Both the position numbers and the translations under genes were made by a program. From contig NZ_CP042425.1 of the NCBI RefSeq assembly GCF_008254045.1, forward strand, positions 2,728,001-2,792,000: a stretch of DNA of 64,000 nucleotides, written 5' to 3'. Positions 1 through 64,000 of this stretch are shown here, piece after piece. This DNA is from Limnoglobus roseus (GTDB taxonomy: Bacteria; Planctomycetota; Planctomycetia; Gemmatales; Gemmataceae). Below the pieces are notes generated by a model that saw nothing but the letters and a program-made list of their open reading frames with translations, did no database searches and was not told the origin of the DNA. Each line of letters begins with the position of its first letter. Positions within the stretch are counted from its first letter, which is position 1.

Positions 1-3000
1 GAGGGTGCAGTCGAACACGCGGCCGTGCGCGGCGGTGCGCGAGGCGGGAGTCCAGCGGTACTCGTAGCAGCCGTCGTACGTCGCGTCTCTGGGACGCGAC
101 CCGGCCCCGGGCAACCGCTTGCACGTCAGCCCGATCACCTCGGCGACCAACTCGCCCGCCGTGTCGAACACGAGCGAGTCGGAGCCGAGGAACTGCTCGT
201 CGTTGCGCGTCACCTTGACGTGCGACCAGACGGCCCGGGTTGGCCGGCGGTGGACGCGGACGCGGTCGATGCGGTACGGCAGGAAGACGCGCCCCGGGTC
301 GCCGCTCAGGTGGCTCGCGGCGAACACGACGTGCAGGCACGCGTCGAGCAGCGCCGGGTGGACGTTGAGGCGCTGCGCTTCGTGCGCGAGTTCGTCCGGC
401 AGGTCGAGCCGCGCGAACAGTTCGCCGTCGCGGTGCCAGACCTCTCGAACCGCGCGGAAGCGGTCGCCGTAGTCCAGTCCCGCGCCGCGCAGGTTGTCGT
501 AGAACCGCTCGACGCTCACCGCGTCGGCGCCCGCGAACTGCTCCCGCAACTCGGCGAGCGACGCGGTGGATTTGTCGAAGCGGTCGTAGGTGGTGTTGAT
601 GCGGCCGGACGAATGGCGCGCCCACGGCGTCTCCCGTTCGGCGTCCGCGGCGCGACTGCAAATCCGGTACTCGCCTTCGCCGGACACGACCTCCAACCGC
701 ACGTCGAGCGGGTGCGCGCCGGCCGTCGGCAGGATGAGCGGCGAGTCGAAGTGGACGTTCTCCAGGAAGAATTGTTCGTGGCGGAACTGCTCCGCGGCCA
801 CGGCCCACGCGAGTTCGAGGTGGCCGGTCGCGGGGAACACCGCCTCACCGTCGATGACGTGGTCGCGCAGGTACGGGAACTTCTGCACGTCGACTGCCGC
901 TTCCCACACCGCCGGGCCGTCCTCGGTGACGAGCGCGGTGGCCCGCTTGAGGAACGGGTGATCGAACCGCCCGCGGCGTTGGAGCGCGACGGCCGGCGGC
1001 TCGAACCAGTAGCGGGCGTGCTGCCACGGGTACTTGGGCAGCCGGACGTAGCGGCGGTTCGGGCCGAACAGCGCCGCCGGGTCCGGCTCGACGCCGCGGG
1101 CCGCCAGCCGCGCGAGGCTCTGGAGGAACACGACCACTTCCGGCTCGCGGCGGGTCATCGTCGGGCAGATGGTGGCGTTGGTGTCGCGCGCGGCGAACAG
1201 CGACTCGGACCCACCGACGAGGACGGGGTGCGGGCCGATCTCCACGAACGTGTCGAACCCGTCGTCCAGCATTGCCGCGAGCGCGTCGGTGAAGAGCACC
1301 GACTGGCGGGCGTTGCGGTACCAGTAGCCCGCGTCCAGGTGCGGGCCGACTTCGTGCCGGCCGGTGACGGTCGAGTACAGCAGGGTGGTGGCGACGCTCC
1401 CGGTTTCGCCGGCCAGCGCGGCTAGCATCTCCGCCTCAATCCGTTCCATGTGGTGGCTGTGGTACGCCACCCGGACGCGCACCGGGCGGTTGAAAACGCC
1501 GCGGGCCTCCAACTCCGTTGCGATCTGGCCGAGCGGTTCGGGGTCGCCGGACAGTGTCAGCATCTTCGGGCCGTTCACCGCCGCGACCGACACCCGGCCG
1601 TCGTACCCCGCGACGGCTTTACGCGCCTCATCGAGCGAGAGCCCGACGGCCAGCATCGCGCCGCCGCCGGCGCGGTCTTGCGCCTGCGAGCGGTGGTAGA
1701 TGACGCGGACCGCGGCTTCGAGCGTGAGCGCGCCGCTGGCGAACGCGGCGGCGACCTCGCCGACGGAGTGGCCGACGACCCCGTGCGGGCGGACGCCGTA
1801 GTGCTCGTACAGCGCGACCAGCGCGACCTGCACCGCCATCGTCGCCGGCTGAACGATCACCGTTTCATCGACGCGAGATTCGCCCTCGGGCTTCCGCAAC
1901 TCGTCGAGCAGCGACCACCCGGCCAGTTCGTGGAACAGCGCGTCGATCTCTTCGATCGCGTGGCGGAACGCCGGCTCGCGGTCCATCAGTGCCAGGCCCA
2001 TACGCGGCCACTGCCCGCCCTGCCCGGAGAACACGAACCCGACCTTCGGCCGCTTCTGCCGCTCGATGCGCGTGACGAGCGTGGTGCGCTCGATTTCGCC
2101 AGCCGCGAAGCGGCGGAACTGGTCGGCGACCTCCTTCGCGGACGTGCCGACGACGGCGACGAGGTGCGGGTAGCGGCTGCGGCGGGTGAACGCCGAGAAC
2201 GCTACGTCGTCCAGTGGGAGCTTGGTCGCGCTCAGGAAGTCGGCGTGTCGCAGCGCCAGCGCGGGGAGCGCGTCGCGGTGGCTCGCGCTCACGACGTACA
2301 GCGTCGCGGCTTCGCGCCGCGGGGTGACCGTGCGTTTCAGTGGGCCGCGGGGGCTCACGCCTTGAAGGACGACGTGGGCGTTGGTGCCGCCGGCCCCGAA
2401 CGAGTTCACGCCGACCGTCCACGGGCCGCGGTCGGCGTCGAGCGGGGTGGGCCGCGTCGGCACGTCGAGGTTCGACCCCTCGAAGTCGATTTCCGGGTTG
2501 GGCGTGTGGAAGTGGAGGTTCGGCGGCACCATGCCGTGGTGCGCCGCGAGCGCGCCCTTGATGAACCCGGTGATGCCGGCCGCGCCTTCGAGGTGGCCGA
2601 GGTTGGTCTTCACCGACCCCATCCAACACCGCCGGCCGGCCTCGCGGCCCCGGCCCAGCACCGCGCCGAGTGCCAGGCTCTCGATCGGGTCGCCGACCGC
2701 GGTGCCGGTGCCGTGCGCCTCCACGTAGTTCACGCCGAGCGGGTCCACGCCGGCGTCGGCGTACACCGCTTCCAAAAGCGCGATCTGCGAGACGACGTTC
2801 GGAACGGTGAACCCTTCGGGCATGTACCCGTCCTGGTTCACCCCGCTGCCGCGGATCACCGCGTACACCGCGTCGCCGTCGAGCAGTGCTCGCCGCAGCG
2901 TCTTCAGGACCACCACCCCGACGCCCTCGCCGCGGACGTACCCGTTAGCGCGGGCGTCGAACGCCTTGCAGTGCTGGTCGGGGTTGAGGAACCCGGCCTT

Positions 3001-3696
3001 CGAGAGGACGACGGACGACTCCGGGCGGAGCATCACGTTCACGCCGCCGGCGATCGCGGCGTCGGCCTCGCGGGCCCACAGGCTCAGGCACGCCAGGTGG
3101 ACGGCAACGAGCGAGGAGGAGCAAGCGGTGTCGAGCGTGACGCTCGGCCCCTTCAGGTTGAAGTCGTAGGAGATGCGGTTGGCGAGCGAGGAAACGGCCG
3201 TGCCCATCGCCACGTACGGGTTGATCTCGTCGCGGGCCTCGCTCGCGGTTTGGATCGCGAGGTAGTCGTACATGAACGAGCCGACGAACACCGCGGTGCG
3301 GCTGCCGTCGAGTTGGTCGCGGCGCAGCCCGGCGTCCTCCATCGCCTCGTGCGTGACTTCGAGCAGGAGCCGCTGCTGAGGGTCGAGCCGTTGGGCCTCG
3401 GTGGGGAAGTAGCCGAAGAACTCGGCGTCGAACTGGTCAATGGCGGCCAGGAACCCGCCCTTCGCGTTACGAATGCCGCCGACCTTGTCCGGGCTGGGGT
3501 CGTGGTAGCGGGTGTGGGTCCAGCGGTCGGCGGGCACCTCGCAGACCGCGTCCACCCCTCTTAAGAGGGCGTCCCAGAAGGCGGCGGGCGAGTCGAGGCC
3601 GCCGGGCAGCCGGCAGCCGATCCCGACGACGGCGAGCGGTTCGCGCGGGGGCGGCTTCGGGTCGTGCGTGGGCGGCACTGCCTCGGAGGGGTTCAT
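1..3696 (-). CDS. Type I modular polyketide synthase, KS-AT-DH, truncated by window edge
   Basis: This is the N-terminal 1232 codons of a multidomain polyketide synthase; no stop is reached before base 1. The ketosynthase covers about residues 18-445 and has the full Cys-His-His triad: Cys192 in TACSSS, His328 in EAHGTGT and His368 in NLGHLEG. The acyltransferase (about 540-860) carries the nucleophile Ser644 in GHSVGE and a YHSH specificity motif, which suggests malonyl-type extender units but is not decisive. A dehydratase follows with catalytic His946 in an HxxxGxxxxP context and a partner Asp1118 in LLDAC. No loading domain or carrier protein precedes the KS, so the chain must start from a discrete starter unit or an upstream protein. 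The ATG start is followed within 20 residues by the conserved KS beginning (AVVGIGCRLPGG). Reductase and carrier domains, if present, lie outside the window. The product is unknown. Confidence 0.95.
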   Translation of the reverse strand, partial: MNPSEAVPPTHDPKPPPREPLAVVGIGCRLPGGLDSPAAFWDALLRGVDAVCEVPADRWTHTRYHDPSPDKVGGIRNAKGGFLAAIDQFDAEFFGYFPTEAQRLDPQQRLLLEVTHEAMEDAGLRRDQLDGSRTAVFVGSFMYDYLAIQTASEARDEINPYVAMGTAVSSLANRISYDFNLKGPSVTLDTACSSSLVAVHLACLSLWAREADAAIAGGVNVMLRPESSVVLSKAGFLNPDQHCKAFDARANGYVRGEGVGVVVLKTLRRALLDGDAVYAVIRGSGVNQDGYMPEGFTVPNVVSQIALLEAVYADAGVDPLGVNYVEAHGTGTAVGDPIESLALGAVLGRGREAGRRCWMGSVKTNLGHLEGAAGITGFIKGALAAHHGMVPPNLHFHTPNPEIDFEGSNLDVPTRPTPLDADRGPWTVGVNSFGAGGTNAHVVLQGVSPRGPLKRTVTPRREAATLYVVSASHRDALPALALRHADFLSATKLPLDDVAFSAFTRRSRYPHLVAVVGTSAKEVADQFRRFAAGEIERTTLVTRIERQKRPKVGFVFSGQGGQWPRMGLALMDREPAFRHAIEEIDALFHELAGWSLLDELRKPEGESRVDETVIVQPATMAVQVALVALYEHYGVRPHGVVGHSVGEVAAAFASGALTLEAAVRVIYHRSQAQDRAGGGAMLAVGLSLDEARKAVAGYDGRVSVAAVNGPKMLTLSGDPEPLGQIATELEARGVFNRPVRVRVAYHSHHMERIEAEMLAALAGETGSVATTLLYSTVTGRHEVGPHLDAGYWYRNARQSVLFTDALAAMLDDGFDTFVEIGPHPVLVGGSESLFAARDTNATICPTMTRREPEVVVFLQSLARLAARGVEPDPAALFGPNRRYVRLPKYPWQHARYWFEPPAVALQRRGRFDHPFLKRATALVTEDGPAVWEAAVDVQKFPYLRDHVIDGEAVFPATGHLELAWAVAAEQFRHEQFFLENVHFDSPLILPTAGAHPLDVRLEVVSGEGEYRICSRAADAERETPWARHSSGRINTTYDRFDKSTASLAELREQFAGADAVSVERFYDNLRGAGLDYGDRFRAVREVWHRDGELFARLDLPDELAHEAQRLNVHPALLDACLHVVFAASHLSGDPGRVFLPYRIDRVRVHRRPTRAVWSHVKVTRNDEQFLGSDSLVFDTAGELVAEVIGLTCKRLPGAGSRPRDATYDGCYEYRWTPASRTAAHGRVFDCTL

Positions 3697-3968
3697 CGCG
3701 TGCTCCTGGCCGCTATCGTCAGAAGGGGGCGCGGCGGGGGAAGCGGATGGGATTTGTTGTGGAGCTTACCCGTCCCCAGCGCGATATGCAACGGGCGACC
3801 GCCCAAAGATCACGCGAACTTGAGAGTTTCGCGGGAAACGGCCGACACCGTCCTGTACGGTCGTTACGGCCCACACGGGCAAAGAGAGGCTCTCTGGAAG
3901 CGGTCTGAATTTCCGGTAAAGCAACCCTGGCGTCTGACGTGCGGCACATCAAGACCGGGAGTCCGTTA

Positions 3969-6566
3969 ATGAAGCCTCTCTCACGTAGTTGGATCGTCCT
4001 CATCCTCACGCTATCGGCCTCGCAGACCCGGATACGGGCTCAAGAGCATCCCGATCGAATCGCTCAAGCCGGCGTTCCGCAAGGGAAGACCAAGGCCGGG
4101 CAGTTCACGGACAGCAAAGTCTATCCGGGGACGACCCGCAACTACAGCGTCTACGTCCCGGCGCAGTACAAGGCCGACGAGCCGGCCGCGTTGATGGTCT
4201 TCATGGACGGCGGCGGGTACGCGAACCCCAAGGGCGGGTTCCGCGTGCCGGTCGTGTTCGACAACCTCATCCACCAGAAGGCGATGCCCGTCACCGTCGC
4301 CGTGTTCGTCGATCCGGGAACGGTCCCGGCCACGGTCCCCGGCGCGGCCGGCCGCAGCAACCGCTCGTTCGAGTACGACTCGATGGGCGACACCAACCCG
4401 AAGTTTCTCGTCGAGGAGTTCCTGCCGGTGGCCCTCAAGGGGCTGAACGTGACGACGGACCCGACGAAGCGGGCCGTGTGCGGCATCTCGTCGAGCGGCA
4501 TTGCCGCGTTCACGGTCGCGTGGGAGAAGCCCGACCAGTTCGGCCTCGTCCTCAGCCACATCGGCAGTTTCACCAACATCCGCGGCGGCTGGGCCTACCC
4601 CGGCCTCGTGCGCAAGACGAAGGACAAGCCGAAGGCCATCAAGGTGTACCTGCAAGACGGCAAGGACGACCTCAACAACCTGCACGGCAACTGGCCGCTC
4701 GGCAATCAAGACCTGGCGATGGCTCTGCAATTCGCCGGGTACAAGTACAAGCTCGAGATGACCGAGGGCGGGCACAGCGGCAAGTGGGGCGGCGAGGGGC
4801 TGCCGGACGCGCTGAAGTGGCTGTGGAGCGACAAGGCCGAAAGCACGAAGCTGCCGCACGTCGAGACGAAGCCGGAGTGGACGCCGCACCCGGACGCGGT
4901 GGCGAAGGCCGACGTGCCGAAGGGCACGGTCGTGCAGATGTCGGCGTTCGAGTCGAAGGTGTTCGCGAACACCACTCGCGACTGGTCGGTCTACGTGCCG
5001 GCCCAGTACGCGGCCGACAAGCCCGCCGCGTTGATGGTGTTCCAGGACGGCGAGGGCATGAAGGGCGACAAGGGCCGGTGGCGGGTGCCGACGGTCTTCG
5101 ACAACCTGATCGCCCGGGGCGACATGCCGCCGACGATCGCGGTCTTCGTCAACCCGGGGCACGAGAAGGACAAGCCCCGCGTGCAGGGGCGGCACTCCAA
5201 CCGGGGCCTGGAGTACGACAGCCTCGGCGACCGCTACGTGCGGTTCCTGTTAGAGGAAATCATCCCCGAGGTCCGGAAGAAGTACACGATCTCGGACGAC
5301 CCCGAGATGCACGCCATTGGCGGATCGAGTTCGGGCGCGATCTGCGCATTCACCGCCGCGTGGGAGCGAACCGACTTCTTCCGCAAGGTCTATTCGAGCG
5401 TGGGCAGCTTCACGAACCTGCGCGGCGGCAACGTCTACCCGTCGCTGGTTCGCAAGACGGAGCCGAAGCCGATCCGCGTCTACCTGGCTGACACCAGTGG
5501 TGACGTGGATAACGTCGCCGGCAGTTGGCCGTGGGCCAACCAGCAGATGGCGTCCGCGCTAAAGTACATGGGGTACGACGTCCGCTTCGACTGGGCCGAG
5601 GGGTACGCTCACAACGCCGATTTCGGCGGGTCGAAATTCCCCGAGGCGATGACGTGGTTGTGGCGGAAGGAGAAGCCCACGCCGGTGCTCGACACCAAGG
5701 GCGACCTCGGCGGCGACCTGACCCTCCTCAACCTGCTGGTCCGCGATCAGTCGTGGAACATTGTCGCCAAGGACGTCGGCTTCGCCGACGCGCTGTGCAC
5801 CGATAAGGCCGGCAACTTCTACTTCTGCGACATGAAGGCCCCGTCCGTCGTTCGCATCGGTATCGACGGGACGCGCAAAGAGATCAGCAAGGAGTCCGTG
5901 AGCGGCTTGAAGTTCAGTCCGGACGAGTCGGTTCTGTACGGCTGTCAAGGGTCGAAGAGTCGCGTCATCGCGATCAGCCCCGGCAGCGGCGACGTGAAAG
6001 TCGTCGCGGAGGGGGTCAAACCGAACGACCTCGCGGTGACAAAGGACGGCTTCATTCTGATCACGGAGACGGCCGCGAAGCAGGTGACGCGAATCGATCC
6101 GAAGACGGGCGAAGTCAAGGTCGCGGACACGGGCATCGGCAAGCCGAACGGCATCGCGCTGTCGAACGACGGCGGCACGCTGGCCGTGTCCGACTACGGC
6201 GGGACGCACACCTGGACGTTCCGGGTGAACAAGGGCGGTGTGCTCGACGCCAAGGCGCCGACGATGCCGATGCGGTTGCCGATCGACCCCAAGGGCGAGT
6301 TCAAGTTCAACGAACCGCCGCCGTACATCCAGAACTCGCAGGGCGACGGCATGGCGGTCGACAAGGCCGGGCGTTTCTACGTCACGAGCAAGTTGGGCGT
6401 GCAAGTCTTCGACCCGACCGGCCGACCCTGCGGTGTTCTGCCGAAAGTCGACAACGATCAACCCTTGACATCGTGCGTTCTCGCCGGCCCGGATCATAGC
6501 GTGCTCTACATCGCGCACGGCACAAAAATTTACAGCCGGAAGCTGACCGTCCAGAAGCCGAAATAG
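3969..6566 (+). CDS. Secreted tandem esterase (two copies) fused to SMP-30/gluconolactonase-like beta-propeller
   Basis: The 865-residue product starts with a signal peptide (about residues 1-25) and continues with two homologous enterochelin-esterase/Esterase_D-type alpha/beta hydrolase domains, about 40-290 and 315-565. Each has an SVYVPAQY start, an internal VFDNLI block and a Ser nucleophile elbow: GISSSG near residue 173 and GGSSSG near 453. A candidate catalytic His lies near the end of each copy (GGHSG; YAHNADFGG). The C-terminal 290 residues form an SMP-30/LRE-like propeller with repeated blade motifs such as PNGIALSNDGG. An in-frame ATG ten codons upstream was not used because the chosen ATG begins the signal sequence. 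Family knowledge suggests periplasmic or extracellular hydrolysis of an ester plus a lactonase-like or sugar-binding domain; the substrate is not known. A hairpin with a T-run follows the stop. Confidence 0.88.
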   Translation: MKPLSRSWIVLILTLSASQTRIRAQEHPDRIAQAGVPQGKTKAGQFTDSKVYPGTTRNYSVYVPAQYKADEPAALMVFMDGGGYANPKGGFRVPVVFDNLIHQKAMPVTVAVFVDPGTVPATVPGAAGRSNRSFEYDSMGDTNPKFLVEEFLPVALKGLNVTTDPTKRAVCGISSSGIAAFTVAWEKPDQFGLVLSHIGSFTNIRGGWAYPGLVRKTKDKPKAIKVYLQDGKDDLNNLHGNWPLGNQDLAMALQFAGYKYKLEMTEGGHSGKWGGEGLPDALKWLWSDKAESTKLPHVETKPEWTPHPDAVAKADVPKGTVVQMSAFESKVFANTTRDWSVYVPAQYAADKPAALMVFQDGEGMKGDKGRWRVPTVFDNLIARGDMPPTIAVFVNPGHEKDKPRVQGRHSNRGLEYDSLGDRYVRFLLEEIIPEVRKKYTISDDPEMHAIGGSSSGAICAFTAAWERTDFFRKVYSSVGSFTNLRGGNVYPSLVRKTEPKPIRVYLADTSGDVDNVAGSWPWANQQMASALKYMGYDVRFDWAEGYAHNADFGGSKFPEAMTWLWRKEKPTPVLDTKGDLGGDLTLLNLLVRDQSWNIVAKDVGFADALCTDKAGNFYFCDMKAPSVVRIGIDGTRKEISKESVSGLKFSPDESVLYGCQGSKSRVIAISPGSGDVKVVAEGVKPNDLAVTKDGFILITETAAKQVTRIDPKTGEVKVADTGIGKPNGIALSNDGGTLAVSDYGGTHTWTFRVNKGGVLDAKAPTMPMRLPIDPKGEFKFNEPPPYIQNSQGDGMAVDKAGRFYVTSKLGVQVFDPTGRPCGVLPKVDNDQPLTSCVLAGPDHSVLYIAHGTKIYSRKLTVQKPK

Positions 6567-6588
6567 GAGTGCTCTTCTTAACTTGAGT

Positions 6589-6642
6589 GGGCGTCCCTAC
6601 CTCGCTAGCGTGGCCGGACAGGAGGGGACGCCCGGACTTTTT
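6589..6642 (+). terminator. Probable intrinsic terminator after the esterase gene
   Basis: A GGGCGTCCC arm (6589-6597) pairs with GGGACGCCC (6625-6633). The hairpin is followed four bases later by TTTTT. The 27-base loop is long, so the call is moderate. Confidence 0.45.
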
Positions 6643-6832
6643 GAGCGTCCCGGCGGACGGTCATGGTGGGCTTCTGCTCGGGCATGCTGCAAATTGGCCG
6701 TGAGTCAATTGTTCAGGGTGGCAAGGGTTTACGGGAGCGTTGTCCCGGGGCGAAGATCGTCGCGCATTTGGCCCCGCGATTGCAAGAGTAAGGAAGTCGG
6801 GAATGACACGACGATCACCCTGAGGACGAGCC

Positions 6833-6922
6833 ATGACGAAGAACACCGATCGCATCGATCTGCAGCGGTTGGCCGATGACGGCTGCCCGAATGTGAGCGA
6901 TGAAGGCGATAATGGGGAGTAA
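6833..6922 (+). CDS. Possible small ORF, 29 residues
   Basis: This short frame runs from ATG to TAA and encodes an acidic peptide (start MTKNTDRIDLQRL, end DEGDNGE). A weak purine-rich GAGGA lies upstream. It sits between the esterase terminator and the next small gene. There are no homologues to appeal to, and a chance ORF of this length is quite possible. It is listed only because it shares its lower GC and short length with the neighbouring interrupted small gene. Confidence 0.2.
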   Translation: MTKNTDRIDLQRLADDGCPNVSDEGDNGE

Positions 6923-7004
6923 CTTCAGTTCGCTTGCTAACTTTCGGCCAGGAAAGCCAGCAATTCACATAGAGGACTTTCGCCCGAGCAACGGAGGATA
7001 TGCC

Positions 7005-7238
7005 ATGAGCAAGAAGAATCATGCCCCGGGCTCGATCCTGGCGGGGAACCAACAACAAACGGGCTTCAACTAGTCACAAGATCAGAACGGCCAGGTCCAG
7101 GCCAGCAACGCTAACGGATTTCAGGAGCAAGACCCGAAGCGAAGGCTCGGCGACTTCACCGGCAACGGTGAGCACTCTCTCCAGCAGCCCGGTCCGAAGA
7201 ACGACGGTGGGACTCGGCACGGGGAAGACGCGGGTTAA
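7005..7238 (+). pseudogene. Small Gln/Asn/Gly-rich protein gene interrupted by one in-frame TAG
   Basis: A strong ribosome-binding site (GGAGG, about eight bases upstream) precedes an ATG whose frame encodes 22 residues ending NQQQTGFN, then a TAG at 7071-7073. The same frame then stays open for 54 more codons to TAA. That second part is clearly protein-like: glutamine- and asparagine-rich at first, then a charged stretch QDPKRRLGDFTGNGEH, then LQQPGPKNDGG. The 22-residue part has the same composition, and the TAG is one C-to-T change from the CAG codons common here. A clean terminator follows. The most likely reading is a 77-codon gene broken by a recent nonsense mutation. Alternatives are stop readthrough or a sequencing error. 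Function is unknown; the composition recalls small disordered stress- or DNA-associated proteins. Confidence 0.55.
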
Positions 7239-7260
7239 AACACATATTGATCCCAATGGC

Positions 7261-7290
7261 AGCCGGGGCTACACGCCTCGGCTTTTTTAT
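7261..7290 (+). terminator. Intrinsic terminator after the interrupted small gene
   Basis: AGCCGGGGC (7261-7269) pairs with GCCTCGGCT (7275-7283) around a five-base loop, with one G-U pair, and a run of T follows at once. The form is textbook and supports a transcribed gene just upstream. Confidence 0.85.
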
Positions 7291-7404
7291 GCCATTATCT
7301 TACCACGGGCGGCTTCGCCTTTCCGGATCCCGGCACCGAGTAACTGTCCGGTCATGCCTCGCTCGACTTGCGAACACAATTCCCGCATTTGCTACAACAC
7401 CGTC

Positions 7405-7707
7405 ATGCCAACGATCACCTGCCCTTGTTGCCGGGCGGCGAACGGCGCCGGGCCGAACTGCCGCCGGTGCTCGACCGACCTGTCGCTGATGTTCAAGCTC
7501 GAAGACGATCGCGAATCGCTGCTCGCGACGGCCGGCCGACACTTGGCCGACGGGCGGGTCGCCGAAGCGTTGTCGTTGATCGCACACGCAGAGACGCTTC
7601 GACCGGGGCCGGACGTGTTGCAACTGCGAGCCGTGGCGAGTTTGCTCAACCGCGATTTCACGTCCGCACTGAACTTCCACCACGCCGCGACCTCGACGGC
7701 CAAATAA
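7405..7707 (+). CDS. Small zinc-ribbon protein with TPR-like helices, 100 residues
   Basis: The protein opens with a four-cysteine zinc ribbon (Cys6-x2-Cys9 and Cys19-x2-Cys22). Alpha-helical, TPR-like sequence follows, with phrases such as GRVAEALSLIAHAETLRPG. The ATG was chosen because it starts directly before the ribbon; the frame is open further upstream, but that part overlaps the terminator and the interrupted gene. Zinc ribbon plus helical repeats is a smaller relative of the architecture of the two TPR-receiver proteins elsewhere in the window, but no receiver is present. The function is not known; a protein-binding adaptor role is the simplest inference. Confidence 0.7.
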   Translation: MPTITCPCCRAANGAGPNCRRCSTDLSLMFKLEDDRESLLATAGRHLADGRVAEALSLIAHAETLRPGPDVLQLRAVASLLNRDFTSALNFHHAATSTAK

Positions 7708-7838
7708 GTGGTGCGTCACCGTCGGAATTGCTCTTCCCATTATCGACTTTGCGATGTAAAGTATTTGCGACGAAGTGACGACTTACCCTGGGAACACTAA
7801 GACAGAGGCCAACGCGATTCCGACACGACCTCGCATGG

Positions 7839-8750
7839 ATGGGCCGTTCGTTGGCTGGTCCGCTCTGGGACGAACTCAAGACACGGCAGGATGCGGTCGA
7901 ATCCGCACTTCGCACGACGTTGTCACGCTTCACCGCATCCGCCCCGCCCGCCCTCGCGGACGCGATGGCGTACAGCCTCTTCGCCCCCGGTAAGCGGTTA
8001 CGGCCGTTGCTCGCCGCCCTCGCTTGCGAGGCCGTCGGCGGCACGCTGGAACAGAGTCTGCCGGCCGGGTGTGCGGTCGAGATGATCCACACGTACTCGC
8101 TGATTCACGACGATTTGCCGGCGATGGACGACGACGACCTTCGGCGCGGGATGCCGACGAGCCACAAGAAATTCGGCGAGGCCTTGGCGATCCTGGCCGG
8201 CGACGGCCTGCTGACGATGGCGTTCGAAGTGCTGGCGAGCAGTTACCCGCCGCGAACGGCGGCGGTTAGTTGTGTAGAATTAGCCAGTGCCGCCGGTGCG
8301 ACCGGCATGGTCGGCGGGCAGGTACTCGACCTGGAAGGGGAAAAGGGCGGCGTCGCCGACGTGGGCGGGTTGGAGAACATCCACCGGCGGAAGACCGGGG
8401 CACTGTTCCGCGGCTCGCTCCGCCTCGGCGTGTTCGCGGCCCTCGGCGAAACCGGGGTGCCGCCGACGGCGCTGGACGCGATCGACCGCTACGCGACGGC
8501 CTTCGGGCTGGCCTTCCAGGTGACGGACGACTTGCTCGACGTGGAGAGCACCGAAGAGAAGACCGGCAAAAAGGTCGGCAAAGACGCGGCCCGGGGCAAG
8601 CTCACTTACCCCGGACTGCTGGGCGTGGGCGAGAGCCGTCGCAAGGCCCGCGAGTTGGGCGAGGACGCGATGGCCGCGGCCAACACCTTCGGGGCGAAGG
8701 GAAAGCTGCTGGCCGAGTTGGCGAAGTCTGTGGCAGAGAGGGATCGGTAA
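7839..8750 (+). CDS. ispA: Farnesyl/geranyl diphosphate synthase (short-chain polyprenyl synthetase)
   Basis: This 303-residue protein belongs to the polyprenyl synthetase family and condenses isopentenyl diphosphate with allylic diphosphates in the cytoplasm. The first aspartate-rich motif begins at Asp91-Asp92 (DDLPAMDDDD) and the second at Asp230 (DDLLD), both needed for magnesium-diphosphate binding. The KRLRP substrate motif lies near residue 53. Length and motif spacing fit IspA-type enzymes, though the exact product length (C15 or C20) cannot be read reliably. The gene ends 18 bases before dxs, so the two probably form an operon joining the first step of the MEP pathway to prenyl chain building. 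The ATG used is the closest to the conserved N-terminus; a second ATG lies four bases upstream out of frame. Confidence 0.93.
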   Translation: MGRSLAGPLWDELKTRQDAVESALRTTLSRFTASAPPALADAMAYSLFAPGKRLRPLLAALACEAVGGTLEQSLPAGCAVEMIHTYSLIHDDLPAMDDDDLRRGMPTSHKKFGEALAILAGDGLLTMAFEVLASSYPPRTAAVSCVELASAAGATGMVGGQVLDLEGEKGGVADVGGLENIHRRKTGALFRGSLRLGVFAALGETGVPPTALDAIDRYATAFGLAFQVTDDLLDVESTEEKTGKKVGKDAARGKLTYPGLLGVGESRRKARELGEDAMAAANTFGAKGKLLAELAKSVAERDR

Positions 8751-8768
8751 ACCACAGTGGGGAAGTTT

Positions 8769-10700
8769 ATGTCCAAAGTCGAGCTGCTCCCGCGCATCAA
8801 GTCCCCGGCCGACTTGCAGGCACTGAGCGAACCTCAGTTGCTGCGACTCGCGGACGAGATTCGCGGTGAACTGGTCCGGGTGCTCACCACGCGGTCGGCC
8901 CACTTCGCCAGCAACCTCGGCGTCGTCGAGTTGTGCCTGGCGCTGCACCTCACTTACGACTTCAGCAAGGACCGGCTCATCTGGGACACCGGCCACCAGA
9001 TTTACCCGCACAAGCTCGTCACCGGCCGGTACGACCAGTTCCACTCGATCCGCACCAAAGGCGGGTTGATGGGCTTCCCCAACCCGGCCGAGTCGCCCTA
9101 CGACCTGTTCATGACCGGCCACGCCGGCGCGAGCGTGTCCACTATCTCCGGGCTGAAGGCGGGCGACGATTTGCTCGGCCACAAGGACCGGCACGCGGTC
9201 GCGGTCATCGGCGACGGGGCGCTGCCGTGCGGCATGGTATTCGAGGCGTTCAACAACATGGCCGGCCTCGGCCAGAACGCGCTGGTCATCCTCAACGACA
9301 ACAAGATGGGCATTTGCCCCCGCACCGGCGGCGTGGCGAAGTACCTCGACCAGTGCCGCATGACTGGCCTCTATCAAGGCGGCAAGCGGACGCTCAACGA
9401 CCTGCTGAAGTCGATCCCGCTCGTCGGCGAGGCGGCCCGCGTGTCGCTCGAAGGTCTCCGCGACGGCATGAAGGCGTTCTTCAAGGACGGCATGCTGTTC
9501 GAAGAGTTCGGCTTCCGGTACTTCGGCCCGTTCGACGGCCACGACCTGCCGGCGATGCGGAAGATCATGAAGGACTTGAAGGGGCAGAAGGGGCCGATCC
9601 TGCTGCACGTCTTCACGAACAAGGGCCACGGCATCCCGGAAGCGGCCGACGACCCGGTGACGTACCACTCGCCGCCGGTGTTCGAGAAACTCGGGCCGGG
9701 CGGCGAAATCCTCAGCATGAAGAAGGGCGGCGCGAAGGGGTACACCGACGCGATGTCCTCGGCGATCTTCGGCGTCCTCAGCAGCGACCCGAAGGCGTGC
9801 GTCATCACGGCCGCCATGTGCCAAGGGAACAAGTTGGAGAAGGTCCGCGAGGCGTTCCCGAAGCAGTTTTTCGACAGCGGCATCTGCGAGAGCCACGCCG
9901 TTGCGTTCGCCGCGGGCATGGCGAAGGCCGGGGCGAAGCCGATCGTGGACATCTACAGCACCTTCCTGCAACGCGGGTTCGACCAGATCTTCCAGGAAGT
10001 CTGCCTGCAAAACCTGCCGGTCGTGTTCACGCTGGACCGCGCCGGCGTCGCGGGGCCGGACGGCCCGACGCACCACGGCGTCTTCGACGTGCCGTACATG
10101 CGCATCTTCCCGAATATGGTGAGCATGGCCCCCGGCGACGAGGCCGACATCGAGCCGATGCTGAAGTTCGCGATGGCCCACAATGGGCCGATCGGCATTC
10201 GCTATCCGAAGGCGAATCTGGAGAAGATCGACCGCTCGGTCACGCCGATCGAACTCGGCAAGGCGGAAGTGATCGAGTGGGGCGAGGACGGCTGCTTCGT
10301 GGCCTTCGGTGAACGCACCGTTGCGTGCATGGCGGCCGCGAAGCGACTGAAGGACGAGGACGGCCTGAACTTCGGCGTCATCAACGCCCGGTTCGTCAAG
10401 CCGCTGGACACGGAGACGATCTTGAAGGCCGTGGACCTGTTGCCGCTGGTGGTGACGGTCGAAGAGGGCACGCTCGAAGGCGGCTTCGGCAGTGCCGTGT
10501 TGGAGGCCGCGAACGCGGCGGGCCTCGATTCGCGGAACATCGTTCGGAAGGGGTTCGCCGACCGCTTCGTGGAGCACGGCGAACGGGCCGAACTGCTCGC
10601 CGACGCCGGGTTGGACGCGAACGGCCTAGTGTCCCTGGTGCGCAAACACCGCGAAGTGGAGGCGGAAGCCGGCAGCCTGAGCGGCGCGGGCATCGGGTAA
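8769..10700 (+). CDS. dxs: 1-deoxy-D-xylulose-5-phosphate synthase
   Basis: The enzyme joins pyruvate and glyceraldehyde 3-phosphate with thiamine diphosphate to give DXP, the entry step of the MEP isoprenoid pathway. The N-terminal domain shows the DXS signature SNLGVVEL, the DTGHQIYPHKL block and the thiamine-binding GDGA...NDNKM segment around residues 147-180. The transketolase pyrimidine domain (FDSGICESHAV, then DRAGVAGPDGPTHHG) and the C-terminal domain follow. At 643 residues it has the family length. A GTG four codons earlier is possible, but the ATG has GGGGAAG just in front and matches the usual family start. The gene directly follows ispA. A long perfect palindrome after the stop separates it from the convergent HAD gene. 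Confidence 0.95.
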   Translation: MSKVELLPRIKSPADLQALSEPQLLRLADEIRGELVRVLTTRSAHFASNLGVVELCLALHLTYDFSKDRLIWDTGHQIYPHKLVTGRYDQFHSIRTKGGLMGFPNPAESPYDLFMTGHAGASVSTISGLKAGDDLLGHKDRHAVAVIGDGALPCGMVFEAFNNMAGLGQNALVILNDNKMGICPRTGGVAKYLDQCRMTGLYQGGKRTLNDLLKSIPLVGEAARVSLEGLRDGMKAFFKDGMLFEEFGFRYFGPFDGHDLPAMRKIMKDLKGQKGPILLHVFTNKGHGIPEAADDPVTYHSPPVFEKLGPGGEILSMKKGGAKGYTDAMSSAIFGVLSSDPKACVITAAMCQGNKLEKVREAFPKQFFDSGICESHAVAFAAGMAKAGAKPIVDIYSTFLQRGFDQIFQEVCLQNLPVVFTLDRAGVAGPDGPTHHGVFDVPYMRIFPNMVSMAPGDEADIEPMLKFAMAHNGPIGIRYPKANLEKIDRSVTPIELGKAEVIEWGEDGCFVAFGERTVACMAAAKRLKDEDGLNFGVINARFVKPLDTETILKAVDLLPLVVTVEEGTLEGGFGSAVLEAANAAGLDSRNIVRKGFADRFVEHGERAELLADAGLDANGLVSLVRKHREVEAEAGSLSGAGIG

Positions 10701-10704
10701 TTTT

Positions 10705-10779
10705 GGCGAGCCGAGCGGCGTAAGCCGCCGGGTGAATGTCCGCGATATTCACCTGGCGGCTTACGCCGCTCGGCTCACC
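10705..10779. repeat. Compound palindrome between convergent genes (family copy 1)
   Basis: Two arms of about 35 bases (beginning GGCGAGCCGAGCGGCG, ending CGCCGCTCGGCTCACC) pair around a short centre. Each arm can also fold on itself around GCGTAA or TTACGC. It lies between the ends of dxs and the HAD gene and may terminate both transcripts. Related copies lie at 15955, 24396 and 61392. Confidence 0.85.
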
Positions 10780-10786
10780 GAATCCG

Positions 10787-11461
10787 TTATCCGACCAGTC
10801 TCTGCACCACCTCCACCGTCACTTCTTCCAACGTCGCCACCACCAACCCCGCCCCCGCTTCACGCAATTTCTCCGCCGGGTGATGCCCGACGAACGTCAC
10901 CGCGATGCACGCCATACCGCCTGCCTTCGCGGCCTGCACGCCGGCAACCGCGTCCTCGAACACCACGCACCGAGTCGGCGCAATCCCCAACCCGGCGGCT
11001 CCCTTCAAGAACACTTCCGGGTCCGGCTTGCCGCGGGTCACGTCTTCGCCGCAGACGATGGTCGGGAAGTAGTCGCGCGTGCCGGTCGCCCCGAGCAATA
11101 GGTTCAGGTTCTCACGCGGGGCCGACGAGCCGACCGCTTGCGGCCACCCTTCCGCCTCGAAGGCGTCGAGCAGTGCCTTCACCCCCGGCAGAAGTTTCGT
11201 GCCGCCGCTCATCACGCTGTCGCGGTAGAGCGTCTCTTTCCGCAGCGCGAGCCGTTCGCACTTGGCGTCATCCGCGTTGGCGTCGTACAGCGTGCGGATG
11301 ATTTCCGGGTTCCGCCAGCCGAAGGTGCGGGCGAAGTCGGCCCGCGTGAACGGGTGGCCGATCTCGGTGGACAGCTGTTCCCAGGCCAGGAAGTGTTGCT
11401 CGGCCGTGTCGACGAGCGTGCCGTCTACGTCCCACAGAATACCGATTTTTCCTGTATTCAC
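10787..11461 (-). CDS. HAD-superfamily phosphatase (phosphoglycolate phosphatase/beta-phosphoglucomutase type)
   Basis: The 224-residue protein has HAD motif I with the Asp nucleophile at residue 11 (DVDGTLVD, 11-18) and a helical cap. The motif II region is near LGATGTRDYF, the motif III lysine is in GKPDPEVF, and motif IV is VVFEDAVAGVQAAKAGG. That set is typical of small-molecule phosphatases and phosphomutases such as Gph, YcjU and PgmB. The cap residues do not allow the substrate to be named. It is convergent with dxs and divergent from the TPR-receiver gene, so it is probably transcribed alone from the shared 130-base intergenic region. Confidence 0.88.
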   Translation of the reverse strand: MNTGKIGILWDVDGTLVDTAEQHFLAWEQLSTEIGHPFTRADFARTFGWRNPEIIRTLYDANADDAKCERLALRKETLYRDSVMSGGTKLLPGVKALLDAFEAEGWPQAVGSSAPRENLNLLLGATGTRDYFPTIVCGEDVTRGKPDPEVFLKGAAGLGIAPTRCVVFEDAVAGVQAAKAGGMACIAVTFVGHHPAEKLREAGAGLVVATLEEVTVEVVQRLVG

Positions 11462-11533
11462 GGTTATGCCCTTTCGGCGACCTCTTCCGGTCGGGTAAAA
11501 TCAACCTTCTCGTGATAGGAGAATTGACACAGT

Positions 11534-11563
11534 TTGACTTTTCCGAAATCTGAACAATATAGC
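11534..11563 (+). promoter_or_regulatory. Possible sigma-70-type promoter for the TPR-receiver gene
   Basis: TTGACT (11534-11539) and TATAGC (11558-11563) lie 18 bases apart in an unusually AT-rich stretch 30-60 bases before the chosen ATG. Both hexamers are partial matches, and planctomycete promoters are poorly characterised. Confidence 0.3.
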
Positions 11564-11593
11564 CCTGATAGGAATAATCACCGCGGACCACCC

Positions 11594-12808
11594 ATGCCAC
11601 CATCGCAGACCCCTTCCTTGTTGCGCGACGGCATCACCGCCGCCCAGGCGGGTAACAAGGTTCGGGCACGGTTCGTCATCCGGCAGGTCGTCGGACTCGA
11701 ACCCGAAAACGAAATCGCTTGGCTGTGGCTGGCGAACGTCGCCGCCGACCCGGTGGAAGCTCTGTCGTGCCTGCGCACGGTCCTGAAACTCAACCCGGAC
11801 AACCACCACGCCAAGACCGGCCTCACGACGGCCGTCGTCCGCACTGCGATTGATGCTGCCCACCGGAAGGACTTCCCGACCGCCCGGCAGTTGCTCCGCG
11901 AAGCCCTCGACATCGACCCGGACAACGAGCACGCCCTCCTCTGGATGGCCGGCGTTTCGACCTACCCGAGCGATTCGATCCGCTACCTCCGCCGCGTGCT
12001 GGAGATCAACCCGAACAACGAGCGGGCGAAACAGGGCCTCGCGCAGTACCCGGTCCAGGCGGCGTGGACCTGCCCGCTGTGCGAATCGCCGGGCCGCGAA
12101 CCGGTGCCCCGCTGCTCGCACTGCAACGCCGTCGTCGTGCTGGACAGCCCGACGGCCTTCGACACGCCGACGGGGGCGGACGAAACACTGATGGGCCGGG
12201 CCATCGCCCGGTTGTCGCCGCGGGCACAGTCGGCCCCCGGCAGTGCCGACGCTTTCTGCCTGGGGTTGGCCTACCTGAACATCGGTCGGCCGGCTGAGGC
12301 GATCAAGATTTTCAACGCCGCGGCCACCCGGGCGGACGCCGACGCGAACTGGAAGGCCCAGGTTCACAAGCTCGCGGCCCACTGGCGGACCGCCCCGGCC
12401 CACCGGCCGACGAAGCCGGACGCCCCGGAAGGGCCGCCGCTGGTGTTGGTCGTGGACGACAGCGCCACCGTGCGGAAACTCGTGACCGTGGCCCTGCAAG
12501 GGGCCGACTACCGTGTCGTCAGCCTCGCCGACGGCTTGCAGGTGGCGGAAGCCCTTCAAACGCACGGTGTCCCCGCCCTCGCGATTCTCGACATCATCAT
12601 GCCGGGGATGGACGGCTTCCAGGTCTGCACTCTCTTGCGGGAGAACCCCGCCACGGCGAAGGTGCCGGTGATCTTCCTGACGGGCAAGGACGGCTTCTTC
12701 AACAAGCTCCGCGGCAAGTGGGCCGGGGCGGCCGAGTACCTGACGAAGCCGTTCCAGCCGAAGGCCCTCGTCGAAGTCGTCGGCAAGGTTCTTGCGGCGA
12801 AGAAGTGA
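11594..12808 (+). CDS. TPR - zinc ribbon - response regulator receiver protein
   Basis: The 404-residue protein has TPR-like helical repeats (about 1-155, with LEPENEIAWLWLANV-type repeats), then a four-cysteine zinc ribbon (CPLC...CSHC, about 159-177), more helices, and a C-terminal CheY-like receiver from about residue 281. The receiver has the acidic pair in VVDDS, the phospho-acceptor Asp near 332 (ILDIIMPGMDG), the conserved Thr/Lys region FLTGKDG and YLTKPF. The start was placed at the ATG giving MPPSQTPSLLRDG, which aligns with the paralogue at 22490 (SLLRDG at the same place). No output domain is present, so signalling probably works through protein contacts. No kinase gene is adjacent. 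Confidence 0.88.
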   Translation: MPPSQTPSLLRDGITAAQAGNKVRARFVIRQVVGLEPENEIAWLWLANVAADPVEALSCLRTVLKLNPDNHHAKTGLTTAVVRTAIDAAHRKDFPTARQLLREALDIDPDNEHALLWMAGVSTYPSDSIRYLRRVLEINPNNERAKQGLAQYPVQAAWTCPLCESPGREPVPRCSHCNAVVVLDSPTAFDTPTGADETLMGRAIARLSPRAQSAPGSADAFCLGLAYLNIGRPAEAIKIFNAAATRADADANWKAQVHKLAAHWRTAPAHRPTKPDAPEGPPLVLVVDDSATVRKLVTVALQGADYRVVSLADGLQVAEALQTHGVPALAILDIIMPGMDGFQVCTLLRENPATAKVPVIFLTGKDGFFNKLRGKWAGAAEYLTKPFQPKALVEVVGKVLAAKK

Positions 12809-12918
12809 CACTTCCCGCGACCGGCGGCCATTTCTCGGTGGACTTCTCACCCCACAGCGACCAGAATCAAGCGGTCTGTACCACACGGCGTATTGATCCC
12901 CTCTCCCGGGGCCGCGTC

Positions 12919-14040
12919 ATGAACCGCAAGGTCGTCACGCCCAAGTACCAGAGTGTCGCCGACGCCCTCGAATCGGCCATTCGCGACGGCGAATGGAACG
13001 GTGAGAAGATGCCGAGCGTACGCGACGTGGCCACGCGGCACCACGTTTCGATCGTCACTGCGTCGCGGGCGATCCAAGTCATCCGCGACAAGGGCCTCAT
13101 TCACATCGTCGAGCGGGCGGGGGCGTTCCGAATGCCCGCCCCGGCGGCGGACAAGTTCGCCGTGCTGCTCCGCGTGACCCCGAGCGCGATTGCCGGCGAG
13201 GTGGCCGCGTCGGTCCGCATCGGCTTCGAACTGCTCGCCCGCCGGATTCCGATGCACCTGCCGAACGAGGTGTTCCAACTCTCCCCCGGTCTGACCGTCG
13301 AAGACGCGACCGTGGCGGCTCAGGCCGCCCTCGCGAGCGGCGTCCACGGCGTCTTCCTGTTGCCGTCGCGGACCAGTGCCGCCGAAACCGAGGTGGAAGA
13401 AACCTTCCTCGACGGGTGCCGCGCCGCCGGGCTGCCGGTGGTGTTGCTCGAACGAAACCTGCGCGATCGCGAGGACCTGCGGCACGACCTCGTTGCCCTC
13501 GACGACATCGCGGCAGCCAAGGCCGTGACGCGGCACCTGATCGGCCTGGGGCGGAAGCGCATCGGCATGGCCGTCGCCTCGCCGACGAGCAGTCACCGCA
13601 ACCGGCTGACCGGCTACCTCTTCGCCCTCCAGGACGCGCGCAGGAACCCGGGCGATTACCCCGATCACGTGCTGAACATGCCGGAAGAGTACCCGACGCC
13701 GCGAGCCGGCGAGTACCTTCTGAACGAAATCAAGGCCCGCAACCTCGACGCGATCATCTGCTACCACGACTACATCGCGCTCGGCGTCATGGTCGAACTG
13801 CTCCGCCACGGCCACCGCGTGCCGGAGGACGTGGCCATCGTCGGCTTCGAGAACCTGCCGGCCGCGTCGCTCACCGCACCGGGGCTGACGACGTGCGAGT
13901 ACCCCGCTGAGCAGTTGGCCGAGCAAGCCGTGCGGCTCATGAACGACCGGCGGAAAGTTCCCGACCGGCCGCCGGTGAAAGTCGTCGTGCCGAGCCGCCT
14001 GATCGTCCGCGGCACCACCGACCCGACCGTCGCGCTGTAA
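12919..14040 (+). CDS. GntR-type HTH / LacI-type ligand-binding transcriptional regulator
   Basis: This 373-residue protein begins with a GntR winged helix (about 5-75: VADALESAIRDGEW, then PSVRDVATRHHVS). It continues with a periplasmic-binding-protein-like sensor of the LacI/GalR class, including a LGRKRIGMA block, an AIICYHDYIALGVM block and VPEDVAIVGFENLP. This is the AraR-like arrangement, in which a sugar or similar metabolite changes DNA affinity. The ATG lies just before the HTH; the frame is open upstream but overlaps the TPR-receiver gene. It precedes the HpnW-like oxidoreductase in the same direction, so that gene is a possible target, but no operator could be identified. Confidence 0.88.
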   Translation: MNRKVVTPKYQSVADALESAIRDGEWNGEKMPSVRDVATRHHVSIVTASRAIQVIRDKGLIHIVERAGAFRMPAPAADKFAVLLRVTPSAIAGEVAASVRIGFELLARRIPMHLPNEVFQLSPGLTVEDATVAAQAALASGVHGVFLLPSRTSAAETEVEETFLDGCRAAGLPVVLLERNLRDREDLRHDLVALDDIAAAKAVTRHLIGLGRKRIGMAVASPTSSHRNRLTGYLFALQDARRNPGDYPDHVLNMPEEYPTPRAGEYLLNEIKARNLDAIICYHDYIALGVMVELLRHGHRVPEDVAIVGFENLPAASLTAPGLTTCEYPAEQLAEQAVRLMNDRRKVPDRPPVKVVVPSRLIVRGTTDPTVAL

Positions 14041-14135
14041 TGCCCTCTCCCTTCGAACCGAACGGTCCCCTCGCCACCGTGTCGTACGGGACGCGGCCGG
14101 GCGTCCGCACCAATTCCCCACGCGGGTGAGTGAGC

Positions 14136-15281
14136 ATGGAACGTCGAGTCGATGTGGTCGTCGTCGGGGGCGGCATCGTCGGGCTGGCGTTCGCCTGGGA
14201 GGCGGTCCGGCGGGGGAAGTCGGTCGCGGTGCTGGAACGGTCGCCGAAGGCGGTCGGGGCTTCGGTCCGCAATTTCGGCATGGTCTGGCCCATCGGCCAA
14301 CCGGCCGGGAAGCTCCGCCAACTCGCCCTCCGCAGCCGGGAGCGGTGGCTGGAACTGCGGGACGCCGCCGGCGTCTGGGTTCACGAGTGCGGCGCGCTGC
14401 ACCTGACCCACGCGGCGGACGAGTGGACCGTCTTGCAAGAGTTCGCCGCCGGGGCGGGCCAGTCCTGCGAACTCCTCTCGCCGTCCGACACGACGCAACT
14501 CTACCCGGCCGTCAACGGCGACGGGCTGTACGGCTCGCTCGCCAGCCACCACGAGTTGTGCGTCGAGCCGCGGCAGGCCGTCGACCAACTCGCCTTCTGG
14601 CTGGCCACGCACCACAACGTCGAGGTGCTGTTCGGCACGGCCGTTACCGCCGTCGAGATGCCCCGCGTGCGGACGGCGGCGGGCGACGGGTGGACCGCCG
14701 ACCGCGTGTTCGTCTGCTCCGGGGCGGACTTCGAAACGCTCTTCCCGACGGAGTTCGCCGCCACGCCGTTGCGCCGGTGCAAGCTCCAGATGTTGCGAAC
14801 GGCCCCGCAACCGGCGGGCTGGCGGATCGGCCCGCACATCGCCGGCGGCCTGACGCTCGCGCACTACGCCGCCTTCGCGGCGTGCCCGACGTTGCCCGCG
14901 CTGAAGAAGCGGTTGGCCGACGAGTACCCGGAACACGTCCGGTACGGAATTCACGTGATGGCGTCGCAGAACCAAGCGGGCGAGGTCGTCATCGGCGATT
15001 CGCACGAGTACGACGACGCCATCACGCCGTTCGACAACAATCGCATCGACGAGTTGATTCTGACGTACCTCCGCAAACTCCTCCGGCTGCCGAATCCGCG
15101 GATCGACAGCCGGTGGCACGGCGTGTACGCGAAGCACCCGACGCAGGCGCTTTTCATGATGCAACCGCAGCCGGGGTGCCACGTCGTCGCCAGTCCCGGC
15201 GGGGCCGGCATGACGCTGTCGTTCGGGTTCGCGGAAGACTGGTGGGACTCTGCTGCGGCGGGGGCTATGATGACGGAGTGA
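14136..15281 (+). CDS. FAD-dependent oxidoreductase, HpnW/TIGR03364-like
   Basis: The 381-residue protein is a DAO-type flavoprotein with an N-terminal dinucleotide-binding motif (VVVVGGGIVGLAFAWE) and a second FAD contact (VAVLERSPKAVGASVRNFG). The block RNFGMVWPIGQPAGKL is characteristic of the TIGR03364 family, which was proposed to act in aminophosphonate catabolism because it often lies beside phosphonatase-type genes. No phosphonatase or transporter gene is adjacent here; the HAD gene 2.7 kb upstream is not clearly PhnX. The ATG is preferred over a GTG two codons earlier because GGGTGAG sits at a reasonable distance. The gene is followed by the SCO1-like gene 24 bases later. Confidence 0.82.
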   Translation: MERRVDVVVVGGGIVGLAFAWEAVRRGKSVAVLERSPKAVGASVRNFGMVWPIGQPAGKLRQLALRSRERWLELRDAAGVWVHECGALHLTHAADEWTVLQEFAAGAGQSCELLSPSDTTQLYPAVNGDGLYGSLASHHELCVEPRQAVDQLAFWLATHHNVEVLFGTAVTAVEMPRVRTAAGDGWTADRVFVCSGADFETLFPTEFAATPLRRCKLQMLRTAPQPAGWRIGPHIAGGLTLAHYAAFAACPTLPALKKRLADEYPEHVRYGIHVMASQNQAGEVVIGDSHEYDDAITPFDNNRIDELILTYLRKLLRLPNPRIDSRWHGVYAKHPTQALFMMQPQPGCHVVASPGGAGMTLSFGFAEDWWDSAAAGAMMTE

Positions 15282-15305
15282 TTCCTCCCGCCGACGGACC
15301 CCGCC

Positions 15306-15953
15306 GTGCCGAAACTTCGCTTGATATTGATCGTCCTCCTCTCCCTGTCCGCCAGCGTGGGCGGGGCGTTCCTCGCGCAGTCGTTGCGGTCGAAGAAGCC
15401 GACACCGCCTGCCGATGACACGGAGCTGCCCACCGTGCCCGCGTTCCACCTGACGGAGCGCAGCGGCAAGTCGGTGACGAACGCCGACCTGACGGGCAAG
15501 GTGTGGATCGCGTCGTTCGTCTTCACGCGGTGCAGCGGCACCTGCCCGGCCGTGGCCGCAACGCTCGCGCGACTGCAAGCGGAGTTGGCCGACGTGCCCG
15601 ACGTGCGACTGGTGACGTTCACCATCGACCCGGACCGTGACACGCCGGAAGAGTTGAAGAAGTACGCCGAGCGGTACAGGGCCGACCCGAATCGGTGGCT
15701 GTTCCTGACGGGGCCGGAGAAGGAGATTCACGCGCTGGCGAACGAGGGCTTCATGATGCTGGCGAAGAAGCGGCCCGACGGCAAGCCCGGCGACGAGTTC
15801 GACCATTCCACGTTCATCGTGCTCGTGGACAAGGCCGGCCGGATTCACGGCCACTTCGACGGCATCCCACCGCAGCGGAGCACCGATACGGAAGCCTACG
15901 AGGCGAGCGTGAAGCGATTGAAGGACCGAGTGCGGGAATTGGCGAAGGATTAA
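15306..15953 (+). CDS. SCO1/SenC family copper chaperone
   Basis: The 215-residue protein has an N-terminal membrane anchor or signal segment (about 4-25) and a thioredoxin-like fold. The copper site is present: Cys76 and Cys80 in CSGTC and His167 in DHSTF. SCO proteins deliver copper to, and reduce cysteines of, the CuA centre of cytochrome oxidase; some act in redox defence. The start is GTG, with the hydrophobic segment directly after it; no better ATG is available. The gene stands downstream of the HpnW-like oxidoreductase but no functional link is evident. A compound palindrome follows the stop. Confidence 0.92.
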   Translation: MPKLRLILIVLLSLSASVGGAFLAQSLRSKKPTPPADDTELPTVPAFHLTERSGKSVTNADLTGKVWIASFVFTRCSGTCPAVAATLARLQAELADVPDVRLVTFTIDPDRDTPEELKKYAERYRADPNRWLFLTGPEKEIHALANEGFMMLAKKRPDGKPGDEFDHSTFIVLVDKAGRIHGHFDGIPPQRSTDTEAYEASVKRLKDRVRELAKD

Positions 15954-15954
15954 A

Positions 15955-16031
15955 TGGCGAGCGGCCCGGCGTAAGCGGGCCGTGTCGCGACGCTCGCTCA
16001 GACGCGGCCCGTTTACGCCGGGCCACTCGCC
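15955..16031. repeat. Compound palindrome between convergent genes (family copy 2)
   Basis: Arms beginning TGGCGAGCGGCCCGGCG and ending CGCCGGGCCACTCGCC pair. Each arm has an inner GGCCCG/CGGGCC stem around GCGTAA or TTACGC. It lies between the ends of the SCO1-like and LOG genes and may serve as a two-way terminator. Confidence 0.82.
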
Positions 16032-16035
16032 GGAT

Positions 16036-16815
16036 TCACTCCCCGAAGAACCACCGCTTCTTCATCTTGGGCGGCGGGCCGTACTTGAGGCCGAACTTCT
16101 TCATCACCGTCTCGGTGATGCCGTTGACGACCTGCACCGGGTCGTCGCTGACCGTCAACTTGCTCAGGTCCATCGGGTCGATGGTGGCCCGCTCGACGAA
16201 CAACTTCAACTGCTCGATGCCGGGGGCGAAGAAGTCGGTGCCCATCAGCGCCACCGGGAAGTCTTGCAGCTTGCCGGTCTGAATGAGCGTGAGCACCTCG
16301 AACAGTTCGTCCATCGTGCCGAACCCGCCGGGCAGGACGATGAAGGCGTAGCTGTACTTGATGAGCATCAGCTTGCGGATGAAGAAGTACTCGAAGTCGA
16401 TCCACTGGTCGACGTAGGGGTTCGGCTTCTGCTCCTTCGGCAAGAGAATGTTGCAACCGATCGACCGCGCGCCGGGCACGTCCTTCGCGCCGCGGTTGGC
16501 CGCCTCCATGATGCCGGGGCCGCCGCCGGTCATAACCGTGAACCCGGACTTCGCGAGCAGCTTCCCGACCTCGCGGGCGAGCTTGTAGTAGCGGTGGTTC
16601 TCGTCGAACCGGGCCGAGCCGAACACTGTCACGCACGACCCGACGAAGTGCAGTTTGCGGAACCCGTAGATCATCTCCCAGAAGATCTTGAACGCCCGGC
16701 CGAGTTCGAACGATCGGTTCTGCGGGCCTTGCAGGAACTTGGTCACTTCCGGGGCGACTTCGTTCGCGTCCTTGCCCCAGCGGATGAGTTGGGAGTCGGT
16801 GAGTTTATCGCTCAT
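16036..16815 (-). CDS. LOG-family protein (TIGR00730, Rossmann-fold nucleotide phosphoribohydrolase-like)
   Basis: The 259-residue cytoplasmic protein has the LOG family hallmarks: FGSARF near the first strand, a GGGPGIMEAANRGA block, and the PGGFGTMDE motif (about residues 162-171), which holds the catalytic Glu of cytokinin-riboside-monophosphate phosphoribohydrolases. Bacterial members hydrolyse nucleoside monophosphates to base and ribose 5-phosphate; many are of unknown physiological role. The N-terminal 50 residues are an extension found in larger LOG proteins. It is convergent with the SCO1-like gene, and the next minus-strand gene upstream is separated by a tandem-repeat spacer. Confidence 0.9.
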   Translation of the reverse strand: MSDKLTDSQLIRWGKDANEVAPEVTKFLQGPQNRSFELGRAFKIFWEMIYGFRKLHFVGSCVTVFGSARFDENHRYYKLAREVGKLLAKSGFTVMTGGGPGIMEAANRGAKDVPGARSIGCNILLPKEQKPNPYVDQWIDFEYFFIRKLMLIKYSYAFIVLPGGFGTMDELFEVLTLIQTGKLQDFPVALMGTDFFAPGIEQLKLFVERATIDPMDLSKLTVSDDPVQVVNGITETVMKKFGLKYGPPPKMKKRWFFGE

Positions 16816-16830
16816 TGGGGAGAGGTTCCA

Positions 16831-16924
16831 AATCAGAGGTCAGAGGTCAGAGGTCAGAGGTCAGAGGTCAGTGAAAACGGGGCCGGTGTAATCCTGACCT
16901 CTGATCTCTGACTTCTGACCTCTG
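16831..16924. repeat. Seven-base tandem repeat with inverted partner
   Basis: About five direct copies of AGAGGTC run from 16833 to 16870. A run of the complementary units (GACCTCTGA-like) follows at 16894-16924, so the whole can form an imperfect hairpin. It fills almost all of the spacer between the LOG and epimerase genes. Confidence 0.85.
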
Positions 16925-16927
16925 CGT

Positions 16928-17752
16928 TTAGGCACGGGGTATACCCGCCTCGCGCATCAGTCTGTCGGTTGCGGTGTAGGCTTCCGTCACCCACTCGCCG
17001 ATCTTGTCGGGTTCCGGCGAGTACTCCAACTCGATGCTGATCGCGCCCCCGATGCCGAGGTCGCGAATCTCGCGGAGGTACGGCCCGAAGTCCACCACGC
17101 CCCGACCGGGCGGCAGGTCGCCGTGGACCTTGCCGTCGCAGTCGGAGATGTGAACGTGGATCGCCTTGTCCTTCAACTTCCGCAACTCTTCCGGCCGCAC
17201 GCCGGCCAGGAGGAGGTGCGAAATGTCGATGTTGGCCCGCACGGCGGGGTGGGTTACCGCGTCGAGGAAGCGCACCATGCTATTCACGTCGTTCAGCAGC
17301 GACAACTTGAACGGCTCCAGTTCGAGTGCAATCTGCACGCCAAGGTCGGCCGCGTAATCGCCCAGAACCTTCAGGTGCGCGACGGCCGTGTTCCATTGTT
17401 CGGCCGGCGGGATCACCTGGCGTTCCCAGATGTATTCGCCCAGCACCAGCAGGAGATTTCTCGCCTGCAACTCGAACGCGAAATCGAGGTACGCCTTGCA
17501 CCGGGAAACGTGGAACCGCTGCACCGCCGGGTTGAAGTCGATCAACCCGACGGCGACGCACGCCACGCTGACGACCGGCAACTGGACACGTTCGCACTCG
17601 GTGCGGATGAGCCGGCGTTCCCTCGCGTCGATGTCGAGCGGGTCGGCGAAGATGTCGATACTATCGAAGCCGATCTCCTTCGTTTTGCGAATGCCGTGAG
17701 CCGTGCCGCGGCCGGCTTGCACCCACGCGGAGTTGATGAGGCCGAGTTGCAT
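16928..17752 (-). CDS. Sugar phosphate isomerase/epimerase-like TIM barrel protein
   Basis: The 274-residue protein fits the AP-endonuclease-2/xylose-isomerase-like TIM barrel family. It has a metal-binding Glu in LELEPF, an Asp/His pair in ANIDISHL, a HVHISDCDG segment and a final acidic residue in ISIELEYSP. Members isomerise or epimerise sugars and polyols using a divalent metal. The substrate cannot be told from sequence and the neighbours give no hint. The ATG begins strand one (MQLGLINSAW), the usual family start. It is divergent from hemF. Confidence 0.85.
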   Translation of the reverse strand: MQLGLINSAWVQAGRGTAHGIRKTKEIGFDSIDIFADPLDIDARERRLIRTECERVQLPVVSVACVAVGLIDFNPAVQRFHVSRCKAYLDFAFELQARNLLLVLGEYIWERQVIPPAEQWNTAVAHLKVLGDYAADLGVQIALELEPFKLSLLNDVNSMVRFLDAVTHPAVRANIDISHLLLAGVRPEELRKLKDKAIHVHISDCDGKVHGDLPPGRGVVDFGPYLREIRDLGIGGAISIELEYSPEPDKIGEWVTEAYTATDRLMREAGIPRA

Positions 17753-17857
17753 GGGAGAGTCTCGGAGGGAGGGATTACGGTCCCGTCCGTTTTACGGATG
17801 GCGGCGGCGGTGAGATCGCTAGGAAAAGAGACGAACAATTTGCTCGGAGAACTCACC

Positions 17858-18775
17858 GTGTCGACACTGGACTCGCTTCGCCTCCGCGTCGTGGACTACT
17901 TCCGTGGGTTGCAAGACCGCATCACCGCCGGGCTGCAAGCCGCCGACGGCGGGGCGTTCCGCGAAGACGCCTGGGACCGCGAAGGCGGCGGCGGCGGCCG
18001 GTCGCGCGTGCTGGAAAACGGCGGCGTCTTCGAGAAGGCCGGCGTGAACTTCTCAGAAGTCTTCGGCGAGATGGACCCGCAGTTCGCGCAGCAACTCCCC
18101 GGCGAGGGGACGCGGTTCATCGCGACCGGCGTGTCGTTAGTGCTGCATCCGCGCAGCCCGCTGATTCCGACAGTCCACGCGAACTTCCGCTTCCTGCACA
18201 AGGGCACGGCCGCGTGGTTCGGCGGCGGCGGCGACTTGACGCCGTACTACCCGGTGCGCGAGGACGTGGTCCACTTCCACCGCACCTGGAAGGCCGTCTG
18301 CGACCGGCACCCCGGCGTGGCCGACCATGCGAAGATGAAGCACGACTGCGACGAATACTTCTTCCTCAAACACCGCAACGAACCCCGCGGCGTCGGCGGC
18401 ATCTTCTTCGACTACCTCGGCGCGAAGGGCGGCGACCTTGAAGCGATCTTCGCCTTCGTGCGGGACGCCGCGGACGCATTCCTCGAAAGTTACGTGCCGA
18501 TCGTCGAACGGCGGAAGGCGCTGCCGTGGACGCCGGAACAGCGTGCGTTTCAAGAGTACCGCCGCGGCCGGTACGTCGAGTTCAACCTCGTCTACGACCG
18601 CGGCACCATCTTCGGGCTGAAGACCAACGGCCGCATCGAGAGCATTCTGATGAGTCTGCCGCCGGTGGTACGGTACGTCTACGACTACCACCCGCCAAAG
18701 GGATCGCTGGAAGCGCAATTGACCGACTACTGGCTGAAGCCGCACGACTGGGCGGCCGACGACGCGGGCCGTTAG
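17858..18775 (+). CDS. hemF: Oxygen-dependent coproporphyrinogen III oxidase
   Basis: HemF converts coproporphyrinogen III to protoporphyrinogen IX with oxygen during haem synthesis. Conserved segments are present in order: the GGGG(G)RSRVLENGGVFEK block, GVSLVLHPRSP, the substrate-binding VHANFRF, WFGGGGDLTPYY, and the C-terminal RGRYVEFNLVYDRGT with LMSLPP. The GTG start giving MSTLDSLRLRV has GGAG nine bases upstream and yields 305 residues, the normal length; longer readings of the same frame run through the divergent gene and were rejected. It appears to be a single-gene unit, divergent from the epimerase-like gene. Confidence 0.95.
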   Translation: MSTLDSLRLRVVDYFRGLQDRITAGLQAADGGAFREDAWDREGGGGGRSRVLENGGVFEKAGVNFSEVFGEMDPQFAQQLPGEGTRFIATGVSLVLHPRSPLIPTVHANFRFLHKGTAAWFGGGGDLTPYYPVREDVVHFHRTWKAVCDRHPGVADHAKMKHDCDEYFFLKHRNEPRGVGGIFFDYLGAKGGDLEAIFAFVRDAADAFLESYVPIVERRKALPWTPEQRAFQEYRRGRYVEFNLVYDRGTIFGLKTNGRIESILMSLPPVVRYVYDYHPPKGSLEAQLTDYWLKPHDWAADDAGR

Positions 18776-18987
18776 AGGTTTTTCCGATTGCCGCCGGATT
18801 CTCCGAGGAAGGGAGCGATCCGTGCCATTGCGCCGGACGCGAGGGGATTTCCTCTTGTCCGAATTGCGGAATTTGGGTTGTGGACCGCGCGTGCACGAGT
18901 TAGTTTGTATATCCAATCAGCAGTCGATTCCACTCTCTCCGTTCGTGACATCGGGCGGGCAGGTTCCGTCTCACTCAGGAGGTTCTC

Positions 18988-19491
18988 ATGGTGAAGTTTT
19001 TCGCGGCCGTGGCCGTAGCCGCCCTGGCCGGCTCGACAGCGTTCGCTGGCGGGACGGCGATCAGCAACTTTCAGAAGGCCTTCGAAATCGCGGCCAAAGA
19101 CCCGCCACCGGCCCAGTTGATCAACTCCCGCATGGAGACCAAGAGTAACGGGACGCAGGTGTTCGGGTTCTACTTCTACGACACGAAAACCAAGAAGATT
19201 TTCGAGCGGGAGGTGAGCCTGGATACCAATCGCGTCGTGAAGGACACCACCAAGAAGGACGACGACAAAGAGCAAGAGAAGGTGAGCAAGGACATGCTCG
19301 ATCTGTTGGAGAAGAAGGCGACCGGGAAGTCGAAGCTGCCGGAAGGCCGCCTGATGGAAATCGCCGCCAAGTTGCTGAAGGACACGACCATTGAAGAAAT
19401 GAAATACGAGAAGATCGGTGACGACCTCGTCATGACCTTCGGTGACGTGCAAATCAACGCCGAGACGGGTAAGGTTATCCCGAAGAAGTAA
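18988..19491 (+). CDS. Secreted protein of unknown function, 167 residues
   Basis: A clear signal peptide (about 1-20, ending STAFA) is followed by a hydrophilic, lysine- and aspartate-rich mature part of about 147 residues, with a strongly charged centre ([10 protein letters not shown]). There are no cysteines and no motif I recognise. The ATG is well supported by AGGAGG seven bases upstream. A good terminator follows, so it is probably expressed alone. The mature protein is likely periplasmic or surface-exposed. It lacks a PEP-CTERM-like tail, so it is not an obvious exosortase substrate. Confidence 0.75.
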
Positions 19492-19519
19492 GCCGCCGGC
19501 CAATCCCGCGGTCCAAGGA

Positions 19520-19544
19520 GGGGTGGTCTCGGGCCACCCCTTTT
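19520..19544 (+). terminator. Intrinsic terminator after the secreted-protein gene
   Basis: GGGGTGG (19520-19526) pairs with CCACCCC (19534-19540) around a seven-base loop, followed by TTTT. Confidence 0.8.
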
Positions 19545-19576
19545 CGTTTCCGCCCCTCACCCCTCGGAGCCCGGTC

Positions 19577-20494
19577 GTGTTTCGTTCGCCGCGCCGGTCC
19601 GCGTTCACGCTGATCGAACTGCTCGTCGTCATCGCCATCTTCGCGATCTTGATGGGGCTGCTCTTGGCCGCGGTGCAAAGGGTCCGCGAGGCCGCCAGCC
19701 GGGCGGCGTGCCAGAACAAGATGCGGCAACTCGGGATCGCCCTCCACCACTACCACGACGACCAGAGAAAGTTCCCGCAGGCCTACAACGAGTACTGGAA
19801 CTTCAACGAACCGGGCGAACAGCCGGACCCGCCGGACCCGCGGCCGCGGAAGAGTTGGGCCACGCTCATCCTGCCGTACATCGAGCTTCAGAACCTCGAG
19901 GGCCAGGGAATCCTGACCGGACAGCAGCAGATCATCGAACTGTTCATGTGCAACTCGGACCCCCGCCGGTCGCTCGCCTCCACGGACGGGTACTACAAGT
20001 ACCTCGGCCCGAAGTTCGGCCTCACGTCGTACCTGGCGGTGGAAGGGAGCGCGTACACCATCGGGCCGTCGAACACGAACATGAACCTCGACTTCGGCGG
20101 GCCGAAGGACGGCGTCATTTACCGCAGTTCGGACACCCGGCTGACGGACATTACCGACGGGACGAGCAACACGGTGATGGTCGGCGAGCGGCCGCCGTCG
20201 CCGGACCCGGACCTCGACTGGGGGTGGTGGGGGTGGTCGGCCTACGACTCGGCCCTCGCGGTGACGGAGGACCGGTCGCTTGTGAAAGCCGGCTGCCCGA
20301 AGGACAACTTCTACAAGCCGGGGTTGTTGTTCAACCCGTGCGACGTGCACCACTTCTGGAGCCTGCACGCCGGCGGCGGCCAGTGGCTGTTCGCCGACGG
20401 GTCGGTGCAATTCCTGCGGTACTCGGCCGCGTCGGTGCTGCCCGCCCTGTCCACGCGGGCCGGGAACGAAAACGCGAGTTGGGCGAACCATTAA
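19577..20494 (+). CDS. DUF1559 pilin-like protein
   Basis: The 305-residue protein begins with a type IV-prepilin-like leader ([16 protein letters not shown]) and a hydrophobic helix, followed by the DUF1559 (SBP_bac_10) domain. The C-terminal FADGSVQFL block is the H-X9-DG motif that defines this planctomycete-expanded family. Family members are thought to be processed by a prepilin peptidase and to assemble into or attach to surface structures; their roles are mostly unknown. The start is GTG, four codons before the RRS of the leader. It follows a terminator and precedes a convergent MerR gene. A second member lies at 27190. Confidence 0.92.
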
Positions 20495-20497
20495 CGG

Positions 20498-21211
20498 TCA
20501 CTCACCCGTCCGTGCCCTTTGGACGTACTCCATCATCGGCCGCATCTTGCCCATGTCCATCCCGGCGACGGTCGGCTCGCTCTCATACATCTTCTTCAAC
20601 GACGCCTGAAGGTTGGGGTCGCCGCCGGTGAACTCGCTCACCAGGCCGTCCCACTTCTGCGCTAACGCCTGCACGGCCGGGTCGGTCGGCGGCGTGCCCT
20701 TGTCCATCTCGGCCTGCACGGCCGCCATCAGCCGCGGCCACTCGGCTTCGACCTCCTTGATGCGGTCGATGTTGGCCGAGTACCGCTCCTGCATGTTGGC
20801 CAGTTGTTCCGGGGTGTAGTACTTGTCGATCATGGTCAACGCCTCAATGGTTTGAAGGAACTGTTCGGCCGAGACGATCTCGGCCCGGTCGAGGAGCCGC
20901 GACAAGCCTTCCAGTTGCACTCGCAGCCGGTCGGCCGTGGCGATCTGCTCGCGGAGTTGTTGCAGCCGCAATTCGATCACCGCCCGTGGCGAATAATCGT
21001 CGCGCGTCAGGTACTCGCCGACCTGCTCCAGCGTCAGGCCGAGTTGCCGTAGCACGAGAATCTGTTGCAGTTTCGCCAGATCGGCGTCGGTGTAGAGCCG
21101 GTGGCCGGCCCCGGTCGAGCCGGACGGCACGAGCAAACCGATGTCGTGGTAGTGGTGCAGCGTCCGCACCGTCACCCCGCTCCGGCGGGCCAGTTCGCCA
21201 ACTTTCCACAT
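20498..21211 (-). CDS. MerR-family regulator with TipAS-like effector domain
   Basis: The 237-residue protein has an N-terminal MerR winged helix (VGELARRSGVTVRTLHHYHDIGLL), a dimerisation coiled coil (about 75-115) and a C-terminal TipAS-like domain (YTPEQLANMQERY, then QALAQKWDGLV). That domain in TipA and Mta binds hydrophobic or thiopeptide ligands. Such proteins activate transcription by untwisting promoters with long spacers. The start at MWKVGEL has GAGGAG seven bases upstream; an earlier in-frame ATG was rejected. Targets are unknown. It is convergent with the DUF1559 gene (3 bases between stops) and is followed upstream by the WD40 gene on the same strand. Confidence 0.9.
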   Translation of the reverse strand: MWKVGELARRSGVTVRTLHHYHDIGLLVPSGSTGAGHRLYTDADLAKLQQILVLRQLGLTLEQVGEYLTRDDYSPRAVIELRLQQLREQIATADRLRVQLEGLSRLLDRAEIVSAEQFLQTIEALTMIDKYYTPEQLANMQERYSANIDRIKEVEAEWPRLMAAVQAEMDKGTPPTDPAVQALAQKWDGLVSEFTGGDPNLQASLKKMYESEPTVAGMDMGKMRPMMEYVQRARTGE

Positions 21212-21290
21212 GGCAGACTCCTCGAACAGAGCCAGCATACGCCCTCACGTTACGGGAGGTTCAAGGGGGAAAGTGGCGGAATTTGTTAGA

Positions 21291-22223
21291 CTACTCGATG
21301 TCGCAGATGATGAGGCCGCTCGCCCCGCCGACCGCGTAAGTCAGACCGTCCGGGGCGAACGCGATCGCGTCCACGTCGCCCAGGCCGAAGTCGAACGCGC
21401 TTCGCAGGGTGAAATCGGGGAGTTGATAAAGCTCCACCGCCCCCGGCCGCCCGCCGACCAAGAGCGTTCGCCCGTCCGGCGAGACGGCGAGGGATTTGAT
21501 GTGCGGAATGCCCGTCCGGACCGCTCGCAGTCGAGCTTCCTTGTCCGTGTTGGCGACGTAGAGGAAGCGGTTGGCCGCCGCGACCACGGTCGAACTGTCG
21601 GGAACGAAGGTGACGGCCGCGGCCCAATCGACCGGGAACTTGTAGCCGCGCTTCTCCGGTCGTTCGGGGCCGTCGAACACGCTTACGGCCCCGCGCTGCG
21701 TCAGGGCCAGCGTTGCCCCCGCCGGCGCGAACCCGACCGCGTAGGTCGACCGCGGGGGGAAGGCGTCCGTCGTGAACGGCTTTTGCCGCCTCCACCAACG
21801 GCCGCCGGCCCCGTTCGGGTGATTGCCGCCGCCGAGCTTTCGACGGGCGGCGGCCAGGTACAGCCCGTCGGCCGAGAACGACAAAGACCAGATCGAACCG
21901 GCACCCCGGAACGCACGGGCTTGCTCCTGTTCCACGGTCCAGTCGTACTCCCCGTCCGATCGGCCGTTCAGCAGATCCCAGAGGGGGATGGTGTTGGTCC
22001 GAGATCGCGTGTCGGTCGCCCGACCGGCGTAGGCCAGTGTTCCGCCGTCCGGCGACACCGCGACGGCGTACACGACCCGCTGGGCCTTCAGCACCTCCAG
22101 CGGTCGGCCGGAGGCCGCGTCCCAGATGCGCACCGTGCGGTCTTCGCCCGCCGACACGAGCTTGCCGTCCGGGGCAAAGGCCACGGCTCGCACGCCCTTC
22201 GTATGGCCGGGGATGGGTCGCAC
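21291..22223 (-). CDS. WD40 repeat protein
   Basis: The 310-residue protein is built of WD40 beta-propeller blades. The first is the clearest (GHTKGVRAVAFAPDGKLVSAGEDRTVRIWD), followed by more degenerate blades with VSPDGGTLAYAG, FSADGLYLAAA and VSPDGRTLLVGG. About six to seven blades fit the length. No signal peptide and no fused kinase domain are seen, whereas many planctomycete WD40 units are attached to serine/threonine kinases. It probably acts as a protein-interaction platform. The ATG lies just before blade one. Confidence 0.85.
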   Translation of the reverse strand: MRPIPGHTKGVRAVAFAPDGKLVSAGEDRTVRIWDAASGRPLEVLKAQRVVYAVAVSPDGGTLAYAGRATDTRSRTNTIPLWDLLNGRSDGEYDWTVEQEQARAFRGAGSIWSLSFSADGLYLAAARRKLGGGNHPNGAGGRWWRRQKPFTTDAFPPRSTYAVGFAPAGATLALTQRGAVSVFDGPERPEKRGYKFPVDWAAAVTFVPDSSTVVAAANRFLYVANTDKEARLRAVRTGIPHIKSLAVSPDGRTLLVGGRPGAVELYQLPDFTLRSAFDFGLGDVDAIAFAPDGLTYAVGGASGLIICDIE

Positions 22224-22489
22224 GGGAGTTCTCCGTCAATGTTCGAGGAATCCTACCACCCGTCGGCCGGCGACGCCAACCGCGGCCCGGCAAACCTTCC
22301 TGACTGGGCAAACTATTCAGGCGGCGGTGCAGATTGTTCCCCAGGCGTTCGCGATCGGACGGGAAACCGCCTCTTGATTCGGGCCGAAATTTGACAACCC
22401 TGGCGGTCCGTCGCAGAGTCCCATGATCCGATATTTGTGCGGGGACAAGTCATCCCCGGTCTGCACCGACGGAATCGAGACGCCCCGAC

Positions 22490-23731
22490 ATGGCACCAGT
22501 CGAAACCGTTTCCCTGCTCCGAGATGGCATCGCAGCCGCGCGAGCAGGGGACAAAGCCCGGACCCGGACGTTGCTACGGCAGGTCACGGAGTTGGAGCCG
22601 AACAACGAACTCGCGTGGCTCTGGCTGGCGAACACCGCCGAAGACCCGCGCGAATCGCTGGCGTGCCTCCGCCGCGTGATGGAAGTGAACCCCGGCAACG
22701 AGTACGCGGCCGCCGGCCTGCCGGACGCGCTGTGCCGGGCCGGCGTCGTCGCGGCGAAGGCGAACGAGCGGATGCAGGCGAAGATTTGGTTCGCCGAGGC
22801 GACCGATCTCGCCCCGCGGAACGAAACCGCGTGGCTGTGGCGGGCCGGCCTCGCGGACACGGCCGAGGAAGGCGTCGAACTCTTGCAGTTCGTCCTCGCG
22901 ATCAACCCGGCCAACGAACGGGCCAAGCAGGGCCTCGCCCACTACCAGGCGCAGATGGCCCCACGGTTCGCGTGCCCGCTGTGCGACTTCCAGGGCGAGC
23001 CGGGGAAGAACCCGCACGCCTGCCCGCGGTGCCGGTCGGTCGTCAGCATCGAGAACCCGGCCGCGTTCGACGCGCCGACCGGGGCCGACCGCCGCATGCT
23101 GGAAACAGCCGCCCACAAGATTTACGCCGACCTCCAGGCCGACCCGAGTTCGATGAACGCCTACAAGCTCGGCCTGTCGTACCTGAACCTCGGGTACATC
23201 GACGAGGGGATCAAGGCGCTGCAAACGGCGATCAAGGCCCGCCCGGCCGACGCCGCGTGGCGGAACCAGGTGAACCGCTTTGTCAAGCACCGCGAGGCGG
23301 TCCGCAAGACCGCCGACGAGGAGCGCCGGCGGCTCATCCCCGCTTCCAAGCCGACGATCATGATCGTGGATGACAGCCCGACGATTCGCAAACTCGTGTC
23401 GGTCACGCTCGGCACGGTCGGGTATCAGGTCGTCGAGGCGGCCGACGGGTACGAGGTGGCCGAGCGCATCCGCCAACAGGGCGCGCCGCAGTTGTTCCTG
23501 CTCGACATCAACATGCCGGGGCTGGACGGCTATCAGTTGTGCAAGATGCTCCGCCAGAACGCGGAAACGTCGAAGGTGCCGATCATCTTCCTGACGGGCA
23601 AGGACGGGTTCCTCAACAAGCTCCGCGGCCAGTGGGCGGGGGCGGTCGAGTACCTGACCAAGCCGTTCGACCCGCAGAAGCTGCTGGCCGCCGTCGGGAA
23701 GATCGTGCCGCTCCAGAAGGCCCCCGCGTAA
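22490..23731 (+). CDS. TPR - zinc ribbon - response regulator receiver protein (first gene of signalling cluster)
   Basis: The 413-residue protein is a close paralogue of the one at 11594. It has N-terminal TPR-like repeats (LEPNNELAWLWLANT and similar), a zinc ribbon (CPLC...CPRC, about 162-182), a further TPR block and a receiver from about residue 287. The receiver has VDDSPT, the phospho-acceptor in LLDINMPGLDG, FLTGKDG and YLTKPFDPQK. It stands first in a same-strand set with an unknown protein, a CheY-like receiver and a CheW fusion, which implies a role in that pathway. The start matches the paralogue's SLLRDG position. No DNA-binding or enzymatic output domain is present. Confidence 0.9.
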   Translation: MAPVETVSLLRDGIAAARAGDKARTRTLLRQVTELEPNNELAWLWLANTAEDPRESLACLRRVMEVNPGNEYAAAGLPDALCRAGVVAAKANERMQAKIWFAEATDLAPRNETAWLWRAGLADTAEEGVELLQFVLAINPANERAKQGLAHYQAQMAPRFACPLCDFQGEPGKNPHACPRCRSVVSIENPAAFDAPTGADRRMLETAAHKIYADLQADPSSMNAYKLGLSYLNLGYIDEGIKALQTAIKARPADAAWRNQVNRFVKHREAVRKTADEERRRLIPASKPTIMIVDDSPTIRKLVSVTLGTVGYQVVEAADGYEVAERIRQQGAPQLFLLDINMPGLDGYQLCKMLRQNAETSKVPIIFLTGKDGFLNKLRGQWAGAVEYLTKPFDPQKLLAAVGKIVPLQKAPA

Positions 23732-23748
23732 CCCGGCGAGACTCCGTC

Positions 23749-24393
23749 ATGGCCCGCCCCGACGACGACGACGCCCGGCTCAGCCTGTTCGGCCCCGGGG
23801 CGGTTACGAAGTTGCCCGGGGCGCTCACGAGCAGCGACGCGGCGGACGAGAGGCCGGATTCGAAGACCGTCTGGGACGGCGACAGCGTGGACGACCCCGG
23901 CGACGTGGAGTTCGACCGCACCTGGAACGTGTTGCTGGTGCAGTTGCTCGGCCGCCTGGAGTTCGGCCGGTCGTCGCTGGAAAACCCGGCCCACCAGCGG
24001 AACCCGGGAGGCGCAGTGAAGATCGCCGCGGCGATGGTGAACGAAGTCGCGGACTTCATCGCGACGCACGTGGACCCGGTGAAGTACGCCCGCCCGATTG
24101 CCGATGCCCTGGCCGCGGCCGGGCGGTTCCTGACGACCGCACAGGTGGCCTCGGCCGCCCCGCCGAAGCGCAGCGGCTTCCTCGGCTTCTTCGCGAAGGC
24201 AGAGCCGACGAGCACGGTGCAAGAGTGCCAGTGGGTGCTGCGCGACCTGACGCTGGTGCTGGAAAAATACTTCGTCCTGCTCGGCAGTTGCTTCCGCAGT
24301 CAGACGCCCACCCTGGCGTGGATGGACACGAGCGGCGTGTTCGTCGGCGAACTGAAGCGGGCGCTGAGTTGGTTCGAGGCGATGCCGCAGTGA
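23749..24393 (+). CDS. Unknown alpha-helical protein of signalling cluster, 214 residues
   Basis: I do not recognise this family. The first 60 residues are acidic and probably disordered (DDDDARLSLFG). The rest looks alpha-helical, with WNVLLVQLLGRLEFG, VNEVADFIATHVDPVKYARPI and a C-terminal helix around VLEKYFVLLGSCF. There is no signal peptide or long membrane segment. The gene starts 17 bases after the TPR-receiver gene and is followed, after a palindrome, by the CheY-like gene, so co-expression with a chemosensory-type pathway is likely. A helical partner of a receiver, or an Hpt-like protein, would fit the position, but no Hpt His motif is evident. Confidence 0.75.
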   Translation: MARPDDDDARLSLFGPGAVTKLPGALTSSDAADERPDSKTVWDGDSVDDPGDVEFDRTWNVLLVQLLGRLEFGRSSLENPAHQRNPGGAVKIAAAMVNEVADFIATHVDPVKYARPIADALAAAGRFLTTAQVASAAPPKRSGFLGFFAKAEPTSTVQECQWVLRDLTLVLEKYFVLLGSCFRSQTPTLAWMDTSGVFVGELKRALSWFEAMPQ

Positions 24394-24395
24394 AC

Positions 24396-24472
24396 GGCGA
24401 GCGGGGGGCGTTAGCCCCCTGATTCTCGCGAAACATTCAACCAGAATCAGGGGCTGACGCCGCCCGCTCGTC
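24396..24472. repeat. Compound palindrome inside the signalling cluster (family copy 3)
   Basis: Arms beginning GGCGAGCGGGGGGCGTTAG and ending GACGCCGCCCGCTCGTC pair over roughly 30 bases with a few mismatches. The left arm has its own GGGGG/CCCCC stem. Unlike the other copies, it lies between two genes reading the same way. Confidence 0.8.
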
Positions 24473-24501
24473 CCCAACGAGACACCCAGAGTACCCGTGC
24501 C

Positions 24502-24867
24502 ATGCCGAAAGATACGATCCTCGTCGTCGATGATAGCCCGACCGAACAGCGGTTGGTCGCCGCCGCACTGAGCTTGCAAGGTTATCGCGTCATCACGGCC
24601 GCCGACGGCGAGGAGGCGATCGAGAAGGCCGCCAAGGAACTGCCGCGGCTCATCGTCCTCGACGTGGTGATGCCCAAGAAGAACGGCTTCCAGGTCTGCC
24701 GGCAACTGAAGACGACGGCCGCCACGCAGAACATCAAGGTGCTATTGCTGACGAGCAAGAGCCAGGATAGTGACAAGTTCTGGGGCATGAAGCAAGGGGC
24801 CGACGCCTACATGACGAAGCCGTTCACCGACGGCGACCTGGTCGCGAACATCACGAAGTTGATCTGA
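24502..24867 (+). CDS. Stand-alone CheY-like response regulator receiver
   Basis: The 121-residue protein is a single receiver domain. It has the acidic pair Asp10-Asp11, the phospho-acceptor Asp54 in VLDVVMPKKNG, the Thr/Ser position in LLLTSKSQ and the conserved Lys in MTKPFTD. It most resembles PilG/PilH-type receivers of twitching pathways and CheY, and has no output domain. It is followed 19 bases later by the CheW-fusion gene. A separate histidine kinase must phosphorylate it; none is in the window. Confidence 0.93.
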   Translation: MPKDTILVVDDSPTEQRLVAAALSLQGYRVITAADGEEAIEKAAKELPRLIVLDVVMPKKNGFQVCRQLKTTAATQNIKVLLLTSKSQDSDKFWGMKQGADAYMTKPFTDGDLVANITKLI

Positions 24868-24886
24868 CGACACCCGAGGTTGTGAC

Positions 24887-27004
24887 ATGACTGACGGCGA
24901 TGATGCCACCGTCCCGCCGTTCCCGTTCGGCGACCTGCCGCCGCTGCCGGACGCGGTCGGCGAGGGGGACCAATTTCCCGCCGCCGCGGCCGACGAACTG
25001 CCGTCGTGGCTGGCGATGGGCGGTTTCCCGCTGCCGGACCTGACCCCCGCCCCCGACCCACTGCCGGAACCCCTGCCCGAGCCGCCGGTGTCGGTGGCGT
25101 CGATCCCGTACTGGCCGAACATGGGACTGGACGAATCGTCGGACGACGTGAACGCGGTGATGTTCCGGCCGCGCCGCCCGCGGGCCGACGACACCCTCTC
25201 CGACTCCCGGCCGGACGAAATCGAGTTCCCGGTCAACCCGTCTACCGTCGATCAAGTTTCCCCGACCGAGCGGATGCCGACCGACGCCCCGGAGCAACCC
25301 CGGCCGGTCGAGGACGATGACGACGACCTGCCGTTGCCGCCGCCGTTCAGCGCCCGGCTCAGCGAGTTCTCGCCGTTCATGCTGCCGAAGCCGGACCCGG
25401 AACCTCTGCCGCCGGAAGAATCGCCCGCGCTGACGCGCACGCCGCCGCCGGCCGCACAACTCGACATCCCGCCGGTGTCCGCGATCTGGCGGACCCGCCG
25501 TGTGTCCATCATGCCGCGGCTGGAAGACGAGGACACCGTGTCCGTGTTCCGCATTGTCGTCCGCGACGAGGCGGGCCGCGGCTACCCGAACTGCAAGGTC
25601 ACGTTCCAACTCCCGGCCGGGCTGAAGCAGGTGCAGGCGAGCCGCAAACCGTCGGCGAAGCGCGGCACCCTGCACTGGCACCTCGGCCCGCTCGGCCCCG
25701 ACGACGCCGTGCCGCTGTCGGTCAAACTACCGGTCGCGCTCATCGGCCCGGAACTGGCCGTCACGCCGCGGATCTTCGAAGTCGCGTATCAACCGCTCCC
25801 CGGCGCGCGACTCGTGGGCGAGTTGGCCTCGCCGAGCGTGGTTTCGGTCGATCAACCGTTCACGATCACCCTCCGGGTTTCCAACGTCGGCGAACTCCCG
25901 ACGAGCGACGTGACGCTGCGCGTCCTCGACCGCTCGCACGGCGGGCCGCCGGTGCTCGTCGAAGCGCCGCCGATCGCACCGGGCGACGCGGTCACGCTGA
26001 CGGCGGAACTCGAAGCGAAGGCCGCCGGCCGGCACGACTGGATCGCGACGGTCGAATCGTCCGGCAGCGAGTCGTCCGAGTCGATCTTCGCCACCGAGGC
26101 CGTCGGCACGAAGCTCGCCGTCGAGTTGAAGCACGAGTCAATGATGCGGGTGGACGACGAGCAAGAGGTCACGCTCGTTATCACCAACTCTTCGCCGATC
26201 CCGGTCCGCGGCGTGACCGCGATGCTGACGATGCCGGAGGAACTGACGTTCGCGTCGGCCCCCGGCGGCGAGTTCGACCGGGCACTGAACCTCATCGGCT
26301 GGCTCGTCGGTGACCTGGCCCCGAACGAGTCGCGGGCCGTCGCCGCTCGCCTCCGTGGTTTCGCCCCCGGCCTCGTCGCCATCCAGGCCCGCGCCGAGGC
26401 GATGACCGGCGCGGCCGTCGTGACCACGTCGAACCTCTTCGTGGAAGTCGATGCCCGCTCGACCAGTTCGACGCTCGACAAACTACTGGCCGCGATTCAG
26501 GACGCCATCCCCGACGACGACGAACCGGAAGTCGTCCGCGAGCGGGTGCCCGAAGTCGGTTCGCGGTACGTCGTGTTCGAACTGGGCCACACGCCGTACG
26601 CGGTGCGGATCGAAAACGTCCGCGAGGTGGTCCGCTCGACGAAGATCACGCCGGTCCCGGGCATGCCCGACTGGCTGCCCGGTGTGGCGAACGTCCGCGG
26701 TGACATCCTCTCGCTGGTCGACTTGCCGCGTTTCCTGAACGTGGACGACGGCGAGTCCCCCCGCCGCGGCGTGCTGGTGGCGCAGTCTGATGACGGCCAA
26801 CTCGTGATCGGCCTGCTCGTGAACACGGTCGTCGGCATCCGTCGTCTACCCCCGTCGCGGCCGTTGGAACACGACCTCCTCGGCGACGGTTCGCTGGCGG
26901 AATACCTCGACGGCGTCGCAGAACTGAACGGCAAACTCGTTCCGATCCTGGACCTGAACGCACTGTTCACGTCGTCCGAGTTGAACGCCTTCCAAATGTC
27001 GTAA
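24887..27004 (+). CDS. Large protein with Ig-like (DUF11/CARDB-type) repeats and C-terminal CheW domain
   Basis: The 705-residue protein has three parts. Residues 1-195 are proline- and acid-rich and probably disordered. About 195-535 hold beta-sandwich repeats of the DUF11/CARDB type, with phrases such as PFTITLRVSNVGELPTSDVTLRV and EQEVTLVITNSSPIPVRGV. About 555-700 form a CheW domain (YVVFELGHTPYAVRIENVREVV, LPGVANVRGDILSLVDL, final GKLVPILDLNALF). CheW normally links receptors to CheA in the cytoplasm. DUF11/CARDB repeats are usually extracellular, yet no signal peptide or membrane segment is visible here, so this protein appears wholly cytoplasmic. It is the last gene of the cluster and is followed by a perfect 26-base-pair hairpin. 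Confidence 0.88.
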   Translation: MTDGDDATVPPFPFGDLPPLPDAVGEGDQFPAAAADELPSWLAMGGFPLPDLTPAPDPLPEPLPEPPVSVASIPYWPNMGLDESSDDVNAVMFRPRRPRADDTLSDSRPDEIEFPVNPSTVDQVSPTERMPTDAPEQPRPVEDDDDDLPLPPPFSARLSEFSPFMLPKPDPEPLPPEESPALTRTPPPAAQLDIPPVSAIWRTRRVSIMPRLEDEDTVSVFRIVVRDEAGRGYPNCKVTFQLPAGLKQVQASRKPSAKRGTLHWHLGPLGPDDAVPLSVKLPVALIGPELAVTPRIFEVAYQPLPGARLVGELASPSVVSVDQPFTITLRVSNVGELPTSDVTLRVLDRSHGGPPVLVEAPPIAPGDAVTLTAELEAKAAGRHDWIATVESSGSESSESIFATEAVGTKLAVELKHESMMRVDDEQEVTLVITNSSPIPVRGVTAMLTMPEELTFASAPGGEFDRALNLIGWLVGDLAPNESRAVAARLRGFAPGLVAIQARAEAMTGAAVVTTSNLFVEVDARSTSSTLDKLLAAIQDAIPDDDEPEVVRERVPEVGSRYVVFELGHTPYAVRIENVREVVRSTKITPVPGMPDWLPGVANVRGDILSLVDLPRFLNVDDGESPRRGVLVAQSDDGQLVIGLLVNTVVGIRRLPPSRPLEHDLLGDGSLAEYLDGVAELNGKLVPILDLNALFTSSELNAFQMS

Positions 27005-27028
27005 TCGCTTCATCGCGAAGGCGACAGA

Positions 27029-27087
27029 CACGCCCGCGGGGCGAGCAAGGGGTGAGAACACCACCCCTTGCTCGCCCCGCGGGCGTG
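27029..27087. terminator. Perfect 26-bp hairpin after the CheW-fusion gene
   Basis: Bases 27029-27054 are exactly complementary to 27062-27087 around a seven-base loop. There is no T-run beyond a short CTTT, so termination would rest on the stem alone; transcript-end protection is also possible. It is unrelated in sequence to the GCGTAA palindromes. Confidence 0.75.
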
Positions 27088-27121
27088 TGCCTTTGACTCT
27101 CACACCAGAGAGTGAATAGTC

Positions 27122-27150
27122 TTGACGAACATTTTTAATTAGTCTAAACT
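27122..27150 (+). promoter_or_regulatory. Likely sigma-70-type promoter for the DUF1559 gene
   Basis: TTGACG (27122-27127) and TAAACT (27145-27150) are separated by exactly 17 bases in the most AT-rich stretch of the neighbourhood, 40-70 bases before the start codon. The -10 region lies in a small palindrome, TTAGTCTAAACTAA, which could be an operator. Confidence 0.55.
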
Positions 27151-27189
27151 AATATGCGTCATTCGTTGACACTTCGTCAGGAGGGATTC

Positions 27190-28254
27190 ATGAAATTGCC
27201 GTCTCGCTCCGGGTTCACGCTCATCGAATTGCTCGTCGTCATCGCAATCATCGCCATTCTGATCGGCCTCCTCCTGCCGGCTGTGCAAAAGGTCCGCGAG
27301 GCAGCAGCACGGGCCAAGTGCACGAACAACCTCAAGCAGATCGGCCTCGCACTCCACGGCTACGAGGGCGTGAACGGCCGTTACCCCCCGGCCTACGTGA
27401 CGACGGACACGAAACTCGACGGCACCGCCTTCGGCATCACCTACGGCGACGACTACCGCAACGGCCCGCCGGGGTGGGCGTGGGGCGTGTTCCTGCTGCC
27501 GCACCTGGAGCAAGAGAACCTCTACCGGCAGTTCGACCTGAAGCAGCCATGCTGGTCGCCGAGTTTCGCCACGGCGGTGACCACAAAGGTGTCCATGTTC
27601 CTCTGCCCCTCGGCCACCGGCGGGAGTGACGGATTCGACGTCGAGCGCGAGGGGGCCGACGTTCGGCACGGCACGCCGATGGCGCGGAGCGACGGCAGCC
27701 GCATCCGGTTCGCGCACTCGCACTACGTCACGAACGCGGGCATCCACCAGCCGTGGGGTCGCACCACCGCGTACTGCTACGACTACGACGTGGCGGAACC
27801 TGTGCCCGAGAACGGCGGCAAGCTCGCCCGCATTGACGGGCCGTTCTACCGGAACTCGCGGACGACGGTCGCGATGGTTTCCGACGGCTTGTCGAACACC
27901 ATCTTCATCGGCGAACACAGTTCCTACCTGAGCAACAAGACGTGGGTCGGCGTGGTGCCGGGGGCGGTGACGCCGCCACGGCTCGACCTGCGGCCGTGGC
28001 CGAGCGAGAACAACGGGGCCGGGTGCCTCGTCGGCGTCCACAGCGGGCCGGACACGCACGACCACCCGGAAGTGATCATCCACGCCCCGAACGACCCGTT
28101 CGGCCACACCGACCAAATGTGGGGCGAGCACGGCGCCGGCTGCAACGTCCTCTTCGGCGACGGCTCGGTGCGGCTCGTCTCGACGTTCATCAATCCGAAC
28201 ACGTTCGTCGCGATCTCCACCCGCGACGGTGGGGAGGTGCCGGTTGGGAACTGA
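27190..28254 (+). CDS. DUF1559 pilin-like protein
   Basis: The 354-residue protein starts with a short prepilin-type leader ([20 protein letters not shown]) and a hydrophobic helix. The DUF1559 domain follows, with the [14 protein letters not shown] block at its head and the [11 protein letters not shown]9-DG motif at its end. The ATG has AGGAGG at the ideal distance; an in-frame ATG 12 codons earlier lies inside the promoter region and was rejected. Like the member at 19577 it is probably cleaved by a prepilin peptidase and placed at the cell surface. It overlaps or abuts the following small membrane-protein gene, so the two may be co-translated. Confidence 0.93.
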
Positions 28255-28648
28255 AGCTGAAGGGCGGCCGTCCGTCGAACGGTACGCCGTGTACGCCCTG
28301 GTCGGATTGGTTCTGACCGTGGGGCTGGCGGTTCTGTACTCGTACTGGACCCGGCCGCCGCAGATGGGCACGAGCGAGGACGCCTTCCACACCGTGGACG
28401 CGCTCTACACGGCCGTTCGCAGCCGCGATGAAGCCCGCTTGAACCAGTGTGAGCAGCGGTTGAAGGATCAGCGCCACGCGGGGAAGTTGCCGCCCGAAGC
28501 CGCCGATTCCCTCGACGCGATTATTCACAAGGCCCGCGGCGGCGCGTGGGAGACGGCGACGGCTCGCCTCTACGAGTTCATGCTGGCCCAGCGGCGTGAG
28601 GGCACGATCGAGGCGAAGCCGCCGCCGGCGAAGAAGTCGAAGCGGTAG
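28244..28648 (+). CDS. Small single-pass membrane protein next to DUF1559
   Basis: The protein has about 134 residues, with one membrane helix (about 15-33, [18 protein letters not shown]) and a charged, helical C-terminal part ending in lysines. The start chosen is TTG at 28244, which overlaps the end of the DUF1559 gene and has GGGGAGG six bases upstream; GTG at 28229 is an alternative. I do not recognise the family. Small membrane proteins directly downstream of DUF1559 genes suggest an accessory role, but this is inference from position only. Confidence 0.7.
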
Positions 28649-28688
28649 GGGCGGTTTCCAACCGCACGGGAAGATTTCGGCTTGTAGC

Positions 28689-28706
28689 CGCAGGCTTTAG
28701 CCTGCG
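28689..28706. repeat. Small perfect palindrome after the membrane-protein gene
   Basis: CGCAGGCT and AGCCTGCG flank TT. A further copy of GCAGGCTA follows near 28769. It lies between convergent genes and may act as a weak terminator or be a dispersed repeat. Confidence 0.6.
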
Positions 28707-28793
28707 TGCGATTTCCTCCCGCGGGAAGCCTCCGGCCACACCCGAAGGCTCTCGGCTGGCGGGGCTCGCGCAGGCTACACGCCAACCGCCCGC

Positions 28794-29771
28794 TCACAGT
28801 GGGGCGGGTAAATCCCGCCGCGTGAACACTAACAGAGCCGAGGCGTAGCCGACCGCGCCGACGGCGGCCAGCACGCCGACCAGCGGCACGCCCGGCGAGC
28901 CGGGCCACACGTCCGACAGGTTCACGATCCAGTCTTCCTTCAGCCAGATGCGCTGCGGTTGGTAGTAGTAGTAGACGCTCAGCGGCCTGAGCGGGGCGGC
29001 AGCCTCCCAGAGTTGGCCGAGGACGTTCACGATGAACATGGCCATCACCACCACCACCGCGAACCCGATCGCCCGCCACCGGCTGCGGTTCAGCGACGAA
29101 ATGGCCAGCGTCACGCCGCTGATCGCGAACATGAGGGCCGCGAGGTTCACGATCGCCCTCGGCTGACGGCTCACGTCCACGGGCAGTTCGGCCGGCCCCT
29201 TCGGCAGCGGCCGACCGCCGGGCAACTTCGGCATCTTGTCGAGGACGGAATAATCGACCGTGAACGGTCCCATCACTTCCAGCCCCGCCCGCGTGCCGCC
29301 CAACACGCTAACGCACAGGATCGGAATGACGATGGCGTCGGTGATGAGGTGCGCGAGGATGAGGCGGTTGCGCGGAATCGGCTGCGAGAGGAGCAGTTCC
29401 ATCGTGCCGCGGTCGAGTTCGCCGGCGACCGCCCCGGCCGTGCGACCGATGGCCCACACGCCGGTCAGGATGAGGATCACGGGGTGGAGCAGTTCGACCG
29501 CCAAAAAGTCGTTTGGCCGCTCGAACTGAATGTCACTGCCGCCGAGGACCGACTGCGACACCTTCCCCGGCCCCTTGAAGACGACCTCCTCGAAGAGCTT
29601 CGGGTTGATCTGACTGACCATCGCGATGCCGTTGAAGAACGGCGCGATCTCCGTAGTCACCCGCTGCGCGACCTTCACCCACAGCATCGAGAAGCCGAAG
29701 ATCTGGAGGGCCACGACCAGCAGCGGCCAGCGGACGTCGCGGAGGAACTTGCGGACGAGCGTGAATGTCAT
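28794..29771 (-). CDS. ABC-2 type exporter permease
   Basis: The 325-residue integral membrane protein has about six hydrophobic segments: one near the N-terminus (LLVVALQIFGFSMLWV), one near 110, several in the 150-270 range (AIVIPILCVSVLGG, LAALMFAISGVTLAIS, IGFAVVVVMAMFIVNVLG), and one at the C-terminus. A large non-cytoplasmic loop follows the first segment, as in the ABC-2 family with NosY/GldF-like topology. It starts four bases after the ATPase gene, so the two form an exporter pair. The substrate is unknown. Confidence 0.88.
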   Translation of the reverse strand: MTFTLVRKFLRDVRWPLLVVALQIFGFSMLWVKVAQRVTTEIAPFFNGIAMVSQINPKLFEEVVFKGPGKVSQSVLGGSDIQFERPNDFLAVELLHPVILILTGVWAIGRTAGAVAGELDRGTMELLLSQPIPRNRLILAHLITDAIVIPILCVSVLGGTRAGLEVMGPFTVDYSVLDKMPKLPGGRPLPKGPAELPVDVSRQPRAIVNLAALMFAISGVTLAISSLNRSRWRAIGFAVVVVMAMFIVNVLGQLWEAAAPLRPLSVYYYYQPQRIWLKEDWIVNLSDVWPGSPGVPLVGVLAAVGAVGYASALLVFTRRDLPAPL

Positions 29772-29775
29772 CGAG

Positions 29776-30642
29776 TCACACGTTCCCGTGGTACTTGTGG
29801 TAGATCGGGCCGAGGCCGAGCGGTTCGATCTTGAGATTCCCTAGCGGCTGCTTCGCCAGCCATTCCAACAGCGTCGGCAGCGGCCCGCGGTATTCCAGGT
29901 TGAGGCGACCGTCGGCGATTGACAGCGCGTTGCCATCCGGCCCGAGCGTCGGGGCGGGGCCGGTGAGGGCGGCCGTGACGTGCCGGCCGTCGCGGAGGTC
30001 GGCCATGCACTGTTCGTGGACGAGCAGCCCCTTCCGCAGAATCACCACGCGGTCGCAGACGGCTTCCACTTCTTGTAACACGTGCGACGAGAACAGCACC
30101 GCCTTGCCCGCCCGCTTCGCGAGGGCGAGTTGTTCGAGGAGTTCGTCCCGCATCGTCGGGTCGAGGGTGTTCGTCGGCTCGTCGAGGATGATGAGCGGCA
30201 CCTTCGGCACCAGGATCGCCAACAGTGCGACCTTCCGCTTCATGCCGGAGGACATCTGCACGAGCGGCTTGTCCACGTCGATGTCGAGCCGCTTTGCGAG
30301 TTGATCGACTTCCTCGCCGGGGACTTCGCCGCGCAGTTTGCCGAGGAAGCGGACGAGTTGTCGGCCCGTCATGTTCTCGTAGAGCCGGAGTTCGCCCGGC
30401 AGGTAGGCGACGCGCTTGCGGACTTCCACCGACTGCGACCAGCAGTCGAACCCGGCGACGGTGGCCTTTCCCGCAGTCGGCCGCATGAACCCGAGGACCA
30501 TGCGGAGAGCGGTCGACTTGCCGGACCCGTTCGGCCCGAGGAGGCCGACGACCTCGCCGGGGGCGATGGCCAGGTTCAGGCCGTCGAGTGCCCGGAACGG
30601 GCCGTAGTCTTTGGTGAGCGATTCCGTGGCGAGGAGCGGCAT
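29776..30642 (-). CDS. ABC transporter ATP-binding protein
   Basis: The 288-residue ATPase has Walker A at residues 36-44 (GPNGSGKST), a signature of the MSSGMKRK form usual for ABC-2 exporters, Walker B with the catalytic Glu (LIILDEPTNTLDP) and the switch His in LFSSHVLQEVE. The C-terminal 80 residues are an extension typical of CcmA/NatA-like subunits. It is the upstream gene of a two-gene operon with the permease and energises export or membrane remodelling. It is divergent from the thiolase gene across 77 bases, where no convincing promoter could be picked. Confidence 0.94.
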   Translation of the reverse strand: MPLLATESLTKDYGPFRALDGLNLAIAPGEVVGLLGPNGSGKSTALRMVLGFMRPTAGKATVAGFDCWSQSVEVRKRVAYLPGELRLYENMTGRQLVRFLGKLRGEVPGEEVDQLAKRLDIDVDKPLVQMSSGMKRKVALLAILVPKVPLIILDEPTNTLDPTMRDELLEQLALAKRAGKAVLFSSHVLQEVEAVCDRVVILRKGLLVHEQCMADLRDGRHVTAALTGPAPTLGPDGNALSIADGRLNLEYRGPLPTLLEWLAKQPLGNLKIEPLGLGPIYHKYHGNV

Positions 30643-30719
30643 GGGGTTTGATTTACCGGGCGGACCCGCGACTGCGGAGGGGTAAAATAGCGTAGGCCCC
30701 TCCTCCCGGCGATTTTCCC

Positions 30720-31877
30720 ATGACCACGTTCATCGTTTCCGCGGTCCGCACGCCGATCGGCAAGTTCCTCGGCGGCCTCGCGGAGTTCACCGCTCCGCAA
30801 CTCGGTTCGTTCGCCGTTCGCGAAGCCCTGAAGCGAGCGAACCTGCCGCCGGAAGCGGTGGACGAGGTCATCATGGGCCATGTCGTGCAGGCCGGCTGCG
30901 GCCAGAACCCCGCCCGGCAAGCGGCTCTCGCGGCGGGGCTGCCGGACACGATCAACGCCCACACGACGAACATGGTTTGCGGCTCCGGGTTGAAGGCGGT
31001 GATGCTCGCCGATCAAGCCATCCGGTGCGGCGACGCGAGTATCATCGTGGCCGGCGGCATGGAGAGCATGAGTCGAGCACCATTCCTGCTGCCGAACGTC
31101 CGCGGCGGGTACAAGTACGGCGACCAGACGGCCGTCGACGCGCTCATCCGCGACGGCCTGTGGTGCCCCTTCGAGAAGTGGCCGATGGGCAACGCTGCCG
31201 AGCACACGGCGTCGCAGTGTGGCATCTCGCGAGCCGAGCAAGACCGCTTCGCCGCCCAGAGCCATCTGCGGGCGGCGGCCGCGTGGGCGAGCGGTGCGTT
31301 CACGGCCGAAGCGATGCCAGTTCAAGCGGCGAAGGCGACAATCAACCGCGACGAGGGCATCCGGCCCGATTCGACCGCGGAGGGTTTAGCGAAGCTGAAG
31401 CCCGCGTTCAAGCCCGACGGCACGGTGACGGCCGGCAACGCCTCGCAGCTCTCTGACGGGGCCGCCGCTGTGGTCGTCGCCAGCGAAGCGAGCGTGCGAA
31501 AGTACGGCTTGAAGCCGCTCGCGAAGATTCTCGCGTCGGCCACCAGCGGCGTCGCCCCGAAGGATATCTTCCTGGCCCCCGTGTCGGCAATTCGCAAACT
31601 GACGGCCGCCCTGCCGCTCGACCGCGTGGACCTTTTCGAGCTGAACGAAGCCTTCGCCTCGCAGATGCTCGGCTGCGCGCAAGAACTGAAGCTCGCCGAG
31701 GCGAAGGTGAACGTGAACGGCGGGGCGATCGCGCTCGGCCACCCCATCGGCGCGAGCGGTGCGCGTGTGCTGACGACGCTCGTCCACGCCCTGCACGCCC
31801 GCGGCCTTCGCTACGGCATCGCGTCGCTGTGCCTCGGCGGCGGGAATGCGGTCGCGGTGCTGGTGGAACGAGTGTGA
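30720..31877 (+). CDS. Thiolase (acetyl-CoA C-acetyltransferase type)
   Basis: The 385-residue enzyme has the complete thiolase active site: nucleophilic Cys87 (NMVCGSGLKAV), His341 (GHPIGASGAR) and Cys371 (CLGGG). It probably catalyses reversible condensation of two acetyl-CoA (biosynthetic type) or cleavage of 3-ketoacyl-CoA; length and the GHPIGASG motif favour the acetoacetyl-CoA group. It acts in the cytoplasm. No other beta-oxidation or polyhydroxybutyrate gene is nearby, so its pathway cannot be set from context. The ATG gives the normal family N-terminus (FIVSAVRTPIGKF). Confidence 0.94.
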   Translation: MTTFIVSAVRTPIGKFLGGLAEFTAPQLGSFAVREALKRANLPPEAVDEVIMGHVVQAGCGQNPARQAALAAGLPDTINAHTTNMVCGSGLKAVMLADQAIRCGDASIIVAGGMESMSRAPFLLPNVRGGYKYGDQTAVDALIRDGLWCPFEKWPMGNAAEHTASQCGISRAEQDRFAAQSHLRAAAAWASGAFTAEAMPVQAAKATINRDEGIRPDSTAEGLAKLKPAFKPDGTVTAGNASQLSDGAAAVVVASEASVRKYGLKPLAKILASATSGVAPKDIFLAPVSAIRKLTAALPLDRVDLFELNEAFASQMLGCAQELKLAEAKVNVNGGAIALGHPIGASGARVLTTLVHALHARGLRYGIASLCLGGGNAVAVLVERV

Positions 31878-31915
31878 GCGGTCTGCTATCGTGACACCAT
31901 TCCTCGGAGCCGCCG

Positions 31916-32602
31916 ATGTCTTTGCTCGACCACTTCCGCCCGCCGTTGAGCGAACGCCGACACTGGCACGCCTTCCACAACTCGTGGGCGACGTACCTGT
32001 CCTCGCAACTCAACGCGCGACTGCCGGAGGGATACTTCGCGGAAGCGAACGTGCAGTTCGGCATCGAGATCGACGTGGCGGCGTTCGCCGACGGCCCGCC
32101 GGTCGGCCCGGGGTGGGTTCCGCCGGCCCCGCGGGAGAGCGTACCGGTGACGATGGGCGGCCCGGTCGTCGAAATCGGCATCTTCAGTCGCAGCGGCGGA
32201 CCGACGCTGGCCGGGGCGGTCGAACTGGTCAGCCCGGCGAACAAGGACCGGCCCGCAAGCCGCGAGGCGTTCGTCTCCAAGTGTGCGGCGTACCTTCAGG
32301 CGGGGATCGGGCTGGTAATCGTGGACGTGGTCACGGAACGTACCGCCGACCTGCACGGCGAACTCATGGCCCGTCTGGGTACGACTCCGCCGCCCGGTGC
32401 CAGCTTGTACGCGACCGCGTACCGCCCGGTGGACCGCGACGGCGCGGCCACACTCGATGTGTGGCATGAGGCGTTAACCGTCGGCCGGCCGATGCCAACA
32501 CTCCCACTGTGGCTCCGCGGCGGACTGTGCCTGCCGGTCGAACTGCAAGCAACCTACGACCGCACCTGCTCCGAACAGCGGCTCACGCCGCCAGCGGCGT
32601 GA
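31916..32602 (+). CDS. DUF4058 family protein
   Basis: The 228-residue protein matches the DUF4058 family: an N-terminal HWHAFHNSWATYLSSQLNARLPEGYFAE block, a central VEIGIFSR strand and the ELVSPANKDRP(x)SREAF segment reminiscent of nuclease-like folds. The family is common in Planctomycetota and cyanobacteria and has no established function. No signal peptide or membrane segment is present. It starts 38 bases after the thiolase stop and precedes the HEAT-repeat gene with the same orientation. Confidence 0.85.
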   Translation: MSLLDHFRPPLSERRHWHAFHNSWATYLSSQLNARLPEGYFAEANVQFGIEIDVAAFADGPPVGPGWVPPAPRESVPVTMGGPVVEIGIFSRSGGPTLAGAVELVSPANKDRPASREAFVSKCAAYLQAGIGLVIVDVVTERTADLHGELMARLGTTPPPGASLYATAYRPVDRDGAATLDVWHEALTVGRPMPTLPLWLRGGLCLPVELQATYDRTCSEQRLTPPAA

Positions 32603-32635
32603 GCGCATTCTTTCTCACTGGAATTCAATACGCCC

Positions 32636-33406
32636 ATGACGACCACCCGCAAAGGCTCCGCAAATCGGGCCGACATCCCGGCCGATGTCCTCGCCCAACT
32701 GCACGCCGGGACGCTGGAGACGGCCACGCTCGCGGAGGGGCTGGCGATCGACTTTGCCCTACTCCTGGCGAACGCGGTGCCGGACCTGCCAGCCGAGTCG
32801 CACGCCATCGTCGCGGGTATGGCCGGGCAGGGCGTCACGCGGCGGATGGAGACGGCTGCGGCGCTGCTGCTCGCGCACCTCGGCGTCGAAGGACTGTCGC
32901 GGATCGCGAAGCATCCCTCGGACACCGTCCGCGGGTGGGCGTGCTTCGCCATCGGGTTGGCCCCGAAATTGAAGTTGAAACCTCGACTGGAACTCATTCG
33001 CCCGCTGGCCGACGACCCGCACTTCGGCGTTCGCGAGTGGGCGTGGATGCCGATGCGCGACCACGTCCGCAAGAACGTCACGCACGCCGTTGCTGCCCTC
33101 AAGCCGTGGGTGAAGGAAGAGTCACCGTTCTTGCGGCGGTTTGCCGTGGAGTTGACGCGGCCGCGCGGCGTCTGGACCGGTCACGTCGAGCAGTTGAAAC
33201 TGAACCCGGAGTTGGCGTTGCCGTTACTCGAACCGCTGAAGGCCGATCTGGAAAAGTACGTGCAGGACTCGGTCGCGAACTGGCTGAACGACGCCGGTAA
33301 GAGTCAGCCGACGTGGGTGAAAGAATTGGTCACGCGCTGGCGGAAGGAGACGAACAACCACCCCGCGACGGATCGCATCATCGCGCGAGCCACACGGAAC
33401 TTGTAG
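32636..33406 (+). CDS. AlkD/AlkC-like HEAT-repeat protein (putative DNA alkylation repair)
   Basis: The 256-residue protein is all alpha-helical with HEAT-like repeats. Its C-terminal part resembles AlkC/AlkD DNA glycosylases, especially the KYVQDSVANWLNDAGKSQP block followed by WVKELVTRWRKE. Enzymes of this family remove N3- and N7-alkylated purines; many relatives are non-catalytic DNA-binding homologues. The catalytic Asp/Trp/Arg set cannot be confirmed without alignment. The ATG lies 34 bases after the DUF4058 stop, so co-transcription is possible. Confidence 0.72.
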   Translation: MTTTRKGSANRADIPADVLAQLHAGTLETATLAEGLAIDFALLLANAVPDLPAESHAIVAGMAGQGVTRRMETAAALLLAHLGVEGLSRIAKHPSDTVRGWACFAIGLAPKLKLKPRLELIRPLADDPHFGVREWAWMPMRDHVRKNVTHAVAALKPWVKEESPFLRRFAVELTRPRGVWTGHVEQLKLNPELALPLLEPLKADLEKYVQDSVANWLNDAGKSQPTWVKELVTRWRKETNNHPATDRIIARATRNL

Positions 33407-33409
33407 CGG

Positions 33410-34171
33410 TCAGCGGATCAACTCGAACGGCACGGGGTACTGCTTCAACTCCCGCTTCGAGGCCCGCCACACGGCGACGGCGTACACCCAGCGGCCGTAA
33501 GTTTGATGGACGAGTTCCTTGCTCAAGCCCGACCACGATCGTTTCAGGAGCACGTCGAAGCCTTTCTTCACCGTCCAGTTCTCCGGCAGCGGGGCGAGCC
33601 GGATCAGTTCCACGCCGTCGGCAACTTCGCGGTAGGCCATCGTTTCGGTCAGCCGGTGGACCTTCGGCTCCTTCTTGACAGCCTGCGACCGGGTGTAGTT
33701 GTACTTCTGGTGCTTGAACTTCTTCAACAACCCCGACACGGGGCAGACGTACCAGTGTTCGCGGTACGGGCGAACGTCGCGCAACGGCTGGCCGAACTCG
33801 CCCGGCCACATTCGCTGGCCCAGACAGGGGACGCTGTCAATGACGATGGTTTTGGTGACGACGTAGTCGAAGAGGTGCGTGAGGATGTGTTTCTGGACAA
33901 CGTTGCCGCGGTCGACGTACTGGCAGATTTCGGAGTAGATTTTGTCCCACGGGCGGCCGACGTTCGTCTGGAGGAACCGCCGGAGTGGGGCGAGGTGTTC
34001 GTTGAAGTGTCGTGTGCCGCCGCACCGCTGGGTCATGCCCTCGCGAACGGGACCGCCGCCCTGTCCCATCGCTCGGTGGACGGCCTTCTGATACCCCTTG
34101 TGCGGTCGGCTGCCGTCCCGAGAACCGGGACGCGGTCGCTCCACCAGCACCTTCCCCATGTCGGCTCGCAT
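33410..34171 (-). CDS. Unknown conserved-looking basic protein, 253 residues
   Basis: I do not recognise this family. The protein is basic and soluble, with a disordered Arg/Gly-rich start (about 1-55), then LRRFLQTNVGRPWDKIYSEI and DRGNVVQKHILTHLFDYVV. A tryptophan- and tyrosine-rich part follows (EHWYVCPVSGLLKKFKHQKY), and the end is GRWVYAVAVWRASKRELKQ. No catalytic motif is evident. Base composition and coding bias match the neighbours, so it is a real gene. It is the last gene of the minus-strand run starting with the FHA gene and is convergent with the HEAT gene, with 3 bases between stops. Confidence 0.7.
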   Translation of the reverse strand: MRADMGKVLVERPRPGSRDGSRPHKGYQKAVHRAMGQGGGPVREGMTQRCGGTRHFNEHLAPLRRFLQTNVGRPWDKIYSEICQYVDRGNVVQKHILTHLFDYVVTKTIVIDSVPCLGQRMWPGEFGQPLRDVRPYREHWYVCPVSGLLKKFKHQKYNYTRSQAVKKEPKVHRLTETMAYREVADGVELIRLAPLPENWTVKKGFDVLLKRSWSGLSKELVHQTYGRWVYAVAVWRASKRELKQYPVPFELIR

Positions 34172-34221
34172 CGCTCACCCTCATTCGGAACGAGGGTAAG
34201 ACACGGCGGCCGCGGGGAGGT

Positions 34222-35193
34222 TCACGCCGCCTTGCGGCGGCTCTCGGGCGCGTCGAGGTTGCGGCGGTCGCGGACGACGTAGGGCGGCTTGCCCTGGCTC
34301 TCGAAGTAGATTCGCGCCATCACCTCGCCGATCAGCCCCAAACTGAGGAACTGCACGCCGATCAGTTCGACCATCACGCCGATCAGGAACAGCGGGTTCG
34401 CCGTCATGCCGGGGCCGGTCGTGTACTTCATCACCATCGACGTGAACAGGCTCACGAAGCCGAGAAACAGGAACACGAGGCCAACGCCACCGAACAGGTG
34501 CATCGGCCGCGTTTGGTAGCTCGCCAGGAACTTCACCGTCATCAGGTCGAGCAACACGCGGATCGTGCGCGTCAGGTTGTACTTCGACTGCCCGGCCGTC
34601 CGCGGGTGGTGGCGAACGGGAACCTGCGTGACCTTCGCCCCTTGTTGGATCAGCAGTGCCGTGATGAAGCGGTGCATCTCGCCGTACAGCGACAGGCCGT
34701 CGATGAACTCGCGGCGGACCACCCGCAGGGCACAGCCGAAGTCCTTGAACGGCACGCCGAGAACCTTGCGGATCAGCCAGTTCGCGCACCAACTCGGCAG
34801 CTTGCGGAGGAGCAGTTTGTCTTGCCGTTGCTGCCGTAGCCCCAGCACGGCGTCGTAGCCTTCCTCCAGCTTCGCGAGCATCATCGGGATGTCGGCCGGG
34901 TCGTTCTGCACGTCGCCGTCCATCGTCACGATGACATCACCGCCGGCCGCGTCGAAGCCGGCTTGAGTCGCCGCCGCCTGGCCGAAGTTCTTGCGAAGGC
35001 GGACGATCTTGATGCGCGGGTCGGCGGCCGACACGTCGGCGAGGACTTCGAACGTGCCGTCGGTGCTGCCGTCGTCCACGAGGACGACTTCCCACCGGGC
35101 GACGGTGCGAAGCGCGTCGCGGAGCTTCTCGACCAACGGCCGCACGTTGTCGCGCTCGTCCTTCAGCGGGATCACGACGGAGAGAAGTTGCAT
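34222..35193 (-). CDS. Family 2 glycosyltransferase (dolichyl/undecaprenyl-phosphate sugar transferase type)
   Basis: The 323-residue protein has a GT-A domain with VVIPLKDERDNV, DDGSTDGT and the metal-binding MDGDVQND motif. Two membrane helices follow (about 235-295: HLFGGVGLVFLFLGFVSLF, PLFLIGVMVELIGVQFLSL). The arrangement is that of DPM1/GtrB/ArnC-like enzymes that load a sugar onto a polyprenyl phosphate at the inner face of the membrane. The acceptor is inferred, not shown. It begins three bases after the phosphatase gene, so the two are coupled. A paralogue of similar layout lies at 47395. Confidence 0.9.
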   Translation of the reverse strand: MQLLSVVIPLKDERDNVRPLVEKLRDALRTVARWEVVLVDDGSTDGTFEVLADVSAADPRIKIVRLRKNFGQAAATQAGFDAAGGDVIVTMDGDVQNDPADIPMMLAKLEEGYDAVLGLRQQRQDKLLLRKLPSWCANWLIRKVLGVPFKDFGCALRVVRREFIDGLSLYGEMHRFITALLIQQGAKVTQVPVRHHPRTAGQSKYNLTRTIRVLLDLMTVKFLASYQTRPMHLFGGVGLVFLFLGFVSLFTSMVMKYTTGPGMTANPLFLIGVMVELIGVQFLSLGLIGEVMARIYFESQGKPPYVVRDRRNLDAPESRRKAA

Positions 35194-35196
35194 GGC

Positions 35197-36264
35197 TTAC
35201 TTCACCTGCAGGAACAATAGCAGTGGGAACGAGCCGAACTGGTAGAAGCCGGTCTGCCGGATCGGCACGGCGGCCTCGTCGGCGTTCATCAGGTCGGCCC
35301 GCAGCGTGTACAAGCCCGGCGTTCCGAGCGGCGGGACCGCGAGCGTCAGTGGGAGCGATTCCTTCGGCGGGACCGTCTTGCGGAAGAGGCCGGCCTGCCC
35401 GGTGTGGATGATGTCGCCGCGGTCGTTGTGGACCGTGAACTGGACGTGGACGCCGGCGTAATTGCCGGGTCGCAGTTCCCACGGTTCGCCGGACGTGTTC
35501 GTCGCGGTGATCGGGATTGCGGCCCAGGCATCGGGCTTCGCCGCGACGATCGTGTCTTCGTGCGGACTCGTGAGGGTGCCGCTGGCGGGGCCGGGCGTGT
35601 AGTGGTTGGCAGCCCACTCGCGGAACAGGGCCGGCGTGTGGTCGCGGCCGGCGAGCCAGGATTCGTAGCGGTCGAAGAAGTCGTCCATCGCGGCCGTGCG
35701 GCCGAAGCGGAAGTGCCCGTACCGCGGCCACAGTTGCCGGCGGGCACGGTCGAGGCTGGCGTCGGTGAACAGCAGCATCACGACCGTCGCGGTCAGCCCG
35801 GTGCGGTCGGCTCCGCGCTTACAGTGGAAGGTGATCGGGTACTCGGCCCGGTCGAGGATTTCGATGAGGCGGCGAAGCTCCACCGGCGGCGGCAGGCGGT
35901 TCGCGCTGAGCGTTACGTCTTCCTGGCTGACGCCGAGGTCCTGCGTGGTGCGAACCTCGGCCGCGTACCACGGGGCTTCCGGACCCGGACAGAAGCCGCG
36001 GAGGTTGATGACGGTCTTGATGCCCTTCGCTTCGATGAACTCGCGGAGGCCGTCTTCGTTGAGTTGGGCGGTGCGGTAGACCTTGCCTGGCAGCAGTTCG
36101 TGCTTGTTCGTCCACGCCACGACGCGGAAGACTTCCAGGCCGACGAGCAGCAGGCCGACGCCGACGACGGTGCGGCGGACGGTCCGCCACGACGGACGGC
36201 GGACGGCGAGTTTCGTGAACCGGCAGCGGATCAGGTCGCGCAACATAGGCCGGGAGTCTGCCAC
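35197..36264 (-). CDS. Membrane-anchored dual-specificity (tyrosine) phosphatase-like protein
   Basis: The 355-residue protein has an N-terminal membrane helix (about 30-48) and a DSP/PTP-like domain with the P-loop HCKRGADRTG, nucleophile Cys148. The general-acid region precedes it around 110-125. A C-terminal beta-rich part (about 225-345) contains AIPITATNTSGEPWELRPG and looks like an Ig-like domain. Substrates could be phosphotyrosine proteins, phosphoinositides or sugar phosphates; the family is broad. The first ATG is used; an internal ATG six codons later is possible. The neighbouring glycosyltransferase suggests an envelope role. Confidence 0.85.
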   Translation of the reverse strand: MADSRPMLRDLIRCRFTKLAVRRPSWRTVRRTVVGVGLLLVGLEVFRVVAWTNKHELLPGKVYRTAQLNEDGLREFIEAKGIKTVINLRGFCPGPEAPWYAAEVRTTQDLGVSQEDVTLSANRLPPPVELRRLIEILDRAEYPITFHCKRGADRTGLTATVVMLLFTDASLDRARRQLWPRYGHFRFGRTAAMDDFFDRYESWLAGRDHTPALFREWAANHYTPGPASGTLTSPHEDTIVAAKPDAWAAIPITATNTSGEPWELRPGNYAGVHVQFTVHNDRGDIIHTGQAGLFRKTVPPKESLPLTLAVPPLGTPGLYTLRADLMNADEAAVPIRQTGFYQFGSFPLLLFLQVK

Positions 36265-36302
36265 AAATCCGCGGCCGTGGGAAGGTCATTGTGGGCGAGG
36301 GT

Positions 36303-37532
36303 TCAGCGCCCGGCCCAGACTTGCACGAGTTCGATCAGCACCCGCACGTTCGCGTCGAGTTCTTCCAGGCAGACCCACTCCAGCGGCGAGTGGATGTTGT
36401 GCTCGCCGGTCGAGATGTTCGGTGTCGGCAACCCCTTCGCCGTCAGCATTGCCCCGTCGGTGCCGCCGCGGATGATGCAGTGCTTCGGCGTCTGTCCGGC
36501 CCGCTTCACGGCTTGCTCGGCGTAGGCCATCGCCCGCGGTTCCTTCTCGATCCCCTCGCGCATGTTCCGGTACTGTTGCGTGATCGTCACGTCGATGTTC
36601 GCTGCCGGGTGGGTTGTCATCACCGCCTTCGCGGCCGCCCGCAGCAGGTCGGCGTACTCGGCCAACTTCGCCGTGTCGTGGTCGCGGAGCAGGACGTGCA
36701 GCGTCGTCTTCCCCACGCCGCCTTCAATGATGTACGGGTGCTGGAAGCCCTCGCGGTCGGCCGTCTTTTCCGGTGACAGGTTCTTCGGCAGCTTCTCCAG
36801 GAACTCGCCGACCAGTCGCACGGCGTTCACCATCTTGCCCTTCGCGATGCCGGGGTGGATGTTCACGCCGGTGATCGTGACTGTGGCTTTGTCGGCGCTG
36901 AACGTCTCGGCTTCGAGTTCGCCCACGCCCTGGCCGTCGAGCGTGTAGCCGACGACGGCCCCGATGTCCTTCGGGTCCAGGTGCAGCACGCCCTTGCCGA
37001 TCTCTTCGTCGCAGGTGAAGACGACGCGGATCGGTCCGTGCGGGATGGTGGGGTTCTCGGCGAGAATGCGGGCGAGTTCCATGATGACCGCGACGCCGGC
37101 CTTGTCGTCGCCGCCGAGGAGCGTGGTGCCGTCGGTGGTGATGATCGTCTTGCCGACGAGGGCCGTCAGTTCCGGCGAATCGGTCACGCGGATGACCTTC
37201 GACTTGTCCTTCGGCAGCACGATGTCGCCGCCGGGGTAGTCGCGGATGACCTGCGGATCGACGTTCTTGCCCGTCGTCTCCGGTGACGTGTCCACGTGGC
37301 TGTTGAAGGCGATCGTCGGCGCGCCGGCGACATTCCCCGGGATGGTGGCAAAGACGATGCCGTGCTCGTTCTGCACGGCATCGGTCAGGCCCATCGCGAG
37401 GAGTTCGTCGCGGAGTAGCTTGCCGAGGACGAGTTGACCGGGCGAACTCGGGTAGGTCGTCGATTTCTCGTCGGCCGTGGTGTCGATGCGAACGTAGCGG
37501 AGGAAGCGGTCGAGCAGCGTGTGGGTGTGCAT
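36303..37532 (-). CDS. pepT: Peptidase T (tripeptide aminopeptidase)
   Basis: The 409-residue enzyme is a di-zinc M20 peptidase. Metal ligands appear in FNSHVDTS (His, with its partner Asp), GGDDKAG (bridging Asp), FTCDEEIGKG (catalytic and ligand Glu) and the C-terminal HNIHSPLEWV (His). PepT removes the N-terminal residue of tripeptides in the cytoplasm. The length is as expected. The ATG overlaps the nth stop by one base (TGATG), which strongly supports this start over longer open frame and implies translational coupling. Confidence 0.95.
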   Translation of the reverse strand: MHTHTLLDRFLRYVRIDTTADEKSTTYPSSPGQLVLGKLLRDELLAMGLTDAVQNEHGIVFATIPGNVAGAPTIAFNSHVDTSPETTGKNVDPQVIRDYPGGDIVLPKDKSKVIRVTDSPELTALVGKTIITTDGTTLLGGDDKAGVAVIMELARILAENPTIPHGPIRVVFTCDEEIGKGVLHLDPKDIGAVVGYTLDGQGVGELEAETFSADKATVTITGVNIHPGIAKGKMVNAVRLVGEFLEKLPKNLSPEKTADREGFQHPYIIEGGVGKTTLHVLLRDHDTAKLAEYADLLRAAAKAVMTTHPAANIDVTITQQYRNMREGIEKEPRAMAYAEQAVKRAGQTPKHCIIRGGTDGAMLTAKGLPTPNISTGEHNIHSPLEWVCLEELDANVRVLIELVQVWAGR

Positions 37533-38176
37533 CACGATTTTTTCGCGACGCCCACCTTCGGGCACAAGTGGGCGAGCGTACACTCCTCGCACTTCGGCCC
37601 GCGGGCGTGGCAAACGCGACGGCCGTGCAGGATCAGTTGATGGCTGAAGTCGGTCCACGACGGCTGCGGTATCAGAGCCATCAGTTTGAACTCGACCTTC
37701 ACCGGGTCAATCTTGCGCGTTAACCCGAGTCGCCGCGACAGCCGACCGACGTGCGTGTCCACGGTGATGCCCGGAGTGTCGAAGGCGTCGCCGAGGACGC
37801 AGTTCGCGGATTTGCGGCCGAGGCCGGGGAGTTCCAGCAGTTCGTCGAGCGTCTTCGGCACTTCGCCGCCGAACTTGTCCACGAGCACCCGGCAGGCGTT
37901 CTGGATGTTCTTCGCCTTGTTGCGGAAGAAGCCGGTCGTCTTGACGAACTCTTCCAACTCGCCGCGGTCGGCGGTGGCGAAGTCCTCCGCGGTGCGGTAG
38001 CGGGCGAATAAGGCCGGCGTGACGAGGTTCACCCGTTTGTCGGTGCATTGGGCCGAGAGCATCACCGCGACCATCAGTTGCAGCGGCGTGCGGTAGTCGA
38101 GTTCCGTCTGCGACTGCGGGTACAGGCGGTCGAGATCGGCCATCAAGAGGGGCACGCGGTCCTTCGCGCTGTTCAT
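37532..38176 (-). CDS. nth: Endonuclease III (DNA glycosylase/AP lyase)
   Basis: The 214-residue enzyme removes oxidised pyrimidines and cleaves abasic sites. The helix-hairpin-helix LPGLGRKSANCVL carries the catalytic Lys, the Asp is in VDTHVGRLSRRLG, and the C-terminal [4Fe-4S] ligands follow the C-x6-C-x2-C-x5-C spacing (CHARGPKCEECTLAHLC). The chosen ATG overlaps the preceding acyltransferase stop by four bases (ATGA). It lies between an acyltransferase and pepT in a compact run; there is no obvious functional theme linking them. Confidence 0.96.
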   Translation of the reverse strand: MNSAKDRVPLLMADLDRLYPQSQTELDYRTPLQLMVAVMLSAQCTDKRVNLVTPALFARYRTAEDFATADRGELEEFVKTTGFFRNKAKNIQNACRVLVDKFGGEVPKTLDELLELPGLGRKSANCVLGDAFDTPGITVDTHVGRLSRRLGLTRKIDPVKVEFKLMALIPQPSWTDFSHQLILHGRRVCHARGPKCEECTLAHLCPKVGVAKKS

Positions 38177-38766
38177 GTCGGCTTCTCGAATCGGCCGCGG
38201 ATGACCTTCGCGGGAACGCCGCCGGCGATGACGTTGTCCGGGATCGGCTTCGTCACGACTGCCCCGGCCGCGATGATGCTCCCGCGGCCCACGTCGGCCA
38301 TCACGACAGCGGCACTGCCGATCCACGCCCCTTCGCCGATGGTCACGAGGGAACGAACGCCGCCCTGATCCTTGATCGGCACGTCCGGGTCGTCGAAGGC
38401 GTGCGTCTGACCGCCGCTCGGGACGTGAACGCCGGCCGCGAGGAGGACGTTCTTTTCGATGTGAACGAGGCCGAGGTGGCACCGCGGGCCGACGTAGACG
38501 TTCTCGTCGATGATCGCCCCGGCTTGAGAAAAGAGCGTGCCGAAGCAGACTTCCGCGGAGGGGTGGCAGCGAGTGAGCACGACGCTGAGGAACGCCTGCC
38601 GGAGGAACGTGCCGCTGATTCCCGGCAGCAGCGCGAGCGTCTGCGTGGCCCCTTCGAGGGCGCGATTCTTGCCGAGGAGCAGCGAGCCGAGGAAGTAAGT
38701 CAGCAGCAACGGCGACACGACCACCACGGCAACGGCGTGGAGGGCGAGCTTGAGGGTCGATTTCAT
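38173..38766 (-). CDS. Left-handed beta-helix (hexapeptide) acyltransferase
   Basis: The 197-residue protein has an N-terminal hydrophobic segment (about 5-30) and then hexapeptide repeats forming a LbetaH domain. These include IIDENVYVGPRCHLGLVHIEKNVLLA and ITIGEGAWIGS-like coils, and the conserved C-terminal GVPAKVI. Such enzymes O- or N-acetylate sugars or other small molecules from acetyl-CoA, with a His on the helix as base. The hydrophobic start suggests a membrane-associated role. The ATG lies two bases after the FHA-gene stop; a much longer open frame upstream reads through the FHA gene out of phase and was rejected. Confidence 0.88.
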   Translation of the reverse strand: MKSTLKLALHAVAVVVVSPLLLTYFLGSLLLGKNRALEGATQTLALLPGISGTFLRQAFLSVVLTRCHPSAEVCFGTLFSQAGAIIDENVYVGPRCHLGLVHIEKNVLLAAGVHVPSGGQTHAFDDPDVPIKDQGGVRSLVTIGEGAWIGSAAVVMADVGRGSIIAAGAVVTKPIPDNVIAGGVPAKVIRGRFEKPT

Positions 38767-38768
38767 CG

Positions 38769-40109
38769 TCAGGGAATTGTAGTCACCCCGGCCAGTTCCC
38801 GGACGAGCGATTCGCGGACCTCGTTCAGTTGCGTGACGCGATCCTGCAACCGCGTGTCGGCCAGGTTCCGCAGGAGTTCCGCCTGGCGGGCGGCGAGTTC
38901 GGCCGTCGCGTCGGTCAGCCGGGCGAGGGTCGCGTGCGCGGCCGACCGCCGGTCCGGGGGCAGGGCGTCGAAGACGGCCGGAAGGTCGACGAGGGCGTCC
39001 TGGAATTGGGCGAGCATTCGGGCGTGCAGGCCGCCGAGTTGCTGGAGCGTCGGGAGAACGGAGTCCGGCTCGGGGACGCCGATCGGCGGGTTCGAGTCCT
39101 CGATGATGACATCCGCGATCTCGCCGGAATCGTTGACGTCCGGCGGCGGCGTGGCGGCGGGGTGGTGGATCGGGTCGGTTTCTTCCTGCGAAGCCCAGTG
39201 GTCCGACAGGTCCATCTCGTGCTCGGTCTTTACCAACTGGTCCGAATCGACGGCCACTCCGAACCCGATGGGCGAAGCCAGTTCGTCGGGCCGTCGGGCC
39301 GATTCCGTCGGGCTGTCTTGCTCGGTCGCCCGTGCCACGGTCCGCGGCACGTCGTCGAACGACACGAGGCCTTCGTCGGCGGCCGGCCGCGGGTAGGTGA
39401 TGTCCATGACGAACCGGCCGACCGTGAGTTCGTCCGCCTCGCCGAGCCGCGCCAGCCGCGTTCGCTCGCCGTTGACCCGAATGCCGTGGTGCCCGGAAGT
39501 GTCCACTACCCAAAGGCCGTCGGGCGTGTGGACGAGGTAGCAGTGCCGCGGGGCCACGTCGTCGCCGTCGAGGTGAATCTTGCAGTCGGAGGCCGAGCCG
39601 ACCAGCGTCAGGACGCGGTTGACCGGCCACCGGGTGCGGTCGGCCGTGCCGGTCTTGAACTGGACGTGGACCGGCGGCAACCCGGCCGGCACGTCGGGGC
39701 CGGCGACCAGCGGGTGGAACGTCGGGCCGAACGGAGCCGGGTGCGGCGAGATGTGGTCGAGGAGGCGGAGCGTGAACGGCCCGATGCCAACCGGCTCGCC
39801 GGCCGACATCCACCCGAACGGGTGCCGGCCGTGCCGCCAGCGGAGGCCACCCTTCGTGCCCAGGTCGGCGACGAAGAGTTGCCCGCCAATCACTTGCAGG
39901 AACGCGGTTTGCGGTTCCACGTCGTCGGTCGTGAGGGCGATATCGCAAGCCGGGTCGCGGCCGACGAGGGCGAACGGCTGCTGAAGGACGCCAGTAGCCG
40001 CGATGGTGCCGTCATGGTATTCAATGGCGATCTCCAACGGGGCGAAAGCCCCGCAGGCGGCGGCGAACCGGGCCAGCACGGTCGGATTCAAGTGTACGTT
40101 CCTCGGCAT
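38769..40109 (-). CDS. Protein with two FHA domains
   Basis: The 446-residue protein has two forkhead-associated domains, at about 30-110 (FALVGRDPACDIAL, then VADLGTKGG) and 145-225 (LTLVGSASDCKIHLDGDDVAPRHC, then NGERTRL). A long acidic, disordered linker follows and the end is a coiled coil (about 350-440, LARLTDATAELAARQAELLRNL). FHA domains bind phosphothreonine peptides, so this is likely a scaffold downstream of serine/threonine kinases, which are abundant in planctomycetes. The first domain lacks a clear Ser-x-x-His, so it may not bind phosphate; the second has APRHC. It is the first gene of a seven-gene minus-strand run and lies 30-odd bases from a good promoter candidate. Confidence 0.87.
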   Translation of the reverse strand: MPRNVHLNPTVLARFAAACGAFAPLEIAIEYHDGTIAATGVLQQPFALVGRDPACDIALTTDDVEPQTAFLQVIGGQLFVADLGTKGGLRWRHGRHPFGWMSAGEPVGIGPFTLRLLDHISPHPAPFGPTFHPLVAGPDVPAGLPPVHVQFKTGTADRTRWPVNRVLTLVGSASDCKIHLDGDDVAPRHCYLVHTPDGLWVVDTSGHHGIRVNGERTRLARLGEADELTVGRFVMDITYPRPAADEGLVSFDDVPRTVARATEQDSPTESARRPDELASPIGFGVAVDSDQLVKTEHEMDLSDHWASQEETDPIHHPAATPPPDVNDSGEIADVIIEDSNPPIGVPEPDSVLPTLQQLGGLHARMLAQFQDALVDLPAVFDALPPDRRSAAHATLARLTDATAELAARQAELLRNLADTRLQDRVTQLNEVRESLVRELAGVTTIP

Positions 40110-40145
40110 CCCCGGAGCGGATCGGTCGGGGATAAAAGCTCCCCA

Positions 40146-40174
40146 ACTATAGAAGCACACCGGCCATAGGGCAA
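40146..40174 (-). promoter_or_regulatory. Probable sigma-70-type promoter of the FHA operon
   Basis: On the minus strand, TTGCCC (40174-40169) and TATAGT (40151-40146) are exactly 17 bases apart. The predicted transcription start lies about 30 bases before the FHA start codon. The -10 hexamer matches consensus at five of six positions. Confidence 0.5.
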
Positions 40175-40408
40175 AGATGAATCGCTCGAAGTTCTGCCCG
40201 GCAAGAACTCGTGGCCAAGTTTCGGCTCTCGGCCGCACGCCGACGGGTCGCGTCCTATGCTTCGGGCGGAACGACCGACGAAAATTTTGCGCCCGCCGGA
40301 ATGAGTGCGAATAATTCGCCGTCCCCGTCCCACGGGCTACCCCCGGGCGGTGAGTTCTGAATATCCTGAACCGGATGACTCAACCCGCGCGTTGGGTCCA
40401 TTCTTGCT

Positions 40409-40547
40409 CCCTCTCCCCCGGCTTTGAGGGGGAGAGGGTCGGGGTGAGGGGGAAAGCCTTCTTCGCCCGAGAGAAATGAAACTGCAAGTGAGGCTGGTTG
40501 AACCCCTCACCCTATCCCTCTCCCCCTCAAAGCCGGGGGAGAGGGGA
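40409..40547. repeat. Large inverted repeat with hairpin arms (REP/MITE-like)
   Basis: The left arm (about 40409-40452) and right arm (about 40503-40547) are near-perfect complements, both built on CTCTCCCCC-GGCTTTGA-GGGGGAGAG. Each arm is itself a hairpin. The 50-base centre is unrelated. No transposase is present. It lies upstream of the exosortase gene and may be a non-autonomous element. Confidence 0.8.
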
Positions 40548-40575
40548 CCAGAATTCGCCCCGTTGCCCGGCACCC

Positions 40576-41625
40576 GTGACGAGACTTCTCCCCGTGGAAC
40601 AACCGCAACCTCTGGCCGATGTCGTCCACTCGAAGTCGTGGCAGCGAATCGTCGCCGTGCTGCTGGTGGGCGTGGCCTTCGCCTTCCACCAGGGCGTCAT
40701 CGACCTCGTGCGCGTTTGGGCAACCCAGGCCGACTATTCGCACGGCTTCCTCGTGCCGTTCGTGGCCGCGTACCTGCTGTACCTCCGCCGGCACCAGTTC
40801 CCGCCGCTGATCGAGTGGCCGGAGCCGTGGGGCCTCGCACCGCTGATCGCGGGGGTAACGATCTCGACGTTCGCCAGCACTTACAACTACGCGAAGGAAT
40901 TTGGCCAGGGGATCGGCCTGATCCTCGCACTCACCGGCGTCGTGCTGATCGTCCTCGGTCGGCCGGGGCTGCGGTGGGCGTGGCCGGGGCTGGCGTTCCT
41001 CGTGTTCATGGTGAAGATGCCCGACCGGATCGAGATTCTGTTCACGTTCAAGCTGCGGCAGATTGCCACGCAGTCGAGCAACTTCCTGCTACAAATGCTC
41101 GGCTACCCGGCCTACGTCAGCGGGCCGGGCGGAACCGTCATCACCGTCGGCGACGTCCGCCTCGGCGTCGAGTGGGCCTGTTCCGGCCTGAGCATGGTGC
41201 TGACGTTCGTGGCGATGGGGGCGGCGTTCGCCCTGCTCATGACGAAGCGGCCGGCGAGCGACCGGTTGCTGGTGTTCGCGAGTTCGATCCCGATCGCAAT
41301 CATCTCGAACATCATCCGTATCACGGTGACGGCCCTGGTGTACATCGCGGCCGACAACAAGGACAACACCTGGAAGTGGATCGGCGACCGGATCGTCCAC
41401 GACCTCGCCGGGTGGCTGATGATGCCGCTGGCCCTCGGGTTCATGTGGCTGCTACTGAAGACGGTGGACTGGCTGTTCGTGGTGCCGCCGCCGCCGGAAC
41501 GGGACGACGTGCTGCGGGTGGCGACACAAGCCGCCGCCGCGAGTTGGGTCGTCCCGGAGCGGGTCGTCACCGATGACCCGGAACTGGCCCCGAAACCCAA
41601 GTCCCAGGACGGGGTGAAGTCGTGA
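40576..41625 (+). CDS. Exosortase (EpsH/Xrt family transpeptidase)
   Basis: The roughly 349-residue multi-pass membrane protein has the exosortase catalytic triad: Cys202 in EWACSGL, Arg248 in NIIRIT and His275 in VHDLAGW. Eight or so membrane helices lie between about 25 and 305. Exosortases cleave and anchor PEP-CTERM-type sorting signals and are linked to exopolysaccharide synthesis. The start is uncertain: GTG at 40576 or 40594 both lie just after the inverted repeat, and an earlier ATG lies inside it. It overlaps the VanZ-like gene by four bases. The exact Xrt subclass is not assigned. Confidence 0.92.
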   Translation: MTRLLPVEQPQPLADVVHSKSWQRIVAVLLVGVAFAFHQGVIDLVRVWATQADYSHGFLVPFVAAYLLYLRRHQFPPLIEWPEPWGLAPLIAGVTISTFASTYNYAKEFGQGIGLILALTGVVLIVLGRPGLRWAWPGLAFLVFMVKMPDRIEILFTFKLRQIATQSSNFLLQMLGYPAYVSGPGGTVITVGDVRLGVEWACSGLSMVLTFVAMGAAFALLMTKRPASDRLLVFASSIPIAIISNIIRITVTALVYIAADNKDNTWKWIGDRIVHDLAGWLMMPLALGFMWLLLKTVDWLFVVPPPPERDDVLRVATQAAAASWVVPERVVTDDPELAPKPKSQDGVKS

Positions 41626-43082
41626 ACACCGACCGCATCCGTCGCGAGTTCCCGTGGATGAAACTGCCTGGCGGCGAGTTCCTGCCCCGGCGGCTGTTCG
41701 GCTGGCTCGCGCTCGGCGTGGTGGCGTTCACGATTTACGGCAGCTTCGTCCCGTTCGTCCTGCGACCGCACTACACCGACCACCCGATCAGTTCCTTCCG
41801 CTGGGCACTGGAGCAGCGGTCGAACATCCAATCGCGGTCGGACTTTCTGGCGAACTTCGCGCTCGGCGTGCCGCTCGGCTTCTGCGTGCTGGCGTGGCGG
41901 TTGCTCGATCGCAACCCGAACCGGCTGAACCTCGTCGGCTGCATCGTCGCGCTCTGGCCGTGCTGCGTGTTCCTGGCGGCGGCTGTGGAGTTCGGCCAAC
42001 TCTACTTCGAGGGCCGCACCACCTCCGGCTCGGACATCATCGCACAGTCGCTCGGCTCGGCCTTCGGCATGTGCGTGTTCGTCGTCGGCGGGCAGTGGGG
42101 GATCGACCGCGTCCGCCGGCAGTTCGACCACGAACATTACCGCACCCCGGCGGTGGCCCTGTTGGTGATGTACCTCGGCCTGTTGGCCCTCACGCAAACG
42201 CTCCCGCTCGACCTGTCGGCGAGTCCGCCCGACTGGCTACGCAAGTTCCGGGACGGCAAGGCGACCCTCAGCCCGTTCTCGGAACTCGGCGTGCAGAACG
42301 GCATCCCCGCGTGGCGGAAGGGGCAGGCGTGGCTCGAACTCGCGGCCGTCTACCTGCCCGTCGGCCTGTTGCTGGCGTTCGTATCGCTGACCGACCCGCG
42401 GCCGCAACCGGGCGTCCTCCCGTGGGTCACGCTGTTCCGGGCGGCGATGCGGGTGTTCGGCATCGGCCTCTTGCTAGCCGTCGTGTTCGAAAGCTGTCAG
42501 TTCCTGGTGATGTCCCGGTCGCCGAGTACGACCGACGTGATCCTCGGCGGCGGCGGAGTGCTGCTCGGCTGGCTGCTCGCCCGCGGCATGGGCACCGGCC
42601 GCGGTCTGGACATTGAGGCCGTGCTGATTCTCGCGCAAGGCTGGCTCGTGTGGCTGGCCGTGGCCGCGTGGCTGCCGTTCGACTTCGAGGCGCACATCGG
42701 TGCCCGCCGGTTCACGCGGATGAACTGGCTGCCGTTCGAGTCGGCCCTGGAAAAGAACTACCTGAGTGGGCTGGAAGAAATCCTGACGAAGACGCTCCTC
42801 TCGGTGCCGTTCGGTGTGATCGTGGCCGCCTACGGCTCACCTTCCGCGAAGCGCGGGCGGGTCGCGGTCGCGGTCGCGGTGGCGATTTCGGTCGGCGTCG
42901 GCCTGCTGCTGGAAGTGGGGCAACTCTACCTGCGGGAGCGGGTGTCGGCCCCGATGGACGTCCTCTACGCGGCCGCCGGCGGCTGGCTCGGCGTGGCCGC
43001 GACGCTGAAACTGCGGCAAGCCTTGGCCCCTCACGAACCGGCGGTGGCGGAACCGATGGCGGTCGAGGCGTTGGTGAAGTAG
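41622..43082 (+). CDS. VanZ-like multi-pass membrane protein (duplicated VanZ units)
   Basis: The 486-residue membrane protein contains recurrent VanZ-like segments: FLANFALGVPLGF near 75, VEFGQLYFEGRTTSGSDIIAQSLG near 125, FESCQFLVMSRSPSTTDVILGG near 300 and VGQLYLRERVSAPMDVLYAA near 445. The repeated E/Q...R...D pattern suggests at least three tandem VanZ units in one chain. VanZ itself contributes to teicoplanin resistance by an unknown mechanism; VanZ-like proteins often accompany exosortase and EPS genes. The GTG start overlaps the exosortase stop (GTGA), so the two are translationally coupled. Confidence 0.85.
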   Translation: MNTDRIRREFPWMKLPGGEFLPRRLFGWLALGVVAFTIYGSFVPFVLRPHYTDHPISSFRWALEQRSNIQSRSDFLANFALGVPLGFCVLAWRLLDRNPNRLNLVGCIVALWPCCVFLAAAVEFGQLYFEGRTTSGSDIIAQSLGSAFGMCVFVVGGQWGIDRVRRQFDHEHYRTPAVALLVMYLGLLALTQTLPLDLSASPPDWLRKFRDGKATLSPFSELGVQNGIPAWRKGQAWLELAAVYLPVGLLLAFVSLTDPRPQPGVLPWVTLFRAAMRVFGIGLLLAVVFESCQFLVMSRSPSTTDVILGGGGVLLGWLLARGMGTGRGLDIEAVLILAQGWLVWLAVAAWLPFDFEAHIGARRFTRMNWLPFESALEKNYLSGLEEILTKTLLSVPFGVIVAAYGSPSAKRGRVAVAVAVAISVGVGLLLEVGQLYLRERVSAPMDVLYAAAGGWLGVAATLKLRQALAPHEPAVAEPMAVEALVK

Positions 43083-43103
43083 CGAACCCCTGGAGATGGT
43101 CTC

Positions 43104-44300
43104 TTGCGATTGTTGTTCGTCAAAGAGCGGATGGCGTGGCCGCGGGCTAGCGGGCACGACGTACACACCTTCTACCTGATGCAGGCGATGGCCCAGCAGG
43201 GGCACGCCGTCGCGCTCGCGACCATCACCCCGCCGCCGCCGGAATCGGTCGCCGGCGGCGGGTTCGAGGCCGAGTATTGCTTCGACGACCAGCACCCGCC
43301 GGTGCCGGACGAGGCCGCGTTTCCGGTTCACCTGTCGAAGTCGCAAGAGAAGTTCCGCAACTACTGGGGCACCGACCCGGCCCGCATCCGCTGGGTGGCG
43401 GCGGCGGCGGCCGACTTCCGGGCGGACGGCGTCGTCGTCTCCGGGTTGAACGTGCTCCCGTACCTGGGGGCACTGCCCGCGACCACGGCGAAGGTCTGGT
43501 ACGCGGCCGACGAGTGGGTCTGGCACCACCTCTCGCAAGTGCGGCCGTTGCGAAAATCGACCTGGAGCGAGATCAAGCCGGCAATCGTGAAGGGCCTGTA
43601 CCAGCGGGCGTACCGGAAGCTGCTCGACCGCGTGTGGGTGGTATCGAACGCCGACGCGAAGGCGTTCCGCTGGATCGCCGGCATCAACAACTCCGACGTG
43701 CTGCCGAACGGCGTGGACGCCGACCACTACCAGCCGGGCACCGAGGAACAGTACCCGAACTCCTGCGTCTTTTGGGGCCGCCTCGATTTCGGCCCGAACA
43801 TTCAGGCCGTCGAGTGGTTCACGAAGAACGTCTGGCCGAAGGTGCGGGCGGCGGTGCCAACGGCGAAGTTCCAGATCTACGGCTTCCAGCCGACGCTAGC
43901 GATCAAAGCACTCGCTGGGCGGGACGGCATCGAACTCGGCATCGACCTGCCGGACATCCGGTCCGCGGTGCGGTCGCACGAAGTGGTGGTGCTGCCGTTC
44001 GTCAGCGGCGGCGGCATCAAGAACAAGCTGCTCGAAGCGGCCGCGCTCGCCATGCCGATCCTCGCCTCGCCGCGGGTGGTCACAGGGTTGAACGGCCGGC
44101 CGCCAATCCCGACGCCACGGTCGCCCGGCGAGTGGGCGGATCGGCTGATTCGCCTGTGGCGCGACCGTGAAGAACGGCGTAAGCTAGGACAAGAAGCCCG
44201 TGCCTGGGTGACAGAGCACCACACTTGGGCGGCCGCCGCACGGGTGGCGGTAGAAGGACTGAAGGGCGAAAGAATTCATGAGGCGGTTGCAATCGTTTGA
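43104..44300 (+). CDS. Glycosyltransferase, exosortase/PEP-CTERM-associated (TIGR03087-like)
   Basis: The 398-residue GT-B-type enzyme has an N-terminal Rossmann region (LLFVKERMAWPRASGHDVHTF, similar to the stp1/TIGR03087 sugar transferases found with EpsH). The C-terminal donor-binding part contains NGVDADHYQPG, a GRLDFGPNIQAVEWF block, and VLPFVSGGGIKNKLLEAAALAMP. It probably adds a sugar to a lipid-linked exopolysaccharide intermediate in the cytoplasm. The start is TTG, 21 bases after the VanZ-like stop, with GGAGATGG upstream. It overlaps the next small gene by 23 bases. Confidence 0.88.
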   Translation: MRLLFVKERMAWPRASGHDVHTFYLMQAMAQQGHAVALATITPPPPESVAGGGFEAEYCFDDQHPPVPDEAAFPVHLSKSQEKFRNYWGTDPARIRWVAAAAADFRADGVVVSGLNVLPYLGALPATTAKVWYAADEWVWHHLSQVRPLRKSTWSEIKPAIVKGLYQRAYRKLLDRVWVVSNADAKAFRWIAGINNSDVLPNGVDADHYQPGTEEQYPNSCVFWGRLDFGPNIQAVEWFTKNVWPKVRAAVPTAKFQIYGFQPTLAIKALAGRDGIELGIDLPDIRSAVRSHEVVVLPFVSGGGIKNKLLEAAALAMPILASPRVVTGLNGRPPIPTPRSPGEWADRLIRLWRDREERRKLGQEARAWVTEHHTWAAAARVAVEGLKGERIHEAVAIV

Positions 44301-44718
44301 CTTCTTGGCGGGCATCAGGCCGGGAGTCACAACCGTAGGCGAGTTGACACCTCGGTTCGGTCCGGCAGGAACCGCCGAGGCATCGGATAACGGACTCATG
44401 CTGAGTTTTCAGGAGCACGGGATCCACGTGTTCGTCTACGAACACCATCGAGGTTCCGATAACCCTCTGGTGGACGAAGTGAGGGTGACCCCTCCATACG
44501 CGAATGAATTGCCTTGTAGTGTGCGGTTCGGCGAGTCGCGGACTGCCACAATCAAGCTGATCCGCCAGGCGTATCCAGTGAAGAATGAGTACGACGATGC
44601 GATTTACTTCCAGCCGTCTTCTTGTGACGAATTGCTGGCGGCGGTGGAGTTCAGGGGTGGAGAAGTAGCGTGTATGGAACTGATGCACATGGCGAAGCCG
44701 GCGCGCGAAACAAACTGA
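44278..44718 (+). CDS. Unknown protein of lower GC, 146 residues
   Basis: I do not recognise this protein. It is soluble, mixed alpha/beta in appearance, and starts with FDFLAGIRPGVTTVGELTPRFG, a pattern seen in small proteins that bind periodic or threshold-type parameters. No cysteine motif or membrane segment is visible. Its third-position GC is visibly lower than that of both neighbours, and it interrupts an otherwise uniform exopolysaccharide locus. The ATG lies 23 bases inside the end of the upstream glycosyltransferase gene. It may be an insertion; a real product is likely because the frame is open and the amino-acid mix is normal. Confidence 0.6.
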   Translation: MRRLQSFDFLAGIRPGVTTVGELTPRFGPAGTAEASDNGLMLSFQEHGIHVFVYEHHRGSDNPLVDEVRVTPPYANELPCSVRFGESRTATIKLIRQAYPVKNEYDDAIYFQPSSCDELLAAVEFRGGEVACMELMHMAKPARETN

Positions 44719-44768
44719 CAACCCGTTCGGTTTCGATACTTGCCTGAACGATCAACGCGGTAGCAACC

Positions 44769-46178
44769 ATGAAACAATACCTGTTCCTGATCTTCCTGAC
44801 GATGTTCTGCTCGTTCGCGTCCTTGTGGTGGACGCCGTACGCGGGCGTGGCGCTGTACTACCTCTTCGCCATCCTCCGGCCGCAGTACCTCTGGGAGTGG
44901 CAACTCCAGTACATGCCCATCCGCTTGCCGTGGTCGTTCATCGTGGCGTCGTCGGCCATCGGCGGCTACCTCCTCTGGTCGGCCGGCATCCTGTCCTTCG
45001 GCCGCCGCGAGGCGTCGCTGATGCGGTACCGGCCGAAGTTCACGATCGCCCACTACCTGATGATGCTGTTCGCGTTTTGGGTGTCGATGAGCCACTTCAC
45101 GGCGAAGAACCCCGACCTCGGCGAACTCTGGTACGGCGAGTACCTGAAGATCTTCGGCATGTACTACCTCGCGTCGCGGGTGGTCCGGACGCCGAAGCAG
45201 ATCTGGGGCCTGTACATGCTCATCATCTGCGCCATCGGGTACATCGCCATCGAGATGAACCACATCTACATCACCACCGGCAAGCTGATCCTGGCGAAGC
45301 GGGGGTTCGCCGGCCTCGACAACAACGGGGCCGCGCTCATGCTCTGCCTCGGCGTGCCGCTGTGCTACTTCGCCTGGGAGTTCACCGTGAAGTGGTACCG
45401 GTGGTGCTTCCTGCTGCTCATCCCGGTCATCATGCACGCCGTGCTCAGCACGTACAGCCGCGGGGCGATGATCTCGATGCTCATGGCCGCCCCCGTGTTC
45501 ATGCTGTTCTCGCAGAAACGGCGGTTCCTCTTGCTCGTCTACCTCGGCATCGCCGTCATGCTGCCGTTCATGGCGGGGAAGGAGATTCAGGACCGCTTCT
45601 TCAGCGTCGAGCAGCGGGAGATGGACGACAGTTACCGCAGCCGCCTGGTCAGTTGGGGCATCGCCTGGGACATCGCCCTGGAGTACCCGATCTTCGGCGT
45701 CGGCGTGCGGAACTCGAACGCGGAAATGTTCGAGCGGGGGGCCGACATGATCGGCCGGACGATCCACTCGCAGTACTTCCAGATCGCCGCCGACAGCGGC
45801 CTGTCCGCGATGATCATCTACCTCGGCGTGCTGGCCTCGACGTTCTACTGCATCCTCCGGGCGTCGATCCGCGTCTGGAACCGCACCGACTTTGAGTCTC
45901 GGCGGGTTCGGGCCATGCTCGGCGGCATCACGTGTTCGCTCATCTCGTTCGTCATCGGGGCTGTCGCCCTGTCGCTGGAGGTGTTCGAGGTGGCGTACTT
46001 GTTGTTGTTCCTCGGCGCGCAGGTCTGGGCGCTGCTGAACGCGACCGACACGCTGCAACCCGACCGGCGGGCGATGGCGACCCGACGGCCGACGGTGGTG
46101 CAGACCCGTGTGACCACGAACCCGCGGCCGACGCCCACCCGCCCCGGTCCGGCCCCGCAACCGGCCAACGCCCGATGA
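44769..46178 (+). CDS. O-antigen ligase/O-glycosylation ligase-like membrane protein (exosortase-associated)
   Basis: The 469-residue membrane protein has about eleven hydrophobic segments and a large external loop around 280-340 containing SYRSRLVSWGIAWDIALEYPIFGVG. That segment is typical of Wzy/WaaL-family ligases, where Arg and His residues act on polyprenyl-linked glycan donors. The N-terminal WWTPYAGVALYYLFAILRPQYLW resembles the TIGR03097 family of PEP-CTERM-system O-glycosylation ligases. The C-terminal 35 residues are Arg/Pro/Thr-rich and disordered. Its stop overlaps the next glycosyltransferase start (ATGA). Confidence 0.88.
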   Translation: MKQYLFLIFLTMFCSFASLWWTPYAGVALYYLFAILRPQYLWEWQLQYMPIRLPWSFIVASSAIGGYLLWSAGILSFGRREASLMRYRPKFTIAHYLMMLFAFWVSMSHFTAKNPDLGELWYGEYLKIFGMYYLASRVVRTPKQIWGLYMLIICAIGYIAIEMNHIYITTGKLILAKRGFAGLDNNGAALMLCLGVPLCYFAWEFTVKWYRWCFLLLIPVIMHAVLSTYSRGAMISMLMAAPVFMLFSQKRRFLLLVYLGIAVMLPFMAGKEIQDRFFSVEQREMDDSYRSRLVSWGIAWDIALEYPIFGVGVRNSNAEMFERGADMIGRTIHSQYFQIAADSGLSAMIIYLGVLASTFYCILRASIRVWNRTDFESRRVRAMLGGITCSLISFVIGAVALSLEVFEVAYLLLFLGAQVWALLNATDTLQPDRRAMATRRPTVVQTRVTTNPRPTPTRPGPAPQPANAR

Positions 46179-47335
46179 GCGACTCGCCCTTCGGGTTCCT
46201 CGCCGAACCGCAACCGCGGCCGATTCGCGTCGGCTTCGTGCTGCACGTCATGCAAGTCGCCGGGGCCGAGGTGCTGGTGAAGGAAACCATCCGTCGCCTC
46301 GGTTCCCGCATCGTGCCCACCGTCTTTTGCCTCGACAAGGTCGGCCAACTCGGCGAAGACCACCTCGCGGCCGGCGGCGACCTCGTCTGTTTTCACCGCC
46401 GGCCCGGCCGCGACTTCAAGGTGTCGTGGAAGCTCGCCCGCGAGGCCGGCCGACGTGGGATTGATGTGATTCACGCGCACCAGTACACTCCGTTCTTCTA
46501 CGCGGCCCTGGCGAAGCCGTTGACCCGGCCGAAGCCGCGGTTGATCCTGACCGAACACGGCCGCCACTACCCGGACGTGGTGTCGCCGAAGCGGCGGGCG
46601 TTCAACCGCGTGGTGCTCGACCGCTTCGCGGACGCCGTGAACGCTTGCTGTGAGTTCAGCGCGACGGCCCTCCGCGACGTGGACGGCTTCCGCGGCAACC
46701 GGATCGAGGTGATCGAGAACGGCATCGAGGTCGATCGCTACGGCCCCGCCGCCGACATTGCCGAGCAGAAGCGGAAGCTCGGCCTGAACCCGGCCCGGCG
46801 GTACGTCGTGCACGTGGCCCGCCACCACCCGGTGAAGGACCAGCCGATGCTGATTCGCGGCTTTGCCGCGATGGCCGCCGACGTGCCGGACGCCGATCTG
46901 TTGCTCGCTGGCGACGGCCCGCAGCGCAGCGAGTTGGAAGAACTGGTGCGGTCGCTCGGCATCACCGACCGCGTGGTTTTCTTGGGCATCCGCCGCGACG
47001 TGCCCGAGGTGCTGAAGGCGGCCGAGGTCTTCGCCCTGACGAGCGTGAGTGAAGCCGCGTCACTCACACTGCTGGAAGCGATGGCGACCGGCCTGCCGGT
47101 GGTCGTGACAGCCGTCGGCGGCAACCCGGAGATTGTCCGCCACGAGCGCGAGGGCTTGCTCGTCCCGCGTGGCGACTGGAAAGCCTGCGGCGACGCGCTC
47201 CGGCGATTGTTTCGAGAGCCGCAGTTGGCGAAGAAATTTGGCGACGCGGCCCGGCAGCGGGCGCACGAGAAGTACCGCCTGGAACAAACGATCGACGCCT
47301 ACCACCGCCTCTACCGGCAGGTGACGGGCATCTGA
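46175..47335 (+). CDS. Family 4 glycosyltransferase
   Basis: The 386-residue GT-B enzyme starts VGFVLHVMQVAGAEVLVKETIRRLG. It has a GT4 C-terminal half with VARHHPVKDQPMLIRGFA, LLLAGDGPQRSELEEL, the FLGIRRDVPEVLKAAEVFALTS block and the EX7E-type LLEAMATGLPVV. It probably transfers a nucleotide-sugar residue during surface polysaccharide assembly. It starts within the ligase stop codon region by a four-base overlap and is followed 59 bases later by a family 2 glycosyltransferase. Confidence 0.93.
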   Translation: MSDSPFGFLAEPQPRPIRVGFVLHVMQVAGAEVLVKETIRRLGSRIVPTVFCLDKVGQLGEDHLAAGGDLVCFHRRPGRDFKVSWKLAREAGRRGIDVIHAHQYTPFFYAALAKPLTRPKPRLILTEHGRHYPDVVSPKRRAFNRVVLDRFADAVNACCEFSATALRDVDGFRGNRIEVIENGIEVDRYGPAADIAEQKRKLGLNPARRYVVHVARHHPVKDQPMLIRGFAAMAADVPDADLLLAGDGPQRSELEELVRSLGITDRVVFLGIRRDVPEVLKAAEVFALTSVSEAASLTLLEAMATGLPVVVTAVGGNPEIVRHEREGLLVPRGDWKACGDALRRLFREPQLAKKFGDAARQRAHEKYRLEQTIDAYHRLYRQVTGI

Positions 47336-47394
47336 TGGGCGAAAGCCCACGCACGGTCGTGCGTGGGGATGACGCCGCGAAAGGATTCGCGCCC

Positions 47395-48402
47395 ATGACC
47401 CCGACCGTTCTCGCCCTTAGCCCGCCCCGCTTCTCCGCGCCCCCGCTCGCCCCCACGCTCTCCGTCGTCGTGCCGCTGTTCAACGAGCACGAGAACCTGC
47501 CCACCCTTTACTCGCGTCTCGTCGACGCCCTCGACCCGCTCGGCGAAGCGTTCGAGCTCGTCTTCGTCAACGACGGCAGCCGCGACGCCACCTCGGCCAT
47601 GCTCGACCTGCTCGCTGCCACCGACACCCGCGTGACGGCCCTGCACCTGAGCCGCAACTTCGGCCACCAGGCCGCGGTGACGGCCGGCCTCGACCACGCC
47701 CGCGGCGACGCCGTCGTCGTCATGGACGGCGACCTGCAAGACCCGCCGGAAGTGCTGCCGCAGTTCGTCGAGAAGTGGCGGGCCGGCCACGAGGTCGTGT
47801 ACGCCGTGCGGCGGAAGCGGAAGGAAGGCCCGTTGAAGCGGCTCGGCTACTTCACCTTCTACCGCGTCCTGCGGGCCGTCGCCGATCTGGAAATCCCGCT
47901 CGACTCGGGCGACTTCTGCCTCATGGACCGGCAGGTCGTCGATCAACTGCGGGCGCTGCCCGAGCGCGTGCGGTTCGTCCGCGGCCTCCGCACCTTCGTC
48001 GGCTTCCGCCAAGTCGGCGTCGAGTACGAGCGGGACGCCCGCGCCGCCGGCCGGTCAAAGTACACCTTCCGCAAACTCGTCGGTCTCGCGGTCGACGGCA
48101 TCCTGAACTTCAGCAGCTACCCGCTCCGGCTCGTCACCTACCTCGGCCTGCTGTCCGCCGCCGCCGCCGCCGGCCTCGCCGCGTGGGCCGTGTGGGACGC
48201 CGTCTCGAACCAGTCCACGCCCCGCGGGTGGGCGAGTACGATCGTCGTCGTGCTGTTCATGGGCGCGATCCAACTCATCAGCCTCGGCGTTGTCGGCGAG
48301 TACGTGCGGCGAATCTTCCTGGAAGTGAAGGGCCGCCCGCCGTACATCGTGGGAAGAGTCGCCCGTCGGGCCGAGGCCCGGCACGAGAACCGGGCGGCGT
48401 AA
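47395..48402 (+). CDS. Family 2 glycosyltransferase with two C-terminal membrane helices
   Basis: The 335-residue protein has a GT-A fold with VVVPLFNEHENL, VNDGSRDAT, MDGDLQDPPE and RSKYTFRKL. The paired helices (about 245-305: YLGLLSAAAAAGLAAWAVW and TIVVVLFMGAIQLISLG) are those of GtrB/DPM-type polyprenyl-phosphate sugar transferases. The MTPTV start was chosen over an in-frame ATG 20 codons earlier because the earlier stretch has no family similarity. It ends the glycosyltransferase run and is followed 16 bases later by an alpha/beta hydrolase. Confidence 0.92.
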   Translation: MTPTVLALSPPRFSAPPLAPTLSVVVPLFNEHENLPTLYSRLVDALDPLGEAFELVFVNDGSRDATSAMLDLLAATDTRVTALHLSRNFGHQAAVTAGLDHARGDAVVVMDGDLQDPPEVLPQFVEKWRAGHEVVYAVRRKRKEGPLKRLGYFTFYRVLRAVADLEIPLDSGDFCLMDRQVVDQLRALPERVRFVRGLRTFVGFRQVGVEYERDARAAGRSKYTFRKLVGLAVDGILNFSSYPLRLVTYLGLLSAAAAAGLAAWAVWDAVSNQSTPRGWASTIVVVLFMGAIQLISLGVVGEYVRRIFLEVKGRPPYIVGRVARRAEARHENRAA

Positions 48403-48418
48403 ACCCGCGAGGTTCGGA

Positions 48419-49273
48419 ATGCTTACCGTCACGCCCGACGAACTCCGCACCGCCGTCCGCCGCTTCGAGCAAGAAGCCGCGTGGCACGTCCTGCCAACGC
48501 CCCGCTACCGGATGCGGTACCTCACCTGGGGCGACGGCCCACGAATCCTCGTCATCGTCCACGGTCTCAACGATCAACCCCGCTCCTTCGCGATGGTGAT
48601 GGGCCACCTCGTGGGCGACTTCCGTTGTGTCGCCCTCGACTTGCCGCACGGCCGCGGCGACGGCGCGACCCTCGGCGCCTACCGCCACGCCGACTACGCG
48701 CGTGACCTCCTCGCACTCCTCGATCATCTGAAGTTGGATCAGGTCGATCTGCTCGGTTCGTCGTTCGGTTCGACGATCTCGCTGCGGACCGCCGCCGAGT
48801 TCCCGGCGCGAATCCGCCGCCTCGTGCTGCAAGGCGGGTTTGCCCGGCGGCCGCTGTTGCGGTGGCAGCGCGGCCTCGCCCGGCTCGGCCGGTACTGGCC
48901 GTGGCAGATGGAACAACTCATCGGTCGAGTCACGGTCATGAAGCACTTCGAGGCCCCCGCGTTCGTCAGTGCCCCGCCGGACATCTTCGACTTTCTGATG
49001 GAGAACAGCGGCCCGTCGCCGTGCCGGGCCGTCGCCCGCCGCGTGCTGGAACTGAATAAACTCGACCTGCGGCCGCTCTTGCCGCGGGTTCGCGTTCCGG
49101 TGCTGATGCTCGGCGGCGACCGCGACACGATCGTGCCGCGGGAGTTCGAAGCGGAAGTGGAACGCGGCCTGTCGGACGTTCGCCGGGTCGAGTTCACGCC
49201 GTGCGGCCACTACCCGCAGTACACGCACCCCTCGGCGATGGCGGCCGAAGTCCGCCGCTTCCTGGCGCAATAA
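48419..49273 (+). CDS. Alpha/beta hydrolase
   Basis: The 284-residue protein has the HG oxyanion region (IVHGLNDQPRS), the nucleophile elbow GSSFGS with Ser115, an Asp in LMLGGDRD and the final His in FTPCGHYPQ. It has no signal peptide. Esterase, lipase or C-C hydrolase activity is possible; substrate unknown. The position at the end of the exopolysaccharide run would fit removal of acyl groups or thioester hydrolysis, but this is inference. A two-way terminator lies directly after the stop. Confidence 0.9.
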   Translation: MLTVTPDELRTAVRRFEQEAAWHVLPTPRYRMRYLTWGDGPRILVIVHGLNDQPRSFAMVMGHLVGDFRCVALDLPHGRGDGATLGAYRHADYARDLLALLDHLKLDQVDLLGSSFGSTISLRTAAEFPARIRRLVLQGGFARRPLLRWQRGLARLGRYWPWQMEQLIGRVTVMKHFEAPAFVSAPPDIFDFLMENSGPSPCRAVARRVLELNKLDLRPLLPRVRVPVLMLGGDRDTIVPREFEAEVERGLSDVRRVEFTPCGHYPQYTHPSAMAAEVRRFLAQ

Positions 49274-49303
49274 AAAGCCCGCCCGTCTGTGCGACGGGCG
49301 GGC
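49272..49303. terminator. Two-way terminator between convergent genes
   Basis: GCCCGCCCGTC (49277-49287) pairs perfectly with GACGGGCGGGC (49293-49303). The AAAAA just before it gives a T-run for the minus strand, so it is best as the intrinsic terminator of the pseudopilin operon, while also following the hydrolase stop. Confidence 0.85.
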
Positions 49304-49337
49304 CGAGCGGAACCGGATCGGAGAGGTGACCCGGCCG

Positions 49338-52300
49338 CTATCGGCCGGTCGTGACCGGCTCGAAGTACGGCACCACGCCCTGGTATTGCGGGGATCCTAT
49401 GTCGAAGCCCGGTTGGGGGCCGGGGTTCGCGCTGATCCCGTTCGAAACCGCGAGGCCTGGGCGAAGGGTCAAAGACCCTGTCACGAGGACATTCGCGATG
49501 CCCGTCGTGGAGTCGAAGTACTCGTTCGGGTCGATCGTCATGTTATTGTTCAGATCGAAACCGAGCGACGCCACGTTAACCGCTTGGGCCGCGGCCCCGG
49601 TGCCGAGGACGAGGGTGAACGTGGTGTTCGGGTCGTTCGCGACGGCGGGTGGGAGCGGTGTGGGCGGGCCGACAACGAGGAAGTACGTTCGCCCTTCGTA
49701 GACGTAGGAAATGGCGTTGATCGTACCGGTGGTGTCTTTCGGGTGCGGCCCAAAACCGGTAGCCCGGAATTGCACGAGGGACATCCCAACGGGCGGCGCG
49801 GTCATCGGCGCCGGGTTCGATGTGGCCGTTTCCGTAAACCACAACCCCTTGGACTGTTGTGCCGTGGGCGTTGCGGTTACGGGCACGGTCGTCGGGGCCA
49901 CGGGAGCTGCGGCGATCATCGAGCGGTCCACGACGGCGACGAACTTCGCCCGCAGGTCGCCGGGGATGTCGCTGAACACTTCCTTACCGAGGACCGGCGG
50001 GTTCGTCGTGTCGTACGGCCCGTTGTTCCGCACCTCGAAGTAGCCGACGGTCATCACCACGAGGTACGTGTCGGACGTGGTCGTGATGTTGTTGTACATC
50101 TTGCCGAGCATCTCGGCTTGAAGGTACGGGTGGGTTATTTGCGAGGGCGTCATGGCCGGTGGTATGGTCGACGACGTGCGATAGATCGCCGGCGCTCCCG
50201 TCGTCGTGTTCATCCGCAGGATCGTGTCCGCGATGCCCGATCCTGATGGGAGAAGCGAGCCGGGCGGTGGTGGAGTAGCCGTTGCTGCAAAGGTGGCCGT
50301 ACCCAGGGGCTTGAACGGTCGGTCCGCCCCTCGAGTTATTGTGCCGTCTACATACGTCGGACCGACTTCATCAACCGTAGAGCCTATGCTTGCGGTCGAC
50401 TTCGTTCGCGCAAACGAAGCAAAACTAGGTTGCGTGGAGTCCGCGGTTGGGCTGAAAAAGATACCGTTGAGCAAGGACGTGACATCACTCCCTTGGAAAC
50501 TGTTAGCATTGTTGGGAGCCGTGGTACTTTGATCGAGTAGGGCTTCCAATACGCTTTGATCCCAAATCATGTTGATGTTGATCTTGCCGGGGACGCGCCC
50601 CCCTTCCGGCAGGCCGTACCCCCACGGCTTTACGCTTAACAGTTCGAGGGCCCGGTAGAGTGGGGCCGCGGCCGAAGTCCAAGGCACGGTGTGCTGGTTC
50701 GCCACGGGTGTGGCTCCGATGGTTGCGAACTGGTGCGTGACCTGATCCGTTCGCCCGACCGCCGCGTGGAGGAGTTCGATCGAGTTCACGAGCGGGCGGT
50801 CGAAGTGCGGCATCCACTCGAAGGGCAGGCGGATCATATTGTCCGACGACATCATCATTGTCGACGGGTAGTTCTGCGAGTTGTGGCGGAACAAGGACGT
50901 GACCGGCTGCTGAGGAAGCGGCATCGGGGCCGGCATCGGCTGGGATGCCGAGACGACGCACGAGGTCGCGTAAGTCGTGGGCAATTTGTTGTTCATCCCC
51001 ACAGGGCCTTCCGCGCCCATGTACGGTTGGATGCGGCCCACGGACACCCGGTTCTCAATGGCCGTCGGCGTGGTCGCGCTGCGGGTGCCCGGAGCCACGC
51101 CGCCGGGGCTTTGCACGAGTTGCACCCCGTCCTCCGAATGGACGTGCGTCATGTAGTCCACGGTGAGGTACGGGTTCGTAGGGTCGGACGGCACGTACGG
51201 GTTGGCGAGGCGTTGGAGTACGACGGTGTGGTTACTGATTACGTTCAATACGTTCGTCTTGTAGTTCGCGTCCATGGCCACCGGGATCGTGTAGTACATC
51301 CTCACCCCGGCCGAATCGTTGTCCTTCAACATTGTCGCGTTGGTCGGGGCGTACTCCTTCATAGCCGGGTCCGCAGGCACATCCGGCCCCACCACCGCGA
51401 TACCGTTGCGGCTCCCGGCCGCTTGGGGTTGGCCGTTATTCGGCTCAATCGAGTAGACGTAACTCGGCGTCGCGTTCACAAATGTGGGCGAATCGACCTG
51501 GAGGTTCGGCATCGTGCTGGACACCGTCCCCGTGATGTTCTGCGGGTTGCTGAGGTCCGTGACGGCCGTGGACCCACTCTGGAAGACTTGGACCCGATAC
51601 GGAACCGGGGGGGCCGGGGCGAACGTGTACGGGGCCGTCATCGGCGGCGTCATAACGTTGTAGCTGAACGGCACGTTCCCCGCGAGGGCCGACGTGTCGG
51701 CCGTGTTCGGAATGCCGCCGAGCGGGCTGCCGAACGTGTCGGTGTTGCCCGTGTTCAAGAGTTCGAGCCAGAACTTCACGCGGAAGCTCTGGCTGGCCGC
51801 CGACTTGCCACGGTCGGACGGGTCGTTGGTCACTTCCGAGTAGGCCTCGTTGATCACCACGCGCGGCTTCTCGACGCCGTACACCACGCGGTTGGGGAGT
51901 TCCGTCGGGCTGAAGTTCGTCGGGTCGAACGGCATGGCGGTGTTCAGCGGGTTCCACACGAACGGCGTGCTGATGTCGTCGTTGTCGACGAGGTCCACGA
52001 TGTTCGCGGCGATTTGAGCGAGGTACCGCAACACATCGTAGTCGGCGGCCGTCGCGGTGGCGGTGGCCGTCCCGACGGTCAGCGCGTAGCCCGCGGCCGG
52101 GTTCGGGAGGTTGACGGTCGTCGGCCCGGTAATGTTGGCCTTGGCGCCCACGGCCGCGATGAGCCGGATGAAGACCTCGCGGGCCAACTGGTTCCGCTCG
52201 GTCGAGGCTTGGAGCAACCGGGCCGCCATCGGCGTACCGGCGTTGACGGGGTCGGCCAGCGACTTGGTCGTGTCGGTCCGGTAGTCGAACAGGGTCCGGT

Positions 52301-54209
52301 TCAGGTTCACCGGCCCGATGGCGGCCATCGCCGAGCGGTAGCGGTTGATCGTCGTCGCGGTTGCGTCTTGGGTGAAGTCCGTCGCCCACGACCCCGCCGT
52401 GCCAGTGTTAGCGCTCGTGTACGGCGAGCGGAGTTGGAGGTCATCAATGTTCGTACCGCCCACGGCCAGGGCCGTGCCGTTTACCATCAGCGTCCGGCCG
52501 GTCGGGTTCGTCGTGGCGTCGCCCGCGTAGTCCCGGTAGTTCGGTTGCAGTTGCGCACGGGCGATCGAGTTGCTGGTGGTCGTTACCCGCGCCCGCACGG
52601 CGTTGACGCCGGCGCTCGTGCCGGTTTGGTTCAGGTCCGCTAGCCCGGTCGAGGGCGGGAGGAAGTAGGGTTGCGTGTAATCCACCGCGACGCCCGAGAC
52701 GACCCGGCCTGAATACTTGACCGCCGACCGGCGAAGGTCTGCGAACGAGAACAGCTTGGGCGTCGACGACGTGAAGGCGTTCCACGAGTACGGGTTGAAC
52801 ATCTGCGGAACGGCCCCCGTCGATTCGGTCGCGTCCCCGTAGCCGGGGTTCGGGTACGTCGGGTTGCTGTAGGGCTGAGTCGCGTAGGCCGTGGTGGTGG
52901 ACGTGGGGATCGTCGGCGCACTCGACGCGCCGCCGCCGTCCCAGTTCACCAGTGCGGAGGTTTGGGGGACGCTCGGGAACGGATACGAGGTCACGCCCGA
53001 TGCGCCCCGGGGCGACGGGTTCGTACTGCCCATGCGGGTGCTAATCAGTTGACCCGGGTCGGCTGATGATGATGGAAAGACGCGGGCCAAGCCGATCTCC
53101 CACGGGCCGAAGCCCTGCGACGAGCCGCCCATCAGGTTTCCCGCCACGTTCGTGTTCACGCGGCCGTCCAGCGGCAAGATCGTCGGGGCGACCAGCGCGA
53201 TGATGTTCTTGTCCCGCCACCGCGTCACCGGCAGGCCGACGTTGGTCCAGATGGCGTCGTTCCGCTGAATGCCCTCCGTGTTCGGAATGTTCTGCACGTC
53301 ACCGGTGTACGTGCCGTCCGGGTTGGCCGGGGGGAACGGGAAATCGCTGACCGCACCGCGGCCGTCAAGGGAATCGAAGCTGTGGTCGATCGGTCGTGGG
53401 CGGATGGATTTGTACCGGCCCGCGGCGTTCAGCCAGTCGTCGTTCGCCGCGCTAAGCCCGTTGTTACTCCCGAGCGAGACACTCATCGGGGGAGCCAGGC
53501 GGCGGTCGACCGGTGGGGTCGTGTCCGGGGCCGTATAGACACCGCCGTTGAAGTGCGGCGAGACGTACGACACCTTGATGATCCGCCCCGAGATTGGGTC
53601 TTGCACGGCCACGTAGAGGTTGTTGCGGTCCGGGTAGGTGTACGGGGCGTTGCGGCCGACGTAGGCTGTGGCCGGTACCGTCGTCGCCGCGGAGCGGACG
53701 CCGAGGAACTCCGGGTCGAAGACGCGGTTGTTGCCCGCGCCACTTCGGTCGAACTGCCACGAGTAGTTGACGACCTGCCGGCGGTCGGTGATGCCGACGG
53801 ACGTGGCCCCCATGTTCGTGCTCAGGTCTTCGAAGACCGTGCCGATGCCGTTGTACGGGACGTTGTTCCCGCCGTTCGGGTGGAAGCCGTAGACCATCGT
53901 GGCCATGTCGTAGCCGCGGATGCCGTTCAGCAGGGCGTTGGCGGTCGTGCCGTAGGTCGTCGTGCTCTGCGGGTCCATCGGGTAGATGAACCGGCCGAGG
54001 AAGAGGTTGGCCATCGCGGCGGCGGACGGCGGGTTGTCGTTGGTGGCAATCGACTCGCGGTTGAGCCGCGACCAGGTGGCCTGCGATTCGCCGTAGAGCG
54101 CGAACGACAGGGCGACCACGGCGAACAGCGCCACCAAGGTTAGCGTGACCAACAAGATCGCGCCGCGGCGGTGGCCGCCCGGGGCGTGCGGAGAGCGTGC
54201 GAGCATCAT
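49338..54209 (-). CDS. Giant GspK/PilX-like secreted protein, 1623 residues
   Basis: The N-terminus (about 1-45, RRGAILLVTLTLVALFAVVALSFALYGES) looks like a GspK/PilX minor pseudopilin: a basic leader, a hydrophobic helix and no following Glu. The rest is low-complexity, threonine-, asparagine- and proline-rich sequence with few cysteines and no catalytic motif. The family is usually about 300-350 residues, so this is roughly five times the normal size. It is the last gene of the operon, the position of GspK at the tip of the pseudopilus. A tip subunit or surface adhesin-like protein is inferred. Methionine pair MM starts the frame, with AAGGTGA upstream. Confidence 0.82.
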   Translation of the reverse strand: MMLARSPHAPGGHRRGAILLVTLTLVALFAVVALSFALYGESQATWSRLNRESIATNDNPPSAAAMANLFLGRFIYPMDPQSTTTYGTTANALLNGIRGYDMATMVYGFHPNGGNNVPYNGIGTVFEDLSTNMGATSVGITDRRQVVNYSWQFDRSGAGNNRVFDPEFLGVRSAATTVPATAYVGRNAPYTYPDRNNLYVAVQDPISGRIIKVSYVSPHFNGGVYTAPDTTPPVDRRLAPPMSVSLGSNNGLSAANDDWLNAAGRYKSIRPRPIDHSFDSLDGRGAVSDFPFPPANPDGTYTGDVQNIPNTEGIQRNDAIWTNVGLPVTRWRDKNIIALVAPTILPLDGRVNTNVAGNLMGGSSQGFGPWEIGLARVFPSSSADPGQLISTRMGSTNPSPRGASGVTSYPFPSVPQTSALVNWDGGGASSAPTIPTSTTTAYATQPYSNPTYPNPGYGDATESTGAVPQMFNPYSWNAFTSSTPKLFSFADLRRSAVKYSGRVVSGVAVDYTQPYFLPPSTGLADLNQTGTSAGVNAVRARVTTTSNSIARAQLQPNYRDYAGDATTNPTGRTLMVNGTALAVGGTNIDDLQLRSPYTSANTGTAGSWATDFTQDATATTINRYRSAMAAIGPVNLNRTLFDYRTDTTKSLADPVNAGTPMAARLLQASTERNQLAREVFIRLIAAVGAKANITGPTTVNLPNPAAGYALTVGTATATATAADYDVLRYLAQIAANIVDLVDNDDISTPFVWNPLNTAMPFDPTNFSPTELPNRVVYGVEKPRVVINEAYSEVTNDPSDRGKSAASQSFRVKFWLELLNTGNTDTFGSPLGGIPNTADTSALAGNVPFSYNVMTPPMTAPYTFAPAPPVPYRVQVFQSGSTAVTDLSNPQNITGTVSSTMPNLQVDSPTFVNATPSYVYSIEPNNGQPQAAGSRNGIAVVGPDVPADPAMKEYAPTNATMLKDNDSAGVRMYYTIPVAMDANYKTNVLNVISNHTVVLQRLANPYVPSDPTNPYLTVDYMTHVHSEDGVQLVQSPGGVAPGTRSATTPTAIENRVSVGRIQPYMGAEGPVGMNNKLPTTYATSCVVSASQPMPAPMPLPQQPVTSLFRHNSQNYPSTMMMSSDNMIRLPFEWMPHFDRPLVNSIELLHAAVGRTDQVTHQFATIGATPVANQHTVPWTSAAAPLYRALELLSVKPWGYGLPEGGRVPGKININMIWDQSVLEALLDQSTTAPNNANSFQGSDVTSLLNGIFFSPTADSTQPSFASFARTKSTASIGSTVDEVGPTYVDGTITRGADRPFKPLGTATFAATATPPPPGSLLPSGSGIADTILRMNTTTGAPAIYRTSSTIPPAMTPSQITHPYLQAEMLGKMYNNITTTSDTYLVVMTVGYFEVRNNGPYDTTNPPVLGKEVFSDIPGDLRAKFVAVVDRSMIAAAPVAPTTVPVTATPTAQQSKGLWFTETATSNPAPMTAPPVGMSLVQFRATGFGPHPKDTTGTINAISYVYEGRTYFLVVGPPTPLPPAVANDPNTTFTLVLGTGAAAQAVNVASLGFDLNNNMTIDPNEYFDSTTGIANVLVTGSLTLRPGLAVSNGISANPGPQPGFDIGSPQYQGVVPYFEPVTTGR

Positions 54210-54248
54210 AACGTCACCTTGATCGAGGCCGGGCGCGGGGTCGCGGGC

Positions 54249-55532
54249 TTACAGGTCTTGGACGAGTGTCAGTTGACGGGTCAGCTTGTTCTTCGGGTCG
54301 TACAGCCGGATTTTGATCTGTACCGCCTTCAGGCGGATTAGCATTGGGACGCGGTTGTCGGGTTGGCCCATTGCCGGGGCTGTCGTCGAATCCCATCCGG
54401 CGAGAGCGGTCGACCACGTGTCGTAGATTCGCTGTCCGGCCAGCGTCGTGTTATTCGCCACCGGCACGAGGTCGGCAAAGGGAAACTCGTTCGTCACCGT
54501 CGTCCCGCCCGATCGATCGTCCCAGGAGGCTTTGACCTCGAAAGACAGGACGTTCGATAGCACGATGTCTTCGCCATTGCCGAGCGGGGCGACCTGATCG
54601 ACCGCTCCCGTGGGGCCGCGCGTCGAGGTTAGACCGCCGAGGCGGTTGAACGGGTTCGTGATGTCAACGCAGCTGTTCAGCGTGGCCGATTGCGTGGTCG
54701 CGTCAATCCGGGTGCTCATGCCGTTGGCACCCGTAGTGCCCAACGTCGGGTCGGTGTTCTTGACCGTGAAGTCAATCCGGGGCATCGTGCCGACGGGGTC
54801 GCGCCAGAAGATGGGGGGGACGGTCGGCGGAGTCGCCTCTTTCGGCAGTAAGCAGCGAACGCGGCGGTGCAGGCTGAAGAGCTGCTGGGCGGTGCCGGTA
54901 CCCGCCCCGGGGACGGTGTTGCCGGTCGATTGCTGACTGAGGAAGTACGACACCTCATACCATTGGCTCGCGAACCGTGTCGCCGCCGAGTCGAGGTTTG
55001 TCAACGAGAACTGGTTGACCGAACTGATTCGAGTTTGTTCACCCATGCTCAGCCCCCCCGCGTTGTTCTGCGGCATCTTGGCGATGGCGACCCGGTCCTG
55101 GCGGGTGGCCGGCAACCGCACGGCCATTTGCAGGATGTGGTTCACGGCCCGCGTGGACGGGATGCCGTCCGGGTCGTTGCCTTCCGCCGTGCTGGCCCCT
55201 TCTTGGGCGATGCGGAAGAACCCCCGCGGTTGTGGGCGGGCGAAGCGGTCGGGCGCGCCGATCATGTCGAGGCGGAGTTGGCTCACCTTGACCGGTTCGC
55301 CGGTCTCGGCCTCAAGGTGCGGCAGTTGCAAGTCGTTCCTCAGGACGGTCTGCGCCGTCTTCAGGCGGCCGTCGAGTTCGCCGGTCGATTTCAGCAGGCT
55401 GAAGGTGCTGACGCCGGCCCCGAACGCCTCGGCCAACACGGCCATGATGAGCATGCACAGGCCGGCGGCCACCAGGACTTCGATGAGCGTGAAGCCGGGC
55501 CGGCGGAACGGTGCTGTGGGATGAAGACGCAT
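54249..55532 (-). CDS. GspJ/PilW-like pseudopilin
   Basis: The 427-residue protein has a prepilin leader and methylation site (RRPGFTLIEVLVAAGLCMLIM), a hydrophobic helix, and an ELDGRLKTAQTVLRNDLQ stretch typical of GspJ/PilW. The C-terminal part is beta-rich and longer than usual for GspJ (about 200). It is cleaved by a prepilin peptidase before FTLIE and would join the pseudopilus tip. It lies between the GspI-like and GspK-like genes, as in the canonical order, with 39 bases to the next gene. Confidence 0.88.
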   Translation of the reverse strand: MRLHPTAPFRRPGFTLIEVLVAAGLCMLIMAVLAEAFGAGVSTFSLLKSTGELDGRLKTAQTVLRNDLQLPHLEAETGEPVKVSQLRLDMIGAPDRFARPQPRGFFRIAQEGASTAEGNDPDGIPSTRAVNHILQMAVRLPATRQDRVAIAKMPQNNAGGLSMGEQTRISSVNQFSLTNLDSAATRFASQWYEVSYFLSQQSTGNTVPGAGTGTAQQLFSLHRRVRCLLPKEATPPTVPPIFWRDPVGTMPRIDFTVKNTDPTLGTTGANGMSTRIDATTQSATLNSCVDITNPFNRLGGLTSTRGPTGAVDQVAPLGNGEDIVLSNVLSFEVKASWDDRSGGTTVTNEFPFADLVPVANNTTLAGQRIYDTWSTALAGWDSTTAPAMGQPDNRVPMLIRLKAVQIKIRLYDPKNKLTRQLTLVQDL

Positions 55533-55555
55533 GGTCGCCTCGGTCGGGAGTTCGG

Positions 55556-56527
55556 TTATTGCGGGGTCAGCGAGGGACGTTCGAACACTTCCGCCAGGCC
55601 GGCGAAGACCACCGCCCGAGTCGTGGCCACGCTGGCGTGGATCGGCTTGATTGCCGACTGCAACTCGACGGTCAGTTGGCCCGCGGTTTCGTCGTTGACG
55701 CTGACGGCCCGGTAGAAGCTGATCCGCGTCGGGGTGAGCGGCGTCGTCGGCGACGTGGACGTGTCTGCCGTGCCGGCCGTCGTCAGCATGACCCAGCGGC
55801 CCTTGCCCAGCAGCGGCCGCGGCTGGGTTTGGTCGTAGGGAATGACCAGGCTCGTGCCGCCCACGGAATAGGAGAGGTTCCCCGTCACGTTCGGGTAGGC
55901 CACTTCCGCGTTCGCCGGCGAGAACCCGGCCGCCCGCCCGTCGAACACCAGGACCGTCAGGTCGGCCACGTTCGGGTTCGTGCTGACCGGCCGTTGCAGG
56001 ACGGCCGACCAGTTGTACCGCCCCGCCCGTTCGACCGGCCCGGTCCCGCCGGTCATCACCGGCGCACCGCCCTGGTCAAAGGTCATGTCGTCCAGCAGCG
56101 TGCAGAACCGGTACGCCCGGGCGAAGTTGGGCGTCACCGAGAGCGTTTGCCGGGTCAGAGTGAACGGGGTGGCGCCGGTCGCCGACAGGCTGGCCACATT
56201 GCTCGGGGCCGCACTTTGCTGGCCGATTGGGTCGATGAAGACCGGGTCGCTGGGGTTGTTCGCATACGTGCCGAACGAATTGATAAAGGCATCCTGGCTC
56301 CCGGCCGGCTGCTCGACGACGTTCGTCTGCCAGTGCGTCCGCATCAGCGACTCGCTGTTGATGGCCGTGTCGGCACACCGCGAGTCTTTCAGCGCCTGGC
56401 CCATCTGGAGCGCACCGAGCGGGAAGAGGGCGAGCAGCGAAATCATCGCCAGGGCCGCGACGAACATCGCCACGAGGCTTTCAACCAGGGTGATCCCGCG
56501 GCGGGGCCGCGGCGTCGGCGTCATCAT
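55556..56527 (-). CDS. GspI/PilV-like pseudopilin
   Basis: The 323-residue protein has a leader with RRGITLVESLVAMFVAALAM, matching the GspI/PilV consensus in which Glu follows TLVE, and then LLALFPLGALQMGQALKDSRC. The remainder is beta-rich. It is longer than typical GspI (about 120-130 residues), consistent with the enlarged pseudopilins of this operon. It starts with two consecutive ATGs and has no strong ribosome site. It lies 23 bases from the GspJ-like gene, implying co-translation. Confidence 0.87.
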   Translation of the reverse strand: MMTPTPRPRRGITLVESLVAMFVAALAMISLLALFPLGALQMGQALKDSRCADTAINSESLMRTHWQTNVVEQPAGSQDAFINSFGTYANNPSDPVFIDPIGQQSAAPSNVASLSATGATPFTLTRQTLSVTPNFARAYRFCTLLDDMTFDQGGAPVMTGGTGPVERAGRYNWSAVLQRPVSTNPNVADLTVLVFDGRAAGFSPANAEVAYPNVTGNLSYSVGGTSLVIPYDQTQPRPLLGKGRWVMLTTAGTADTSTSPTTPLTPTRISFYRAVSVNDETAGQLTVELQSAIKPIHASVATTRAVVFAGLAEVFERPSLTPQ

Positions 56528-56693
56528 GGGTCGTTCCCCGGTGGGGGTCTCGTGGCGAATCGACGGTGCGAGCCGCCGGGTGCGTGCGTCCGTGACGTGA
56601 AGCGAGTCGTCCCGGCCGGCCTCTCCATTCTTCGCGGCCGGCCGGCCGATTCCAAAAAACGCGAACTACTAAAAAATCCAGCCTTCCGCGGGC

Positions 56694-57899
56694 CTACAGC
56701 CCGGTGTTGAGGCCGTCCTTCGCGAACTGGAACGGGTCGAAGTTCGGCGGCAGCGCGGGTGGCGGCGGGTTGATCGGCTGCGTCGAGATCGCCCCCGTCT
56801 TCGGGTAAGCGCACACGAGGATGATCTGCCCGGCCGCCGCCACGTCGGACGCGACCCGCGGGTTGATCCCACTCGGGGGGACGTTCGGAAGGTTCGAGTC
56901 TCGCATGAGGAGGGCCATCACGCCGTCGGCGATACCGACCATTTCCCCGGACGGGGCGAACAGGATATCACGGTTGCCGTTCGCGTCTGCGACCGGGGCG
57001 TTCAGGCTCGCGCTCAAATCGACGGCCATGCCGTTCGGCAAGAGCTGCGTCGGCTCGCCCAGCAACGGCCGTGGCCGGCGGAAGACGGCGAACTTCGTAG
57101 TCTGATAGGCTGGTGCGATAACTGCTGGTGGTCCCGCCTGCGTCTGCGAAAAGCCTGCGCCAAAACGGCTTCCTAACTCTGTTGAAATTGGCGAAGGTGG
57201 GGAAGGAAGAGGTGCGGGAGCCCCTAACTCCAATTCCACCACCGTATTGATCGACCATGTGACGGTTGGAGTTGTCGCATTTGGCCACATCACCGTACTG
57301 GAATTTTGTGGCGCGGGATTGTCAGTATTTCCAAGACGGAAACTAGGGTCAGGATTGGCGCTTGAGTTCGAATTCCCGCCAACCCAAATTTTAGCGATCG
57401 TGTAGGCTTGGCCCACTTCTGGCAAGTAAAGGGTATCTCCAGCCTGGATGTTGCCTGTCGGGTCCGGGATGTTAATCAAGAACACGCGGGTTTCAATCCC
57501 CGGATTCGTCGTCGATGGGTTCACCGCACCGGCTGGCGGTGGCGATTGTGTGACAATTCGTTGTATGATCAGCCGGGCCGAGGACGCGGTGATCGTCACA
57601 TTCGGCGTCGGAATCCACGGGTCGGGTTGCTCGATGTAAGCGATTTCCTTGACCAAGTTTGGGTTGGCCGGGTCGGTCAGCAGGCGGATGCCGCGCGGGG
57701 CCTTGTCGCGGAGCGCACGGTTTTTGGCCGAGAGCATCCACTGACTGAGCCGGTCGGCGGACCCGACGATCTTGTACGACTCGAACGCGCTCGACTGCGA
57801 CACGGCGATGGCCAAGCTCAGCAGGACGATGCCCAGGGCGATGGCGACGAGCAGTTCGACGAGCGTGAAGCCGCGGCGGGCTTGCGAATGGAGCATCAT
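56694..57899 (-). CDS. GspH/FimT-like pseudopilin
   Basis: The 401-residue protein carries a prepilin leader (RRGFTLVELLVAIALGIVLL) and a GspH/FimT-like helix region (ADRLSQWMLSAKNRALRDK). A long beta-rich domain follows and the end is proline-rich (NPPPPALPPNFDPFQF). The centre (about 57110-57640) is noticeably lower in GC than the flanks. The start ATG overlaps the upstream gene's stop by four bases, with GAGGTGA in front. A 166-base gap to the GspI-like gene holds no recognisable ORF. Confidence 0.88.
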   Translation of the reverse strand: MMLHSQARRGFTLVELLVAIALGIVLLSLAIAVSQSSAFESYKIVGSADRLSQWMLSAKNRALRDKAPRGIRLLTDPANPNLVKEIAYIEQPDPWIPTPNVTITASSARLIIQRIVTQSPPPAGAVNPSTTNPGIETRVFLINIPDPTGNIQAGDTLYLPEVGQAYTIAKIWVGGNSNSSANPDPSFRLGNTDNPAPQNSSTVMWPNATTPTVTWSINTVVELELGAPAPLPSPPSPISTELGSRFGAGFSQTQAGPPAVIAPAYQTTKFAVFRRPRPLLGEPTQLLPNGMAVDLSASLNAPVADANGNRDILFAPSGEMVGIADGVMALLMRDSNLPNVPPSGINPRVASDVAAAGQIILVCAYPKTGAISTQPINPPPPALPPNFDPFQFAKDGLNTGL

Positions 57900-58819
57900 T
57901 GGTCACCTCGTGCGCCCTGGCGGCGGAGTTTGTAGCCGCAGGTGAAGCCATCGGGGATGAGGGTCAGGTCCGAAGGCGCGGCCGCCAGCGTGCCCCAATC
58001 CGGACTGTTCGTGCGTGAGACGATGGTCGGCAGCCAGTTCTGGCCGCCGAACGACGTTCGCCCTGTCGCAGTGAACGCCACACCCGACGTCAACCCGGTC
58101 AACCGGCCGGCTGGGTCGAAGGGATCGTTGTTGGTCGAGTTGGCATTTTTGATGAACGGTGGGGCGTTCAGTTCGCCATTGCCTGAACTCATGCGAATAA
58201 AGGTAATCGGGTTGCCGAACGAGTCGGTGAAGACCCGTTGGCCGGCAGTGTTGTCGCGAGGGAGCAGGGCCGACAGGGCGCCGATGGCTTCCTCGTTGAA
58301 GGTTTGGCCGCGGCTCCCCTTCTGCGTCATGATCCGGTAGAGGATCACCGCCGCCTCGTCCCCCGTGTTGCCCGGTGTGGCCACCGGCGTGAAGGCAGGA
58401 CTGACGAACATGGGCGACGGCGGCAGCGTGACTAGCGTAGGTGTCGATTGAAGCGTTATCCCATTCTGGGCCTGAGTGAAGTTCTGTGGGAAGGCCCGCT
58501 TCATCCAGACGTACGTCCAGAGGGCCAACGCCCGGTCTTGGTCGTTGGCCGCCAAGGTCTTCACGGCGTCCACCTGGGCAGAGAAACCGGACTTCGTGCC
58601 CTTGAACGCATCGCGGGCGTCGTCCAACTCCGCCTTCCAGAGGGACTGGAACCCGGACTCAAGTTTCGAGACCGTGTCTTCCGTGGCCTTCACCTGCTGG
58701 CCCGCGCGGATGCGGAAGTACGCCCCGGTGCTGAGGGCGGCCAGCACCGCGAGCAGGGCCACGACCACCAGCAGTTCGATCAACGTGAAGCCGGCAGGCC
58801 GGCGGTTCGTCGCGTGCAT
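57896..58819 (-). CDS. GspG-like pseudopilin (second copy)
   Basis: The 307-residue protein has the leader [21 protein letters not shown] and a Glu at position 5 of the mature protein, as in major pseudopilins. The N-terminal helix is followed by an alpha-helical stretch (TVSKLESGFQSLWKAELDD) and a beta-rich C-terminus with an NPITF-like phrase typical of GspG. The start has AGGAGAG seven bases upstream. The ATG/stop overlap at its 3' end couples it to the GspH-like gene. Together with the next gene it gives the operon two G-type subunits. Confidence 0.87.
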   Translation of the reverse strand: MHATNRRPAGFTLIELLVVVALLAVLAALSTGAYFRIRAGQQVKATEDTVSKLESGFQSLWKAELDDARDAFKGTKSGFSAQVDAVKTLAANDQDRALALWTYVWMKRAFPQNFTQAQNGITLQSTPTLVTLPPSPMFVSPAFTPVATPGNTGDEAAVILYRIMTQKGSRGQTFNEEAIGALSALLPRDNTAGQRVFTDSFGNPITFIRMSSGNGELNAPPFIKNANSTNNDPFDPAGRLTGLTSGVAFTATGRTSFGGQNWLPTIVSRTNSPDWGTLAAAPSDLTLIPDGFTCGYKLRRQGARGDQ

Positions 58820-58835
58820 GAGAGGCTCTCCTGGC

Positions 58836-60032
58836 TCAGTCCGTGACCGACAGAGCACCGCTTCGGAAGTTCGAGTAATCATCACCACCGGCGTCCTTGG
58901 TCGTGTAGCCGGACGTCTTACCGAACATGACTTGTCCGCCCGGGCCGAAGCCCCACGGCGTGGCACCAACGTCGGACCCGTTAAACCCGCCGGAGATGAG
59001 TTGGTAGCCCGTGTTGTTAACCCACTTGTTGGCCGACTCGCGGAAGGCGGTCGGACCCATCTTGGCCGGGGCCGTACTTGCGTTGAAGTTCGAAACCGCC
59101 CCGCCCCACGGGCCGATGACCAGTTCCGTGCCGGCCACGGTGTCCTTGAACGGGTAGTCGCTGACGCTCCCAATGCCGCTGGTGGACATGTACAGGTACG
59201 GTGTTTTCCACGGGTCGAGATACCATTTCTCTTCCACACCCACCGTGGTCAGCGTGTCCGTCCCCCCCGTCCAACGGATCGGCGTGGCGGCCGTGAACCC
59301 GGCCGGTGCGGGGGACAGGGCCGCGATATCCGACCCGTGGTCCTTCCCCAGCCACACCGAAGGTGCCTTGAGTCGATCGGACTTGAAATCGAAGAATGCT
59401 GCAATGCGTTGCCCGTTCGGGCTAGTGGCCGTCGCCGCGAAGGGTTGGGTGGGGCTGGTCGAAAACCCGAGGAACTCCATGTTGACGCCGCCGCTCAGGA
59501 AGAACACCAAGCATTGGTTTGGGTCGAGCAGTAGTGGGTTGCTCGGCAGGAGGCCGTCCGTCTGGAGGTTGTTGGAGTCGCCAGTCATATCCGGCGGCCC
59601 GACGGCCACGGCGTTCTTACGGAGTCCGTTGTCCAGCAGGTTCATCCGGGGCCACATGGCCTTCAGGGCGACGATCTCGGGCGAGTTCGCGGTGAAGCCG
59701 GGGGCGAACGTAATGTTCCCCATCATGTCCCGAATTTGGTAGGCCGAACACAGCCGGAACGTCCCGCTCAGGACCGTCGTGCCGTTGAACGGTGCCCCCT
59801 GTCCACTACAGGGCACGTTGCGGCCGAACTTCGCCTTAAACTGACCGAGGGCCGTGTCCAGACCGGTGATGTCGGCCCGCAGCTTCGCTTCTTCCCCCTT
59901 GCGGCGGATCGGCCCTATCGCGGCGAGAACCAAGCCGACGAGGACGGCGATGATCGTGACGACCACCAGAATTTCGATCAGCGTGAAGCCGCCGCGGCGG
60001 GACGATCGCTGCGGGGTGAGTGTCCGCAACAT
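58836..60032 (-). CDS. GspG-like pseudopilin (first copy)
   Basis: The 398-residue protein has a prepilin leader (RRGGFTLIEILVVVTIIAVL) and the GspG-like KGEEAKLRADITGLDTALGQFKAKFGR stretch. The C-terminal WKTPYLYM and VIGPWGG phrases recall the GspG core (WGNPYQY...). The second of two ATGs was chosen because AGGAG is eight bases from it and only two from the first. About 150-residue GspG proteins are the norm, so this one also carries a large insert. It is the first pseudopilin after gspF and is likely the main subunit. Confidence 0.88.
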   Translation of the reverse strand: MLRTLTPQRSSRRGGFTLIEILVVVTIIAVLVGLVLAAIGPIRRKGEEAKLRADITGLDTALGQFKAKFGRNVPCSGQGAPFNGTTVLSGTFRLCSAYQIRDMMGNITFAPGFTANSPEIVALKAMWPRMNLLDNGLRKNAVAVGPPDMTGDSNNLQTDGLLPSNPLLLDPNQCLVFFLSGGVNMEFLGFSTSPTQPFAATATSPNGQRIAAFFDFKSDRLKAPSVWLGKDHGSDIAALSPAPAGFTAATPIRWTGGTDTLTTVGVEEKWYLDPWKTPYLYMSTSGIGSVSDYPFKDTVAGTELVIGPWGGAVSNFNASTAPAKMGPTAFRESANKWVNNTGYQLISGGFNGSDVGATPWGFGPGGQVMFGKTSGYTTKDAGGDDYSNFRSGALSVTD

Positions 60033-60095
60033 GGTCATTCTCCTGAGTGCAAGGACCGCCCGCGGAGGTCGTCCGCGGGCGTGAGAGTGTCTCGA

Positions 60096-61337
60096 CTATT
60101 TCGACAGGCCTTCCAGCAGCTTAATCAGCGGCAGGAACAGCGAGATGACGATCGCCCCGATGATGCCCCCGAGGAACACGATCATGATCGGCTCGAGCAG
60201 CGAGATCAGCGACTTCACCAGCGTGTCCACTTCTTCGTCGTAGAAGTCGGCCACCTTGTAGAGCATCGTGTCCAAGTCGCCGGTTTCCTCGCCGACCTCG
60301 ACCATGTTCACGACCATGTCGTCCACCAGCCGGCTTTCCCGCAGCGGGTCAGCAATCGTATCCCCTTCGCGGATGGATTCCAAAACCCGCTGGAACATCC
60401 GCTCGAAGACGAGGTTGTTGGCCGTGTCCTTGACGATGGCCAGGGCTTCGAGGATCGGCACGCCGGAACTGATGAGCGTGCCGAGCGTCCGCATCGTTCT
60501 CGCGACGATGGATTTCTCCGCGAGGCTCCCGACGATCGGTATCCAGAGCGTCATCCGGTCGAGGGCGTAGTTGCCCGCTTTCGTCATGCGGATGAGTTTT
60601 ATCAGGAGGTACACGCCGAGCGGGAACAGCGGGATGACGTACCAGTAGCTCGCCACCCAGTCGGACACGTCGATGAGGATCTTCGTCGGCGCGGGAAGCG
60701 ACAGGCCGAACTCCTCGAAGATCTTTTTGAACTTCGGGATGATCGACACCATGATGAACGTCAAGATGCCGACGGCGACGCAGATAACGACGCTCGGGTA
60801 CACCATCGCCCCGACGATCTTCCGCTTCAGGGTCTGCGACTTTTCTTTGAACTCGGCGAGGCGCTGGAGAATGACTTCGAGGGCACCGCCGGCCTCGCCG
60901 GCCTTCACCATGTTCACGTACAGCCGGTCGAAGCACTTGGGGTGTCGGCCGAGGGCTTCCGACAGGGTCGAGCCGGACTCGACGTCTTCCACCACGTCGA
61001 TGAGCGAGTTCCGCAGGGCGCTCGGCTTCATCTGCTTTTCGAGAATCCGCAGCGACCGGAGCACCGGCAGGCCGGCGTCCTGTAGCGTGCTGAACTGCCG
61101 GGTGAAGATGCAGAGCATCTTCTGCGACACGCCGCCGAGGACGAAGGTCTTGCGGCTCTTGCCGCCCTTCTTTTTCTTCCCCTTGCTGCCCTTCTTTTCC
61201 TGCGCGGCGGTGAGCTTCGTGACGAAGTAGCCCATCGCCTTGATCTTCTGCGAGGCTTCTTCTTCGTTCCCGGCATCGACCGAGTCCTTGACCTCCTGGC
61301 CAGACGTGTCGAGCGCTTCGAATTTATAAGTCGGCAT
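60096..61337 (-). CDS. gspF: Type II secretion/type IV pilus inner-membrane platform protein
   Basis: The 413-residue protein has the T2SSF layout: two homologous cytoplasmic helical domains (about 70-190 and 280-395) and three membrane segments (about 175-200, 225-250 and 385-408). Conserved phrases include FTRQFSTLQDAGLPVLRSLRIL, VKAGEAGGALEVIL and VNMVEVGEETGDLD. It anchors the ATPase to the pseudopilus. A Lys-rich insert (GSKGKKKKGGKSRK) lies near residue 50-65. The ATG has GAGGA at four bases; it follows gspE across a compound palindrome. Confidence 0.95.
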   Translation of the reverse strand: MPTYKFEALDTSGQEVKDSVDAGNEEEASQKIKAMGYFVTKLTAAQEKKGSKGKKKKGGKSRKTFVLGGVSQKMLCIFTRQFSTLQDAGLPVLRSLRILEKQMKPSALRNSLIDVVEDVESGSTLSEALGRHPKCFDRLYVNMVKAGEAGGALEVILQRLAEFKEKSQTLKRKIVGAMVYPSVVICVAVGILTFIMVSIIPKFKKIFEEFGLSLPAPTKILIDVSDWVASYWYVIPLFPLGVYLLIKLIRMTKAGNYALDRMTLWIPIVGSLAEKSIVARTMRTLGTLISSGVPILEALAIVKDTANNLVFERMFQRVLESIREGDTIADPLRESRLVDDMVVNMVEVGEETGDLDTMLYKVADFYDEEVDTLVKSLISLLEPIMIVFLGGIIGAIVISLFLPLIKLLEGLSK

Positions 61338-61391
61338 GGTGTCCTCTGTGTGAAACTGACCGCGCCCGGGTGTGCCTCGCGGTCGGCGACC

Positions 61392-61465
61392 GGCGAGCGT
61401 CGCGGCGTAAGCGCGACGTGCCTTCCTGGGGCCGGACACGTCGCGCTTACGCCGCGACGCTCGCC
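61392..61465. repeat. Compound palindrome between gspE and gspF (family copy 4)
   Basis: The arm GGCGAGCGTCGCGGCGTAAG continues to GCGCGACGTG and is matched by its exact complement ending at 61465. Inner stems GTCGCG/CGCGAC flank GCGTAA. It lies within an operon, so it could modulate expression of downstream genes relative to gspE. Confidence 0.85.
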
Positions 61466-61472
61466 TTGTCCG

Positions 61473-63740
61473 TTAGTCGTCCACGATCGTTTCCCGCACG
61501 ACCTCTTCCAGCGTCGTCGAGCCGATGCACAGGGCGTCGATGCCGGCCTCGCGGAGGCCCTTGATGCCGATCTTGCGGGTGTACGCCCGGATCTGGTCGT
61601 TCGACGCCCCGCGGCTGATCATGTCGCGGATGTCGTCGTTAATCAGCATCAACTCGTACAACCCCGTCCGGCCCTTGAAGCCGAGGTTGTTGCACTTGTC
61701 GCAGCCCTCGCCGTAGTAGAACTTCTGGCCCTTCAATTGCTCCGGTGTGGTGTTCAGTTCCATCAACTGGTCGCGGGTCGGCTCGTAAGCTGTTTTGCAG
61801 TTCGGGCACACCCGCCGCACCAACCGCTGCGCCTGGATGGCTTCCAGCGTTGCGGTGATGAGGAACGGCTCGACGCCCATGTCCCGCAGGCGGGTGATCG
61901 ACGACGGGGCGTCGTTCGTGTGCAGCGTGCTGAACACCAAGTGCCCCGTGAGCGACGCCTGAATGGAAATCTGGGCCGTTTCCAGGTCGCGGACTTCCCC
62001 GATGAGGATCACGTCCGGGTCTTGCCGCAGGATGGCCCGCAGGGCGGCGGCGAACGTCAGGTCGATCTCGTGGTTGATCGGGCACTGCACGAGGCCGTCG
62101 ATTTCGTACTCGACCGGGTCTTCCGTGGTGATGATCTTCGTCTCGATGTCGTTCAACTCGGACAGGGCCGAATAGAGCGTTGTCGTCTTGCCGGACCCGG
62201 TCGGCCCCGTCACGAGACAAATGCCGTTCGGCTTCTTGATGACCTCCCGGAAGTCAGCGAGGAGTTGCGGCGGCATGCCGATGCGGTCGAGCGACAGGCC
62301 GACGTTCGACTGGTCGAGCACTCGGATGACGACACTCTCGCCGAACAGAGTGGGCAACACGCTGACCCGCATGTCGATCCGGCTGGCCCCGAGGTTCAGT
62401 TCGATCCGCCCGTCCTGCGGCAGCCGGCGCTCGGCGATGTCGAGGTTCGCCATGACCTTGATCCGGCTGGAAATGGCCGTGGCCAGGTGGCGGGGCGGCG
62501 GGACCATCTCGTACAGCACGCCGTCGCACTTGTACCGCATCTTGTACTCGTCTTCGAACGGCTCGAAGTGGACGTCCGAGGCGTGGTCGCGGATGGCCAT
62601 GAGCATCACCATGTTGATGAGCTTCCGCACCGGGGCGGAGTGGGCCATTTCCTCGACGCTGTTCAGGTCGATGCTCGTTTCCCGCTTGCCGACGGCCTTG
62701 TTCAGGTCGGCGTCCCCTTCGATTTCCTTGAGGATGCTCGCGATCGACTCCTCGTCGGCCCCGCCGGCCCCGGCCCCGCCGGCCCCGGTCGAGTACGCCT
62801 TGTTCATCAGGTCGTCGACGGCCTTCGGCGGCGCGAGGACGGCCTTCACGTCGGCGATGCCGAGGAAGTTGCGGATGTCGTCGAGGGCTTGCAGGTTGTT
62901 CGGGTCGGACATCGCCACGGTCAGGACGTTGTTCTCGAACGTCAGCGGCACGACCTTGTACAACTCCGCCATCGTGTGCGGAACCTTGGCCGTGGCGTCC
63001 TTACTCGGCTTCACGTCGTCCAGGCTCTGCACCTTCATGCCGTGCAGTTCGGCCTGGGCTTGCAAGAGCTGGTCTTCGTTGACGAGGCCCCGCTCGGCGA
63101 CGAGCTCGGTCAGTTTGCTCTCACTGGTCCGCATCTCCTCGTAGATCGAATCGAGTTGCGCGTCGTCGAGGAACCCGAGGTCCACGAGCTTCTGGCCGAG
63201 TTGCTTCGTGTTCGAGTCGACGTGCGTCAGCGACTTCTTCTGCGGCTTCGGCGCGGGCTTCGGGGCCGGGGCGGCGGCGGGCTTGGGTCCGCCGGGCGTC
63301 GGTCCGGCGGCCGGGCGGGGTGCGCCCGGTACCGGCGGCTTGGCACCGCCCGCGGCGGCGGGGGCTTGCGGCCGGGGCGCACCCGGTGCGCCGGGCGTGG
63401 TTGGTCTCGCACCGGGAACGCCCGGCGTTGTCGGCCGGGGTGCGGGGGCTGTTCCGCCGGCCGGGGGGGCGGGCTTGGGCGCAGGTGCGACCGGCTTCTG
63501 TGCGGCAGCGCCGGGCGTACCGGGGGCCGGCGCGGGTTTGGGCGCGGGGGCGACCGGGCGTTGTGCGCCGGCGGGGGCTTGGCCCGATGTTGCGGGCCGT
63601 TGTTGCGGGGGCTGCCCCGGTGTAGCCGGCTTCGCGCCGTTGGCCTGCGGCGGCACGGCTGGCTTCGCCCCGGCCGCCGGCTGCGTACCGGGGGCCACCG
63701 GCTTCTTCGGGTCGTTCGGGAGTGGCGGAGTCGTCGACAT
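61473..63740 (-). CDS. gspE: Type II secretion/type IV pilus assembly ATPase
   Basis: The 755-residue ATPase has an N-terminal proline-, alanine-rich low-complexity region of about 175 residues (atypical). A GspE_N/MshEN-like domain follows (about 180-330, with LGQKLVDLGFLDDAQLDSI), then the AAA+ motor. Walker A is GPTGSGKT with Lys518, followed by the Asp box, Walker B (DPDVILIGEVRDLETA) and the His box (SLTGHLVFSTLHTNDA). A tetracysteine zinc element CPNC...CDKC lies near 640-690. It powers pseudopilus assembly from the cytoplasm. It is the first complete gene of the operon. Confidence 0.95.
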   Translation of the reverse strand: MSTTPPLPNDPKKPVAPGTQPAAGAKPAVPPQANGAKPATPGQPPQQRPATSGQAPAGAQRPVAPAPKPAPAPGTPGAAAQKPVAPAPKPAPPAGGTAPAPRPTTPGVPGARPTTPGAPGAPRPQAPAAAGGAKPPVPGAPRPAAGPTPGGPKPAAAPAPKPAPKPQKKSLTHVDSNTKQLGQKLVDLGFLDDAQLDSIYEEMRTSESKLTELVAERGLVNEDQLLQAQAELHGMKVQSLDDVKPSKDATAKVPHTMAELYKVVPLTFENNVLTVAMSDPNNLQALDDIRNFLGIADVKAVLAPPKAVDDLMNKAYSTGAGGAGAGGADEESIASILKEIEGDADLNKAVGKRETSIDLNSVEEMAHSAPVRKLINMVMLMAIRDHASDVHFEPFEDEYKMRYKCDGVLYEMVPPPRHLATAISSRIKVMANLDIAERRLPQDGRIELNLGASRIDMRVSVLPTLFGESVVIRVLDQSNVGLSLDRIGMPPQLLADFREVIKKPNGICLVTGPTGSGKTTTLYSALSELNDIETKIITTEDPVEYEIDGLVQCPINHEIDLTFAAALRAILRQDPDVILIGEVRDLETAQISIQASLTGHLVFSTLHTNDAPSSITRLRDMGVEPFLITATLEAIQAQRLVRRVCPNCKTAYEPTRDQLMELNTTPEQLKGQKFYYGEGCDKCNNLGFKGRTGLYELMLINDDIRDMISRGASNDQIRAYTRKIGIKGLREAGIDALCIGSTTLEEVVRETIVDD

Positions 63741-63813
63741 CGGGGGTTCGCCTTTATTCGTGGGGACGGCGGCTCGACCAAATGTTGGGAGCCGGCCGAT
63801 GTATTTCGAGAAT

Positions 63814-63839
63814 CGCCCGCCGACCGTGGCCGGCGGGCG
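63814..63839. terminator. Hairpin between the edge gene and gspE
   Basis: CGCCCGCCG (63814-63822) pairs with CGGCGGGCG (63831-63839) around an eight-base loop. No T-run follows on the minus strand, so it may be an attenuator or a dispersed palindrome rather than a full terminator. Confidence 0.35.
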
Positions 63840-63847
63840 CGGGATCG

Positions 63848-64000
63848 TTACCGCTTGTAGGGAGCCTTCTTGGGCTTGGAACGACCGTCGTCATCGTCGT
63901 CGTCATCGTCTTCCACGTCGCTGTCGTCCTCGTCCTCGTCTTCGTCATCGTCCTCTTCATCGAGGAGGCCGCGCTCGTAGGCGGCGATCTTGGCCGCGAG
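63848..64000 (-). CDS. C-terminal 50 residues of an acidic-tailed protein (cut by window edge)
   Basis: The frame enters from the right edge and ends with TAA at 63848-63850. The visible part starts LAAKIAAYERGLLDEE and continues with an almost unbroken run of Asp and Glu. It ends in a short basic tail, GRSKPKKAPYKR. Such tails occur on ribosomal, secretion or DNA-associated proteins, but the domain that would identify it lies outside the window. The gene precedes gspE in the same orientation and may be cotranscribed or separated by the hairpin in between. Confidence 0.8.
   Translation of the reverse strand, partial: LAAKIAAYERGLLDEEDDDEDEDEDDSDVEDDDDDDDDGRSKPKKAPYKR

Follow-up and report, generated by a model that had tools for sequence, protein, structure and literature searches.

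The question raised by this locus is to which chemosensory system two receiver proteins and a CheW protein belong when neither a kinase nor a receptor is encoded beside them. The window, which is the whole stretch of 64,000 nucleotides analysed here, lies on the 9.38-Mb chromosome of Limnoglobus roseus (G000; family Gemmataceae) and contains four genes, named A, B, C and D, all on the + strand, with codon usage favouring all four and intergenic gaps of 17 (A-B), 108 (B-C) and 19 (C-D) bases. No CheA, receptor or other che gene was found among the genes called around A-B-C-D, in agreement with the first-pass annotation, which had described receivers without CheA or receptor at this cluster. The features are given below, with tree supports as bootstrap/SH-aLRT.

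11618-12808, +, A2, a paralogue of A with TPR, zinc ribbon and receiver (alignment and relatives)
22490-23731, +, gene A, TPR-zinc ribbon-receiver protein of 413 aa, PilG-type in the receiver tree at 87/87 (Pfam; alignment with relatives)
22973-23032, +, zinc ribbon of A (C162-C181), with four cysteines (C162, C165, C178, C181)
23357-23695, +, receiver domain of A, residues 290-402 (Response_reg, 93.3 bits)
23749-24393, +, gene B, predicted five-helix bundle of 214 aa, ATG at 23749 (structure model; A-B adjacency in relatives)
24394-24475, no strand assigned, dispersed palindromic element between B and C (hairpin z-score -7.0)
24502-24867, +, gene C, lone receiver of 121 aa, PilH-type (Response_reg, 89.5 bits; tree with PilH, 92/95)
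24887-27004, +, gene D, Ig-armed CheW adaptor of 705 aa, PilI-type (Pfam; AlphaFold model; CheW tree with PilI, 92/98)
24998-25012, +, LPSWL motif within the disordered arm of D, at residues 38-42 (P39 and W41 unchanged across 10/10 D proteins)
25487-26446, +, three Ig-like (DUF11/CARDB-type) domains of D, about residues 201-520 (DUF11 match; three beta-sandwiches)
26561-26986, +, CheW domain of D, residues 559-700 (CheW, 104.8 bits; fold and sequence match to solved CheW)

Domain make-up of the four proteins

The domain make-up proposed earlier for the four same-strand genes was recovered by Pfam, which showed the receivers, TPR, DUF11 and CheW. Membrane segments were searched for at a hydropathy threshold of 1.6 and found in none of the four proteins. 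Because the four cysteines of A are invariant in an alignment of eight sequences, its zinc ribbon is credible. The protein that had been called unfamiliar and helical is B, which gave no match in Pfam and NCBIfam searches; AlphaFold predicted a confident five-helix bundle with pLDDT >90 in the helices, and the comparison of this model with the PDB gave no usable match (best E 0.43). A structure match of B to the PilJ domain at E 1.3 was discarded. The paralogue A2 is directly followed by a paralogue of B, B2, in G001 and G002, and B2 lies apart from A2 in the window genome, at 1.898 Mb (L055:7803-8405). Pairs of A and B were also seen in several genomes with no che genes in view, which suggests that the two act together, and the conserved adjacency points to B as a putative partner of A.

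A typical CheW consists of the coupling domain alone, at about 150 residues. In D, the CheW domain scored 104.8 bits in Pfam (cut-off 23.5) and DUF11 scored 45.3 bits (cut-off 24.6), and the CheW fold matched solved CheW structures with a TM-score on target of 0.80-0.85 as well as in sequence, so that the concern that the CheW region might be a false match was removed. The AlphaFold model has disorder at residues 1-198, beta-sandwiches with pLDDT of about 80-95 at about 201-302, 308-406 and 410-520, and the CheW fold at 559-700. Of the two repeat types named earlier, DUF11 and CARDB, the latter stayed below the cut-off in the window protein (14.1 against 22.7) and rose above it in the G470 orthologue (36.6). 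The fold matches of the tandem beta-sandwiches include cytoplasmic components of the ciliary central apparatus and transglutaminase-type proteins, and such matches show the fold and not the partner of D. The signal peptide or membrane anchor expected of extracellular DUF11/CARDB surface proteins is absent in D, as had been noticed, the hydropathy maximum being 1.50 against the threshold of 1.6; no segment of four D orthologues exceeded this threshold either (maximum 1.59). The motif [LMA]P[DSEN]W[LM] is kept in all ten Ig-arm D proteins within a stretch that is otherwise hard to align, and it was found in the first 100 residues of 1 in about 400 other called proteins. No relevant paper was found in the literature on CheW fused to CARDB, DUF11 or Ig-like domains. 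Across one bacterial family, CheW is here extended inside the cell by a long arm that combines three Ig-like domains with an invariant short motif, and both the B family and this peptide motif are now named for testing.

LPEWL was also seen near the N-terminus of a 1348-residue protein (L055:213-4259; G000:C1:1890212-1894258) encoded about 3.5 kb upstream of B2. This protein is apparently mostly disordered with a weak C-terminal TPR match, and it is possibly another bearer of the D motif.

Gene order in relatives and the distant kinase locus

G001 and G002, which are close relatives, share the A-B-C-D order, as do genomes of other genera. Genes at the fetched loci were predicted by a small program based on codon usage, and the starts of some orthologues are approximate. 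In G009, G453, G456, G459 and G470, all Gemmataceae, A-B-C-D is contiguous with a receptor and a receiver-bearing CheA, which is the conserved order with a kinase nearby that the first-pass annotation had named as support for a system; the refuting outcome named there, a lack of synteny in every relative, did not occur. A double-CheW protein comes next in the first four of these genomes, a CheB gene closes the stretch fetched from G470, and CheR and/or CheB are missing from the order in all five. In Pseudomonas aeruginosa, the gene order of the Pil-Chp system, which belongs to the Tfp (type IV pilus) class that steers such pili, is pilGHIJK-chpABC. This order is matched in G448, with A-C-D-receptor-CheR-CheA-CheB-double CheW and without B, and across a contig break in G021, where A-B-C-D-receptor runs up to the contig end and CheR-CheA-CheB-double CheW is found on another contig. 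Since B is present in 15 of the 95 Gemmataceae genomes and the operon-type CheA (E below 1e-160) in ten, the system is patchy in this family.

Related operons were found in three genomes of other planctomycete families (G049, G629 and G642). Their TPR-receiver proteins are without the four-cysteine zinc ribbon, and their CheW slot is occupied by a plain CheW of 203-206 residues in G629 and G642 and by a protein with TPR repeats, a long disordered stretch and CheW, without Ig-like domains, in G049 (L065:5805-8762). B is present in two of the three (G049 and G642). A phylum-wide search for B that returned this genome and three weak matches only had suggested a family-specific protein, and the idea was dropped because a profile search put B in the same slot at the G049 and G642 loci. 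Both the TPR-receiver fusion and B occur in other planctomycete families and are therefore older, and the arm of D with its Ig-like domains seems to have been added in Gemmataceae, judged from the plain or TPR-linked CheW that takes its place elsewhere.

The window genome itself encodes a receptor, a CheA (958 residues; G000:C1:692874-695747) and a double-CheW protein at G000:C1:691926-697185, orthologous to those of the operons, and the suggestion of a modular pathway wired to a distant kinase was thus supported. With A-B-C-D at 2.75 Mb and this kinase half at 0.69 Mb, the two are about two million bases apart. No receiver gene or single-CheW gene of its own was found at the 0.69-Mb locus, which makes the two halves complementary. 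In its conserved part, the receptor shares 71% identity with the one encoded after D in G021, and the same split was seen in G001 and G002. The operon-type CheA contains two Hpt domains, H-kinase_dim, HATPase_c, CheW and a C-terminal Response_reg, with no match to P2. Furthermore, 12-15 residues separate the two membrane segments of the receptor in G000, G001 and G002 (12 in the window genome) as against about 285-303 residues in the operons of other Gemmataceae. The short receptor loop and the split loci together indicate that the window genus lost both an extracytoplasmic sensor of about 300 residues and the unity of the operon; in this system the receptor can be retained even after its sensor is lost. 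The first-pass annotation had noted neither this loss nor the Pil-Chp type of the system. Two other receptors of this lineage have much larger extracytoplasmic parts, with about 690 (L216:8395-11862) and 370 residues (L218:9544-12048) separating the membrane segments, and such varied extracytoplasmic parts indicate that the receptor sensor changes freely.

Five further CheA loci were seen in G000 besides the one at 0.69 Mb, and a separate che cluster adjoins a flagellin-like gene (L060; G000:C1:798000-816000).

Kinship with the Pil-Chp system

Gammaproteobacterial reference loci (L192, L195, L196, L198 and L201) were fetched through their CheW, and their Pil-Chp genes were named from gene order and domains. 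These loci contain receivers, CheW and a large multi-Hpt CheA, with PilJ-like receptors in L192 and L201, the PilJ-domain match of the L192 receptor being sub-threshold. In the receiver tree, A grouped with PilG (87/87), C with PilH (92/95) and the CheA receiver with that of ChpA (97/95). In the CheW tree, D grouped with PilI (92/98), in a clade that also takes in another CheW of the same genome (own_L061b), and the second CheW of the double-CheW protein grouped with ChpC (88/87). The receptors formed a clade with two gammaproteobacterial PilJ-type receptors (88/84), to which the identity is 46% and 36%, compared with <=32% for other receptors of the same genome. The link of the CheA kinase core to ChpA is weak (80/77). 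The PilJ N-terminal sensor domain (PF13675) had no match in the G021 receptor or in that of the window genome, which weighs little on descent because receptor sensors vary freely. A CheA with several Hpt domains, no P2 and a C-terminal receiver is found mostly in the ACF and Tfp classes (PMC10782961).

The tree supports are moderate singly. Because several parts agree and the order is that of the Pil-Chp genes, the assignment is likely, and the sequence comparisons make A the likely counterpart of PilG, C of PilH, D of PilI, the receptor of PilJ, CheA of ChpA and the double-CheW protein of ChpC. We consider it probable that A-B-C-D, read as pilG-B-pilH-pilI, makes up the front half of a system of the Pil-Chp kind (Tfp class) working by the mechanism proposed below. 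The system would be a lineage-specific variant of Pil-Chp, for which we infer both the control of a pilus and the role of the arm. It is of a known kind by descent, and what is unusual is the Ig-armed adaptor, the family-less helical protein B and the sensor-less receptor. A pilus-type chemosensory system is thus placed in planctomycetes, and a narrow literature search found no paper describing one there.

The P. aeruginosa Pil-Chp system likewise has two receivers, a CheW linker, a receptor, CheR, a multi-Hpt CheA-receiver, CheB and a second CheW linker (PMC12632253). It differs in that the PilG-type receiver is here fused to TPR and a zinc ribbon, the PilI-type CheW carries an arm of about 560 residues, B is an extra protein, two Hpt domains were found in CheA compared with nine Xpt domains in ChpA, and the window genus has two split loci and a sensor-less receptor. 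Partner proteins place the PilG output receiver in the P. aeruginosa cell through the polar PilG-FimL-FimV hub (PMC12632253, PMC10519157), whereas the TPR repeats here are within the receiver protein A itself and its neighbour is a different helical protein, B. The cluster differs also from its cyanobacterial likeness, its first receiver having TPR and a zinc ribbon and its CheW having Ig-like domains. The cyanobacterial PilG-PilH-PilI-PilJ-PilL clusters comprise a receiver with an extra N-terminal module, a lone receiver, CheW, a receptor and a hybrid CheA.

Proposed mechanism, output and alternative explanations

In the mechanism that we propose, the 0.69-Mb receptor and the ChpA-type CheA would assemble into arrays, coupled by the double-CheW protein and by D with its CheW end, for which the two linkers PilI and ChpC serve as the model (PMC12632253). 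Phosphate from the two Hpt domains of CheA would reach the receiver of A, as output, and that of C, as antagonist or sink, after the antagonism of the PilG and PilH receivers (PMC10519157). On the model of ParP (PMC5706961), the arm of D, with its disordered stretch and Ig-like domains, may act as a tether between the array and a partner in the cytoplasm, with LPxWL as the probable contact, and the TPR/zinc-ribbon part of A together with B would hand the output to its target, most likely, by kinship, the type IV pilus motor. If the arm does position or gate the array, it would join ParP as a second natural solution to the problem of connecting chemosensory arrays with the architecture of the cell.

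Candidate target genes lie in the window at 55556-63185, where the genes pilB (T2SSE with MshEN) and pilC (T2SSF) were found together with three for proteins whose N-termini carry methylation motifs, and pilT follows just past the window (G000:C1:2792001-2793023); the cluster is of type IV pilus or type II-like kind. Its pilB and pilT are about 34-37 kb downstream of A-B-C-D. Since pilT is above the cut-off in 87 of the 95 Gemmataceae genomes and the operon is found in about ten, their co-occurrence does not show pilus control. As pilT is thus near-universal, and the operon and the best pilT are on different contigs or far apart in relatives, the nearness to pilus genes is not strong evidence either.

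This bears on a reading that we hold possible but doubtful, that the system is of the same lineage with an output other than a pilus, such as pseudopilus-like secretion, second messengers, development or envelope processes. ACF-class systems control such non-pilus functions. A pilus gene was seen inside the operon in none of the relatives, the occurrence of pilT does not follow that of the operon, A as the output protein has TPR and a zinc ribbon in place of a known pilus-binding part, and hybrid CheAs with two Hpt domains are known from both the ACF and the Tfp class (PMC10782961). However, five independent parts group with their Pil-Chp counterparts and not with the other che proteins of the genome, and the order matches. 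That D is mainly a positioning factor for arrays of any receptor, flagellar ones included, with A-C serving other kinases, is an unlikely explanation suggested by the several other CheA and receptor loci of the genome and by ParP of Vibrio, which has, as D has, an N-terminal interaction region, a proline-rich disordered linker and a C-terminal CheW-like domain (PMC5706961). ParP has not been described with Ig-like domains, and its CheW-like domain is nearest to CheA P5 (PMC5706961), whereas that of D is nearest to PilI; in the CheW tree, which was built without a ParP sequence, P5 formed a separate clade away from D. An assignment of D as ParP was rejected on this grouping with PilI, and D also directly precedes its own receptor and CheA in other genera.

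The split operon and the lost receptor sensor could also mean that the system is decaying in the window genus, a loss of function that we regard as quite improbable. Each of the three species in which the locus was located shows both, and B and D were not found in a fourth, whose assembly is fragmented. Against decay, all the genes are open, the receiver and Hpt motifs are present, and identity between species of the genus is 80% for A, 54% for D and 72-73% for CheA. A speculative view of the same changes, unlikely when taken as a whole, is that the window genus moved sensory input from the lost outer domain of the receptor to the arm of D and kept the receptor as a lattice only. The Ig-like domains and LPxWL would then bind an internal partner (pilus machinery, envelope or a cytoskeletal scaffold) and the kinase would be switched on the sensor-less receptor lattice; if true, this would be a chemosensory array reading its signal through a coupling protein. 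The Pil-Chp assignment, which we prefer, takes the arm as a tether.

The palindromic element between B and C is dispersed in the genome. With arms like GGGGGCTGACGCCCCCCGCTC, 33 arm matches were found in G000 compared with 0 in a reversed-pattern control, and elsewhere in this genome two arms are often paired, about 50 bases apart.
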